The notes under the pieces are model-generated. The model was not told where the DNA came from. It did not search any database and saw nothing but the letters and a program-made list of their open reading frames with translations. 64,000 nt of DNA from Paratrimastix pyriformis (lineage: Eukaryota > Preaxostyla > Paratrimastigidae), in contig JAPMOS010000022.1 of assembly GCA_027972325.1 (NCBI GenBank), positions 1 to 64,000 on the forward strand, given 5' to 3'. The translations under genes were made by a program, and so were the position numbers. Each line of letters starts with the position of its first letter. Positions within the stretch are counted from its first letter, which is position 1. This document shows positions 1-64,000 of this stretch, piece by piece.

Positions 1-102
1 GAGCTTTCAGCGAGCTCCTCACGTGTCTTCTGCTGGTGCTTTCGGTGGTCTTTTCGATTTCACAACATCAGCAATCACGTTTCTGCTTCTTGGTGACTTT
101 GA

Positions 103-600
103 ATGGAGACTTCGGAAATATCCTATCCCGAGGTCACATCTGGCAATTCGTCCGATTCATCTGATCCGTCGCAAACTGAATCCGTTGCATCTATCAATCA
201 TTCTGATCATCCGTCTGGGACAACCACATCGATTTCCACTGAGCGGTGTTGTGACATCATCAATGTATTGGTCGCCTGTCACAACCGCTATCCCAACTTG
301 AGGGCTGGGGCCAACCCTCTTTTCTCATTTGCAAACTCGCGTCTGTCGGCCTCGGGAAGCTCAACAAGCTCCTCGAGGGGGGATCCGTTACCGATGTCAT
401 CTCCTCCCGCGTTTTGGCTAAAACGTGGACAAGCTGGGAACATGTCTCAAGTTTCGTGATCTCCTTGGCGCAATTCTCTTTCACCCGGGCTCGAATTGCT
501 GCCCACTGTGATTCTGGATACCCTGTTGCCTCTCTTGGTGCCCGTCTGGGTGCCACCACTGGTCCTGTTGCTGCCGCTGCCGTGGGCGAGGCCTCGCGGC
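103..600 (+). other. Coding-like tract, unrecognised, probably a decayed retroelement ORF
   Basis: Two adjacent plus-strand frames look like protein here. The first (from 103) is Ser/Thr/Asp-rich and then turns into ordinary helical sequence near 'IINVLVACHNRYPNL'. From about 300 a second frame carries plausible sequence such as 'LGKLNKLLEGGSVTDVISS' and 'TWTSWEHVSSFVISLAQF', running to about 600. The change of frame with no obvious splice signal suggests decay. No family is recognised. Its setting among LINE remnants makes an ORF1-type retroelement protein likely, but a broken host gene is possible. Confidence 0.3.
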
Positions 601-1600
601 GAGCCCTCCCGGGGGGTGATGTGGTTGCAGCGGCCCGACTGGGGGCTTGGCTCTGGCCAGGCTCTCCGGCGCCAGGCTCCGCTTTGCGGGCAGCTGGCCC
701 TGGCTCGAGGGTCGCAGCCGCCGCCCTCTCCTGAGCCCGATGCCCGTGCACGAGTCGACAAGGCCCTGGCCGGCATCACGGACGTTTCAGGCCTGCGCTG
801 GGGCCGCGGCGGCCGCGGGAGGCTCACGGGGAAGCTTTCTCAAGCGCAACGAGGTGCCACGAGCAATGGGGGAAGGCCGAGTGCGGCCGTATCGATCCTA
901 TGTTCGCTGCCCCCTCCCTCGTGATGTGGCTCCTGGCGGGTCTCCGATGCGCATCGTCGGCCAGCCCTGGCCGTCCCCGGACCTGTTCCCGCCTTCGGTC
1001 CACCCAAGACGGGGCCGATTGCCCCGTTTGACGAGGCCACCATTTCAAGATTGTTCGCCGGCTGCCGAACGGTGGCGTAGGCCCTTGGGGCCCGCCCTGC
1101 TACGGAAGGTTGCAGGGTTGGCGCCATCAATTGTGCCATCGCTGGTCTCCTCTTCAACTTCTTGTGTTGCGGAGTACATCCCCCGAGCCTCCCAGGTTGG
1201 CTCGCACCCTCCCGAAGCCGGGGAGGGTGCGGCTTGTTGTCGACCCTTTCCAGGGTCTTGTCGAGGGCGTTGGCGGGCGGGTCGGAGGCGACCTGGCTAC
1301 CTCTCGGACGCGCAGCTGGGCGTCCGGTGCCCTGACGCCCCTGCTGTTTTGCATGCTCTCATGAGCTTCTACGTCGCGGGCGCGGGCCTGTGACGTGTGT
1401 GTGTGATACCGGCTTACGCCGAGTCCGTTATCGGGCCGAAGCCCGCGGGTAACATAGACCTCCCGGTCCGCCTCCCCGCGAGACAAGCTCGCAAGAAGGA
1501 ACGCCCTGTGGTCCATGGTCGGCTCGCGCCGGGCGGTCGCCGACACTCGGACTACGTCCCTTCGTCCATCCCTTCCTCGTTCTTCGTTCTTCTTCCGTTG
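601..1600. other. No gene recognised; GC-rich retroelement debris
   Basis: Open frames exist on both strands, but none keeps a protein-like composition and none matches a family I know. The segment lies between the plus-strand coding-like tract on the left and the 3' end of the minus-strand LINE on the right. It could be the 3' untranslated part of that LINE or part of another element. Confidence 0.3.
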
Positions 1601-2760
1601 CTTGATCGCTACAAGCATAGTTCTCCGCAGTCCACCCAGTTCGCTCCCAATCTCCTTCTGGGTCTCTTCATCCACAATCCCCAGCTCTGCTGCCAGTCTG
1701 CAGTCATTCGCGTAGATTTCTAAGCCCGCACCGTCTTCGCAGTCTCCCAGCAACTTTCTTCACCACACCTTCTGAAATCCTCCAGTTATAGAGCACTTCG
1801 CCCTCCTTCGGACGCCCCTCATAGTCAGCCTCCACTCTTCGCGCTCCCGCCTCCTTTCGCAACATGTTCTCCAATGCCCACAAGGCTGGGTCCATCAAAT
1901 CTCGGCCCGCTGGTTCTCGAAGAGCAGAATGCCCACGTCAAACGGGGCCTTCCCCGCACCTTTCTCCCCCGTCCGCCAGAAGCTCGGCAGCCAGAAGCTG
2001 AAGCCCCTTCCTCAATGATAAACAGCTCCTTCAGTTGCATGTCCCCTCAGCGCCAAACCGACTCCGTGCTGCGCCTTCATTCCTGCACCGGCCGCGTCCG
2101 GTTTGGCTTGCCCACTCGTACGGGACTATCGCGATACATCGGAAGGCTCTTCCCAGTTTCACCAATTGGGCTCTCCGCCCAATCACCAATTGCCGTAAAT
2201 AACCGGTCCATCTCCTCCTGTGGGTTGTATTCAGGGTTGGCAAAGATGAGGAGGTCGCGATTCTCCTTAAACAACCCGTAGCCATCCAGTCTTCCACCCA
2301 AAACCAGTCATCCTTGCTGGGCGTTCTGAATTCAGGGAGCTCAAATCGGCATTCCCAGGATGCGAGAATGCCATCGTTGTCAAACTGCCTGCTTGTCTGA
2401 GCAGAGAGGACACCACGGGGTCGTCCACTGGTTTCGCAGGGTGCTCTTGTGGGTCTGCCCTTCTGCCATCTCCGTACTCATCCCATCCACATATCGATCG
2501 CAGAGGTTCGCCACTTCTGTGGTGAACATTTCCCGAAGTTGTCCTAGGTTCGGGCGCGGTACCAGCGCCCCGCGATCGCTCGATGAGCTCCCAGAGTCTG
2601 TCCATCGCTATTTGCTTACCTCTCACCTGCACACTTTGACCCATAGGCTCCACCCATTTTTCTTGGAGCAATTGTTCTGCATCTTCTGCTCCTTCCCCTT
2701 GTTCAGCCACGCGATCAGTTTGATCGCATTGGCACCACTCACCTTTCAGCGACACTGCCC
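1600..2760 (-). pseudogene. LINE C-terminal region of unknown fold (degraded)
   Basis: After RNase H, the minus strand still looks translated in pieces: a 162-residue frame (2267-2755), 'LLIFANPEYNPQEEMDRLF' near 2.25 kb, and 'LEIYANDCRLAAELGIVDEE' near 1.7 kb. Composition is acidic and helical. No zinc finger of the usual LINE C-terminal CCHC type is obvious. The translated look fades below about 1.6 kb, which I take as the end of the coding part. Confidence 0.5.
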
Positions 2761-2829
2761 ATCATAGCCGGGCATTCAAAACCAAATGGTTCGTATAGTC
2801 TCGCCCCACACCAACATTTCCCATCCCTT

Positions 2830-3650
2830 CACCATTGATGTAGAATCTGATGTTGGCCGTGATGTACCGCTGCAAGATTGCCATCATGGCCAGTCTGCCC
2901 GACATTTCGCATCTCATGGTCTGCGTATTTATTCCGCCATTTCCCGTCTGAGCATTGATGACCACCAGTGTTCTTGCGTTTCGGGCCGCCCTGGAGATGC
3001 GTCCGCGGCGGCTGAAGGACTGGAGGCTTGTGCGAGTCTCCTCCACCTCCTCCCCGTCGCATTGGTGAACCAACCGAAAACCCCAGGTCCGTTCCTGTTG
3101 CACCTTGCCTATGTCCTGTTTGATGCTTTGCCCGGCAATCTTGTCTGCCAATCTGTTCCTCCGCATCCAGCGATGCCCCTGTCTCCTGGTGCCCTTCACC
3201 CACACCAGCCGGACACCCCCTGTGCTCCTTCAGAATTCGCTGTCCCTTCGGAGGAGGCCTCGGCCTTCGACTCGATCAGGTCCGTCGGTGTCCAGTCGTC
3301 CTTCATCAGCCTCTCCACCCATCCCTTTGCCACCTTACTGTCCGTGCGCACCTCCACGTTTGCATCCTGTCCCACTCTGATGGCTTCCAGGATGGCTTCC
3401 AGCTCTGCCTCATTGTTTGTTTGCCCTTTCCCGTGCACCTTCTCCCGACCCGCACAGCCAGTGCCCACTGGACAGCCGCTCCACCACCGCCAATGCAGCT
3501 CGCCGGTCCTTCTTCTTGGTCGCGCTACCATCTGTAAAAGTCCGCCACTTCAGCTCGGCCTCCACCCGCACCTCCACCTCCTCACACTCCGCCCGCAGTG
3601 CCTCCCATCGCCTCCACATTGCCTCGTCCCACTTGCCCGCTCTCATCCGG
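2830..3650 (-). pseudogene. LINE RNase H domain (degraded)
   Basis: Downstream of the RT on the minus strand lie 'RTFTDGSATKK' (first catalytic Asp, near 3.54 kb), 'NEAELEAILEAI' (catalytic Glu, near 3.4 kb), 'VRTDSKVAKGWVERL' (second Asp, near 3.35 kb) and 'RNRLADKIAG' (final Asp box, near 3.15 kb). All four type I RNase H signatures are present in order but in two frames. RNase H is carried by the I group and a few other LINE clades, which helps to classify the element. Confidence 0.75.
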
Positions 3651-4149
3651 CTCTTCTTGCTTTCCCCGTTCTGGTCCAGGTGCTCTCCGCCCCCCTCTTC
3701 TTGTCGCTGGCTTCAACATGCATCCTCCGTTTCGCCATCCCCTTGCTCGTCGGTTTTCTTGGCGGCTCTCCCACCCCGGCTCCCCGCTTCGGCGTTTCCT
3801 GTTCTTCGCCACGACCACCAGCTTTCCTCCCTTGCCCCACCATCAGCTTGGCTTGTCTCATCTTCCTCCGGGTCTGGGATCCCGTGATCCTTCCCACCAT
3901 CCTCCTCTCTGCCCGTATCCCGTCCCGCCCTCTCTCGGCTCTCCTCCTTTTCCTGTTCCGTCCTTGCCCTCTTCGATCTCTTTCGCCACTTCTTCCTCGG
4001 ATCCTCCTCGCCAACTTAACATATTCCGTCTCCACTTTGTTCCCCACACACACCCGCTCCTTGATGGCCTCCACGTACTGCGGCATCGTGCCCTTCCACT
4101 GAAACCTACCGCCCACAATCAGGTCAGCCACACCCTGATGCCCCCTCTT

Positions 4150-5700
4150 CATGAGTGTCTGCTCATGCCGCTTGGTGATTTTGCATGGCTCTGCCAGCTC
4201 CTCCAGTGTTGTCGGCATTCCCCATTCCGCTTCCTTTTCAATACTTCCCCATCCCTCACGATGGCCAACCCCTTCTGTGCAAGATCCTCAACATCCCCGA
4301 CACCACTCCCTCGGCATCTTCTCCTTCGCGTGCAGTCTGACCCACTTCCCGGGGTTGTCCAGCGGCTCACTCGTCGTCCACAACTTTGCAGCAGGGCTAT
4401 CTCTTCACGGAGCATCACGCCGCACCCTTGTTGGTCTGCCACCCTGCCCAGCAGTTGCGTGAGCACCATCATGTCGTGCACATCCACCGGGTCCTTGAGA
4501 CCCATCCCACCCTCATCCTCCGGGAAGAAGAGCACCTCCGCCGGGTCGCATTTCCCAAGCACCCACCAATCTCCTGAAATACTCGCGCATAGCGCTGTTG
4601 AAGAATCTCGTCCCTGCGGCATGGGCACTGCCTCGCCGTATAATAACGTCGACACGCACTCGTTGATCATCTGCACCATCAACCTCGGTGGGACCTTCTT
4701 GTCCATCAGCCTGTGCAACCTCCCACACATTTTCTGGATGACCTTCTCCGTGTTGATCTTCATGTTCATCTCCTCGTCTATCCAAATTCCCAGGTACCGG
4801 ATGGCCCCACCCTTCTGCTGGACCTTGATGACTCGACCCTCACCCAGGTCCAGGTCCGTCTTGCTCTTCACCCCACACAGGTAGTCACACTTGGTCCACG
4901 ACAGCTGCATACCCGCCTCCACCTTCCGTCTCACTGTGTTGACCAACCGTACCATCTGCTCCTTGGTTCGAGTGACCAGCATCACATCGTCAGCAAAGGC
5001 AAGGACTTTCACCTTCCTTCCACTATCCAGGATATACCCACCTTCCTGCTTTCGCACCTCTGCCAGCACTTCTCCATGAATGAGATAAATAGCAGACATG
5101 AAAGGGTCCCCCCGACTAATGCCTCTCTATCTCATAGCTCTCCGTCAGCCCGAAACCCGTAATGACTTTGGCCTTCCCCCTCGTACAGACTATCCACATA
5201 CCTGATGAATGCCTCAACCCCCATCCGTCTCAACCTCCTCAGTGCGTCCATGTCCACTGTATCATAGGCCTTTTGATATCTAACGAGCACATGTGGAATT
5301 CCCTGCCTCCCATAATTTTCGAGTCAGTGAGCACTCCCATAATTTCTGCACCAATCCTCTCAGAAACCCAAACTGCTCCTCCCCAAACACATTCTTCTGT
5401 ACGCACCATTCTTGGAACCGCGACGCCACCACCACTTGCAGCCCCTTCAAAAGACCTGTATCAAAGTGATTGGCCTTCTGCCTGCAGGGCTCAGGGTGTT
5501 CTGTCTGCGACTTCGTGGCCATGAACACCGAACTGACCTTGAGCTCCTGCGGCACTTCACCCGCCCAACATCTCATTGTATCTCCTCCCAACCACTCTTT
5601 GATCTCTTCCCACAGGCATGGATCATCTCTGCCGTCACTCCATCCGGGCCCGCCGCTTACCATCGGGGAGCGCCCCCAGGATTGTCTCAACATCATGCGT
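4150..5700 (-). pseudogene. LINE reverse transcriptase domain (degraded)
   Basis: Minus-strand motifs in order are 'LLKGLQVVVASRFQEW' and 'FGEEQFGFLRG' (5.3-5.5 kb), then 'YDTVDMDALRRLRRMGV' (about 5.25 kb, motif A), then 'VKVLAFADDVMLVTRTKEQ' (about 5.0 kb, motif C with the two catalytic Asp), then 'GAIRYLGIWIDEE' (about 4.8 kb, motif D/E). The thumb-like 'RLMVQMINECVSTLLYGEA' follows. This is a typical LINE polymerase that copies element RNA at the nicked target. One 316-residue frame is intact at 4149-5099; upstream parts are frame-shifted. Confidence 0.85.
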
Positions 5701-6299
5701 TGTGAGGGGGGCCATGATCACCCTCCTTCTTCCTGCGGCCTTCCTGGCACCCGCCCCACCCTCGGGCCCACCGGCAACACCCTCCTGCCAGGTCCGCCAT
5801 GAAGTTCCTCCATCCATTCTTCACCGACTCCGGATCTGTGACCACTTTGTCCACCTTTCCTCCACATTCTTAGTTGCATACGACGTGACCGGCGCCACCC
5901 CGTCTGTCATGATGCTCTTATATGCGCTTGCGCTTCCTTCCAACGCCCGATCCTCTTCCTGTATGCACGCCTCATTTTGGCCAACTGCTTCTGCATTTCC
6001 TCCTCAGGCTCGGGTCCCGCCATCGCCATCCGTCTCAGCTTCTTCATGCGATGGGGCTCATAATCCCTGTCTGTGTTGGCCACGTCCCGGAACCCAAACA
6101 CCTTCCCCGCCGTCTCCCGCAGGATCCCACTCATCTGCTCGAACGATGGGTCCGCCCCCTTCTCCATCGCCTTCCGAAGCAATTCCGCCACTTTCTCCCG
6201 GTACGTGCGCATCTTCCCCACCATCCCTTCATACTCATCCTTCCTCTTCTCCCGCAGCAACGCATCCAGGTCCGACTTGACGGGCAGATGGCCACCTTC

Positions 6300-7080
6300 C
6301 TCCGCAGCGTTCCCGCCCATGCCGGCAACATGTTCCTCAAGTCAGTGACTACCATGTGATGGTCTGTGACTTCCTGCCATTGAACCTCCCATTTCTCCAC
6401 ACCCACATATTGTCCAGCAATCGTGCCATCGTCCCCTGTTGCTGCCAAAGGTCCAGCCTGGCCTCCCCCTTCCCCCTTGCTTGCCCTCCTCCTCCACCTC
6501 CCCTTCCCTCCTTTCTTGTTGCGCGTAGTGATCTCGTTCTGCTTACCCACCATCTTCGCCGTGTCACAGACCCAGCATCTCCTGCTCACCAACCTCCTTG
6601 GCCCAGCTATTCGCGTCCGTGTACACCACCACGCCCCTCCCCCTCAGCTGCTCCCTCCGCCATGCACTCTTCCAACCTCCTGATAATGACATTCCCACCC
6701 TCACCTTGTCCTCTCCTCCCCAGTTGGGTAGTACAGATTTATGAGCCTCAGGTTGGTCTTCCTCCGACCACCGAGAAACATCAAGTAGCCAGGGATCACC
6801 TCCTGACCTTGCGCACTGCTATCTGTAAGGTCCGCCTATACCCAATCATCACCCCTCCCTTGGGGTGCCGCGCATCTGCGTCCTCCACCACCGAGCTCCT
6901 CCAGCACCACCCCTTCATCCACTTCTCCTCCAACTGTTGTCTGTACCTTTCGTCTCTTGCAGGAGGGCAATGTTGACCCCCCAACTCGCAGCAGGTCCGC
7001 CACATTGCTCTTCCAGTCTGACCCCAACCCACGCACGTTCCACCCCACGACCCTCATCCTTCCTCCTCCCTCGCCGGCAG
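6300..7080 (-). pseudogene. LINE apurinic/apyrimidinic-type endonuclease domain (degraded)
   Basis: The domain opens with 'MRVVGWNVRGLGSDWKSNV' (near 7.05 kb), the conserved first strand of exonuclease III-like endonucleases of LINEs. About 30 residues on, in another frame, comes 'VNIALLQETKGT' (6943-6981), the metal-binding QE-K box. Further on 'LMFLGGRRKTNLRLINLYYP' fits the next core strands. In active elements this domain nicks target DNA to prime reverse transcription. Several frame changes separate the motifs. Confidence 0.75.
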
Positions 7081-7149
7081 CCCCGCCCTCAGGTTGGCCT
7101 CCTTCGCCCTGGCACCACTTCTCCACCCCCTGGAATTCTCCTCCTCCGC

Positions 7150-8800
7150 CTTCTCGTCATATGTCTTCGATATCCCTCATCTTTGCCACCTGCCTCTTCC
7201 TTGTCGCGTCCTTCTTCCCGCGCTTCTTCCTGGCCTTTCTGCTCATCCCGTCCCCAGGATACCTGGGCACCCCTGGGTAGGAGTCCCCGTTACCGGGCGC
7301 ACCCCGGACTGCCCCACCCTCATGCTCCTCCAGGTCTTCACCTCCCGCCTTACCCGTCTCCTCTTCGTCCCCCCCTTGTGCCTCCCCGTCTGCCCCCCTT
7401 TGCTCCCCCCTCCAAAAGCCGGTCCCCACATCGAACGCTGCATTCTCGACCCCATCCCTGCCCCCGCCACAAAGATGTCGCCATTCTTCGTCTCTTCCTC
7501 GCCCACCTCCCCTCACCACGCTGTCATCGAAGCGCCACCATGCCCCTTCAATCCTCTTCACCGCCACCCAATGTCGCTCCCCCTCCTCTCCTTTCGCAGA
7601 ACTCCGCCGCCGCCTCCAGGCGGTAATTCGTGCCAAGAACATCCACGGGGTCCGGCTGCACCCGCCACTGCGACTGGTCCACCCTGCCGTCCCGCCGATC
7701 GCGAACCACCTGGACCACCATGACATCCTCCATGCCCACCGCCCGTTCCTCCTGCGTGCCACCGATCGGCACCACACTCTGGGCACCTCTTCCGCACCCG
7801 TCCGTCCGCCATCACCACCTTCCGGACCGCTTCACTCATTCTGTCACCGTCCTCTCCAGACGCACCACCAGTAGTCCCGCTCCCTTTCGCGGCCCTCGCT
7901 CACCCTTCCGCATTCCTGACAGACGTGCACCACCCTCATCCGCGCTCCTGTCGGGATCCGAGCTTCTCAGCAAGTCCGCCACCGCATCCCCTGCATCCCC
8001 ATCATGAAGCTCATCCAGCCCATCAATCCCCTTCTCCCAGATTGCCTGCTCCATACCCGGGTCTCCCCCAATCACCCCTCTCACAACATCGAACAACTGC
8101 CCGGCCCCCCACCGCTTCCACCACCTGGAGGGCTGTTGCCACCCAACAACGGTGGCCCGACTTATTACACACGCCTCTGTACCTCCCGACCCCGCCCCCT
8201 GCGACAAGCCAACCCCATCAACTTCCTCCAGCTCGCCACCACCGCCAAACAACTCGCCCGGTCGCTCGATCATCCCTCCATCCGTCAATCTCACTGTCAC
8301 GTCCCTCCCCCTTCCATCAGAGCCTCCTTCTCCTCCCGTACCTCGTCCTCGTCCGCCTCTTCGGGCCAGTCTCTTTGCCTGCCACTCTCCCAGTCCGCCA
8401 GCTGGGATCCTGCCCCCACCCCCAAAGCCCAAACCTCCGCCGCTCCATCATCCACACTCTCTCCCTTCCACTCCGCCTCGCTTTTTTAGAACCGCGTCGA
8501 GTTCCCACGCTCTCCGATTCACGCCCGCACCTCCCCATTGAGCCATCGCCACCAGTAAACAGATTCCCACCCATCGATTCCCCCCCAAATAGATTTCGTT
8601 TGGTCCAATAACGATGTCCTCGCACTCCCCCCTTCATCTGAGCCCAGAGCCTGTGGTATTCCCCGCCCCCTCGCTTGGATCAAGTCGATCAGGGCCATCT
8701 TCCAAAACAAAGCCCCTGCATGAACACGCACAACCCACCAACACCACCTATCAAAATCGTCAAAAAGGATATCCACCAAACCGCCATCATTCCCTGCCAA
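7150..8800 (-). pseudogene. LINE upstream region: ORF1-like, with CxxC knuckle and a protease-like motif
   Basis: Decayed minus-strand coding sequence upstream of the endonuclease. Visible pieces are a 'RKRCPECGAD' knuckle near 7.8 kb, a run 'VQPDPVDVLGTNYRLEAA' near 7.65 kb, and 'RHWVAVKRIEGAWWRFDDS' near 7.53 kb. A basic stretch (KARKKRGKKDATRKRQ) follows just before the endonuclease. Around 8.5-8.8 kb a further frame rich in W and D looks translated. The His-Trp, then Trp and DDS pattern resembles the His/Asp end of Josephin- or ubiquitin-hydrolase-type cysteine peptidases. The matching catalytic Cys region could not be identified, so protease activity is only a suggestion. Confidence 0.45.
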
Positions 8801-9385
8801 CTCATGCAGAGACCCGTCCGCCCAACTCCGGCCGAAGATTCTTCTCCCCGGTGCTCAACCTGGCAGTAAGCTGCCCCATCAGTTTCCTCCACCGTCCGCT
8901 CTACCCCATTCCTCTGTTTCAATTCCCCGGTCTTTTTCACCAAATCAGATCCCCATCCGCTCGTTCTTCTTCCTCCTACGCTGCCCTCCGGCTGGCCGAT
9001 TCCCCACCGATCGCCACGTTTCCTTTGCCACGCCTCCTTCCCTTTTGGTCCGTCCCCAACATTATTCTATTATCACAGCTCCTCCATTTCTGATACAGCA
9101 GCCGTCCCCACCCGCAGGCCGGCCCCTGATCATGTTGCCCAAGTTCACACCCATTTTCTCCAGTCTGTGTAACAAACCACCACTTCACCCACCATTTTCC
9201 TTCAATAAGATCGATCGTGCCCCATGCGAGTGGCCCAACGACGATACTGCGTTTTTGTCCAGCTCAATACGTACCATCCGTACGTAAGGACTGAATCCAG
9301 TCGTAACCATCCCGTACCCTTTATGAATATATAATGGTTGCTCAAGGCATGTTTTCAAAAAGATTCAGATTGAAAACACAACACC

Positions 9386-10417
9386 TCAAACCAAATCACA
9401 GCAACCCCTTGGCCGCCACACGCACCACAGTCCGCCGAACAATAGTCCGCGGCCCCCATATTGCTGCTGCTTCTCCCTCGCCAGCCGGTCTCGTTCCTCG
9501 GGATCGACCACCAATAACCACGTACCGTCCCAGCGACCAGTCAGGAAGGCTTGTCCCTTCCTGGCAATGGTCGCTGGGCGGATTGGAGGCGTCAGGCTCG
9601 CCAACCAGGCCTCGACAGCCGGCACAGTCGCCAGATCCCGACGGCGCAGCATCGCCAGCTTCTTGTTGGGCGGCACCTCGACCCGCACTTCGGGAGGCAC
9701 CACGGTAATGGGCCATCTCGGGTTGGCATCCCGGCGCGGGAACCACTTCGGCATTTCTTCTCCCTCCGCAAAGAAGCTGACTTGAAAGATCGCAGGCATT
9801 AACTTGAACACCCTCAGAGAATCTACCAAAACCATAACACCCCTTCTCCATAGCACAACACAAACCTTTCCTTCCCAACCAAGTCGCCACATCCTCTTCA
9901 CTGGCCTCCGTCGGAAAGCCAGCAAGCGTCGCCTTGAAGAGCGTTGTCGTGATGATGTCCGGCTGGAATTCAGTCGCCACAGCCACAATAGGCCTCACAG
10001 TAGCATGAAACTTCTGGCCAAGTTCCTCAACCCTTGTGAACTGCTCGGCCGTCGGACGATCGAATAGAATTGAGAATTCGGGGAACGACCCTCCACCGCG
10101 GCGCCCGCAAAGACGCCTGAATTTCAGCATAGGACAGAGGATTCCCATCAGGGAACAAGAGCGTAGCCCCAATAGCCTGCAGCACAAAAGATCGTCAGGA
10201 TCACTCCAAGCCGCCGGCCCCAACTCAGGGCGCTTCGTTTGCGGCACTCAATCAAACAGACCTGATCCCAACATGGGCTCTCCTCATCCTTGCAGGAGCC
10301 GCCGCCTCCGCCGCACTCTTCTCGGCCGCACGCTTGTGTTGTTGCACACGGGCAGCCTCTTGCGCAGCCGCCTCCTTCTCAACATCAGACATAGTCACAG
10401 ATTCAGAATCAGCCATC
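9386..10417 (-). pseudogene. ORF1-like or unknown protein remnant with one putative intron
   Basis: A minus-strand reading starts at ATG 10417 with an acidic/Ala-rich helical N-terminus (MADSESVTMSDVEKEAAAQE). It meets a plausible intron at about 10170-10255, with donor AG|GTCTGT of the same kind as host introns and acceptor TGCAG. After it come 'FPEFSILFDRPTAEQFTRVE', 'FPTEASEEDVATWLGRKG' and, in another frame, 'PPIRPATIARKGQAFLTGRW', ending near 9.39 kb. At least one frame change lies near 9.8-9.9 kb and probably another near 10.07 kb. The family is not recognised. It is either the ORF1 of the minus-strand LINE next door or a decayed host gene. Confidence 0.4.
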
Positions 10418-10499
10418 TTCTGCGGAGAAATTCAAACGTTGAAGGTCAACTCGACCCCGGGAACTCCTGAGGTGACCATTATCAAGACTGACGCCAAAA

Positions 10500-12711
10500 C
10501 GCATTCAACGTGATTTCGCGGCCAGCGCTCCTTGCGGCCTGCTCAAGCTGCTGGGGATGTGACATGGCCAAGCTGCTGGAGTCTTCTTTCGAGGGCCCCC
10601 TCACTTTCGATGGCGAGAAGGTTGCATCTTTTCGGGATCCCCTCTGGCGTTTGCTCTGACTTACGACCACGTGGTGAAGTCTATCTCTGCGCAGGCGCCA
10701 ACCATCAGCATCCGTGGGGTCCGCATCCCCCCAGTCCTTGCCTACCTCGACGATCTCTACATCATCACCACCACTGCCGAGGCCCAACGCCTGCTGGACA
10801 CATGCCGGTCCTCATGTCAGGAGCTGGGAATCGCGGTGAACGGGTCCAAGTGCTGGTATTGGACAGCAGGGCCAGCGCCCGTGGCCCTCCAGGTCGGAGA
10901 GGAACTGGTCCCCGGGCCACCCTCGAGGACGGCCTAGACCTTCTGGGGTTTGCCTTGGGTCCCCAACGCCTCTGCCCGTGCTGTGAAGGCCGCCGCCGAT
11001 GCCGCGGTGCACGTGGCCGAACTTGCCAGCCCACTCACTCTCCAGGCCTTCTTGTTGATCCTCCGGCTCTCCGTCGTTCCCCGCCTCACATTCCAGACCC
11101 GTGCCTCGGGTTGTGGGTCCAAGGACCTGGCCAACTTCGACGACCGGATCCTGACCAAGTTGTTGGCTCGTTTCTCCCTGGCTCGCGAGGCCGTGCCTTC
11201 CCTCGAGCGCATCAGCCTTCCTATTCGTTTTGGGGGTTGGGCATCCAGCGGATGGCGCCGGCCAGAGACGCAGCCTGGCCGGGGCCACCATCTCGATCTT
11301 GACAGCTCCTGAAGTGCCCAGGAGCATCCAGGAGACACTCTGGCAGATTTGGGAGGCCACGGCTCAACAACCGGAGCTTGCTGCTACCTTCCTGGGTCTT
11401 TCGGCGCAATCCATGCATCGCCTGGGCATCTCGCCCGGTGCAGATCACCGCTCATTCGAGCAGCATGGAACGCGCCTGGGGCCCAAGAAGGTTCAGCACA
11501 CCCTCTGGGAGGAGAGCATGACCGCCACTGCCGCCGCCAGCCTGGAGTCCCTGCCTGCCGATGCCCGCAAAATGTGCAAGGCCACCATGGGGCCCTGTGC
11601 GTCCGCCTTTCTCCAGTGCTTCCCCTGCCCCTCTTCGAACTCGACGATGAGGAGATGAGATACGCGATCCTGCTACGGCTCGGCGTCTCTGCCGCGCCAT
11701 GGAAAACGACTCTGGGCTTCGGATTGTTCTGTCCGCTTTGCGGTGAACCCCTCGTCGAGGGGCATGACCGTCTGTGCCTGGCCATCAACCACTCACTGGC
11801 CATCCAACGTCACAACGCCTGGAAGCTGCTGGTCTTCAACATGGCTACCACTGCCCGCATTGGGGTTCGAATGGAGCGCCGCCTGCCCGGGGCAACCGCG
11901 GAGGAGCGTCACCAGCCGGATCTCGTGCTCGAAGTGCCTGGGGTGGGGGACGCCACTCCACCAAGACTGTCTTCCTTGATTTCATTGTCGGGGAGGTGCT
12001 TGCTCCCAGTTACGCAGCCGAGGCCACCCTCGGCAACGTGCCGCAGAGACTGGAAGCCGGCAAGGTGTCTGCCTACAAGGCCTTCATGACTGCATACCCC
12101 GACGCCGAGTTCCTGCCTGCCGGAGCCACCTGCACTGGCCAGCTGGGGCCCGGAGCCGAGAAGGCCATCGACCGTATCATCGCCGCCGGAGGGAAGGGGA
12201 ACCGCATCTCTCGCCGCTGGTGGCTCGCCCGTTTCTCCATGGTCTTCGTCCGCTTTGCCTACGAGATGAGCTGCAACTGGTGCCAGCATGCCTCTGCCGC
12301 AGTGGCCGCCCGAGATCTACAGCTCGCCAAGTCCATGGCCACCGAGAGGATCACCCGCGCCGTGACCAAGGTGGCCCCGCAAGACACCACCCTCCTCGAG
12401 TCCCGGGTGAGGGTGGCCACCGGCTGAGGCCTTTGTGTGGGGGGGTGGGGGTGGGTGTGGGGTTTTGGGTGTATGATGGGTTTTTTCTGATTCCGTTCAT
12501 GTTCTTTTTTCCCCATCCAATTTCCTCCTTTTCTCTGAGTGCGTTTGATCAAACATGAGGTCCCACCCGTGTCAAAAAAAAAAAAGTGGGGTGTTGGGTA
12601 TGATGGGTTTTTTCTGATTCCGTTCATGTTCTTTTTTCCCCATCCAATTTCCTCCTTTTCTTCTGAGTGCGTTTGATCAAACATGAGGTCCCACCCGTGT
12701 CAAAAAAAAAA
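10500..12711 (+). mobile_element. 5'-truncated LINE of a second type: partial RT, zinc finger, restriction-like endonuclease
   Basis: The plus-strand reading begins inside the reverse transcriptase just before 'FALTYDHVV' and the catalytic 'VLAYLDDLYIIT' (near 10.74 kb, YxDD box), so the copy is 5' truncated in the usual LINE way. Then come 'LDDEEMRYAILLRLGV', a CCHC finger 'CPLCGEPLVEGHDRLCL' (near 11.74 kb), 'HSLAIQRHNAWKLL', 'RHQPDLVLEVPG' and 'KTVFLDFIVGEVLAPSY' (near 11.97 kb), ending at the stop near 12.427 kb. A finger followed by a PD...D-type restriction-like nuclease after the RT is the plan of R2/NeSL/Utopia-like elements. There are at least three frame changes (near 10.9-11.3 kb, 11.6 kb and 11.95 kb). 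It is thus a different clade from the minus-strand LINE. Confidence 0.75.
12466..12711 (+). repeat. Tandem duplicate of the LINE 3' tail, each copy ending in poly(A)
   Basis: Copy A (about 12466-12585) and copy B (about 12592-12711) are nearly identical over about 115 bp. Each starts at a 'tatgatgggttttttctg' segment and ends in 'cccgtgtc' plus A12 or A10. Copy B has one extra T in the Ctt-rich stretch. Confidence 0.9.
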
Positions 12712-13359
12712 GCCGCAACACGAACATTAACAACAAAAGTAAAACAAAGATCCACCCCTCCCCGATCTCGAGGGAAGTGACGGGTTTGGCCTTGCCTCTG
12801 CTGGGGTCGTGCTATCGCGTGTGTACGAGCGAGCTCGGCTTCCCTGCCCGTTCTCGGCCGCAGCCATATATCGCGGTAATGTGGTGATCAAAATGCATCT
12901 CAGCCAACTTCCCTTGGGGTCTCGGAGGCGGTCGGGAGCCATCAAATGCAGTAAAACGCGTCGAGAGTGAGTGGTCCGGCCTCACCACCCGGGTGTCTTG
13001 CCTTGCGAGAATCAGACGAGAAAAAAACGAAGAAAAAAGAAACAGTGGAGGAACGGTCGGTTGACCATCCGCTCCGGGGCTCAAGAATTAAGAAAACGCG
13101 AGGCAAATTACACGCACCTTGCTTTCAGGCAGCGACCATGTCGCTCTGACCCCGAGAGAGGGGGTATAGGGGTACAAGAAAGAAGGCAGCTCAAAAAAAA
13201 AAAAAACAATAATAAAAAAATCAAGACCGCCAGGAGGCTTGAGGCACGCGAGGAGGTCAGGCAGAGAGAAACAAGAAAGGAAGAGCATGAGGGAAGAAGG
13301 AGAGATGGGGGGGGGGGGGGGGGGGAGGTGGAGGCGAATAAATCTGGGTGTGACCCCAA
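12712..13359. other. Intergenic: between LINE tail and TmcB-like gene 1
   Basis: No gene is seen. The right part (13020-13260) is purine-rich with A runs and ends in a G19 tract (13307-13325). On the minus strand this is the 3' flank of TmcB-like gene 1, whose TAA stop is at 13360-13362. Short open frames have no recognisable content. Confidence 0.6.
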
Positions 13360-14143
13360 TTATTTTGCTTTGTGACCCTTTGTGGTGATCCACTTGCCCA
13401 GGGGCAGGTCGTGCTGACGAATGTGCTCCGGGACGGCTTTGCCGAAGGCTTTGATGAACTCCAGCAGGTCGCCGCCCTTCTGCAGGTCCACCGAGGCTTG
13501 CTTGACCTGGGCCAACGACAAGACAAGCAAAACAGCCGGGGCGTGTGAGACACAGTGAAGCAAGACGGGAGGGAGGGAGGGCCAGTCGGGGTGATGAGGC
13601 AGGCAGGCGGAGACCATCGCCAGGAGGGACTGATGCTCGGCCTCGTGCTTGTAGTAGATCTCCTCCGGGTAGTGGTACTTCTTGGCCTGGCGCAGCTCGA
13701 ATGTGGCATGGTGCGACAGGAAGTGCGTCAGGATCTCGAGCAGCCGTTGTTGGGTCTGCCAGGCAGCAACACGGGCGAGGAGGGAGGAGAGGAGGGCAAA
13801 GAAGTGCCGGATGGGTGAGGATGGAAACGTGGCCAGCGTCCCATTCATGGGCACCGCCACCACCACCTGCTGGGAGGAGCCGACGGACGGTGCGGTCCTG
13901 GGCGTTGATGACGGCGTGGGCAAGCTGTTGGGCGTACTCGAAGAGGCGCTTGTGCTGGTCGTCGATGCCCCGCACCCCCACGACGGCCGTCTTCTGCCAG
14001 TCGAGCAGCATCGAGTCTGGTGGGCGAGAATCCGTGTGTGGCGGCCAGCAAAAAAGAGGTGTAAGTATGTCGGTGGCGGAGAACTTGAGGGGGATCGGCA
14101 CAGCATCCCTCCCCTCCCCTCCCCTCCCTCCCCCCTCCTTCCC

Positions 14144-14197
<54 letters not shown>

Positions 14198-15018
14198 CCC
14201 TTCCAGGATGCGGTCGGGTGGTTCTCGGGACCAGGTCGCCAGGGCGGTCGGGTGGACGACGCCCAGCCGCGTAGAGCCCCAGCCCGTAGAGGCCGGGCAG
14301 CACGAAGAGCATGACCAGCATCAGGTACCCGAGGACGTCGGCCTCGGCGTACAGCGAGTTGACCGCGTTCGTGGCGGAGGCCGTGTTGGCCTTGCGGCAG
14401 CCGCCGTTGAGGTCGTAGAGCATGGCCCGGGTGAGCTGGTCCAGCATGATCATCCCCGCGGGAAGGTCCTCGTCGTGCATTGAGGCCAGGCCGTGGGCCA
14501 GCTGGCGTGCGTGCGAGAGACGACGGTCCCGGTGATGGTGGGAAGGCACCGCGATATGGCGTGGTAGAAAGGGGCGGCGGGCGGACCTCGATGTAATAGA
14601 AGACCAGGGCGTTCAGTGTGAACTTGGGCGAGGGCAGGGCCAGCCGGTCGGGGAACAGCTCGCAGATGGTGGTGTTGGCCATCATGCAGGTCGTCTCCCC
14701 GTACATGATCTTGGCCCGCTGGCTGGCCGGATCGATGGAGCCGGGTGGCTTCAGAATTCCCAGCAGGGGGTGGCCTTCGACGGAGACGTTGCACTGGCCA
14801 TAGCCGAATCTAAGGGGATGGACCACCGCGAACCAGAGGAGGATGGCGGAGGAGTTGGCGGGAAGGAGCGGAAACAAACAAAGGCAGACCGGATGAGACA
14901 GTGCAGCGAGGTGAGCACCTCCATGTAGTCGAGCAGCTGCGCCCGGACCTTCGCGCGGTCGTTCACAAACAGCCCGCTATTGCTGAGCATGTCCAACGCA
15001 TCCGCACCCATGCCAGAA

Positions 15019-15067
<49 letters not shown>

Positions 15068-18000
15068 AACAGAATGGGGCTCGGGGCTCAGGTGCGGCCT
15101 GCCCGTGATGGATGCGGCCAGGGAGCATGCCGAGGCGTTGGCGAAGAGCTGCACGGCCGAGAAGTGCACCTCGTGAAGCACCGCCCCGCGCAGGGCTGAA
15201 CCCCAGAACCGGCCGAGAGAAAACGCATGAGCAACCGAAGAGGCGAAAAAAGGAGCCGCCTGCGGTGGTGAGTGGGGTCGTGGCGGCGCAGACCGGAGGC
15301 AGTAATGTCGTGGGAGAAGCCGTCGTTGGAGGTGAGCAGGAACATCGACGTGATGAGCACCGAGATGATGACCAGACAGAAGAGGATCCCGCCCACGGCA
15401 AGCTTCTGAAACGAGTCTGCACGCAGCCCATCCCACACCCCCCGATGTTCTCTTCGGGCCCTGATTGAAGGCTGCTCCACAGACTGCGCGAAAGGATGCT
15501 GATGCGCTTCATCTGCCGGTTGACTTCGGCCGCGGCGAGTTCCTCCACGGCCCGAGCGGCCTCGTCGTGGCCGTCTTGCTCTTGGTCGTGGTCAGGGTCA
15601 CTGACGGGCGTCGAGTCGCGGGGCACCACCGAGGACTCCGTCCCGTCCACAGCCTCGTGGGGAGTGGTCGTGTGGGGGGAGACCGCATCGCTGTTCTGGG
15701 CGGAGGAGGGCGACCCGCTGGGATGGAGGGGTTGGCACAGGCTCAGGTCCCCGATCGGCGGCGGCGCCTCGCCCGGGTCGGGTCCCAGCAGCGGCGACCC
15801 GCTCGAGGGCTGGTTGGCCAGCAAGCTCGAGGCGCTGGGCACACGATAGCGGCCGGATGTGTCGCCGGAGGGTGCGGGGCCTTCCCTCATGATAACGGTC
15901 GTGTGCTGGCTCACGTCGGCCTGCGAACTGTGGGGGGCCACACCGCCCATGGACAACGGCGAGATGGTGCGGGCAATGGTCGGAGGCAGGATGGAGTGGG
16001 GCGGCACCGCGGCTGGCTGCTGCTGCTGCTGCTCAGCGTCATCCTCGGCGGCATCGCCCTCCTTCTTGGGGGTCTCGTCAGTCTCCTTGTCTGCGTCCTC
16101 ATCCTCTTCCTGTTCGCGGAAGGGGGGCACCAGGCCAAGGCTCGAGGGCGGCGCCGGGATCATGCCGTTCGAGTGGCGCCGCGCCCGAGAGGCAGCCGAC
16201 CCCGGGCAGGTTCTTCCGGATCCGGGCATGGAGCCCGTGCCCATCCCAAACACCCGCGTGGGGACAGGCTGCAGGGTGGGCGAATATTGCGTGAGGATTT
16301 GGCCAGGGCGGGCCGAAGGCATATCGGCCTCGTCGCGGGGCGTGGGGCCCCCGACTGAGTACGACGTCTGGTGGGCCATCAGCTGCCGTCGGGAGCCCTG
16401 CTTGACGCTGGCCCGGTCGTCGAGCGAGCCCACATCCGTTTCGTCGCCGTCGTCGGCCGCCACGGCCATCCTCAGGCGCTCGTGCAATTGGCCCACCACT
16501 AGGACGGTCAAGAAGGGGGGTCAGCCGCAGCCGAGGGGGCGGGGGAGCGGTGCGGACCGTCCTTGGGGATGTGCAGGAACTGCTTGAGGGCATGCACCCG
16601 GGCCTGCTTGAGGCCCTTCAGGATGGAAAAGAGCCGCCAGATCTCCAGGACGAAGAGGATGCACGCAATGGCCACCCCGATGGCCGGCACGGCCAGCTGG
16701 ACGTTCCGCTCGGCGATGGTGGCCAGCAGGTAGTCCTGGGCCACGCTCACCAGCCGGCGGAACATCACCCCGGGCGCGTTCTCGAAGAGGAACAGCATGT
16801 TCTTCAGGTCCACGTCGCGCCTGTCCCAAAAACGAGCAGCAGTGAGAACCCGGACAGAGGAGGGGAGCGACCGGACCAGAAGAGGCCATCCGCGACTGCC
16901 GACCGGACGGAGGCGATTTTGTCGGAGACGACTGTGATCAGATCCCAGAGCAGGATCGTCGAGACCGTCTCCCGAGTCAGGGTTCCGTCGACCACCTGGG
17001 GATACTCGACCTGCATCTCGTACTGGTGTGGGGCAACATGTCAAGATGGGTGCTGTGGCGGAAGAGGAGCAAACCTGCCAAATCTTATCGCGCGGGTCGA
17101 CGGCTGTCGTGATGACGCTCCGCAAGTCGGCCAGCGCCTCATCGACGTGGCTCAAGAGATCCTCCAGAGGCAGCACCAGCGTCTCTGCAAAGCGGATGGA
17201 GCGGATGGGAATCGAAAGGACCAGGAGAATGACTCTTCAAGCTGGGAGGGACTCTGATGGTGGTGATAGGGGTGGTGATGGTGACAGAAAGGGCGGCGAG
17301 GAGGAGGGGGCGGCAGCGGGCGGACCGTTGCGGATGCGGCCGATCATGTCGGCCGTGGGGTCGTGGAAGGTGGCGCCGCCTCCAGCCGCCGCCGGGTAGC
17401 CGGCCGAGGGCACGGTGCCCATGACGCCCAGCTGGCGGTTGGTGTAGAAGGGCACCATGTGCAGCAGCGAGACGGCCCGGGTCACGTGGACGCCCACCTC
17501 GGAGATCGACTGGATGGTGACGCTCTCGCCCGCCATGGTCAGCAGGTTGGCGCGAGCGATGATGAGCACCACGAAGACCGCAATCGTGCACAAGTTGAGC
17601 ATGAAGGTCATTTGGGGACACGGCCGGCAGTAAATGGGCGTCCTGGACTTTCTGTGGGGGGTCAGCAAACGAGATGTTTGTCAGTGCAAATGGCCCGCCC
17701 ATCGGGGTCGGACGAACTTGTGGTGCAGATCGGCGGTGAAGGCGTCGTTGCCGCGGCGTCTAGAACTCCGGCTCTTGTTCTCCGTGCTTGCCATGGAGAC
17801 ACTGTCCGTATCACCGTGCTGCGCCCCCCGCCAACCGCGCCAAAAAGTTGAGGGTGTCCGCGAAAACGAGACAATCGACAGCCTCCTTGGGCACCACGCA
17901 TTTGCAGACCTTTTTCGAGTGTTCCTCCTCGAGGGTGTCGGCGTGCAGGAAGAGCGACTCGGCCAGGGTTTCGTTCCCGTAGAACTCCTGCTGCAGAGCA

Positions 18001-20709
18001 CCGAAGGCCCTGTCACAGCCCGGGAGGAAGAAGCGTGACGACGAGCGGAAAAGAGTGCAGCCAGACCGAAGGGCCGAGATCGAGTTGGGGTTCTGCTCGA
18101 GCAGCTGCACGTAAGCGGCCTCGGCCTTGTCGGCCGCGGTCATGGCCTCGCTCAGCTCGTGCTGCAGCACCTGCACGTCCACGTGGGGCATCAGCAGCAG
18201 CCCCCAGGCATCCCGCATGTGGCGGCGCACTTTGTGGTGGTACCGCTCGGCCTCGGCTGCGTTCTTTTTCGTGGCGAGCATGGTCATCACCGTGTCCTTG
18301 GCGGCAACCTGCAACGTCACAACCAAATGCAAACCCTCATCAGTTAAGGCATGGCGGGGCATGAGAAAAATCAGACCGCGTTCGCTTCGGCATCCTTCAA
18401 GTTCCCGTGAACCAGAAAGCGGTACTCGAGCGAGGGCCCCAGGGCGGCTGCCTTGGCGATGTATGTGGAGGCCTTCGAGGCGTCTTTCGCAAAAGCCTGT
18501 GCGGCAGGCGCAATCGGAAAGTCTGAGTTGCGAGGAGGGATGGGCGGGCAGCCAGACCAGAAGGAAGAGAGCATAACGAGCATGAAGGCCGGCGTCGTAG
18601 CGAAGGTGTTTGCTTTGCAGGGCCAGTTGGTAGATGCGGTCCGCGTAGGCGATGTGCTGCTGAGTTCGGTACCTGCAGTCCGGCCCACCAGCACGAGATG
18701 CCCACCCCCCGAGTTATTGAGCCCAAATTTGGATGGCAGGCCAGCAGGGGCAAGCCAGACTGTTTCTCCTGCAGGAAGCGGGTGGCCCGATCGACGTCGA
18801 GCGCCGCCCGGAACTTGCGGATGCGGCGGGCGTATGCCTGCTGGGCGGCCAACTCGTTGCGGGTCAGGGGCCCCGAGCCCAGGCTTCCCGAGAGCGAGAG
18901 GGGTGTCGTCGAAGGAGAGATCCCCTCCCCATCCGAGGCGGACGGGGCCATGTCGAGGCCGCTTTCCCGCAGGGCGAGTGTACCCCGAATGGACGCCGGC
19001 CCCGCGACGCCGGTCATGCCGTTTTCTGGGCGCGAAAGATCGACGGTGCTGGGTTCAATGTCGCCCCCCTCGGCGAAGGGCTTCGCGCGAATCTGGGAGG
19101 TCAACAAGGAGAGGGATTGGCCAGGCCGGTAGAGCCACAAACGCCGGGCACGCCAGACTGGGGAGAAAGAACGAAAATCTATCTGAGCCTGAAGAGACAT
19201 GGGCGATTTGGTGAAGAGTTGCTGAAGTGAATGCCCATGGCGCAGGGGATGTAAGTGAGCACCCACTGGCACACCCACAGACAGGTCAGAAAAGCAACCA
19301 GAATCGCCACTGCGACGGCGACGCCGAACATGAGGGGCAAAATGGCCTAGGGGAGCCCAAAGAATGAGTCGGAGAGGGGATCAGGGCGTACAAACCCGAT
19401 CGTCGCGGACGCTGGTCAGCACGGCCCCGTGGATGTCAAAGACAAAGAGGACCGCCAGGCCACCCGCAAACTGACCCATCCCCCCCCCCCCCCCCCCCCC
19501 CCCCCACAGCAACCCCGCACCACACACCGAATGAGGGCGGAAGTGGTGAGGGCCCAGTGGGCTGCAAGTGGAAGCAGTTCTCGCAGCTCCACCGCCCGTC
19601 CGCCGCCCCGAGTGGCCAAACAGAAACCCCGACCCGAACCCGACCCCAAAGCCCCAACCCAAAAGACAGACCAGCATGTTGGTGGAGGCCCTGAAGAAGG
19701 GCTGCATCCAGATGCAGGCGCCCGCCAGCAGCAGGGCAATGAGCCCGTGCAGGGCCAGCTCGGTGGCCGGGCTGCCCACCGCCCAGAACTTGGTCAGCGA
19801 GACCGCCAGCGCCTTGCCCACCAGCAGCAGCAGGTCGAAGTGCGCGTTGGGCCGACCCAGGGCCTGCTTGGCCTTGGGTCGCGGCACAAACTGAAAGCCG
19901 CTCGAGAAGGCTGCCATGACCAGGTAGATCACGACCGCGATGATGGACATCACGCAGCCCACCAGCGTGGGGAACGCCCACCGATCCGCCAGCGCCTGCA
20001 CAGCCCGCACAGCCCGCACAGCCCCCGGTAGACACCACCACACCCGTCCCGATCGCGCCACGGTCAACCGATGGGCAGAAATCTCACCCCCTCTGCCCAA
20101 GGATTCGTCGTGGACGGACCGTGGTGGCGGGGCTGGTGACCGAGAACAGAATCCCCAGACACGGCATGAAGAGAAATGTCGAGAGCCCCACAGTGAGATA
20201 ACGAAGCACATGGACAGGAAAGAGAAAGACTCGATCGTGCCGAAAGAGGATGGCCTAGGTGCCGAGGAGAATGAGAACAAAATTGCTGGAAGGGCGAACC
20301 GCTACGATTGCGTCGGCGAACGTCAAAACGATCAAAAAAGAAACCACTCCGACACTAATCCAGAGGGCAGTAGGAGTGGAGATGGAAACAATTTGGATCG
20401 TAATACAATTCCATACGATATCCGCAACGGAACGGCCGGAAGTTTCCGTCAAATTCCAGCGCCATGGAATGGAGAGAGCAAAGACCGGCGCGAGATATTG
20501 GAGGAACTGCCAAATGTAACTCCAGAAAAGGAGTGTCGCAAAAACGTCGTTTTGTTTGGTTCCATGCCAGAAGAGGCTGAACAAAGCCTAGAGACGCACG
20601 ACATATAAGAGGGGTTGGGAGGCTGGGAACTGACCTCCTCGCCTCGACTAATTTTTCGAAACCCACCAAGAGTGGAGGCTTTGCTTTTTCCTGGGCGGCC
20701 GGTGTTCAT
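13360..20709 (-). CDS. TmcB/TmcC-like multi-pass membrane protein with C-terminal hemerythrin domain, copy 1
   Basis: Large membrane protein with more than 15 introns. Start ATG is at 20707-20709 (MNTGRPGKSKAS, matching copy 2); the first intron is 20588-20634. In order: cytosolic 'LGGFRKISR'; membrane segments (20.2-20.6 kb and 19.2-20.0 kb); a Ser/Pro-rich linker; TPR-like helices at 17.8-18.8 kb ('[18 protein letters not shown]', 'LFLHADTLEEEHSKK') of the TmcB/TmcC repeat type; more membrane and loop segments (16.6-17.6 kb); an acidic linker; a third membrane block (14.2-15.5 kb); and a hemerythrin fold (13.36-14.0 kb). Iron ligands are visible as DDQH, HATFE, HEAEH and HIRQHD. TmcB proteins of Dictyostelium and ciliates are poorly understood membrane proteins, often with PAS sensors. 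A role here in sensing O2, NO or iron is an inference. The splice junction next to the C50 tract (14145-14194) could not be closed in frame, so assembly or model error is possible there. Confidence 0.78.
14145..14194. repeat. C50 homopolymer (poly-G on coding strand) in an intron of TmcB-like copy 1
   Basis: Uninterrupted run of 50 C on the plus strand, next to CCCCT-rich sequence. Its true length is uncertain in any assembly. Confidence 0.85.
15020..15062. repeat. (GT)n microsatellite in an intron of TmcB-like copy 1
   Basis: About 21 GT units. It sits in the same intron position that holds the 11-bp minisatellite in copy 2: both are followed by the shared 'cagaatggg' and 'gctcggggctcagg' sequence. 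Confidence 0.95.
19480..19505. repeat. C26 homopolymer in an intron of TmcB-like copy 1
   Basis: Run of 26 C on the plus strand between exons encoding membrane segments. The equivalent intron of copy 2 (near 30.22 kb) has only a short C run. Confidence 0.9.
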
Positions 20710-22266
20710 TGAACGTGGAGCCGAACCGCCGGAAGTACTGTGGGAATCTCCGAGGTGCGAGAAATTGTTGTTCAGCTCCCCATTACGTCGCGTCAGCTCC
20801 GGGCAATTTCCATGGCGCTCCAATGCGGTGATCCCGGAGTACCAAGAAGATTGTAGTTTAAATTTGGGCAATCGAAGCCCAACCCCTGAGGAGATGCATT
20901 GCCCAGGATACCATCCTCCCCCGAGCCCTTTGGCCTCCCTTTCGACCCGTTGAAATGTCTTGTCGAATCATCCGAACTTCAGTGAACAAGGACTCCACAG
21001 GGATCCGCTCATGGATGAGCGTTTGAGTGGCAATGGCTATTTACGTGGCACAGACATGTGAGGGATCGGTGAGATCTTGCCCAAACATGCATACCGAGCT
21101 GGAAAGCTTTCATTCAGCCAAATATTTAAAGATTCCGGGTCGGAGTAAGGACATCGATCGGTCAGTGCCTTTGAAACGCTCGTCTCCTTCGGATCTGGTG
21201 ACAATTCATGACATAAGTGAGCGGAACATTTTGTAAAGCTCGAAATTACAAGGCAATATCTTCCAACAGTCCCCCTCTGAAACTGAGACCGCAGGAAAAA
21301 AGGTTGCGCGAACCCCGTTGAGGGATACAAAACGGCGTTTCCAATTTTCTGCCCCCTTATCCACAAGGGGATTTGTGAAACAGCTGCTTTTATCGGCATT
21401 TTTTGCAACTGGGTGGCGGTTTCTTTCTGTGCTGCCATTTTTGAGCGATTCCGAGCCGATACTTTTTTCAACCTCCTTAAAAAAGGTCTGCACTCGACTC
21501 GAGACCTGCGAGGCCGGTTCTGTGGGCATTAACACCATCACAAAGAATGATCAAAAAAATTCATGGAAGCGATTTTGGAAATTCCACCTTGTTCGCGAGC
21601 ACGGTCACCAACATGGATGGACCAACCCCCTCTGGCCCTCCAGGGCTGTGATCGGTTCGTTGTTTTGCTGTCCTTTGAGGCCCCCCTGAGGGTCCGGAGC
21701 AACCTGCGTTCCACAGGTTCCACTTTTCCGCCGTTTTTTGGAGACCCCTGTCGGAGAGAGGGTCTGCTTGCGCGAGATGTAACTGGGATTGGGCTTGTGA
21801 CAGGGGAGTTTTGCCGGTATATTACAAGACATTGGTTCGCTGCCAAAAAAATCATGGAAGCGATTTTCTATTTTTTGCTTCTTCGTCGAGCATCGTCACC
21901 CCGACGATCTCGATCGTGCTGGGCCGCTCCGCGTCATTCCCCGAAGAGCGTGCCCTCCGATCAGGCACCATATTCGGATACCCCGAGGGCCCTTGTGGGG
22001 GTTGCCCGAGTCAAATCGGTCCCCAATTCACATGCCGGCGTGTGGTGAGGGCATCCCCATTTTGCGGAGGGCTGACGCGACGTGCCCATTTTTTCAAACC
22101 AAACCGCCACGTAGAGAAAAAAAAAAGAAAAAGACACAAGCCGGAACACCGACCCCAGAAGGTGACATGAGCGACGATTGGGGACGGCCAGAGAAGGCTG
22201 ATGAGCAAAATGTACATGCGCCCGGAGCAATTTTTGCTCGTACGGTGGGCGCAAAAATCCTTGGTA
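20710..22266. other. Intergenic between the two TmcB-like genes
   Basis: No gene is supported; short frames on both strands lack recognisable content. GC is lower than in the gene bodies. One diverged duplication is visible: the stretch starting 'atggaagcgattt' occurs near 21562 and 21854, each followed within 35 bp by a 'cgagca-cgtcacc'-like segment. The left part must hold the promoter of copy 1 and the right part the 3' end of copy 2. Confidence 0.5.
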
Positions 22267-25200
22267 TCAGAGCCTGCTCTTTCCCTTTGTGGTGATCCAC
22301 TTGCCCAGGGGCAGGTCGTGCTGACGAATGTGCTCCGGGACGGCTTTGCCGAAGGCTTTGATGAACTCCAGCAGGTCGCCGCCCTTCTGCAGGTCCACTG
22401 AGGCCCGCTTGACCTGAGGGGGAGGAGGGGCATTCCCAGAACGGCGTATGAGCTCGGCGCGACGAGCGACTTGTCGGAGGCAGACCATGCTCAGGAGGGC
22501 AAGGTGGTCGGCGGAGTGCTTGGCGAAGAGCTCCTCGCTGAGGTGGTACTTCTTGGCCTGGCGGACCTCGAAGCCCGTGTGGTGGACGATGAACTGCTGC
22601 AGGATCTCCAGCAGGCGTTGCTGGGTCTGTCGGAGAGGCGGGGGGACGGGGTGTTGTGGTGTGGGGGCATGGGGGAGGACGGAGCAAGGGGAGCTGGCGG
22701 GCGGGGCGGGCAGGTCGTGGGGTCGCACCACAGACGGGGCGGTCCTGGCCGTTGATGACGGCCTGGGTCAGCTGGGCGGCGTACTCGCCGAGCCGCTTGT
22801 GCTGGTCGTCGACGCTGCGCACCCCCACGATCTGCGTCCGCTGCCAGTCGAGCAGCAGCGAGTCTGCCCGTGCCGAGGGAGGGGCAAGAGCACGGCGGCG
22901 GGCCGAAGAGGTGATGGAGAGAGGAGAGAGGAGGCTGCGACGGAGGAGGGCGGAAGGGAAGGGTGCTGGTGGGGCGGGGATGCGGCAGCTGCGGACACTT
23001 GGACTCGGTGGGGACCAGGGCCAGGATGCGGTCCGTGACGGTGCTCTCGACGCCCAGCCGCAGGAGCGGCCGCAACGTCACCAACCCTGCGCCCGGGCAG
23101 TCGATTGGTTTGAGGGGAGCCGGCGAGGGGCCGGGGCAGACCGTAGACGAGCGGGAAGAGGAAGAGCATGCCCAGCATGAGGTAGCCCAGCTCGGCGGCC
23201 CCGTCCTGCAGGGCCTGGGCGGCGTTCCGGGAGGAGGCCGTGTTGGCCATCCGGCAGCCGCCGTCCAGATCGTAGAGCATGGCCCGGTTGAGCTGGTCCA
23301 GCATGACCATCCCCGTGGGCAGGTCCGTGTCCAGCATGCTCACCAGCCCCATGGCAAGCTGCGCCCATCGCCATTGTCATTACCCCCCCGCATGAGCGCG
23401 CTGCTCCCGTGCCGTGGGCTGGGCGGTGTGGGGCCCTCCGACCGACCTCGATGTAGTAGTAGACCAGGGCGTTCAGTGTGAAGTTGGCCGAGGGCAGCCC
23501 CAGCCGGCCGGGGTTGAGCTGGCAGATGGTGGTGTTGGCCATCATGCAGGACGTCTCCCCGTACATGATCTTGGCCCGCTGGCTGGCCGGGTCGATGGAA
23601 CCTGCGACCCAGACCGGGCGTGGTGAGAGGGGCGGGCGTGGTGAGAGGGGCGGGCGTGGTGAGAGGGGCGGGCGTGGTGAGAGGGACGGGCGTGGTGAGG
23701 GGCGGGCGGCAGACCTGGGGGGCGAAGGATGCCCAGCAGGGGGTGACCCTTGATGCTGGAGGTATTGCACTGGCCATACCCGAAGCTGCACAGACAGGTG
23801 ACAAGGATGATGATGGGATGATGATGGGATGATGATGGGATGATGATGGGATGATGGTGTGATGACGTGATGATGAATGATGGTGGTGGAGGGGGCAGGT
23901 CTCCAGACCGGATGAGGCAGTGCAAGGCCGAGAGCACCTCGGTGTAGTCCACCAGCTGGGCCCGCACCGTGGCCCGGTCGTTGGCCAGGAGGCCCGAGGT
24001 GCTGTGGTGGAGAGCGCCAGGTGAGCGAATGGGGGGCGAATGGGGGGCGAATGGGGGGCGAATGGGGGGCGAGTGGAGGGCGAGTGGAGGGCGAGTGGAG
24101 GGCGAGTGGAGGGCGAGTGGAGGGCGAGTGGAGGGCGAATGGAGGGCGAATGGAGGGCGAGTGGAGGGCGAGTGGAGGGCGAGTGGAGGGCGAATGGAGG
24201 GCGAGTGGAGGGCGAGTGGAGGGCGAGTGGAGGGCGAGTGGAGGGCGAGTGGAGGGCGAGTGGAGGGCGAGTGGAGGGCGAATGGAGGGCGAGTGGAGGG
24301 CGAGTGGAGGGCGAGTGGAGGGCGAGTGGAGGGCGAGTGGAGGGCGAGTGGAGGGCGAATGGAGGGCGAATGGAGGGCGAATGGAGGGCGAATGGGGCGA
24401 GTGGAGGGCGAATGGAGGGCGAATGGAGGGCGAATGGAGGGCGAATGGGGCGAGTGGAGGGCGAATGGAGGGCGAATGGAGGGCGAATGGAGGGCGAATG
24501 GGGCGAGTGGAGGGCGAGTGGAGGGCGAGTGGAGGGCGAATGGAGGGCGAGTGGAGGGCGAGTGGAGGGCGAGTGGAGGGCGAATGGGGCGAGTGGAGGG
24601 CGAGTGGAGGGCGAATGGAGGGCGAATGGAGGGCGAATGGAGGGCGAATGGAGGGCGAGTGGAGGGCGAGTGGAGGGCGAGTGGAGGGCGAGTGGAGGGC
24701 GAGTGGAGGGCGAGTGGAGGGCGAGTGGAGGGCGAGTGGAGGGCGAGTGGAGGGCGAGTGGAGGGCGAATGGGGCGAGTGGAGGGCGAATGGAGGGCGAA
24801 TGGAGGGCGAATGGAGGGCGAATGGAGGGCGAATGGAGGGCGAATGGAGGGCGAATGGAGGGCGAATGGAGGGCGAATGGAGGGCGAATGGAGGGCGAGT
24901 GGAGGGCGAGTGGAGGGCGAGTGGAGGGCGAGTGGAGGGCGAGTGGAGGGCGAATGGAGGGCGAATGGAGGGCGAGTGGAGGGCGAGTGGAGGGCGAGTG
25001 GAGGGCGAGTGGAGGGCGAGTGGAGGGCGAGTGGAGGGCGAGTGGGGCGAGTGGGGGCGAGTGGGGCGAGTGGGGAAACAGAATGGGGGCTCGGGGCTCA
25101 GGGGCGCCTTGCCCGTGATGGATGCGGTCAGGGTGCAGGCCGACAGGTTGGCGAAGAGCTGCACGGCCGAGAAGTGCACCTCGTGCAGCACCGCCCCGCG

Positions 25201-26298
25201 CAGGGCTACCCACAGGCAACCACCCACACGAAGTCCGGCACGAGTGGAAGCCGGTGAGATGGCGGCCGGGGTCGGTGGGAGGCTGGCGGACCGGAGGCCG
25301 TGATGTCGTGAGCGGCGCCCTGGTTGGAGGCCAGGAGGGCCATGGCCACGGCCAGCACCGAGAACATCACCGCGCAGAAGAGCACAGCCGACAGCAGCAT
25401 CCGCCGCAGGGCCGCTGCAAGGGAGTTGGGTGGGATGGGCCGGGGAGACGAGATGAGATGAGATGATGTGAGGACGAGGAGCCCGCCCTCACATAAACCA
25501 GCCAGCCAGCCAGCCAGCCTGGTGGGTGGTGGTGGAGGGTGGCGGTGGGTGGCGGTGGAGGTACCGACCGACGGGCACCACGCGGACGGTCTTCATCTGG
25601 CGGTCGATCTCGGCTGCGGCGAGCTCCTCCACGGCCCGGGCGGCCTCGTCCTCCTCGGCGACATGGTCCCGGTCGTGCGGCTCGCGGTCCTCGGGTCCGC
25701 TCGGGGTGGCGGCTGCGGGGCCCTTGGCGCCCTCCGCGTCAGTCGACGCGGTCGCGGTCCCGGCCGCCTCGAGGACGGTCATCAGCGTAAACGTCCCGTC
25801 CGACTGGGTGGGGACGCGCCATCGGACGCGGAGGGTGGGGTGGGGAGGTGGGCGTCAGAGATGGGGCGTCCAGGCGGGGGTGGGAGTGTGTGGGCGGACC
25901 GTGGTGGCGGGGCCGCTCTCGCTGGGGTCGGTCTGCGGGGCGGCGGATGGCCACATGAACAGGGGGCCCGCGACCCCGCGGGCGTGCTCGCCGGCATCGG
26001 AGGAGGAGCCGCCCTCTGCAGCGATCTCGGGCGGGCTGACGAGGGCCCCCAGAGTCGCCAGGGCGGCCGCGGAGTCGGCCGGCTCGAGGGGCGGCTCGGG
26101 GGGGGCCGCCACAGCCACCGAGGCTGTGGGCACGTGGGGCGGCGGGGCGGCGGGGCACTCGTCGGTCTCGAGGTCCCCCTCGGGCGCGGGGCCGTCCTCC
26201 TGGAAGGAGAGTACAGAGCCCAGGTGCGAGTGCTGGCTGCGGCTCTTGCTGAGCGCGCTGCCGCTGCCACTGCTGCTCTGCTGTTGTTGCTGTTGTTG

Positions 26299-26343
<45 letters not shown>

Positions 26344-29300
26344 GCGCGAGGGTGGGCATCGGCGGGCGGATGGGCCGGGGGAGTCGGGGATCCGGGCGTT
26401 GGGGGTGCCCAGGACGGAGTTGCGGGCCGAGGGGAGCTCCTCGGGCTCGTCGGCCCGGCGGAAGCTGGGCAGGCGGCCCCCGCGCACCGACCGGTCGTCG
26501 AGCATGCTGTCGCCCTCGTCGCCCTCGTCGGCCGCCACGGCCATCCGCAGCCGCTCGTGCAGCTGACCAACCACTGCCGGCCGGGCGGTGGAGATCGGGG
26601 GATGACGGGGGCAGCGAGGACGATGGTCAAGGACGAGCGCGACCAGAAGGGGCGATTGGGGGACGGAACAGGCGGGGGGGGGGCGCGGGGCGGACCGTCC
26701 TTGGGGATGTGCAGGAACTGCTTGAGGGCCTGCACCCGGGCCCGCTTGAGGCCCTTGGCCACGTCGAACATGCGCCAGACGGCCAGCAGGAAGATGACGC
26801 TGGTGATGGCCGCCCCGGCCGCCGGCACGGCCAGCTGGACGTTCCGCCCGGCGATGGTGGCCAGCAGGTAGTCCTGGGCCACGCTCACCAGCCGGCGGAA
26901 CATCACCCCGGGCGCGTTCTCGAAGAGGAATAGCATGTTCTTCAGGTCCACGTCGCGCCTGGAGGTGTCGATGAAGATGACCAGCCGATGGCGTGTGGCG
27001 TCAGGCGGCCCATGTGGCAGGCGGGGGCAAGCGGCGGGGGCGGGGGCACGGGGCGGACCAGTAGATGCCCTCGGCGAGGGCGGCCTGGGTGGCGGCGACC
27101 TTGTCCTGGACGACCGAGATCAGGTCGTAGAGCAGCATCCGCTGGGTGGTCTCGCGCAGCAGGACCCCGTCGACCACCTGGGGGAACTCCACGTCCACCT
27201 CGGCCTGCCAGAGGGCGTCCCGCGGGTCGATGGTCCCCATGAAGACCGTCTGCAGGTCGGCCAGCGCCTCGCCCACCTCGGCCAGCAGGCCCTCAAGCGG
27301 CAGCAGCATCGTCTCTGAGGCGTGCACGCCAGCCCCACCGCCCCCAGTGAATGAGCCGAGAGGGGCCTCTTTGCCCGCCCATCCCCACGCCCCTTCCCGG
27401 ACTGGCGGCGGCGAGGATGAGGATGAGGGCGAGGATGAGGGCGAGAATGAGGATGAGGGCGAGGATGAGGGCGAGGATGAGGACGAGGATGAGGGCGAGG
27501 ATGAGGGCGAGGATGAGGGCGAGGAGAGGAGGGGGCGGCAGCGGGCGGACCGTTGCGGATGCGGCCGATCATGTCGGCCGTGGGGTCGTGGAAGGTGGCG
27601 CCGCCCCCAGCCGCCGCCGGGTAGCCGGCCGAGGGCACGGTGCCCATGACGCCCAGCTGGCGGTTGGTGTAGAAGGGCACCATGTGCAGCAGCGAGACGG
27701 CCCGGGTCACGTGGACGCCCACCTCGGAGATCGACTGGATGGTGACGCTCTCGCCCGCCATGGTCAGCAGGTTGGCCCGGGCCACGATGGTCACCACGAA
27801 GACCGCCACCGCGCACAGCAGCACAAGCATGGTGATCTGGGGGCACGGCTGGCAGTAGAAGGGCGCCTTCGACTTGGTCCTGCACGCACGGGGGGGGGGG
27901 GGGGGGGGGGGGGGGGGGTAGATCAAGATAAATCCCATGCAGAGCGGGGGAAGCGGGGAAACAAGAAAAGACAAACGGCGAGGTCGGACGAGGCAGGAAT
28001 TTCATGCGGAGGGGCCTTTGGTCCGGGAGAGGACGCCGGGAGTGAGGCGGCGTGTGTATGGGTGAGGCGGGGGCGGACGCTTGGTGGTACTCGGCCAAGG
28101 TGGGGTCCTTGGCGCTGCGGGTCCGCGAGCTGCGGGTCTTGGTCTCGCTCTGCACCGAGGCCCCGTCTTCCTGGTGCTGCACAGCCACACCGGCCGCCAC
28201 GTGCGGGACATGACGCCGCTCATCAGCATCGGCGATGCGCCCACCCGACCAGGCTGGGGCTGGGGCTAGGGCTAGGGCTAGGGCTAGGGCTAGGGCTAGG
28301 GCTAGGGCTAGGGCTGGGGCTAGGGCTAGGGCTAGGGCTAGGGCTGGGGCTGGGGCTGGGGCTGGGGCTGGGGCTGGGGCTGGGGCTGGGGCTGGGGCTG
28401 GGGCTGGGGCTGGGGCTGGGGCTGGGGCTGGGGCTGGGGCTGGGGCTGGGGCTGGGGCTGGGGCTGGGGCTGGGGCTGGGGCTGGGGCTGGGGCTGGGGC
28501 TGGGCGTGGATGCGGACCCGCTGGGAGTGTTCCTCCTCGAGGGCGTCCGCGTGCAGGAAGAGCGACTCGGCCAGGGTCGTGTTTCCGTAGAACTCCTGCT
28601 GCAGCGCACCGAAGGCCCTGGGCGCACAAGCAAAGGGAAGCCGGGGATGGGATGTCGCCGGACAGATGGTGGACGGGTGGAGGGTGCGCGGGGCCGGGGC
28701 GGCCGTGCGGACCGGAGGACGGCGATCGAGTTGGGGTTCTGCTCGAGCAGGAGCACGTAGGCGGCCTCGGCCTTGTCGGCCGCGGTCATGGCCTCGCTCA
28801 GCTCGTGCTGCAGCACCTGCACGTCCACGTGGGGCATCAGCAGCAGCCCCCAGGCATCCCGCATGTGGCGGCGCACTTTGTGGTGGTACCGCTCGGCCTC
28901 GGCGGTGCTCTTCTTGGCGGCGAGCATGGTCACGACCGCGTCCTTGGCCGCCACCTGGGCCCCCACCCACCCGCACCGAGCGGCAAGACATCAGGCGCGG
29001 CAGGCGGGCGCAGGATGGGGCAATGGGCGGGCAGATGACGGAGGGGCGGGAAGGGGGCCGGGGCGGGGCGGCTGGTGTGCGGGTGCGGACGGCGTTGGCC
29101 TCGGAGTCCTTCAGGTTGCCGTAGACCAGGAAGCGGTACTCGAGCGAGGGCCCCAGGGCGGCCGCCTTGGCAATGTATGTGGAGGCCTTCGGGGCGTCCT
29201 TCGGATAGGCCTGAGACGGGGCGGGGCGGGACGCGGGACGGGTGGGGGTTGAAGTTCAGAACAACCCGAAAGAGGGATCAGGATGGAACGCGGGGGGCTT

Positions 29301-31371
29301 GCAGACCAGCAGGAAGAGCGCGTAGCGGACGTAGAGGGTGGCGTCGTAGCGGAGGTGCTTGTTCTGCAGGGCCAGCTGGTAGATCCGGTCCGCGTAGGCG
29401 ATGTGCTGCTTGGTCCGGTACCTGGGCACCCCACCCGGCCGGCCGGGCGGGCAGACGAAACCAAGGGGGTGAAGGAGGTCGCTGCCGGGCAGGTGGGCCT
29501 GGTGGCGTGCCGAGGGGTGGGGCAGGCGGCACGGACTGCTTCAGCTGCAGGAAGCGGGTGGCCCGGTCGACCTGGGCCGACGAGCGGTACTTGCGGATGC
29601 GGGTGGCCAGCAGCTGCTGGCGGGCTGTGTCGGCCCGGGTCATGGCGATCACGGGGGGCGGGCTGGCGACCTCGCTGGTGCTGAGCGAGCCGGCCGGCCA
29701 CCACTCGCCGTCCGTGTCCAGGCTGGCCTCCGGCAGGAGGCTGCCGGTGGTGGGCAGGCGCGAGCTGCCCACGCCGCCGCCGGGCTCGCTGGGAACCATG
29801 CGGGGCGGCCGAGAGATGGACAGGTCCAGCTCACCAACCTGCAGCGGGGTCGGGGCCCCAATGGCCGTGGGGACGGAGGCGGCCACGGGCAGGGCGGCTG
29901 GGGCCGCGACCTCGCGTCCCATGAGGCTCATCGGGTCGGCCACCGCCGGCCCCGCCAGGGGTAGCAAGAAAAGGGGCTGCCCGGGCCGGTAGAGCCACAG
30001 CGAGCGCCCCCGGAGCGCTGGAGAAGAGGCGGATGGGGACAGGTGAGATACGGGAGGGCGCGGCAATGCAGGCCAGTCAGAGCCGCAACCAGAACCGCGG
30101 CCGCAGCCGCCACCCCAAACATGAGGGGCAGCAGCACGGCGTCCTCACGGACGCTGGTCAGCACGGCCCCGTGGATGTCAAAGACAAAGAGAACCGCCAG
30201 GCCACTCGCGAACTGACCCCCCCCAACGCAGTCCCGTGCCACCGGAGATATAATGAGGACGGGAGTGATGAGGGCCCAGTGAGTGCACCAAGCATCGCCC
30301 CGGGGCGGGGACCGAACCACCGGAACAGCCCGAAAGGCAGACCAGCATGTTGGTGGAGGCCCTGAAGAAGGGCTGCATCCAGATGCAGGCGCCCGCCAGC
30401 AGCAGGGCAATGAGCCCGTGCAGGGCCAGCTCGGTGGCCGGGCTGCCCACCGCCCAGAACTTGGTCAGCGAGACCGCCAGCGCCTTGCCCACCAGCAGCA
30501 AAAGGTCGAAGTGCGCGTTGGGCCGACCCAGGGCCTGCTTGGCCTTGGGTCGCGGCACAAACTGAAAGCCGCTCGAGATGGCCGCCATGACCAGGTAGAT
30601 CACGGCCGCGATGATGGACATCACGCAGCCCACCAGCGTGGGGAACGCCCACCGATCCGCCAGCGCCTGCACAGCCCGCACAGCCCGAGACAACACCACC
30701 CGTCCCGATCGGGCCACGGTCAACCGATGGGCAGAAATCTCACCCTCTCTGCCCAAGGATTCGTCGTGTAAACACCTCCATGCACGCACGCACGGGCACG
30801 GATACTCACCCGGGCCCGGACGGACCGTGGTGGCGGGGCTGGTGACCGAGAACAGAATCCCCAGGCACGGCATGAAGAGAAACGTTGACATTGAGACACA
30901 GAGAATCCGGTGAACTCGCACCGGAAATAAGAATGTCCGATCGTGGAGAAAGAAAAAAATCTGGAAACAAAAAATGGCGCTTGTGACGTAGACAGGAAGC
31001 AACGAACAGACCGACAATCCTGCTATCACAAGAGTCATCAGAACGAAAAAGGCAACCACTCCGAAACTGGCCCACAGCGCCACTTCCCCAGTGGCAACAA
31101 TTTGAACGGAGATGCACGCCCACACAGTTGACACCACAGAAAAGCCATCATGCGGGGTCAGATTCCAACGCCAAGGAATCGCTTCTGAAAATACTGGAGC
31201 AAGATACTGGGCAAACTGCCATAAATAACTCAGGAACAGGAAAGTCGAAAATAAATCATTCTCCTTGGTTCCATGCCAATACAAGTGGAAAATGGACTCC
31301 TCGAACCGAGAAATCTTTCGAAATCCCCCTAAAGAGGACGCTTTGCTTTTTCTATTGCGAGCACCTTCCAT
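22267..31371 (-). CDS. TmcB/TmcC-like multi-pass membrane protein with C-terminal hemerythrin domain, copy 2
   Basis: Tandem paralogue of copy 1 with the same domain order and intron positions. It starts at ATG 31371 ([16 protein letters not shown]) and ends with TGA at 22267-22269. N-terminal '[19 protein letters not shown]' and the following membrane segments are only about half identical to copy 1. The next membrane block (30.3-30.7 kb), TPR-like helices (28.5-29.4 kb), the loop '[18 protein letters not shown]' (27.7 kb) and the last exon are nearly identical in DNA. Hemerythrin ligands DDQH, HTGFE, HSADH and HIRQHD are all kept. Differences are a glutamine tract of about 22 (26274-26341; 5 in copy 1) and much larger introns packed with repeats. 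The 5' end lies 103 bp from the divergent RBM22 start, so the two may share a promoter. Family call is from domain pattern; function is unknown. Confidence 0.78.
23616..23705. repeat. 18-bp minisatellite in TmcB-like copy 2
   Basis: About five tandem units of 'cgggcgtggtgagagggg' inside an intron of copy 2. Confidence 0.9.
23808..23885. repeat. GATGATGGGAT-type repeat in TmcB-like copy 2
   Basis: Five or so units of 'gatgatgatgg' with small changes, intronic. Confidence 0.85.
24025..25072. repeat. 11-bp minisatellite of about 95 copies in an intron of TmcB-like copy 2
   Basis: Units 'gagtggagggc' and 'gaatggagggc' are mixed over about 1,045 bp, with occasional shortened units ('gaatggggc'). 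Because 11 is not a multiple of 3 and the unit lacks stops, it creates spurious open frames in several phases on both strands. Blocks of the two unit types are interspersed, the sign of repeated unequal exchange. Confidence 0.95.
26274..26341. repeat. CAG/CAA glutamine-coding repeat in TmcB-like copy 2
   Basis: On the minus strand this is a mixed CAG/CAA run encoding about 22 glutamines in the cytosolic linker. Copy 1 has 5 at the matching place (16018-16035). Confidence 0.85.
27412..27530. repeat. GAGGATGAGGGC-type repeat in an intron of TmcB-like copy 2
   Basis: Purine-rich 12-bp units over about 115 bp, absent from the matching intron of copy 1. Confidence 0.85.
27890..27918. repeat. G29 homopolymer in an intron of TmcB-like copy 2
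   Basis: Run of 29 G on the plus strand (poly-C on the coding strand) just downstream of the exon that encodes '[20 protein letters not shown]'. Confidence 0.9.
28256..28505. repeat. GGGCTA / GGGCTG hexamer array in an intron of TmcB-like copy 2
   Basis: About 40 hexamers: the left part is mainly GGGCTA, the right part purely GGGCTG. It resembles a telomere-type repeat but is internal and intronic. Confidence 0.95.
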
Positions 31372-31474
31372 CGCCGCTCAAAGCTCTTGACAGATGCAAG
31401 TGAAGGAAGAGAGCAGCGACCGCTGGAATAACATGAATCACCCCGGGGTGTGATACTCACATTTGAGTTTCACG
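31372..31474. promoter_or_regulatory. Short divergent (bidirectional) promoter region
   Basis: Only 103 bp separate the start codons of the minus-strand TmcB-like copy 2 and the plus-strand RBM22, so both promoters and both 5' leaders must overlap here. No TATA box is evident. Confidence 0.55.
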
Positions 31475-33475
31475 ATGGCCAAACAAGGGGATGGGGAAAA
31501 CTTCCCCATTCTTTGTGAAACATGTCTTGGCCCCAATCCTCTTGTGCGCATGGTTTGTATTCGCAGCGATCTTTGTGACTGGTTCTCATTTCGTATCGGT
31601 GTTTTTTTTAGACCAAGGAACCATACGGGAGGGAATGCAAGGTTGGGGTGACGTTTCCTCTAGGTTTTTATTGATTCCACTGGCGTTCAATCTAGATTTG
31701 CACCCGTCCCTTCACAATTTTCCGCTGGAAGCCCGGCCCACGTGCCCGTTACAAGAAGACCGAAATTTGCCCCACATGCGCGAAGTTGAAGAACGTGTGC
31801 CAAACTTGCATTCTTGACCTCGACCACGGGCTGCCTGTGCAGGTTTGTCCTCTTTCACAATCAATCTCATCTTCCGTTTGATAGGTTCGCGACACTGCGC
31901 TCACCCTCGCCACCGGCAACCAAGACCTGGACATCCCCAAGTCCGATGCGAACCGAGACTTTTTCAACATGGTCATCCAGCAAAAGGTCTGCCGTCCCAT
32001 GTTGCTTCCACCCCAGCTCAGTCCACCATCGGCTTTCTCACTGCAGGCGGAACAGGAGGGCGGCATTGCCGCGGCTGGGCCTCTTCACGGACGGATGCCG
32101 GTGAACGACACCCTCCTGAAGCTGTCCCGCACCACGCCCTACTACAAGCGCAACGAGGCGCACATCTGCTCGTTCTGGGTGAAGGGGTGCTGCAAGCGGG
32201 GCGACGAGTGCCCCTACCGGCACGAGATGCCCGTCACGGGGGACCTGGCCCAGCAGAACATCAAGGACCGCTACCACGGCGTCAACGACCCGGTTGCCAT
32301 CAAGATGCTCAAGCGGGTCCGTGCGCCTGCCCATGCCCATGCCCATGCCCGCTCTCGGCGGGGGTGGCGTCGGTCTCGCCCTCGGCGCGGGTTGCGACCG
32401 GCGCCTCACCACCATGGGTGGGGTTTCCTGTTGTGCTGTGCAGGCTGAGGAGATGCCCGGCCCCCGACTGTCGATCGACCCCAACGTGACCACCCTCTGG
32501 ATCGGGGCCCTCGACAGCTCCATCACCGAACCCGAGCTCAGGTCGGCCCCCCGCCCCGCCGTCTGCCTGCCGGGGGGTAAAGTCCCCCACGGGTGGTCTT
32601 CCTCACCCCGCGCTCTCGTCTCCTCACCGCTGCCCCCCCAGAGAGCAGTTTGCCCCGTACGGGGAGCTTGCCTTCATCAACATGGTCCCCCAGAAGAGCT
32701 GCGCCTTCGCCACCTTCCGCACCCGCCAGGGGGCCGAGGGCGCCCTCGCAGCCCTTTCGGGGACCCTGGCCGTGCGCGGCTTCCGGCTGAAGCTGGGCTG
32801 GGCCCGGGGCGACTCGAGCCTGGCCCCCAAGCCGGCCCCCAGGCAGGCTCCTCCTCCACTTCCCGGCTGTGAGGCCCCCGCCGACTCCGCAACGGCCACC
32901 GCCACCGCCACCGCCACCGCCACCGCAGCCGCAACCGAATCCTCTCCCTCTGCAGCCGCCCCCCCGGCCACAGCCGCTCCCCCTGCAGCCGCTCCCGGCA
33001 CGTCCCCCGCCGCCCCGCCGCCGCCACCACCACCCCCACCGCCCCCCGGGTACTTCATGCCCGGGATGCCGCTGCCCCCGGGGATGCCCGCCCCGCCCCC
33101 CGGCATGCCCGGCTACCCGGGTTACCCGGGGTATGCGTACCCGCAGCCCACGGGCCCCCAGTCGGTGGTGGCGCCCCGGGCCCCGGGCCAGCTGCGCCCC
33201 GAGCAGACCCCCCAGCTGATCACCACCATGCCCGGCCCCGGCCAGCAGCGCCAGCAGCAGCGGGGTGCCTACGTCCTGCAGGGGGCATACTACCCCAGGT
33301 CCGCACCGCCGCTCCGGCCAGTGCGTGTTGGCCACCCCATCCTGGCTCCTGGGGTGGGGGATGGGGGAGGGGACGGGTTGGTTGGTTCGGGGACGCTCAC
33401 TCAGCCCGCCCCTCCTCGACTCCCTCGCGCAGCATGGACCCGGCCTTCCTGGGCAGCCGGAAGGATCTCGAATGA
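31475..33475 (+). CDS. RBM22: RBM22/Cwc2-Slt11-type spliceosomal RNA-binding protein
   Basis: Core splicing factor that contacts U6 snRNA and the intron in the activated spliceosome. Eight exons close in frame to 474 residues: 31475-31552, 31612-31641, 31696-31842, 31885-31986, 32047-32316, 32444-32541, 32642-33298, 33433-33475. The N-terminal Cys-rich fold is seen as '[17 protein letters not shown]', '[20 protein letters not shown]', '[15 protein letters not shown]' and '[13 protein letters not shown]'. Then comes the CCCH finger in '[21 protein letters not shown]' (C-x7-C-x5-C-x3-H), '[14 protein letters not shown]', and an RRM split over exons 6-7 ('[18 protein letters not shown]', '[16 protein letters not shown]'). 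The tail is Pro/Gly/Gln-rich, as in animals. The length (human 420) and every landmark fit RBM22. All seven introns start GTYNG. Confidence 0.95.
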
Positions 33476-33837
33476 GCCCCTTCCCCGGCTCCCCTGTCCC
33501 GTCCCCGGCCCCCCTGTTGCCCCGGCCCCTGCTCTTCCTGCCTGCCGGCCCGTCGCCCTCCCGGCCGCCGCGATTATGTCGCCCCTCCTGCGGCGCCGGG
33601 CCCCTCCCTGCGCCCAGCCCAGATTTGCGGGTTGCTTCTTGTTTCTGTCGCCCTGCGAGGGCGGTGGGGATGGCGGAACGGTCTCCTTCCTTGTTTGGTG
33701 CCCATCCCCCCGGCCGCCCCCATGGCCCAAGCCGAACACGAACACGACAACAACCGGAAACCGGAAACACCAACCCGCTTGGCCGCAGGCAAGTCGGTGG
33801 CGGGGGTTGGGTGGGGTGGGTGAGGGGTGTGGCCTGC
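33476..33837. other. Convergent 3' ends of RBM22 and the enhancer-of-polycomb gene
   Basis: The minus-strand frame entering from the right stays open across this stretch, so the exact end of that gene is uncertain; most of the segment is probably 3' untranslated sequence of both genes. No other feature is seen. Confidence 0.4.
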
Positions 33838-34922
33838 TCACCCGCGGACGGCGATGAGGGGCGGGTGGGGCGAGGCCGACCCGGGAGGAAGGGCCGGTGG
33901 GGTGGGCGAGGGCAAGGGCATGGGCATGGGGGACGGGCTGAGGCCCAACGGCTTGCCGGGCGGGGGGAGGCAGGCGCCCAGGAGAGGGGGGCGGGGGGGG
34001 GAGGCGGGAGGGCGAGCGAGGAGGATGTGGCTGATGCGGAGGATGTGGCTGATGCGGAGATGCTGAACGAGGGGGGCGCCCCCAGGGCCCCCTCGGTGGT
34101 GGTGGTGCTGGGCGGCCGAGCCCATGTGGGGGCCGGGTAGGGCTGGCGGGCAACCGGGCCGGGGTCGTGGGGCGGGTGGAAGTAGCGGAAGTCGACGTGG
34201 AGCTGGCCGACCGGGTCGACCCGCACCCGAGTGGGCCGCAGCCGGGCCAGGTCCACCAGAGGCTGCGGGCCAGCCGGACAGGGCGGCGGGCAGGTCAGGA
34301 GCGGGCACGGGGGCGCGGCGGGGACGGAAACCGGCCGCCCGGCCCATGGGGATGGGGGCGCCGAGGGCGGCAGGGGCGGGGCTGTGAGGGTCTGCAGGAG
34401 GGCCGGCGGCAGGGCAGGCTGCTGGGGCTGGGGCTGGCCCAGCGGGGGCGGGGCGGCCTGCAGCTCGGGGGCCTCGAGAGGCAGGCCGGCCGTGAGGGCC
34501 CCCAGGATGTGGGACTCCTCGCGGGCGATGCGCTCCTCGTCGGCCTCCTCGGCGGCCACCTCGCACTGGTGGCCCCAGTCGTCGTCGTCGTCGTCCGACA
34601 GCGAGGCGCCCACCGCCCGCCGCCTGTCGAAGAAGGGGACCGAATGCAGTGCGCGGAGGTAGGCGAAATGACGAACGAACGATCCGAGAGCACAGAGGGG
34701 TGGGGGTGGTGGGGATGGTGGGGATGGAGGATGGGGATGGGGTGGTTGCCGCCGACCTGACGAGGAGCCGCTGGAGGGTGTGCACCTGGTGGAGCTCCTC
34801 CAGGCACCACTCGGCCCGGGCGGTCGACAGGGCGCTCGCGATCCGCTCGACGGTCACCTCGAGGCGCCGCCGGGCCCGCTCCCGGCGCCGGGCACGCCGG
34901 GCGGCGTGACGCTGGTGGTGGC

Positions 34923-34953
<31 letters not shown>

Positions 34954-35856
34954 GGGCTCGGGGGCCTCCTCGGAGGAGCTGCCGAGGGCGTCGGGCAGGT
35001 CCGGGTCCTCGGGATGCCCCGGGCTGAGCAGGGCCAGGTCCTCCTCGAAGAGCACCTCGGCCGGGTTCTGCATGAGGGCCCCCAGGTCCTCCTCGCTGCT
35101 GGGGGCCTCGTCCAGCGAGTCGGCAGCCTCGGTCGGGACGGGGCTCGCAGGGGCCGCCGGCGCCACCGCGGCCGGGTGGGCAACCACCGGGGGCCCCGCG
35201 GCAGCTGCGGCCGGGTGGCGGTGGCGGCCGGACGGACGGGGAGGGGCCGCGGACGGGTTGGCCTGAGGGCGGCAGTGGCGGGACGGCGGAGAGGGGACCG
35301 CATGATGGGTGAGGCTTGGGGGTCTCGGGCCGGGCGGGGATCTCCATCACAAGCGCTGCCCATCTTCCCGAGCGGGGGAGGAGGGCGGGCGTGGACGGCG
35401 TGGCAGACCGCTGCCGGCTCGGGCTGGGTGGGCTTCCGGTGGTGGCGCTTCTCCAGGGCGGGCCGCACCGGGACGGCGTCGGCCGTGGGGGCGGCCGGGC
35501 GGTGGGGTGGCCGGGATGGGGGCCGGCGAGGGCGTCGGCCGGGCGGCGTGGCGCTCGCTGTGGATGGGCATGATCAGGGGGGTCTGGCTCAGGGGGCGAG
35601 CTGGTCGGGGGTCGACCCGGGCCGGGCCCGCCGTTTCTTGCGGTCTTCGGGGGGCGCCGCGAAGGGGTCCGGGGCGGTCGGGTCGAGCTGGGCCTCGAAG
35701 AGGTGTGCCCGCAGGCGGATGGTCTGGGCCTTGAGCTCCTCGCGCTCCTTCACCCGGGCCAGCAGCTCCCGCACGGCGCCCAGCTCGTGGTGCAGCTGGT
35801 GCAGTTTGTCCACCGAGAGCAGGTCGCCTTGCCGCGTCTGCAGATCCACGCGGGAT

Positions 35857-35901
<45 letters not shown>

Positions 35902-37087
35902 ACGCGCAAGGGCAAGAGACGAGGGGAGCGGTGAGTCGTGTGGGCGAGAAACGGAAGGTTGGACAGGCGGATGGGGCGGGCATGCGGGACGGACGCGGCG
36001 GTAGAGGTTGCGCTGGTTCTGCCGGGCCCGGAAGCAGAGCGTCATGTCCTTGTTATCGGGCGGGGCGGTTTCTGTGGGGCAGGGCAGAGGTCAGGGTCAG
36101 GTCAAGGCAGCCCGGTGGGGAAGGTCGGCGGCAGGGTGGCGGCTTCATGGGTGGTGCCGTGCCCACATGTGGGTGCCTGCATGCGGGGTGCCTTGGGGCG
36201 GACCTGGAAGCGGCGGAGGAGGGCGCCCTTCCGCCGCTCGCGCTTGGCCTTCCAGTAGTTGTACACGTCGGCCCGAAACTCGACCGGGAAGATCTCGAAG
36301 AGGGCGTTAGCCTCGCTCTCGTCGCACACGATGGGCTGATGGGAAGGGCGGGGGAGAGAGATGATGATTGAGTGAGCCGAGGCTCGTTCCCATCACCACC
36401 AAAACCTTCACCTTGGGGGGCGGACGGCGGGAGAAAGGGAGAGAGTGGGGAGGAAGGAGGGCAGACCGAGTCGGCGGTTGTCTTCTCGAGGCGGTCGATC
36501 ATCAGCTCGATGATCATGACCCCGTGTAGTTGTTCTGCTCCAGGAAGGGGGATCACCGACGGGTGGGCCGCGCAGTAACCCTCGATGAAGGCGAAGTCCT
36601 CATCGTCCATGTCGTACTCGATCTTCTCCTCGATCTCCCGGCTGCTCTTGCCTGCCCGCCCACGCCCGACCCCCCGGGGAAGAGAGGTGTCAGGAAACAC
36701 CTCGTGCAGGAGGGCGAGCGGGAGACGGGGCAGACCGGTATACCTGATGTAGGAGCTCGGTTGCTTCCACCGGGTGTGGAGAGGCACCAGCTGGGCATCA
36801 GGGAGGATGTTAAAAACGGGGGTGGGGATGGCCGCCGCCTTTCGTTGTTGGCGGGCTTGGAGTGCCAGTTTCACGTGCCGTTCCTGGGGAGGCGGTACTG
36901 CGGGAGCGAAAACCAAAAAATCGCGGACCTCCTCTTCTTCTGGTTCCATACCAGTCGGACATTGCGGACCACTCGTAACCAGCTCAAGTTCAAGGTCCTG
37001 CTCGTCAAATTCCTTGGGGTCTTTGACGATTATCATCTTTTTCGAATGGCTGATGGGCCTTTGTCGAAAGTAATTCCTTGTCGACAT
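33838..37087 (-). CDS. Enhancer of polycomb (EPC/EPL1) homologue
   Basis: Chromatin protein that scaffolds the NuA4/TIP60 histone acetyltransferase. Start ATG is at 37087 ('MSTRNYFRQRPISHSKKM', a basic N-terminus like that of EPL1). EPcA landmarks follow: 'GPQCPTGMEPEEEEVRDF', 'IPTPVFNILPDAQLVPLH', 'IEYDMDDEDFAFIEG', 'MIDRLEKTTADSV', 'ANALFEIFPVEFRADVYNYW', 'CFRARQNQRNLYRR', and a helix 'LLSVDKLHQLHHELGAV' ending near 35.6 kb. A TGA is reached at 35589-35591, but the same frame resumes downstream. A 63-nt intron starting GTCGAC would carry it on into Ala/Pro-rich exons with acidic blocks ('LSDDDDDDWGHQCEVA') and 'RVRVDPVGQLHVDFRYFHP'. I therefore treat 33.84-35.5 kb as the C-terminal half. 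Its last exon and stop are unresolved, and it could instead be a separate gene. Identity is firm for 35.6-37.1 kb. Confidence 0.85.
35860..35900. repeat. G41 homopolymer in an intron of the enhancer-of-polycomb gene
   Basis: Run of 41 G on the plus strand, upstream of the exon starting TRQGDLLSVDK. Confidence 0.9.
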
Positions 37088-37418
37088 CTTTGATTCCTGA
37101 AAAGGAAAAGTTCGAACTCGCTTTGGATCAACATCCAGACCCGCCGGCGCCGGGCGGGGCAGAAAAAAAAGAGTGCCGAACGAGCCCGGGGATCGCTCGC
37201 GCGATGCCGGAGTGGACCAAAAAGGCGCGTCGGCTGGTTTACCCTTGTAATTTTTCAATGGATGACAAGGTCTTGGCACATCCCATCATCCCGCAAAAAG
37301 AATCCAGAAACCCAGGTGGTGTAGAAAATGGCGCCGCTATACCGCGGCAATAATAAAAAACGGGAACGACAGAACGCTCGAATAAGGAGAATATTCACAG
37401 TCCCAAAAACATCTCGGA
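37088..37418. other. Intergenic between kinesin stop and enhancer-of-polycomb start
   Basis: 331 bp of mixed composition containing the 3' end of the kinesin transcript and the upstream region of the enhancer-of-polycomb gene. The minus-strand frame reads through upstream of ATG 37087, but its sequence is unlike the family, so the start was put at 37087. No motif is recognised. Confidence 0.5.
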
Positions 37419-40400
37419 CTAGGTCTTCTTCTTTTGACCGCCGGCGGGCTTGGCGGCGGGTTTTGCGGGCGGGCGCCCGGGGGTGCGGGTTGGCGATCCT
37501 GCATCCGGCGGCTCGGGCGTCCCCGATGGAGGCGGGCGGTCAGCAGGCGATCCGGCTGGCTGGGCGGCGGCGGGAGCCGGCGAACCCGCAGGAAGCACCA
37601 GGTCCACCTCGGCCCCGGGGATACCCGCTAGTGGACGACGCGAATGGGATGAACCCGACGCCGATCGGACGAGCCGAGCAGACCGGGGCCATCGAGGCCG
37701 TCGTCGTGCTGGACCGGGGCAGCCGTGGCCGCTGCCGCAGAGGCGTCCTGGGGTGGCGGCTCGCGCTCGTCGGTGATCTCCTCCATCCCCGAGTTGGGAA
37801 TCCCTGGTGGTGTGTACGGGGGGGTAGTGGCGCGAGGTGAGGAGGTGAGATCGCCATGGTGGCCGCGGGTGGGGCGGCGGACCGGCGCGCAGGTCGGTGA
37901 TGATCTTGTTGAGGCGCTTCACCTCGGGCGTGTCGATGAGCTGCCGCACGTTGTTGGTGATCTCCTTCACACGGGAGGCGTACCTGCGGCCGGGGGTCGG
38001 GGGGTGCGGCGGGAGGGTTGAGGGGGGCTTGGCCGGGGCAGGGGGCTTGGAGGGGGGTGGCGGGAGGGAGTGGGAGGGGCCGCGGACAGGAGGGCCTGGA
38101 TGGTCTCGCCTGCCTCGCGCTTGGCCGGGCTGATGCAGACGAACATCAGCGTCTTGGCGTTGCCCCCTACACCGCCGCCCCCGCGGATGGGCGGACGGCA
38201 GGTGAGCCGGTGCGCCAGCGTTGGGCTTGCGGGGGTCGGGGGATGGGGGATGGGGCAGGGCCGTCAGCGGACCGAGGGAGTCGCTGAGGAGCTGGGTCAG
38301 CTTGTGCTCGCGGTAGGGGATGTGGGCCTCGCTCTTGGAGAGGGCCTTGATGACGTTGCCCAGGGCCGACAGGGACTTGTTGATGGCGATCAGTTCCTGC
38401 ACGTGCAGCACCCAGGGGGTGTGGAGGCGTGAGCGGCCCGGCCAGCCAGGCGGGAAGCGAGGAGGAGAGGAGGATCAGAGATGGCTGCGCGGGGGGCAAG
38501 CGGACATCGAGGCCCTTGCCCTGCACGCCCGAGCGGCTGGCCCGCTCCGAGCCGGCCAGATCGACCAGGGTGATCTGCGGGCGCCACCGCGCAAGACAGA
38601 TCCCACCGACGGTCAGCAGCCAGTTGACCAGGCGAGGCAGCAGCATGGCGGGGGTGGCGCGCGGAGATGAATGGGGGGAGGGGCGGCGGTGGGGCGGGCC
38701 TTGCCGGTGTAGTCCTTGTTGGTGGACATGTTGTGGCCCTTGATGATGATCGAGAAGACCAGATGCGACCGGCTGCTCATCTCGTTCATCACTGCGCCAC
38801 CCCCCCAGCCCCACATCAACACCATGAACGTCATGAACATCGTCAACACCAACACCAATTGAGGAGAGCAGAGGGAAGGGAGAGGGGGGAGACAGACGGG
38901 TCTTGGCGGTGTGGCGGTGGTCGAACCCCGACCAGAAGGCGGCCTTGCACTCGTCGGGCGTGTGGACGGGCACCTCCGTCACGAAGGGCGTCAGCACAAT
39001 CAGGCCCTGCCAGCAGCCAGCACACCCCCCGGGGGATGAAGCAACGGCTCGGCCCCCGGCCCAGGCCGAACCACCCCCTCTGCAAGATGGGAGGTGCTTG
39101 GTCGCGACCTTGGGGTTCATCTTGACGCCGAGGTTGCCGGGGTCCTGGCCGCGCCCGTAGCCGACGACCAGGCAGTCGCGCAGGTCGTCCAGGTAGAGCT
39201 CGAGCATGTAGCAGCTCAGCTGGCGGCCCCCCCGCCACCGACCAGGACCAGGACCAGGACCATGACCAGGACCAGGACCATGACGGCCGCATCCAACATC
39301 CAACGTGAGGCCATGGAGAGGGCGCAGAGGGCAGGGTGGCATGGGTGGCATGGGTGAGTGGCATGGGTGGCAGGGGGGGCGGACCTCGAAGGCGAATGTG
39401 TTGGCCCTGCGGCAGGCCTCGACCGTGTCGAAGAGCGTGTCGATGGCCCGCAGGGTGATGCCGGGCGCCTTGTTGGGGTCGTCCCCGGGGCCGGTCATGG
39501 TGAAGCTGCAGCACCGCCCGAGCCAGCCACCCGCCCCCGCCCACACGCCCAGCCGTGGTCGCCGCCCAGGAAGCAGCAGCAGAAGCGGAACCTCAGCGGA
39601 AAGCCCGGTGCCAGAGCGGGGCAGGTTGGGGAGGGTAGAGGGTAGAGGGTGGAGGGTGGAGGACGGGGGCGGACGTCTTGCCCGAGCCCGTCTGGCCGTA
39701 GGCGAAGATACACACGTTGTACCCGTCGAGCGCGCTTTGCACGAGCCGCTGCGGAGGGTGGGGCGGCATCGAGTGCACAAAAGACCGTGAAGGATGGGTC
39801 GACATAGACATAGACATAGACATAGACATAGACATAGACATAGACATAGACATAGACATAGACATAGACATAGACATAGACATAGACATAGACATAGACA
39901 TAGACATAGACATAGACATAGACATAGACATAGACATAGACATAGACATAGACATGGTTTGGGCGGGGCGGGGCGGGGCGGGGCGGGGCGGGGGTGGGGG
40001 GGGGGGTCGACCTTGGTGTCTGCGAAGACGTCCTCCTGGGGGGTGCCCGGGGGAAGACCGAGTCGAAGAGGAACTTCTTCTCGCCAATCGACTCGGGGGC
40101 TGCGGGGGCGATGCGGGGTGGGGTGGCCCATATGAGGTGGATTGTGGTGACCCAGATGCGGGATGTGGGAGACAAGGCCCCAACGAGCCGAGTAGGGGCG
40201 GGTGGCACGGGCGGACCCTGGAGCTTGATGGTGAAGGCGTCGTCGAGGGTGATGCATCCCGGGTCGGCGATCTCCCGCTCGCGGCCGTTCATGGGCCGCA
40301 CCCGGCAGAAGACCCGGATCTTGCCCTTCATGTCTGCCAGCCCCCCCCCCCCCCCCCCCAGCCAGCCGCCCGTCACCACGCGATGAGCCGCGGGAGGGCC

Positions 40401-40798
40401 AGCGGACATCACCCCAACCCGGGTCCGCCATGTTCCCCTCGGATGAGAACCCTTCACTCCCTCCCTCCCTCCCACAGGGCACCCGGGCTGGGCATGGGGG
40501 CGGACCCTCGAGCTGGTTGTTGAGCTCCTTGCGGCGGAGCTGCTCGGTCTTGAAGTTGAACTGGATCTGGGCCAGGGCCCGCTCGAGGTCCTCCCGGGCC
40601 TTGGTCAGGTCGGCCAGCTGCTTGCTCAGGTCGGCAAGCTGCCCCTCCAGCCGCTGCGCAGCCCCAACACCAACACCGCATCCAGCCGCCACCGCCGCAG
40701 AAGCAACATCGACCATCGCGGTGAGCAGCGGATGGGGACGCCTGCGTCTGCTGGCACGACCCCGTGGCCTCCCCCGAGTCATCAGGCGGAGCAGGCAT

Positions 40799-40833
<35 letters not shown>

Positions 40834-40979
40834 AGCCAGGCTGCCTGGGGACGGGCCTGCTTGGTGGTGAGGGCCTCGGCGCCGGTCTTCTCGAGGTCGG
40901 CCACCCGCTGGGTGAGCGCCTCCTTGTCGGCCGTCAGCTGGGCCTGGTCCTTCTCCAGCGTCTGCACGCCCGTCGTGAG

Positions 40980-41052
<73 letters not shown>

Positions 41053-44000
41053 GCACCAGGGGCACCGAGGGACGACGCCAGGCGGCGGGGACGGGTCGGG
41101 TCGGGGCGGGGCGGACCTCCTTGGCTGCGCGGAGGAGCTTGACCTCGGGCAGCAGGAGCCCCACGACCTGCTTGACGCGCTGGTACTCGGCCTCCTGCTC
41201 GGCCGCCTTGGCCTGGAACTCGGCAGCCTGCGCCCCCGCCACCACCCCGGTACCGACCGTTAAGCCCAGGGCAGGCCGAGCGAGGTCGGTGCCTTCGGGC
41301 GGGCGGGCGGGTGACCTGCTTGGCGAGATCCTCCGTGAGCTGGCTGATCTTCTCGGCGTTCTGCTGGCCCGTGGCGGCGCCCTCCACCCGGGCCGCCTCC
41401 AGCTGCTGCTCCAGGGCGGCCGCGTTCCGCTTGGCCTTCTCAAGATCCTGCTCCCCCCCGACCCCAACGCCCCCCGGCCCGCAGCCGCCTCACGTGAAGG
41501 TCTCCCCCGGAAGGCAGCTCGGCGGGTCGTGGGGGAGGGCCGGGACTGGGGATCGGGTGGGTGGAGCGGGGGGCGGACCTGGGAGCGGGCGGTGACCTCC
41601 TCGACGAGGCGGGTGTGCGCCTCGCGGGCCTTGAGGAGGATGGCCTCCTGGTCGGCCCGCTCCCGGGTCAGCGCCTCGATCCGCCCCTGGGCCTCGGCCT
41701 GGGCGGCCCGCATCTGCTCGCCCGAGCTCGCGCTGCCCCGCAGGCGCACCGAGACCACGCCGCCCCACACAACCCCCGAGGCCGACGCACAGGCAGGACC
41801 GTCAGCGCACCGCACCGGAGGAGCGGCCAGCAGGAGCGGGGGGCGAGGGGGCGAGGGCAGGGCAAGGGCAGGTGCGGGTGCGGGTGCAGGGGCGGGGGCG
41901 GGGCGTGCGGACTTGAGGGTTGCGATCTGGGCTGTGGCCGCCTCGAGCTGCTGCTTGGCGGCCTCGAGGTCCCGCGTGCGACGCTCCCGCAGGGCCGTCT
42001 CCTCGCCCAGCTGCACGAAGAGGCCCGTCCCCGGCACCCCCGGCACACACCCCGTCCCATGCCCGTGCGTCGTCGCTTGCATGAGTCCCAACGGCCCGTG
42101 GAACGTGGCCTCACGCCGATGGAGCGGGGGAGGGCAGAGGGAGACGGGAGGCGGGAGGCGGGGCGGGGGACCTGCTTGGTGAGCATGTCGATCTTGGTCT
42201 GCAGGGCGGCCTGCTGGGCCTCGGCGGCGGAGGCCTTCTGCTCGGCGGCCTCCCGGGCCTTCTGGGCCCGCTGCAGGCCCGTGTCGGCCTGCTTGCCCTG
42301 GGCGGTGGCCTCGCGCAGCTGGGTCTGGGCCTCGCGGGTCTGCTCCTCGGCCCGCCGCTGGCGCTCCTCGGCCTGGCGGGCCCGCTCCTCGGCCTGCCGG
42401 ATGCGGTCGCGCTCCTTGTCGGTGGTCGCCGCTTGCACCTGCCAAACGGCAAACGGCCGCGACCCAACGGGTGAGGCCGGAACGACGCCCACCTGCCCGA
42501 GGCGCCTGCTGGCTCATTGCTGTCCGGCCCCTTTGGGAGGTGGCGGCAGCGGCGGTGGGCGGTGGCAGGGGCGGACCTGGGCGCCGCCGAGGTCCTGCTT
42601 GAGGCGATCCGCCTGGGCCTGCAGGTCGGCCAGCTGGGACTGGGCCCGCTGCAGCTCGTCCGCCTTGGCCTGCGCCTCGGCCGTCTTGGTGCGCAGGGCG
42701 GCCTCGCGCCCCTGCAGCTCCAGCGCCTGGTCGGCCCCCCGTGTGATGGTCACGGCATGCCCAACCCGTCCACATGCGAGCGCGTCAGGGAAGGATCGCC
42801 AGCAGGGTGGGCAATGGGACGAGGGGAATGGGTCGAAGGGCGGGAGGGGGGGTTGGGGGCTGGGGGGCTGGGACGGACGGCCGCCTGTGCCTGTGCCTGT
42901 GCCTCCTGGGTGGCCCCCAGCTGCCGCTCGAGGTCGTCCTCCTTGCGGGCCAGGGCCTCCTTCAGCTCCCCAACCGCCGCGCGCGCCTCTGCTCCCGATG
43001 GGGCCCCCCCGCCATTCACCCAGAAAAGAACATCGTCACGGTCGTCGTGCCCCAGGGGGGAGGGGGCGAGTGGGTGAGGGGGTGAGGGGCGAGGGGCGAG
43101 GGGAGGCAAGGGGAGGGGAATGAGGGGATGCGCGTCAGGGGTGGGCGAGAGGGCAGGCGGCACGGCAGGCGGACCCTCGAGCTCCTCGCTGCTGGCCCCG
43201 CCAACGACGGCCCCGCCGCCCCCAGAGGCCTGCCTCCCACAGCGCAGCCACGGCGAAGAGGAGCAAGAGCAGCAGGCGGTGAGATGACGGTCAAGCAGAG
43301 GAGGAGGAGGAGGAAGAGGAAGAGGAAGAGGAAGAGGAGGAGGAGGGCCGACCTTGGCCTCGCGGAGGTTCTTCTCGGCCTCCTCGAGCTGTGCCCACGG
43401 GGCGGAGGAGGAGGGGCGGCAGGGTGCCCGGTGAGCCAACAGCAATCTCAGAAGCGGGTCAAATGAGCCAGCTCCCGCCCCCGTCCGGTCCGAAAAGGGG
43501 AGGGGGAGGCAGGGAGGGGGAGGCGGGGAGGCGGGGAGGCGGGGAGCGGGAGCGGGAGCGGGAGCGGGAGCGGGAGCAGGAGCGGGGGGGGGGGGGGGGG
43601 GGGGTGGCGGGCCTGCTTGGCGAGCATGGTCCGGTCGACGGCCGCGTGCTGCAGCTCGAGGGTGGCGGCCGTGTGGGCGGCCCCGAGGGCCTCGTGCTCC
43701 CGCTCCAGGGCCGCCAGCCGCTCCTGCAATGCCTCGGGTCCCGCCGGGGGCGCAGGCCGGACCGCCTCGCGCAGCTGGGCCTCCAGGCCGGCAACCCGCC
43801 GGTCCGTCTGCACGGCGGCACACGAGCCGACCGAGGGGGGAGAGAACCCAAGGCGGTCAGGCCCAAGGAGACGCCACGAGTATGCCTGGGTGGCCGTGGA
43901 TCCGGGCGGTGGGTGGACGGGCCTCCTTGCGCTCGGCCCGGAGGGCCTCGACATGGGCGCGGAGGGTCTCCACCTTGGCCACGACCCGCTGGGGCACCAC

Positions 44001-45669
44001 CACCACGTTCTCGGCCAGGGCGGCGTCCTTGGCGGCGAGCAGGTTGATCGCCTCGGCCGGGCGGACCTCCAGATCTGCGCAGGGCCCACCCAGCCAGGCG
44101 TCGGAGTCATCGGGGGGCACGAGCGGGCGCAAGGGAGGGAAAAGCATCATCACGACGGGGCGGGGCCGCGGCGGGGGGGGGGGGGGGGGGGGGGGTGCGG
44201 ACCCCGCCTGAGGTGCTTGGTGTCCTCCTCGAGGCGGCTGATGGTTTCGGCGCTCCGGGCGGCCTCGGCGGCGGCCTGGTCGGCGGCGCTCTTCAGGCGC
44301 TGTCGAGGGCCATCCGATTCGGGCGGGAGGAAGGAGTGAGCCATCATCGGACGCGGGGAGGCCATCCTCCCCCCAGAGCCCCCTGGCGGGCGGCCCCCCG
44401 ATGGGCGACCACGGACCTGAGTCTGCAGGGTGAGGGCGTCGCGCTCCTCCCTGAGGAGGGTGGCCTCCTTGGCGGCCGCGGCCCGCTGCTGCTCGGCGGC
44501 CGCCAGCCGGTCGGCGGCCTCGCGGGCGGTGCGGGTGACCTCCTCCTGCTTGGCGATCAGGTCGCCCTGCAGCTTGGCAAGCTCCTGGGCGGGCGTCAGC
44601 TCCTCGGCCTCCACAGCTGCCGCCATCACCGCCCGCCCCAAGTCGCGTGAGGACGCAGGACGGGGCGGGACGGGACGCAGGGTGTGTGTGTGCGGGGCGG
44701 CAGGCGGACCGGCAGTCTCGGCCTCCGACTGGCCCAGGGAGGCCAGCTCGGTCTTGCCGGCTGCGATCTCGTCGCTGAGCTTCTGGTAGCTGCGCCGGGG
44801 GGGAGGCGGCCACAAGCCGGGCAGAGTGAGCGCGCGCAGGCGAGGGGGACAGGGCATGTGGGCATGTGGGGCATGTGGGCATGTGGGCGGGCGGGGCGGA
44901 CAGCTCGTACTTGTCGCGGATGGTGGCCTTGTCGGCCTTCTCGGCCTTGCGGCCGTTCTGCTGCTCGAAGACGTCCAGCCAGGCCTGGATCTCCCGCTTG
45001 ACCCGGTTCTTGGCCGTCACGGCGGCCTTCAAGTCCAGGGTCAGCTGCAGCAGCCGGTCCTGGCGCTCCTTCCGCTTCCGCTCGCGCTCCTCGGCCTCGG
45101 CCTTCTCGGCCTGCTTCTGAGGCGCCCAACCCACGCAGTGAGCGCCCCCGCCCCCCCAAGAGTGTTGAGCCGACCCGAAGCCGAATCCGGGCCCCCCACC
45201 ACCGCCCATCAGCCCAGCCAGGCGCATCATCGCAAGGCGAGGGGCGGCGGGCCTTGATGGCGTCGACGAGCTCCGCCCGGGCCTTGTCGCACTCGGCCAT
45301 CAGTTCGGCCTCCCGCTTGGCGTAGCGCTCCTGCCACTGGGCCGCCGTCCCCGACGCACTGTCCCCCCCGCCCCACCCCCCCAAAGATCCCCACGATGAT
45401 GTCCGGGTGCCACAGGACAGGGGGGCGCCAGGGCGTGAGGCAAGCGGCCGCACGGACGCCTCATCGGCGGCCACCAGGGCGGCGCTCTTGAGGGCGAGCG
45501 CCTCCTGCAGCTGGGTCGCCTCGGCCGCCGCGGCCTGCTGGGCCCGGGCAGCGTCGGCCTCGGCCTTGGCCAGCCGGTCGGCAGCCTCCTTCAGCTGGCC
45601 CTCCAGCTCTGATGAGGTGCCGGGGGCGGGGTCGATGGAGTGCCCAATGGAATGCATGCCGCCCTGCAC

Positions 45670-45702
<33 letters not shown>

Positions 45703-48021
45703 GGAGTCATGGGAGGGGCAGGCGGACCGTTGATGCGTGTGCGGGCCTGCTCGGTCTGGGCGTTGGCCTCGGCGAGGAGGGCCGGGTCGACGCCGCCCAT
45801 GAGCATGGCGGCCGTCTCGACCTCGAGGCGCCCCGGGGGCAGAGCCGCCAGCCGGTCGGGCTCCTCGACCCCCATGATGGGCGGCGGGCTGGCCAGGTCG
45901 GCGGCCTCGGCCGATTCCTCCGCCCCCGCCGCCCCACTCGCCCCGACTGCTGCGGCGGTCCCGGTCGCGGCTGCGGCTGCGGCGGGGAGGCCAGTCGGTG
46001 GGGCGCCCTCGGCGGGAGCAGCCGGGGCGGCGGAGGGCTTGCGGAGGGCGCCGGCGCTGACCAGGGCGGCCACCTGCTGCCGCATCCGATCCGTCGCGGC
46101 CGCCGCGGCCGACAGCTGCAGCTTGAGCCGGGCCACGTCGTTCAGCTGGAGGGGCGGGGCGGGGCGAACGGGCGGGGAGGCGAGGAGGCGGGGCCCATGA
46201 AGGCTGTGGTGGTGGGCAGGTGTGCGCGCGAGATGGGGCCGGGGAGGACCGGGAGGCTGGGGGGGCAGACGGCGATCTTCTTCTCGTCGGCCTCCTTGGC
46301 CAGGCGGGCCACGTGCTGTTCGGAGGTCCGCAGCTGGCCCGCCATGGCCGTGCCCACCAGCTGGTGGAAGGAAATCGCCAGCTGCGCGCGCCGACCCCCC
46401 CGGCCAAACCCACGCCGCAGCGAGCCGAGTCGGGGCCCCGCGGGAGGAGACAGGAAAAGTTGTCGCGAGGTTGGCCACGGATGGCACGGGGACGCACGAC
46501 GGGCAGGCGGGGGCGGGGGCGGGGGCGGGGGCGGGGGCGGGGCGGGGGACCTTGGTCTCCTCTCTGAGGACCCCAGCTGGTGGAGGATGTCGTGGTGCAT
46601 GGCTGCGTGGTAGTCCCGCTCCTCCTCCTGTCCGCCCGGTCAGCCCCCGCAAGCAGCACGGGCCCCCGGATGGTGAGGGAAGGCGGGCAGGCGACGAGGC
46701 GGGCCAGGCGGTGGGCGGCGAGGGCCGACGGACGGCGCTTTCCAGGGCGGCGCGGGTCTTGTCGAGCTCCTCCTGGACGGGCACTGCGCAGCCCCACCCG
46801 CAGCCACCCCATCCCCCCATTGAGATCGCCGCCCAGAGAGGCGATGGCCAGGGCGGGCAGAGTGCAGGGCGGCGGGGGGGACCGATGTCGCACTCGTCGA
46901 TGGTGGCCTGGACCTCGTCGCCCATGATGGTGGCCATGGCCAGGGCCTCCTCGTCCCGCAGCACCATCGCCGCGTGGGCCAGCGCCAGGATGCCCTCGTT
47001 GCGCTGGGTAAGCTCCTCTGCGCGGGCCCCCGTGCGGACGGGATGGTGAGCGGAGGGGGACGAGGGGACGAGAGGGGCGAGGGGACGAGAGGGACGAGGG
47101 GACGAGGGGGCGAGGGGGCCAGCGGACGCTCGAGGTCGTCCAAGGCCCGGGCGTGCTCTTCGGCGGCCTGGTTGCGCTCCCTGACGGCGGCCGCGGAGAT
47201 CTTGGTCATGGTCTCGTTCAGCGCCGCCACGTCGTGCTCCTGGGAGGGTCAGAATGGACGTGACCCGGGGGAATGACAGCAAGGCAAGGCCGTGCGGGGG
47301 CGGGGCGGGCGGGGCGGGGCGGGGCGGGGCGGGACCTTGTCCTTCTGGAGGCGCTCCACCTCGGCGATGTGGTCGCGCTCCATCTGCTCGCGGGCCTGCT
47401 GCATCTCCTTGATCTGCTTCTCGAACCGCTGCATGCGCACGGGGCCAGGCGAGGAGGCAAAAATGAAAAAGGCTTTCCAGGCCGCCGAGGACGAGGGGGG
47501 GGGGGGGGGGTCATGGACGCCAACCTCCTTATCGGCCTTTGCCTGAGCCTTGACGGCTGCTACTTCCTGTTTGAGGGCGTCAATCTGTGCCTTATCCTTG
47601 GCGGCCCTGTCGGTGGCTGGGTCCCCCAAATGAAAGTGGAAAGGTTGGACGACGGCAAGGCAGGCCTTTCCTCTTGAGCTTTGCGATAAAATCGGTATAA
47701 AATTCCTGGAAAGGGGCTCGAGGAAAGGGATTGAGTTTTGGAGCAAACCGTGGTCTCGTCCTCGATTTTCCGGTAGTTCTTCTCGATATCGGCCACAATT
47801 TGAACGTATTCCGATTTCATCTGATGGAAATCACGGATGATCTGGACACGCGACAGAGGATTCCAAAGAGTTAACATTGCAAGGCGGACCTCTTGGATCT
47901 TCCCCCGGGCAAGGGAAAGCGGAATGAAAGCCTCTTCCCGAACATTGGGCCTTGCCTGTGCGACTTTCTGCTCGAGCTTGTTGGAGTCCTCTAACAATTT
48001 CTGAATATCTTCGGCCTTCAT
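37419..48021 (-). CDS. Kinesin-14 with C-terminal motor and very long N-terminal coiled coil
   Basis: Minus-end-type microtubule motor. The start ATG 48021 gives '[20 protein letters not shown]', followed by about 20 exons (40.5-48.0 kb) of Ala/Glu/Lys/Gln-rich coiled coil, for example '[20 protein letters not shown]' and '[20 protein letters not shown]'. The neck 'ELNNQLE' then '[20 protein letters not shown]' is diagnostic of kinesin-14. Motor motifs are [11 protein letters not shown] (P-loop, 39.7 kb), NEMSSRSH (switch I, 38.78 kb), [12 protein letters not shown] (switch II, 38.55 kb), '[16 protein letters not shown]' and '[15 protein letters not shown]'. A short Pro/Ala/Lys tail ends in GGQKKKT and TAG at 37419-37421; a GTCTGC intron restores its frame near 37.63-37.68 kb. 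The single-gene model rests on continuous coiled coil on one strand. Two adjacent genes cannot be fully excluded. Introns carry ATAGAC, TG and poly-G repeats. Confidence 0.9.
39806..39953. repeat. (ATAGAC)n hexamer array in a kinesin-14 intron
   Basis: About 25 near-perfect units, followed at once by a GGCGG/GGGGC array (39960-40005). Confidence 0.95.
40799..40832. repeat. G34 homopolymer in a kinesin-14 intron
   Basis: Run of 34 G between coiled-coil exons. Other intronic runs in this gene are C19 at 40341-40359, G21 at 43584-43604, G23 at 44173-44195, G30 at 45672-45701 and G16 at 47495-47510. Confidence 0.9.
40982..41051. repeat. (TG)n microsatellite in a kinesin-14 intron
   Basis: About 34 TG units between coiled-coil exons. 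Confidence 0.95.
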
Positions 48022-48142
48022 ACTCCGGATGACGAATCAAGAGAATGAGGGACGAGAGAGAAGGAAAGAAAAGCGAGCCGAAATAACTGGCGGATAGAGA
48101 AGAACACCCGGGGTTATTAGAGTCATTCAAAAAGTCAAGTGG
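48022..48142. promoter_or_regulatory. Short divergent (bidirectional) promoter region
   Basis: 121 bp, AT-rich compared with the flanking gene bodies, between the kinesin-14 start (minus) and the DNAJC9-type start (plus). It must contain both promoters. No TATA box or known motif is identified. Confidence 0.55.
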
Positions 48143-49612
48143 ATGTCCGATTATTACTCGATTCTGGGCATTCCCCGCGATGCCAGTTCCTCTGATATCC
48201 GAAAAGCTTATTATCTAAAGGCAAAGGATTGCCACCCCGACAAGAATCCGGGCGACGAAAACGCAAAGGCTCGATTTCAACAGTTGGGCCGTATTTATGC
48301 TGTTTTGAGCGATCAAGAGTCGCGTGCTTTTTATGATCGCTTTGGGGAGGTTCGGATTTTTACGCCCGTAACAGTCTTATGGCGTTCTGGTAGAAAGTCG
48401 AGAATCCGCTTGACGACATGTCCCCCCAGGACCAGCTGGAAATTATTCTGAAGCGGTACGCGGAAGAGTCTCGTTTTTCTGTTGAAGGTCCGACACGTTT
48501 CAATTCTGGCGCCATCTCCTCCTTGCCTCGGACAGATATCGATTCGCATCTCCAGTCGGATGAGGCCAAACAGGTTTGTCTTGGCTCTTCGGCGGTGCCT
48601 TGACTTTTTCATCTTGTTTTCCTCAGCAAGAGCAGGAGGATTTGAAAAAATATTATCTCAAGTTCCGGGGCAACATGAAGAAGTCTGGCGCCATCACCCC
48701 CCCCTGTGGCATCTGACCATACCTGGTGGCGGCAGAGCCATCCAGTGCATCGCCGGCTGCGAGACCGAGGACCTGGGCCGCCTGTGCGCCCAGATCGACG
48801 CGTGGATCGAGGCGGGCGTGGTGGCCGCGCTGCCCGAGTATGCCCGCACCCGCCCCAAGGCCGGCGGCCCCAAGGCCCGCAGCCCCGCCAGCCGCAAGAA
48901 GGAGGCCGCCGAGGCGGCTCAGCTGATGGCGCTGCTGCAGGCCAAGCGGGCCGCTCGGGGTGGCGGCTTCGCGGGGGTCATCGCCGCCGCGGCCAAGCAT
49001 ACCGGCCCCGAGGAGGCCGGCATGATGGAGAAGGAAGTGCCCGGGGAGTCCCGAGCCAGCGAGGAGGAGGAGGAGGAGGACGAGGAGGAGGTCTGTCGCC
49101 ATCTCTCGGCCCCGTCTTTGGGAAAGGCAACGGTTCGAGGGCGCACTTCTTTGGGGCCTCGTTTCTGGTCGGGCTGGCCTCTGGGGCGATGGGCGGCGGG
49201 GCGGCTTCCAGCTGGGCGCCGAGCGGATCGACCTCAGCGAGGGCGAGGAGGACGAGGAAGAGGAGGAGGCGGAGAAGCGGCCTAAGGCAGCACGCCGGGG
49301 CCGGGCCACCGCCCGGCGGGGCAGTCGGGCCGCCCGGCGGTGCAGCAAGGAGAAGAGCAAGGCCACCACCGCCTCGTCGCCCCCTCCCTGCCCCACCGAG
49401 TCGGGCCGCGCCACCCCCGCCAAGCGCTCCCGCCCTCCCAAGGTCAGCCGCCTCGTCGCCCCCTCCCTCCCCCCTCCCTCCCTCCCTCCGATCTCCCCCG
49501 GCGACGAATGCATCATCGCCCGTCCTTCCCCGCCCCGCAGGAGGTCAGCACCCCCGCCGCCACGGAGCAGCCGGATCCGTTGCTGGCGCGCCTCTCGCCG
49601 CCGCCTTCGTGA
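48143..49612 (+). CDS. DNAJC9: DNAJC9-type J-domain histone chaperone
   Basis: J-domain co-chaperone that in animals binds H3-H4 histones and recruits HSP70. Six exons close in frame to 366 residues: 48143-48349, 48394-48573, 48627-48682, 48736-49090, 49212-49442, 49541-49612. The J domain (residues about 1-68) opens 'MSDYYSILGIPRDASSSDIR', has the essential HPD in 'CHPDKNPGDENAK' and ends 'SRAFYDRFGE'. The DNAJC9-specific middle follows: 'QEDLKKYYLKFRGNMKK', 'AIQCIAGCETEDLGRLCAQI' and 'AGVVAALPEYARTRPK', matching the human order. The tail carries long Glu/Asp and Arg/Lys-rich blocks, plausible for histone contact. Length exceeds human (260) because of that tail. Composition jumps from about even to very GC-rich near 48.69 kb. 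Confidence 0.92.
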
Positions 49613-50150
49613 AGCGCCGGCCACGGGACAGACGCCACGTCCGCCGGTGCACCCGCGGGCTTCCCGATGGCCCGCTGCCCCCACCGTCGCCTTGTCGCAG
49701 CTGGGGCGGCGCCACGGCTCGCGGCCATCCGCTCCGAACCCTCTGCGGCGCGTGCCCGGGGTCCCCCATGGAGCTTCGTCGTTCGTTCGTTCGTTCGTTC
49801 GTTCGTTCGTTCGTTCGTTCGTTCGTGTTCTGCCGCAAAAAATCGGGGTCGCGATCGGCCCCCCCGAGCAGCACCACCAAACACAGCAACCAAGACCCAA
49901 CCCAACCCCAAAATGGAAGGGGCACAAGAGCCCCAGGAGGCGCAGCCCCGAGGAAGGCTGGCCGCTCCCCCTCAGCACACCGAGCGGTGAAGCGGGCGAA
50001 TGCCGAGGGGGGAAGAAGACCGAGGGGGGAAGAAGAAGAAGAAGAAGAAGATCTCGTCGGAGGGGCGAGAGAGCGAGAGCAAGGAGAGCAAGGATGAGGA
50101 TGGTCTCCCTCCGACGGTGCCGGATAAAACCCGAAGAATCCAAGGCGCGT

Positions 50151-50209
<59 letters not shown>

Positions 50210-50296
50210 ATGTTGCTGATGATGTTGATCTTGTTGATGCTGCTCGGCGATCCGAAGGCGGCCGCCTGGCTGGCTCACCACCGCCGCCGCTCATCA
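49613..50296. other. Convergent intergenic region with TTCG and TTGCTG repeats
   Basis: Between the stop of the DNAJC9-type gene and the stop of the PEP-synthase-like gene. It contains a tetranucleotide (TTCG)n tract at about 49784-49826, a GAA-rich stretch at 50030-50060 and a (TTGCTG)n tract at about 50153-50210. Long open frames here are low-complexity artefacts. Confidence 0.7.
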
Positions 50297-53200
50297 TCAG
50301 TTCGCAGGCGCCGCGGCGGGGGCGAGGATGCGGACGGCGCTCTCGTCGGCGCAGATGCGGACCGTGTCGCCCGTGCGGATGGCCGTGCAGGCGCCCACCA
50401 CGCCCGACACGCAGGGGATGCCGAACTCCCGGGCGACGATGGCCCCGTGGGACAGGATCCCGCCCACCTCCGTCACCAGGCCCCCGATCAGCGGGAAGAG
50501 CAGCGACCAGCCCACTGCGCCCGGCGTCAGGGTCAGGGGCACACGGGCAAGGAAGGACAGGGGGGAGGGCGGCGGCGGCAATCATTGGGTGAGCGAGCCA
50601 GCGCCGGGGCAGATGGGAGGGGGCAGGGCGGGGCGGGGCAGGGGGCAGGAGGGGCAGGAGGGGCAGGGGGCGGGGCGGGTGGGCGGACCGTCGGTCTGGG
50701 GGCAGACGAGGATGTCGCCCGGCTGCAGGTCGGCGGCCTCCTCGGGGCAGCTGCACACCCGGGCGGGGCCCGTGACCGAGCCCAGCCCGATGGCCACCCC
50801 GCGCAGCACCCCGTCCGCCTGGCCGGCCGCCTCGTCGGCGGGGCCGCCCACGGTCGGGGGGGCGGTGGTGGCCGGGACGATGCCCCCCACGGGGACCCCC
50901 TCGGGCAGCCCGTTGCTGAACTGCGGGAACCGGGGCGGCCCGCCGGCCCCGTTGGCCGGGTCGTTGACCAGGGCCGCTGCCACGTGCCGCAGCGCAACCC
51001 GCCGAAGCAGCGCGGCATGCTCTGCGCCCAGCCAGCCAGCCAGCCAGCCAGCCACAGCCAGTCAGACGGCAGCAGTGCATGATGATGATGACGACGACGG
51101 CCAAAAGGCCGAGCGGCGGGATGCCGGGCAGGGGAGTCGGTGCGTGGGCCGGGGCACGGGCACGGGCACGGGCACGGGCACGGGCACGGGCACGGGCAAG
51201 GGCCGGGGCGGACCCTTGGCCAGGGCGGCCTCGGTGGGGCCGCGGGGCGGCATGGCGATGCCCGCGGTGGCCACGAGGCGGCCCAGCTCGGCATGGGTCA
51301 GCTGGAAGAGGTCGCCCTCCTCGGCCAGCACGCCCTCCCGCACCAGGGCCGCGGCCAGCTTCCAGTAGGCCCGCTTGTACTGCGCCCCCATCGCCAGCCC
51401 CACAGACCGCGGCAAGACCCCGAAAGGATGTGGTGAGGGGCGCCGGCACGCTTGGGGGCGGGGGGGTGTCCGGTCTGCCGGGGGGCGGACCAGGGCCGCG
51501 AACTTGACGGTGAGGTTTTTGGCCCACTCGCGCTCCACCACCGAGCGGCGGGCCTGACCCAGCAGCCACCGGGCCACCGTGGGCGACTTGAGGCGCCGCC
51601 CCAGGGCCTCCTCCACGGCCGCCATCGCCTGCAGGCGAGGGCAGGTATGAAGGCAGGCGCGAGTGTGCGTGCGTGCGTGTGCGCTCGACCAAGTGTAGAC
51701 CCCATGGGCGATCCATCTGTAACTCAGCTGCTTTGTCCCGTCCCTTTGCTCGTCCCGTCCCGTGGTGGTGTGTGGCCGGGGGATCCCCCGGAGGTGGTGG
51801 CACTGCCCCAAGCGACTGCCACACTTCTTGCGGTGTCTTTCCTCTCTTTAAATGTGCGTGTGTGCGTGTGTGCGTGTGTGCGTGTGTGCGTGGGGGGATG
51901 CAGTTCAGACCTCGCGGCTCTGGTGGTCGGCCGAGGCCGAGGGGGACGGGGAACGGCTCTGCACGAAGGCAGGACGAAGGCAGACATGCGCGGTCAAGAG
52001 CCAGCTGGGCCATGGGCTTGGGCGGGCGGGCGCAACAGCGACATGGACGGGAGGGAGCAGGGTGGTGCTGGGAGGGCGGTCCAACCTTCGCGAGGCGCTT
52101 GCGGAGGACGGCCTGCAGCTGGGCGGCGGGCATCTCGGGCCGCATGCCCCAGTCGGGGACGGCCAGCTCGGCCTCGCGGACGCACCGGTGGCCGAAGCGC
52201 TCCACCAGCTCGGCCGCCAGCCCCAGGGCCGGCCGCAGGGCCCCGTCGGCCCGCAGGCCCTCCACCCGGGCCCGCTCCTCGGCCGTGGCCCCCGCCAGCA
52301 GCCGCGCCCGGTCGGCCTCCCCGGCCACGAAGCAGGCCGCGAGATGGGAGGGCGCCAGGGCGGCAAGCTCGGCCAGCGAGCCCTCGGGCACCGCCTCCGC
52401 GAAGCGGCTCATCATGGCCGGCAGCCCGGCCGTCACCACGTCCCCGCAGTGGGCCAGCAGCCCCGCAACGGTCGCGTCCTGGGGGCGGCGGCACGAGATA
52501 TGGTCAGCCGGTGGAGCCAGCCGGGACGGGCGTGCCGGTGAGGTGGTGGCGGTGGGCGGCCCGACCTTATCCGCGCCAGGCTCGGTGGGCAGCCCGTTGA
52601 GGACGCCGCACCAGATGCCCGTCTTGCCGCTGCAGTCGGACGGCGCGAGCAGAAGCAGAAGCGGAAGGAGCAGAGCAGAGCAGAGCAGAGAGTGAGCACC
52701 AGGGGCAACCATGCCAGCGAAAGGAGCTTGATCGGGGCATCGGTGGGGGTCGCCGACCTGACAGGGATGTCGGCCGTCCATGCCTCGCGGTACAGGGGCA
52801 GGCAGCCGTCGATCCGCTGGTACTGCTCGGCGGCCGGGAGGTCGGGCTGCCACCCACGCGACAGAACGGCCCCCCGGGCGAGATGGATGGCCGCGTGCCA
52901 GTGTGGGCGCCTGCGTCCGGCATGGGGGGCCCCCCGGCAGGGCGCTGGGTTGGGCGGGGGCAGGGGCAGACCTCATCCAGGCCCAGACGCCGCCGCAGGG
53001 AGCCGTCCTCGAGGGGCTGCATGGCGCGCTGGAAACGGGCCGTGGCCCCCAGGACGGCGCGGCCGTAGCCCAGGCAGCCCAGCAGCCGCTGCAGCCGGGT
53101 GGCCGTCCCGTGCAGCCGGAAGGTCTCCGCCTGCCCAACCGAACGCCACCCGGCAGGCACAAGAGGAGACCCCGGCCCATGGTGAGGATGCGGGGGGGGG

Positions 53201-56200
53201 AGGGAGGGGGGAGGGAGGGGAGGGAGTTTGATGGAGCACAGCGTCCAATGTGCCACAAAACCATTGTCCCTTCACCGCTGATTGCAGGCTGGGGCGTGGG
53301 TTGGGGCGTGTTGGGGGGCGTAGGTGGGGCGTAGGTGGGGGCGTAGGTGGGGGCGTAGGTGGGGGCGTGGGCGGGCGTGGGGGCAGGGGGTAGGGGGCAG
53401 GGGTACAGTCTCGCGCTCTAAACCATCTGAGCTAGGGGAGCAGGGGGCAGGGGGCAGGGGCAGGGGCAGGGGCAGGGGCAGGGGGCAGGGGCAGGGGCAG
53501 GGGCAGGGGGCAGGGGCAGGGGCAGGGGCAGGGGGCAGGGGCAGGGGGCAGGGGGGCAGGGGCAGGGGCAGGGGCAGGGGCAGGGCAGGGAGCAGGGCAG
53601 GGGCAGGGGCAGGGGACGGACGAAGGGCACCATGCCGCGCAGGAGGATGCCCGCGATGGCCACCTCGGCGGCGTCCTTCTGGCCGAGTGCGTTGAAGATC
53701 ACCTGATCGCGTGCATAACCAACGCCCCCATGGCCCATGCCCGCGGGGAGGTTGACCATGACAATGATGTCGTCCATGAGCCGCCGGCAAAGCTTGGGCG
53801 GGGCGAGAAGGGGCGGGGCGAGAAGGGGCGGGGCGAGAAGGGCCGGGGCAGAAGGAGCGGGGGCGGGACGGACGGCCGAGTGGAACTGGTGCATGGAGAG
53901 GAACCCGTGCCCCAGCCGGATGGGGTTGATCCGGAGGGCGGCGCCCACCCGGGGCAGCCCCCCGCTCCGGGCGAAGAGGTCCTGGATGGCCCGGTCGTTG
54001 GTCCGCTCGAAGACGGACAGGCTCAACGGGGTCACCAGCCCAGGGAGCATCTCCTGAGGAGGAGGTCCGAGGGGCGATGGGCAAACGGAGGGTGAGCCCG
54101 ACAGGAGGGGATAAGAAGGCGGGGAGTCGATGGAGCAACGGGGGGGCGGGGAGGGACCTGGATGTTGCACGAGGTGAGCGTCTCCTCGCGGCATGCGGGC
54201 AGGGCGTCGAACTCGGTCAGGGCCGCCTCGACCTCGGCCCGGGCGAAGGTGTGGCCCGCCCGCTGGAGGGCCCCCGGGGCCGGGGCCCGCAGCACGGCCG
54301 ACACGTAGTCGGTGGTGATGGGCCGGGCCTGCAGCACCCACAGCCGGTAGAGGCCCTCGTTGGGCACCCGGTGGTAGAGCCACTGCGAGGGCGCCGCCAG
54401 GGCCGCCGAGCCGGCCAGCCCGTGGGCGGCCCCCACGAAGGCGTGCGGCGGGGCCCCGTGGGACCGGGCCAGCAGCGACTGCTGCAGGGGCGTGAAGCGG
54501 CGCCCCTGATCGGGGCTCAGCAGCTCCACCGCAAACTCAACGTCCACCGGGCGCCCTGCGGCCAACCACCGCCAGACGGGGCGAGGGCAAGGGGCAAGGG
54601 CGGGGCGAGGGGCGGGGACCGTGAGATGATGCGGACATGGGCATGGGGGCATGGACAGGGGGACAGGTGCAAGGCGTGGCGTGGCGGGGGCGCGGACCCT
54701 CCATGGCGCGCTCGATGGCGGCCGCGATCTCGGCCAGCCTGCACGCGACCCCGTCCGAGAGGCAGGGCTGGGCGACCCGCTCGGGGGGCACCTCCATCCG
54801 GCGCATGTGGCTGCCGCCGGGGGCCGCCGAGCCGGCCGGGTCGGGGGCGGCCAGGACACACATGTGCCGCTTGGGCTGCGTCAGCCGCTGCACCACCTCG
54901 AACCGGGGCCAGCTGGCCAGCCCCACCGGGCGCACCGTCACCTGCGCCCACGGCACGACGCCACGCCACGCCACGCCACGCCACGCCACGCCACGCCACG
55001 CCACGAGAGCAGGTTGGTCGGCGCCCCGAGATATCGGCGTGGGGCGCGGGTCGTGGGGGGCAGCGGTGGGAGGGGGGGAGCCGCCAGGGGGCATGCCGGC
55101 CGGACCTGGTCGGGCTCGGTCAGGGAGGAGGCCACGGCCTCGCCCAGGCCCCAGGCGGCCGAGATGACGGTCTGGGCGGCGCCCGTCAGGGGGTGCCGCG
55201 TGAAGAGGACCCCAGCCGCGTGGGCGGCCACCAGCTGCTGCACGAAGAGCCCCATGTGGCTGCCCACCCCCAGCCCTGCAGCGCCCCCACGCCCACCCGG
55301 CGCCACCACCGCCACCACCACCGCGCGGCCGCCCAGGGGAACCAACGGCAAAGTGGGTTGGTGGGTGGCGGGCTTGGCAGGCTGGCGGGTGGGGCGGGGG
55401 CAACCGCGTCGGGGCGGACCGTTCTGGTGGCGGTAGAGGACGGCCCGGGGCGCGTACTGCGAGGCCCAGACGCGCCGCACGGCGGCGGTGAGGTCGGCCA
55501 GGGTGCGCACCCCCAGGATGCTCTCGTAGACGCCCGCGCTGCTGGCCGCGGTCGCGTCCTCGCTGACCACCGACGAGCGCACCGCGAAGGCCCCGCACAG
55601 CGACAGCTGCACACACAAACACACACACCGGCCCCCCGGCCCCACCCGAGTGAGCCATCAAGGGCGCCCGCCAAGGAAAATCTCGCTTGAACAGGCCCGA
55701 CACGACGCCCGTGGGGTGGCGACGTCGGAGCTGGGTGGCCGGACGGACGGCGGTGAGGCGTGGCCAGGCCCGGGCCAGGGCCTCGGCGACAGGGGCGGCC
55801 AGGGGGGCGGCCTCCCCGTAGCAGGCCTCCTGCAGGGCCCGGCAGCAGGCCTCCCAGGGCTGCTTCAGGGCCTGCTCGGCACGCCGCAGAGCCCCAAGCG
55901 CTGCGCCCGCCAACCGCGGCCCGCCAACCGTCAGCGCTTCGCCCTTCCCGGCAGGCGGGGCAGGACGGCAGGGGGGGCGGGGCAGGGGCGGGACAGGAGC
56001 GGGGCAGGGGCTCGGGGCAGGGCAGGGGCGGGTCCAGGTACCACACGGGCACTCGCCCCTCATGGGGGAGGAGGGAAGAGATCCCGCAGCCGGGGCACAT
56101 TGCCCACGGTCGGCAGGGAACGAACACGAAAAAGACAACGAAAAGGACAAGGAGGGGCAGGGGCTCGGGGCAGGGGCGGGGCAGGGGCTCGGGGCAGCGG

Positions 56201-56967
56201 ACATTCGTGGTCCGCGTGGGCGGCGACGGCCTTCTGGACGGCCCTGAGGGCCTCGCAGTAGGGCCCCGTCCGCTCGGTCAGCTCGGCCAGCAGCGCCTCC
56301 GCCCGGGGCACGCTGCACACCCCACGCAACAGCGCACAACAAGCAACGACAGCGCACAACAAGCAACAACAGCGCACAACAGCGCACAACAAGCAACGAC
56401 AGCGCACAACAAGCAACGACAGCAGGGCGGGTGAGGGGGTGGCGGGGCCGCGGCGGGTGCGGACCTGGCCACCTGGGCGCGGTGGGCGGCCACCGTCAGG
56501 GCGAACCCCGGCGGGACGGGGAGCGCGGCCAGCGGGTGGGCCAGCTGGGCCAACCGGGCCGCCTTGCCGCCCACCCGGGCCACGTCCTGGCACCGGTCCT
56601 CGTGCAGCCACACCACGAGCGCCTCCTCCTCCTCTGCCGGCGCCGCCGCCTCCTCCGCGGTCGCCCCGGCTGCAGACGCCTCGGCCTCGCCGGATGCGGG
56701 CAGGATTGCCGCGTCTGCGGGGGCGGGGGCCGCGTCTGCGGCGGGGAAGACGGTGGCGGCCACGTCGGCCCGGGTGGTGGGGTCCGTGGCCGGGACGGCC
56801 GGCCGGAAGGCCTCCAGCACGCGCGGGTAGAGGGCCGTGTCGGTCCGGTAGGTGAACTCGGAGACCCCGTAGCCCATGACGGGCTGCTGGGCCATGGCCG
56901 CGTCCACGAACAGCTTCGCCCCCGCAACGTTGCCCGTCTCTGCCCGGCCAGCAGCAGCGGCGGCGGC

Positions 56968-56999
<32 letters not shown>

Positions 57000-59057
57000 G
57001 GCGGTGAGAAGACGGTGAGGGACGTGCCGCCCCGAGGGCAGCCCGTGGGGGCCTCGTTGGAGGCCGTGGGGGCGGCGGGCCGACCTTTGTGGGTGAAGGG
57101 GTTGTGCGGGGCCGCCTCGGCCAGGGCCGCGGGGAGGGCCAGGTTCTGGTGGCAGAAGCGGAGGGCCGTGTCGATGGCCGGGGCGGCCACCTTGGCGGCC
57201 AGGGCCCCCACCAGCGAGAGGGGCACCGCCAGGCGGGGCGTGGCCACGGCCTGGGTGATGTCGACCAGCTCGAAGCGGCCCAGCGACTCGTGGCAGACGA
57301 CCGTCGCCTGGGGCCGCATGTCGAAGAAGTGCGTCCGGTCCAGCTGCGACCCCCCCAGCCCACCCACACGCAGCAGGCACAGACAGAGGCATCGCCAACC
57401 ATGTGTGACGGGCACAGGGGCGCCGCAAGTGGCGGCAGACGAGAGGCATGAGGGCCGTGCCCCGGAGGAGGAGGAGGCTGGGGGAGGGGCCGGGGATGGG
57501 CGGGCGGACCTTGTACCGGAGGAAGTACGTCCGGTTGTCGGATGTGGCGAAGGTCAGGGAGTACTCGGCGGGGGGCTGCCCGTCGGCCCCGAGGGTGTCC
57601 AGGCAGGCGCTCACCGAGACCACAGGCGTCATGGCGCCCGCTGCAGGGAGGACACGCATCCATCCCAACACAGTGGTGGCCAGATTCGGTGGGTGGGCGT
57701 GGGCGGGTGGTGGCCGAGCGCGAACGATGTAATATCGGGAATGCCAGGTGGGCTGGGCACGTGTCAGCAAGGCACCAGGCGCAGCACAATCGGGAAGCGA
57801 AAGCTGGAGCCGGGGGGCTGGGGGAGCGGGGGGGGGCAGGGGCCGCAGGGCGCCGCACCTGGAAGGGCACGAAGACGGTGATGTAGCGGCGGAAGGAGGA
57901 CCAGCGGCGCATGCCGTAGGCGTGGTCGCGCATGCCGAAGCAGTCCACCCCGCGCCGGAAGAAGGCCTCGGGGCTCCGGGGCGGCACGGCCGGGCCGGCG
58001 GTGGGGCGCGGGGTGCGGCCCACCTCGACCCAGCCCTGCACCCGGCCGAACTGCTCGTAGTGGACCTGGTGGGGAGCCCGGAGCTTCTCCCAGAAGGCCT
58101 TGTCCCAGGGCACGTGGGCCATGCCGGCGGCGTTGCAGGCCACGGGGACATCGTGCTCGGTGGAGAACATGTCCGCATGGGCGACCCACTTCAAGGAGAA
58201 CCGCACGGGGACCAGACGCCGGCTGTGCTGCAGGCGCAGGAGCCCGTCAAAGTCGACATCCCACCTGGAGGGGAGTCACCCAGAGATGAGGAACCTGTGA
58301 AAAGGAACATGGCGATGCCGACCTGAGGAGCGGGTCGACGCATTTGATGCGGAGCCCCGAAGTGGATGTGATGACGCCCGTCCTGGGGAGGAGGAGATCG
58401 GTCCTGCGAACCTCAAAGATCAGCAGACTGGGTCGGATCCTCGCGCCCTTGGAAGGCGTGCGTGTTGGGGTGCATGGGTGCTTCCAAGGTCCCGAAGCCG
58501 GGGAGGTCCACGCAAATCCAGAGCTCACACACCCCGGCGGGGCGGCGAGCCAGGCGCAGGACAAAGTGGGTGCCATCGACTGGGTTGACTGAGTTGAAAT
58601 AGTATGAGTCGAGCATATTCGCGGCGAATTCTGGGGCAATGTTTTTCGTGATCTCACCTTCGACAGGGTGCACTCCTGGAGAAGAGCAGTATAACAGGTC
58701 AGTAATGTCGAGTGAATCGAGACCTTCTAACTCTTGAGGAGTGGGGCGGTGCTTGTTTTTCAGTCGACCCAAGATATTGAGCCCCATAGCCACCAGGAAT
58801 TTTCCATATAGTTTCACCCGCCAGTGAATAGCATCGAGGGTGGCGAAAACGACGAGCAGGAGCAAATTCCAAAAAGGGCGAGAAGACAAGAGGTTGAGGA
58901 CGAGCACGGCAACGGCAGCCAGCTTACAAAAATGCAGCAAACGGGCTGCCTGTGCCATCCCTAAATCAAGGAAGAGTGGCAATCCCCTCACGCTCTCATC
59001 GACTTGTGACATGTCCGCTTGAGCCCAGTCAAAAATAACAATCGAAAAGATCCCCAA
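50297..59057 (-). CDS. PEP synthase-like phosphotransferase with N-terminal hydrophobic region
   Basis: Family of PEP synthase, pyruvate phosphate dikinase and rifampin phosphotransferase, of the large form known in animals as 'putative phosphoenolpyruvate synthase'. About 22 exons and roughly 1,700 residues by adding visible exons. The N-terminus has hydrophobic stretches (LLLLVVFATLDAIHW near 58.85 kb), then the animal-type region 'FVLRLARRPAGVCELWICV' and 'RFSLKWVAHADMFSTEHDV'. The ATP-binding part shows 'RVGGKAARLAQLAHP' (56.55 kb), 'GAFAVRSSVVSEDATAAS' (55.57 kb), 'AAGVLFTRHPLTGAAQ' (55.2 kb), 'ISAAWGLGEAVASSL' and 'LWVLQARPITTDYVSA' (54.3 kb). The C-terminal phospho-His domain reads 'TEVGGILSHGAIVAREFGIP', with the catalytic His in LSHGA, and ends at TGA 50297-50299. 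The second catalytic His region is not separately confirmed. Within the first exon, near 58.45 kb, the reading appears to change frame, perhaps a sequencing slip. The substrate is unknown. Confidence 0.87.
51146..51198. repeat. (GGGCAC)n array in an intron of the PEP-synthase-like gene
   Basis: About eight hexamer units directly beside the donor of the exon ending 'PPRGPTEAALAKG'. Confidence 0.9.
53284..53615. repeat. Nested GC-rich tandem repeats in an intron of the PEP-synthase-like gene
   Basis: GTAGGTGGGGGC units (53310-53370) and GGGGCA units (53430-53615) flank the tRNA-like fragment. Confidence 0.85.
53404..53444 (-). pseudogene. Truncated tRNA-like sequence (5' half, resembles tRNA-Tyr)
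   Basis: Inside an intron of the PEP-synthase-like gene the minus strand reads a D-arm 'CTAGCTCAGATGG' with closing 'GAGC', then 'GCGAGACTGTA'. The A-box pattern TRGCNNARNNGG is met, the D stem GCTC/GAGC pairs, and 'GACTGTA' is where eukaryotic tRNA-Tyr (anticodon GUA) sits just before its intron. After GTA the sequence runs straight into CCCCTGCC repeats, and no T-arm (GGTTCGANTC) is found nearby. It is a 5'-half fragment, or the head of a tRNA-derived SINE, and not a working tRNA. Confidence 0.5.
56330..56425. repeat. 20-bp minisatellite in an intron of the PEP-synthase-like gene
   Basis: Four to five units of 'agcgcacaacaagcaacgac' with shortened versions, followed by the next exon. Confidence 0.9.
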
Positions 59058-59206
59058 ACCCCCATCTCATCTGGAACGAGGTGAGCCTTCCATGCGGAGA
59101 GATATTAAAGAAGGAGTTAATGCCGGAGGGAAAGAAAAATAACTGCATGGAGAAAGAGAAGGGAAGAGGAAACGAGAGGAAGAAGAAAACACCGCGCCAA
59201 AACGAC

Positions 59207-60589
59207 TTATGTGGGATTCTCGGCAGCCTTGATCATGTTCTTGACCCTGGAGTGAGGAGTGAGGAGTGAGTGAAGAAAAGCGTTGAAGGTGCGGACTTGA
59301 GAAGAATCTGAGTCTTCCACTGGTCGAGTTTGGAGATCTGGTCGTATTCAAAGACGGCGGCGGTGAAGGCCTCAGCATCCATCTTATCCCAAGCATCCAG
59401 AACGGCCTATGGGGGAGACGTTAGTTCGAGAGCCCATCGACCAGAGGGCAGACCAGGAGGAGCTTGCACTCACGGGTGTCGGGGAAGGACACGTCCTGAT
59501 CCATATAAACCTGGATGCTCTGGCGGGCGCCGATGGGGTCGCCCATGGCGAGGCGGCAGAGACCACCCTTCAGATAGTTCTCGCGGGCACCCCATTTGGT
59601 CAGGTGGTTCTCGAGTGATTGGGACTATGGGCGTGGAAAAGGTCCCCGGTGAGACTCCGGTGGTGGGGTGGGGGTGGGTGGGGGTGGGTGGGGGTGGGTG
59701 GGGTGGGGCGATGCTCAGACCGCAAGTTGTTCGAAAATGTTGGATGCGCGGCCGAAATCCTCCTTGTGCTGGGCAGCGATGGTGGCCACCTTGAGGAGGC
59801 ACGCCGAGGCTGCGCTCTGGGACTCCTCCCCCCGGAAGAGGTCGGCGGCCCGCTGGAAGTGCTCCAGGGCAGCGTCCATGTTGCCCTCGCTCTCGCTGAG
59901 CTCGGCGACAGTCTTCTCGTACCGCGAGGCGCTTTGAATCCGACCCTCCTCCAGCTCCATCGCGATCGCTTGTTCGAGACACCTGATGGCGTCTAAGCGG
60001 ACGGAAATGTGGAAAGGGAAGAGGGGGGGGAGACAGACTGGGCACGGAAACCTTCTTATAGGCGGTGGAGGCCTCGACAAGGGCGCTCACGACCTCGTGC
60101 TTACTCTCGGTACGGCCGTAGCAAGCGGCTGCCTTCTCATAGGCCGCAGCGGCCAGGCCAACTACGGGCATGTTTGATGAAGGGCATGACATGGCACCCG
60201 AGGCAGACAGAGTCGGTCGATCTTATAAAAGTTTGCAGCCTTGTTATACATTTCACCAGCCTGGGGGTACAAAGAGATTCGAACAAAAACGTGCCGTATC
60301 AAACGGACCTCCTCATGCTTCGATGATCCGCCAAAGAAGGCTGTTGTAAAAATCTTAATTAAAAAAAAAGGCTCAAAATATGAGACCCTTGAGTTTTTTC
60401 TCGGCCTTCTTCTCCATCTATGCAGAAAAAAGAGTGAAGAACAGGAGATAATAAAGGTGAACGCGAGACCTCAACAGCCTTCTCGTGCATCGAACCAGGA
60501 GCCGGAACAGCAGGAGCAACGGCAGGGGCGGGGGAAGGAGAAGGAGAAGGAGAAGGGGAGGTGGTGGGCTTGGCTGCGCCTTGCTGCAT
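59207..60589 (-). CDS. Alpha-SNAP (soluble NSF attachment protein)
   Basis: Adaptor that couples the NSF ATPase to SNARE complexes so they can be taken apart after membrane fusion. It starts at ATG 60589 with a Pro/Ser-rich N-terminal extension unusual for the family ('MQQGAAKPTTSPSPSPS'), then the family core: 'EKKAEKKLK', 'AFFGGSSKHEE' (animal FSGLFGGSSKIEEA), 'AGEMYNKAANFYK', 'AYEKAAACYGRTESKHEVV', 'CLEQAIAMELEEGRIQSASR', 'LFRGEESQSAASACLLKVAT', 'KWGARENYLKGGLCRLAMGD' and the C-terminal 'FEYDQISKLDQWKTQILLK'. The last exon gives VKNMIKAAENPT and TAA (59207-59209). These are the TPR-like helices and conserved C-terminus needed to stimulate NSF. At least seven short introns begin GTC or GTT. 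The junction near 60.05 kb is one base off in my model. Confidence 0.9.
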
Positions 60590-60688
60590 TTGTTAATGGT
60601 CTGGAGAACCCCGTTGAATGAGACTAAGATGCGCTTCAAACGGAACGACTTTCTCAAAAAGCAAAAAGAACGCACAAAACAAACGATT

Positions 60689-63600
60689 TTACATTCTTTT
60701 CAATGCCTCTGCGAGATTCCCGAAATGGAGTCTGAGCTCCGGATCACCTTGAAAATCATCCAGGAGAGTTGCAACCCTCCTTCTGAGCGAGTCAGCATGC
60801 GGGAAGTTGGTTTGCACGATGGTGGTCATGGAAAAAAGCAGTCGAACCGAGCCGAGGTTGACCTCGTAGTTCCGTGAGCCCAAATTCTCGGATAGCATCA
60901 ACACGGTGTTCTCCAAGGTGAGTGATCCAGCGGCAGCGGATTCGACGGTTTGCTCCTGTGGCTTTGCACCACAGGCCAAAAGTCTGGTGGCGGGGTCTGT
61001 GCTGGAGAGCATCCGATCGATGCATTCCAGGCAAGGGCCACGCTCGGGGGCAGGCAGATCCCTGAGAAGCGACCAGCAGAGGCCGAAAGAGGCACCAACC
61101 CAGGGGATCTGAGAGGGTGCGGAAACACGGTAGTCCGGCCAGCTGACATGGAGGAGCTTGAAGAGGGCTCGCAGAAGAGCCGTCGGCAAAGCGCCGAGGG
61201 GCACCCCAGCCCGGACATTCCAAAGGTGGCGCAGATCGCGGAGGGAAGCAAGACCACCAGTGGGCGCGAGGCCAAAGAAATTGAGAATAACACTGAAGGC
61301 CTTTTCGAAGACGGGTGCCCCCGAGTAGCACTCGAGAAATCTGCCGGCCTGTTCGAGCGACGCAATGCGGGAGTCGACGGTGCCCCGGGTGCATTCTCCC
61401 ACCAGAAGTTCGCCCACCTCGGCCGCGGCGGGAATCCCGGCTGAAGAATCGCCCGTGGCAGGAAGGCCCAGGGCCAGAGAGAGCGAGACGCATGCCTTGA
61501 TGACATCCTCCTTGCCCGTGAACGGCCGCCCCTTGATGAGGGCCAGCAAAGCGGGAAGCAAGCGCATTTCCTGCTCCAGAGTACTCAGCATAACGTGGGG
61601 GGTGACGCCGGGGGCAGGGGGGGCCGAGCGAGGCCGGGGGTTCTGCTCCTCATGGTGCAACAGCCGGCAGGCTTTGTGCAAAACGTGGGATCCACAACGT
61701 TTTGCCGCCAAGGACTGGGCGGAATCGGTCTCGACAAGGGCCCTTCTGACCAGCCTCAGGATGTCTCGAAGGTAGAGATGAATCGCCGTCCCGGTAGAAG
61801 ACATAATCTGTGAATCCCAGGCCTCCCGCCAGCTGTCGCGCAGCGTGTTCCACTGCTCGCGCACTCGATGAGCTTCGGCTTCCTCTTGAGAGGGGGCGGC
61901 GCGGGGAGCTGGAAGCGGTTCGTCCTCTTGGTCTTGACTGGTTGCAGAGGGCCTGGTGGCCCTGTAACGAGGTGGGGGCGCATTCCGCTTGACCAAGCAG
62001 CAGGACCACCCGAAGAAGGCCAGAGGCATCAGGAGCGGGCGCACGTCTTCCACCAGAGCGGCGCTGTGCCGCATCAGCGAAGTCAGAAGCAGAGTAGCCG
62101 CGCTAGTCGATGGCAAAGAGGTGGCACCGCGAACCAATAGCAAAGGCAGAACGCGGACCTCATGGTATCCAGATCAAATGTGAAAAAGCGCGCGGTGGCA
62201 GGCTCGATCAGATCGCGGGCTACGACCCCACTCGGCAGTGTGGGGATCAGAACAGCGATCGCATCCGCAACGGCCGCGATGATTGGTCGGCTTGGATGAG
62301 TCCCCAGGGGGAGCAGTGCCCGCAGCAAGCGGGGTGCCTGCACCTTGAAGGCGTCCGTTCTCCCAGAAAGCTCTACAGTCCACCGAGTGAGAGAAAAATA
62401 AAGGTGAGAGACGAACCGGCCCAGCGATGCACCGTCCAGGCGCAGCGGCACCCATGATTGATCACCCAGCCCTTCCCGGCACCCGGTGGGCCGCCCTGCT
62501 CGACCAGCCTGAAAACAGCCACCAGGAGTGTCCCCATCGCTTGGGAGGCAGCAAGGTCGCCGGCACTTTGAAGGGCTTGCAAACAGATATTCAGGCTGTC
62601 CTCAGGACTCATGGTATTCGCGGCTCCTGGCGAATCCTCATTTGCGTGGGTCAGTTGCGAAAGGACCCGTTGGACAGCAGCCGATGCGCCCGGTGGGGCA
62701 GTATTGCCCATGAGGGAATTCAAGAGGGACTGCACAGTTGCCTTGCCACCTGCTTCCTCCAATTCGGCCCGAGCATGGTCACGCGCCTCAATGCCAGTTA
62801 GCAGTGCGCCGACAATTCGGACAGTGAGATGAGCCGGCCGCAATAACTCTGACCCAGCAAGGTTGAGGATCCGATTGAGAGCTGTGAGACTCCACTGCTG
62901 GAGGTGCGCCGAGAGGCGGGGAGCAGCTGCTCCCATGACCGCCGAGAGACCTGACGGGAGGGACACCGGGGCGTCAAGGCCTGTCCGGGGCAGCCCTTGA
63001 AGTACCTCCTCGGCAAGGGCTCTGGTTTGCTCATTTTCCTGGGGTGACATGAGACCCTCAAACAAATGTTCAAGTGGCGTGGTCGTGTCGGGATCCTACA
63101 ATGTGTGTCAGAGGCACGCACATGTGATGGTGGGGAAGCAAACCTGGCAAAAATCGAAGATGGACAGGAGAACAGGGATGAAGACCTCCACCGCCTGCTG
63201 AGCCTCTGACCTGGTGACGGAAATTCCCACCTGTCTGGTCCCGAGGAGTTGGTCTGAGAGCGACTGGTGTCGGGTTGGGTCGCCAGCACCTAATCCCAGG
63301 GCAAAATCACCACCACGCCCTGGGCCGCCGGCTTGGGCCCGCTGGGCTGCTGCCCGAAGTTGCGCACCTTCATCGTGCTGGTGCCAGTCGACCAAAACGA
63401 ACATGGTCATACCCAACTGGTCGAGGAGCTGCCAACCAGCTTGGGCGAGTGATGGGTGTTGGAACGCCGATGGGGGAGGGTCCACGATCAGCAACAGAGC
63501 CTCGTGGAGGAGGCGAGAAAATGCGTGCTGACGGGTGAGCAGATCGATTGTTGAATTGGCCGTTGCTGGGATTGCCGCTCCCAGCGCGCCAGGCCCAGAG

Positions 63601-64000
63601 GCCGTCAGTCTCGCCAGCAGGTCGACCCCGCCGAGCAAGGCAGCCTGTGCAACTCGCCAGTTGGGATTGTGAGCGCTGGCTGCAAGTTCGCCAACGAGTC
63701 GATCGAAGTGTCGGGAGATGAGGCTGTTCGTGTTGGGCACAAGGATCCGCCAGAGCGCGTTCATCGAGTCACGAATCCGGTCATTGGGGTCGAACCGGAA
63801 TCGGTACAACTTGGGCAGAATGACTGCCTCCAATTGTTCTGGCGAACGTTCCGTCAGCTCGCGAAGAAGTCCCCGAGAATGATAGCGGGTCCCACGGGGT
63901 GACTCCCACATCGGTTGGGACTCGGTCATATCGAAGAAGCAGTACACCTGGATCAACAGAACATCGGGAGGACGATGAAGGCGACAAAATGAAATGGCGT
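60689..64000 (-). CDS. ECM29: Proteasome adaptor/scaffold ECM29, 3' part (5' end outside window)
   Basis: HEAT-repeat protein that links the 20S core and the 19S cap of the 26S proteasome. Only the C-terminal part is in the window; the gene enters from the right edge. HEAT-like helices run through: 'QLEAVILPKLYRFRFDPNDR' then 'IRDSMNALWRILVPN' (animal LPRLYRYQFDPN...IRQAM), 'NPNWRVAQAALLGGVDLL', 'WREAWDSQIMSSTGTAIHLY' (animal W-EVW ... GGIRLY), and 'LPALLALIKGRPFTGKEDVI' (animal GRTWAGKEELLKA). It ends 'LRLHFGNLAEALKRM' with a stop at 60689. One exon from 62143 to 60689 is 484 residues long. Introns lie near 62.15-62.4 kb and 63.07-63.13 kb. Composition is less extreme than in the genes to the left. 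The stop is only 100 bp upstream of the alpha-SNAP start. Confidence 0.85.

Follow-up and report, generated by a model that had tools for sequence, protein, structure and literature searches.

In Paratrimastix pyriformis, a free-living flagellate, the reading of 5′ splice sites by the major spliceosome appears to have been recoded: on the evidence of the genomic sequence, the 5′ end of U1 snRNA would have changed from AUACUUACCU to AUACAGACCU, and donors from GURAG to GUYNG. We put the probability of this reading at about 0.88. Most likely, U1 and the donors co-evolved, and therefore U1 and U6 would now read the donor in the same letters. The U1 5′ end is usually regarded as constant, because any change alters the recognition of most introns simultaneously; a recoded U1 would mean that the splice-site code can be rewritten.

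Donor sequences of P. pyriformis introns

The window analysed was a stretch of 64,000 nucleotides (contig JAPMOS010000022.1, positions 1 to 64,000, assembly GCA_027972325.1). An initial annotation had quoted 12 plus-strand donors from two genes of this window, and all 12 were found in place, each with a pyrimidine at +3 and G at +5. Seven of them belong to the RBM22 gene, whose introns lie at 31553..31611 (donor GTTTGT), 31642..31695 (GTTGGG), 31843..31884 (GTTTGT), 31987..32046 (GTCTGC), 32317..32443 (GTCCGT), 32542..32641 (GTCGGC), and 33299..33432 (GTCCGC). The first six are supported by conservation of the spliced protein, for whose first 310 residues 2233 homologues were found at E ≤ 0.001, the best at 3.6e-115; the seventh is located in a low-complexity tail, and its assignment is based on the open frame. 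The five remaining donors belong to a DNAJC9-type gene with introns at 48350..48393 (GTTCGG), 48574..48626 (GTTTGT), 48683..48735 (GTCTGG), 49091..49211 (GTCTGT), and 49443..49540 (GTCAGC), which reads as a single open frame from the ATG at 48143 to the stop at 49612 across all five junctions.

Verified donors, i.e., those backed by a conserved protein, an open frame, or a published model, invariably had C or T at +3 and G at +5 (33/33). In two published P. pyriformis protein models, a pyrimidine was present at +3 in 13 of 13 donors; the genome project is described as having used RNA-seq intron hints (PMC10703272). Seven junctions of the published models had a single GT-AG solution each, with GT-AG not imposed in the fitting, and major-class GT...AG ends were confirmed at Prp8 and RBM22 junctions too. 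The consensus of U12-type, minor-class donors is RTATCCTT, and it was seen in none of the 33 verified donors. A minor spliceosome may still exist, because a U12-like locus gave a weak match (44.9 bits against a cut-off of 53).

The initial annotation had generalized its donors to a GTYNG rule. The pyrimidine at +3 was present at every verified donor, while G at +5 failed at two minus-strand donors in a kinesin motor, GTCGAC (40006..40011; C at +3, A at +5) and GTCGCG (39103..39108; C at +3, C at +5). Both junctions are supported by alignment, and they are the only two kinesin junctions that were inspected by hand, picked for their odd appearance. Because of these donors, +3 alone looks near-invariant. 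The kinesin-14-like gene (37419..47434, minus strand) has 38 predicted introns with donors mostly GTCCGC or GTCCGT in a machine model that contains errors; among published protein models, no match to it was found at E ≤ 1e-200. The exon preceding the GTCGAC donor contains an apparent one-base frame break. Minus-strand exon ends running into GTCCGCC, put at "dozens" in the initial annotation, amounted to 26 of 103 donors predicted on the minus strand of the window, and the gene-finder models lacked the GTCAGT that had been given for TmcB copy 1.

When a gene finder was left free to choose the dinucleotides at either intron end, GT-AG did not emerge (of 215 filtered introns, 31 had GT and 21 had AG). 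Boundaries cannot be set from the coding model alone, and GT and AG were therefore imposed. In the resulting 190 filtered introns, +3 was C in 175, T in 3, G in 10, and A in 2, i.e., a pyrimidine in 178, with C at 92% and G at +5 at 82%; the corresponding +3 counts for 354 unfiltered introns were C 276, G 43, T 23, and A 12. At +3, C is thus far more frequent than T, and the usual donor form is GUYNG, mostly GUC[C/U]G[C/U]. Adenine at +4 was rare (1/26 verified donors, and 6/190 and 5/277 gene-finder donors), and a seesaw coupling between −1 and +5 was not significant. The 12 filtered introns with a purine at +3 count against a recoded U1, since most of them could be neither confirmed nor dismissed; one has an in-frame GTCCGC three bases further on. 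The GT-only models are flawed: RBM22 junctions were wrong or missing and the first Prp8 junction was wrong, though both genes had seeded the coding model, the first junction of an EMAP-like gene was dubious, and kinesin junctions were misplaced.

U1 snRNA loci and their calculated pairing with donors

Eight U1 loci were found in the genome, and all eight have the 5′ end AUACAGACCU, not AUACUUACCU. Relative to canonical U1, U is replaced by A at position 5 and by G at position 6, and G is replaced by U at position 11; positions 3–9 read ACAGACC in place of the conserved ACUUACC. A purine at position 6 had been predicted from the donors before any U1 sequence was seen, and the agreement between U1 and the donor logo (built from gene-finder and verified donors) was anticipated as well. 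The position 5 change, the identity of U1 nucleotides 1–7 with the U6 ACAGA-box sequence, and the exceptions to G at +5 were not foreseen. The match to the Rfam U1 model is full length (1–166; E values of 2e-10 to 4e-13), with stem-loop I, an Sm-like site, and the 3′ stem, and the register of donor pairing is that of canonical U1. The scores of 50.8–60.2 bits lie below the gathering score of 69.5, which counts against a recoded U1. The first 50 bases are common to all eight loci. A CCCATAA box is located 59–60 bases upstream of each of them and, likewise, of the three U2 loci examined; it is also present upstream of 4/4 U6 and 4/4 U5 loci examined.

The U1 5′ end is complementary, in computed pairing, to the organism's own donors. 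For the 26 donors of the verified set, the mean duplex energy was −8.36 kcal/mol with the real U1 and −3.21 kcal/mol with UU at positions 5–6, which ranked 15th among the 16 possible dinucleotides. With 190 and 277 gene-finder donors, AG at these positions ranked second and UU last. Donors also paired with U1 better than GT sites internal to introns (−6.79 versus −4.36). Another result also counts against a recoded U1: in each of the three donor sets, GG at positions 5–6 would give stronger pairing than AG, since many donors have C at +4, with which A5 forms no pair.

In the proposed U1–donor helix, C8, A7, and C4 would pair with G+1, U+2, and G+5, unchanged from the canonical helix, G6 would pair with C+3 (Watson–Crick) or U+3 (wobble), and A5 would pair with U+4 where U is present. 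The uridines at U1 positions 5 and 6 are pseudouridines in humans and yeast; both would have been lost. Expression of the U1 genes and pairing of this kind are inferences, as is the following order of events. An ancestor with GUAUG donors, like those of the oxymonad Streblomastix, would have gained A5, which fits U+4, and G6 would have come together with the pyrimidine at +3; rising GC would then have fixed C at +3 and, with little penalty, moved +4 and +6 in the direction of C.

Alternative explanations

GC-rich introns might have drifted to C at +3 with no involvement of U1. Positions +4 and +6 do follow local GC, and when wrong donor dinucleotides (GC, GA, CT, TG) were forced on the same model, C appeared at +3 in 50–60% of cases and G at +5 in 19–23%. 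Intron composition therefore explains a part of the +3 C excess, but not 92%, nor the 82% of G at +5. GT dinucleotides within predicted introns are followed by C, T, G, and A at frequencies of 0.413, 0.183, 0.373, and 0.031 (n = 1747), a background against which 26 pyrimidines in 26 verified donors have a binomial P of 2e-6. Moreover, +3 remains C at all GC levels while +4 tracks GC: even in the lowest GC class, 25 of 27 donors had C at +3, whereas +4 was divided between 14 C and 11 T. With +5 remaining G and all eight U1 copies altered at matching positions, a purely compositional origin is already disfavoured, and we regard it as very improbable.

The pyrimidine at +3 could also be read chiefly by U6, whose G after ACA would face C or U at +3, and by proteins, U1 being minor or dispensable and changing passively. 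Its ACAG is indeed complementary to YUGU, splicing without U1 has been reported in Cyanidioschyzon merolae and Entamoeba, and the U1C protein, looked for in P. pyriformis, was not found, which makes the make-up of the U1 snRNP uncertain. Passive decay, however, is not expected to yield two specific changes at precisely the positions that face +3 and +4, nor does it agree with a 5′ sequence shared over 50 bases and a promoter box retained with its spacing, so such a role of U6 seems unlikely. Even less room is left for the eight loci being a variant U1 family that serves a subset of introns, with a canonical AUACUUACC U1 missing from the assembly. In the diplonemid S. specki, a U1 with an altered 5′ end, a C-stretch, is reported beside a canonical one (PMC12621601), and BUSCO completeness is given as 76.3% in the genome paper (PMC10703272). 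In P. pyriformis, all copies found are changed: the canonical pattern had no match genome-wide, a covariance search, which scored 41 out of 992 first-look candidates, lists only these eight, and a purine at +3 is rare in gene-finder sets and was seen in none of the 33 verified donors. A missing canonical U1 is, accordingly, extremely improbable.

Comparison with other systems and the relation to U6

ACUUACC is described as unvarying across 236 species (227 Saccharomycotina and 9 outgroups), and a change of U1 position 5 to A is named in the same study merely as a possibility (PMC10581693). Giardia U1 is reported to retain ACUUAC (PMC3510501), and nucleomorph U1 is described as retaining ACUUAC(C). 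GUAUGU-type donors of yeast, Giardia, and oxymonads resemble those of P. pyriformis in having U at +4, which fits the ACAGA box of U6, but they retain A at +3; in Streblomastix, an oxymonad of the same phylum, A, U, and G are reported at +3 to +5 (PMC1501061). Entamoeba histolytica GUUUGU donors likewise have a pyrimidine at +3, followed by U (PMC6018208), yet U1 is reported absent there, while P. pyriformis has eight donor-matching U1 genes. Strongly altered splice sites have raised the question of U1 adaptation in Fritillaria borealis and diplonemids as well; in F. borealis, unlike P. pyriformis, two U1 versions with identical 5′ ends are described, with U2AF and m6A credited for the adaptation (PMC13326754). 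Engineered U1 suppressors similarly restore pairing to altered donors through changes of the U1 5′ end (PMC11732430), but they are laboratory constructs acting on single sites, whereas the change in P. pyriformis is natural and genome-wide; with all U1 copies found and the donors shifted together, it would be a natural counterpart of such suppressors. In the literature searched, which consisted largely of main texts of open-access papers, we found no report of a U1 with AUACAGACC or of donors with a pyrimidine at +3 in Preaxostyla. In lineages of this kind, U1 searches that presuppose ACUUACC, and gene finders that presuppose GTRAG, can fail.

The other spliceosomal RNAs read are canonical (U6 ACAGAGA in 4 loci, U2 GUAGUA in 3 loci, and the U5 loop in 4 loci). 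Because U6 stayed canonical, U1 nucleotides 1–7 (AUACAGA) are now identical to its ACAGA-box sequence, and a single donor sequence could be used in first recognition as well as in the hand-over to U6. Usually the two RNAs conflict over +3 and +4, where U1 favours a purine and A, respectively, and unmodified U6 favours U at +4. We tentatively suggest, at somewhat less than even odds, a "single-template" spliceosome, in which two substitutions that made U1 1–7 equal to U6 AUACAGA left one code and removed this conflict. On the same reasoning, the Entamoeba U1 reported missing may simply have been recoded. If a single template is indeed used, U1 A5 would sit in the same UACAGA context as the methylated site of U6, and +4 would be uncoupled from METTL16 and SNRNP27K, both of which seem to be present. 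The sharing of the donor between U1 and U6 can be tested in P. pyriformis. In fungi, the presence of METTL16 and SNRNP27K is reported to be associated with A at +4. P. pyriformis is an exception to this association: METTL16-like and SNRNP27 genes are present, yet A at +4 is rare.

Donor sites placed by protein or reading frame

The initial annotation had claimed a pyrimidine at intron position +3 and a G at +5, counted from the GT. All 33 donors placed by protein or frame have a pyrimidine (C or T) at +3 together with a +5 G: seven of RBM22, five of the DNAJC9-type gene, two of SNRNP27, six of Prp8, and 13 of two published P. pyriformis protein models, P0121 and P0122. For Prp8, the spliced protein was aligned to solved Prp8 over 793 residues, with all junctions gap-free; an entry named hPrp8 scored equally. 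A script that fits a single intron solved seven of the 13 P0121 and P0122 donors, with exactly one GT-AG solution apiece; it returned none for the other six, which flank micro-exons and were placed by inspecting the DNA directly. Leaving aside the DNAJC9-type and SNRNP27 donors, the remaining 26 have C21 T5 at +3, T15 C8 G2 A1 at +4, G26 at +5, T13 C11 G2 at +6, and G18 T5 C2 A1 at the last exon base (−1). The +3 part of the claim is confirmed; the +5 part is softened by two minus-strand kinesin motor donors, at 40011 (GTCGAC) and 39108 (GTCGCG), which keep C at +3 and lack G at +5 at alignment-supported junctions.

By eye, RBM22, kinesin, and the DNAJC9-type gene look far poorer in GC towards their 5' ends (window positions 31475-32050, 47500-48020, and 48143-48660, in that order) than elsewhere, and the donors in these stretches have more T. 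A kinesin motor exon at 40020-40060 (minus strand) shows an apparent one-base frame break beside a C run, possibly a homopolymer assembly error. Between kinesin exons, at 39800-39955, a six-base unit (acatag) is repeated in a long array, and long plus-strand G runs at 35859-35900, 40800-40833, and 45674-45701 lie within or close to introns of genes on the minus strand.

U1 genes

Paratrimastix pyriformis belongs to Preaxostyla, Metamonada. Its published genome is given as 56.6 Mb in 633 scaffolds with 60.94% GC, annotated with retrained Augustus, RNA-seq intron hints, and PASA; splice-site sequence is not discussed in the accessible parts of that paper (PMC10703272). The genome searched here comprised 56.06 Mb in 495 contigs, the window's contig included; one excised locus (L036) has N at 2514 of 10,000 bases.

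The Rfam U1 model, scored on 41 of 992 first-look candidates, identified eight loci at 50.8-60.2 bits, below the gathering score of 69.5. In 8/8 loci the 5' end reads AUACAGACCUUGCUUGG, the Rfam consensus being AUACUUACCUGG. The compensating U1 change that had been predicted from the donors is therefore present in every copy found, and it is accompanied by a second: positions 5-6, canonically UU, are AG, so that A5 and G6 would face donor +4 and +3. The eight copies share a single sequence across the first 50 bases and fall into five versions across 157. Genome-wide, a pattern leaving positions 5-6 open matched the identical eight places and none besides, and the canonical U1 5' end followed by GATCA 10-24 bases on had no match.

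In the excised loci L001-L019, CCCATAA precedes all examined U1, U2, U5, and U6 loci at a class-specific distance: 59-60 bases in 8/8 U1 and 3/3 examined U2 loci, 66-67 in 4/4 U6 loci, and 53-54 in 4/4 examined U5 loci. Because the spacing is equal for U1 and U2, the predicted U1 start is supported. The four U6 loci have an additional TTATAAG or TTATCAG box closer to the start. These sequences and the promoter box are observed directly; that the U1 genes are expressed is inferred.

Gene-finder donors and pairing energies

A gene finder, its coding model started from RBM22 and Prp8 and refined by self-training, was given no splice signal but GT and AG; it yielded 354 introns, 190 of which were left after a flank-coding-score and length filter. 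These have C175 T3 G10 A2 at +3, C133 T34 G17 A6 at +4, and G155 C21 A7 T7 at +5; most of the 12 with a purine at +3 could not be dismissed. A purine follows GT in 40% of intron-internal GT sites (n = 1747). When wrong donor dinucleotides (GC, GA, CT, TG) were forced, C occupied +3 in 96/161, 69/139, 76/151, and 68/120 cases, and G occupied +5 in 35/161, 26/139, 35/151, and 26/120; thus, the model's C-rich intron state raises +3 C to 50-60%, not 92%. With any dinucleotide allowed at both intron ends, the gene finder did not recover GT-AG.

A version whose site weights were learned, a bias inherent in its design, gave 277 filtered introns (C262 T7 G7 A1 at +3; G237 at +5), and its model placed 112 donors in the window, 108 with Y+3 and 93 with G+5. 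At local GC below 62%, of 62-70%, and above 70%, T was found at +4 in 11/27, 38/104, and 13/146 of these introns, and C at +3 in 25/27, 97/104, and 140/146. Position +3 is constrained, and +4 is constrained weakly.

Duplex energies were calculated with ViennaRNA for all 16 dinucleotides at U1 positions 5-6. With the 26 donors, the mean was −8.36 kcal/mol for the real U1 and −3.21 for UU (15th of 16), GG being best at −9.83. AG ranked second with the 190 donors (−6.44; GG, −10.32) and with the 277 (−6.79; GG, −10.46), UU being last in both. The real U1 separated donors from intron-internal GT sites (sample of up to 600), at −6.79 versus −4.36, whereas with UU the gap was small (−2.91 versus −2.46). 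The calculated energies thus show that this U1 fits Y+3 and U+4, not the C+4 of GC-rich genes. The compensating-U1 interpretation is supported.

Proposed mechanism, known systems, and splicing partners

The donor logo is observed and the energies are calculated; pairing of U1 with donors in vivo is inferred. GU would be bound by A7 and C8, as usual, +3 would be read by G6 and +5 by C4, and U+4 would add pairing via A5; the donor would then pass to U6, which offers identical letters. A5 may have suited GUAUG donors first, the GC increase probably coming later. Since A5 fits GUAUG, reported in the oxymonad Streblomastix (PMC1501061), we read the mismatch between U1 and C+4 as historical.

ACUUACC is described as invariant across 227 Saccharomycotina and nine outgroups (PMC10581693). 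Unlike the P. pyriformis U1, that of Giardia (PMC3510501) is reported to retain ACUUAC, and nucleomorph U1s are reported to retain the motif. In Fritillaria, 95% of introns are reportedly not GT/AG, and its two U1 versions have identical 5' ends (PMC13326754); a diplonemid is reported to have an altered U1 alongside a normal one (PMC12621601). Entamoeba has Y+3 donors, as in P. pyriformis, but its U1 is said to be absent (PMC6018208). Our search of openly licensed papers, as far as their accessible text goes, found no report of natural wholesale U1 recoding.

U6 (four loci, 96.7 bits) carries the canonical ACGAUACAGAGAAG. AUACAGA is common to U1 and U6; the 12-base end of canonical U1 has no more than five bases in common with P. 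pyriformis U6, and these lie elsewhere in the U6 molecule. GUAGUA was present in 3/3 U2 loci read and the CUUUUAC loop in 4/4 U5 loci read. An SNRNP27 gene (34.7 bits) contains RQYMNRKG, presumably the stretch holding the residue called M141, and a METTL16-like gene (PF05971, 64.5 bits) has an exon reading FDFCMCNPPFF; these genes notwithstanding, A occupies +4 in only 2-4% of donors. Because METTL16 presence is reported to accompany +4 A in Saccharomycotina (PMC10581693), P. pyriformis looks like an exception to this association. U1C was not found in the genome search, which an intron-split gene could escape; the genome's single zf-U1 match (L051, an excised locus, 1477-2040) was rejected as U1C, as it reads WBP4/FBP21-like. 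Two likely donors there are GTCCGT. A U12-like locus on another contig (G000:C432:103343-103517; 44.9 bits, cut-off 53) makes a minor spliceosome possible. A weak mir-200 model match at window positions 9524-9583 (35.6 bits, gathering score 86) is most likely due to chance.
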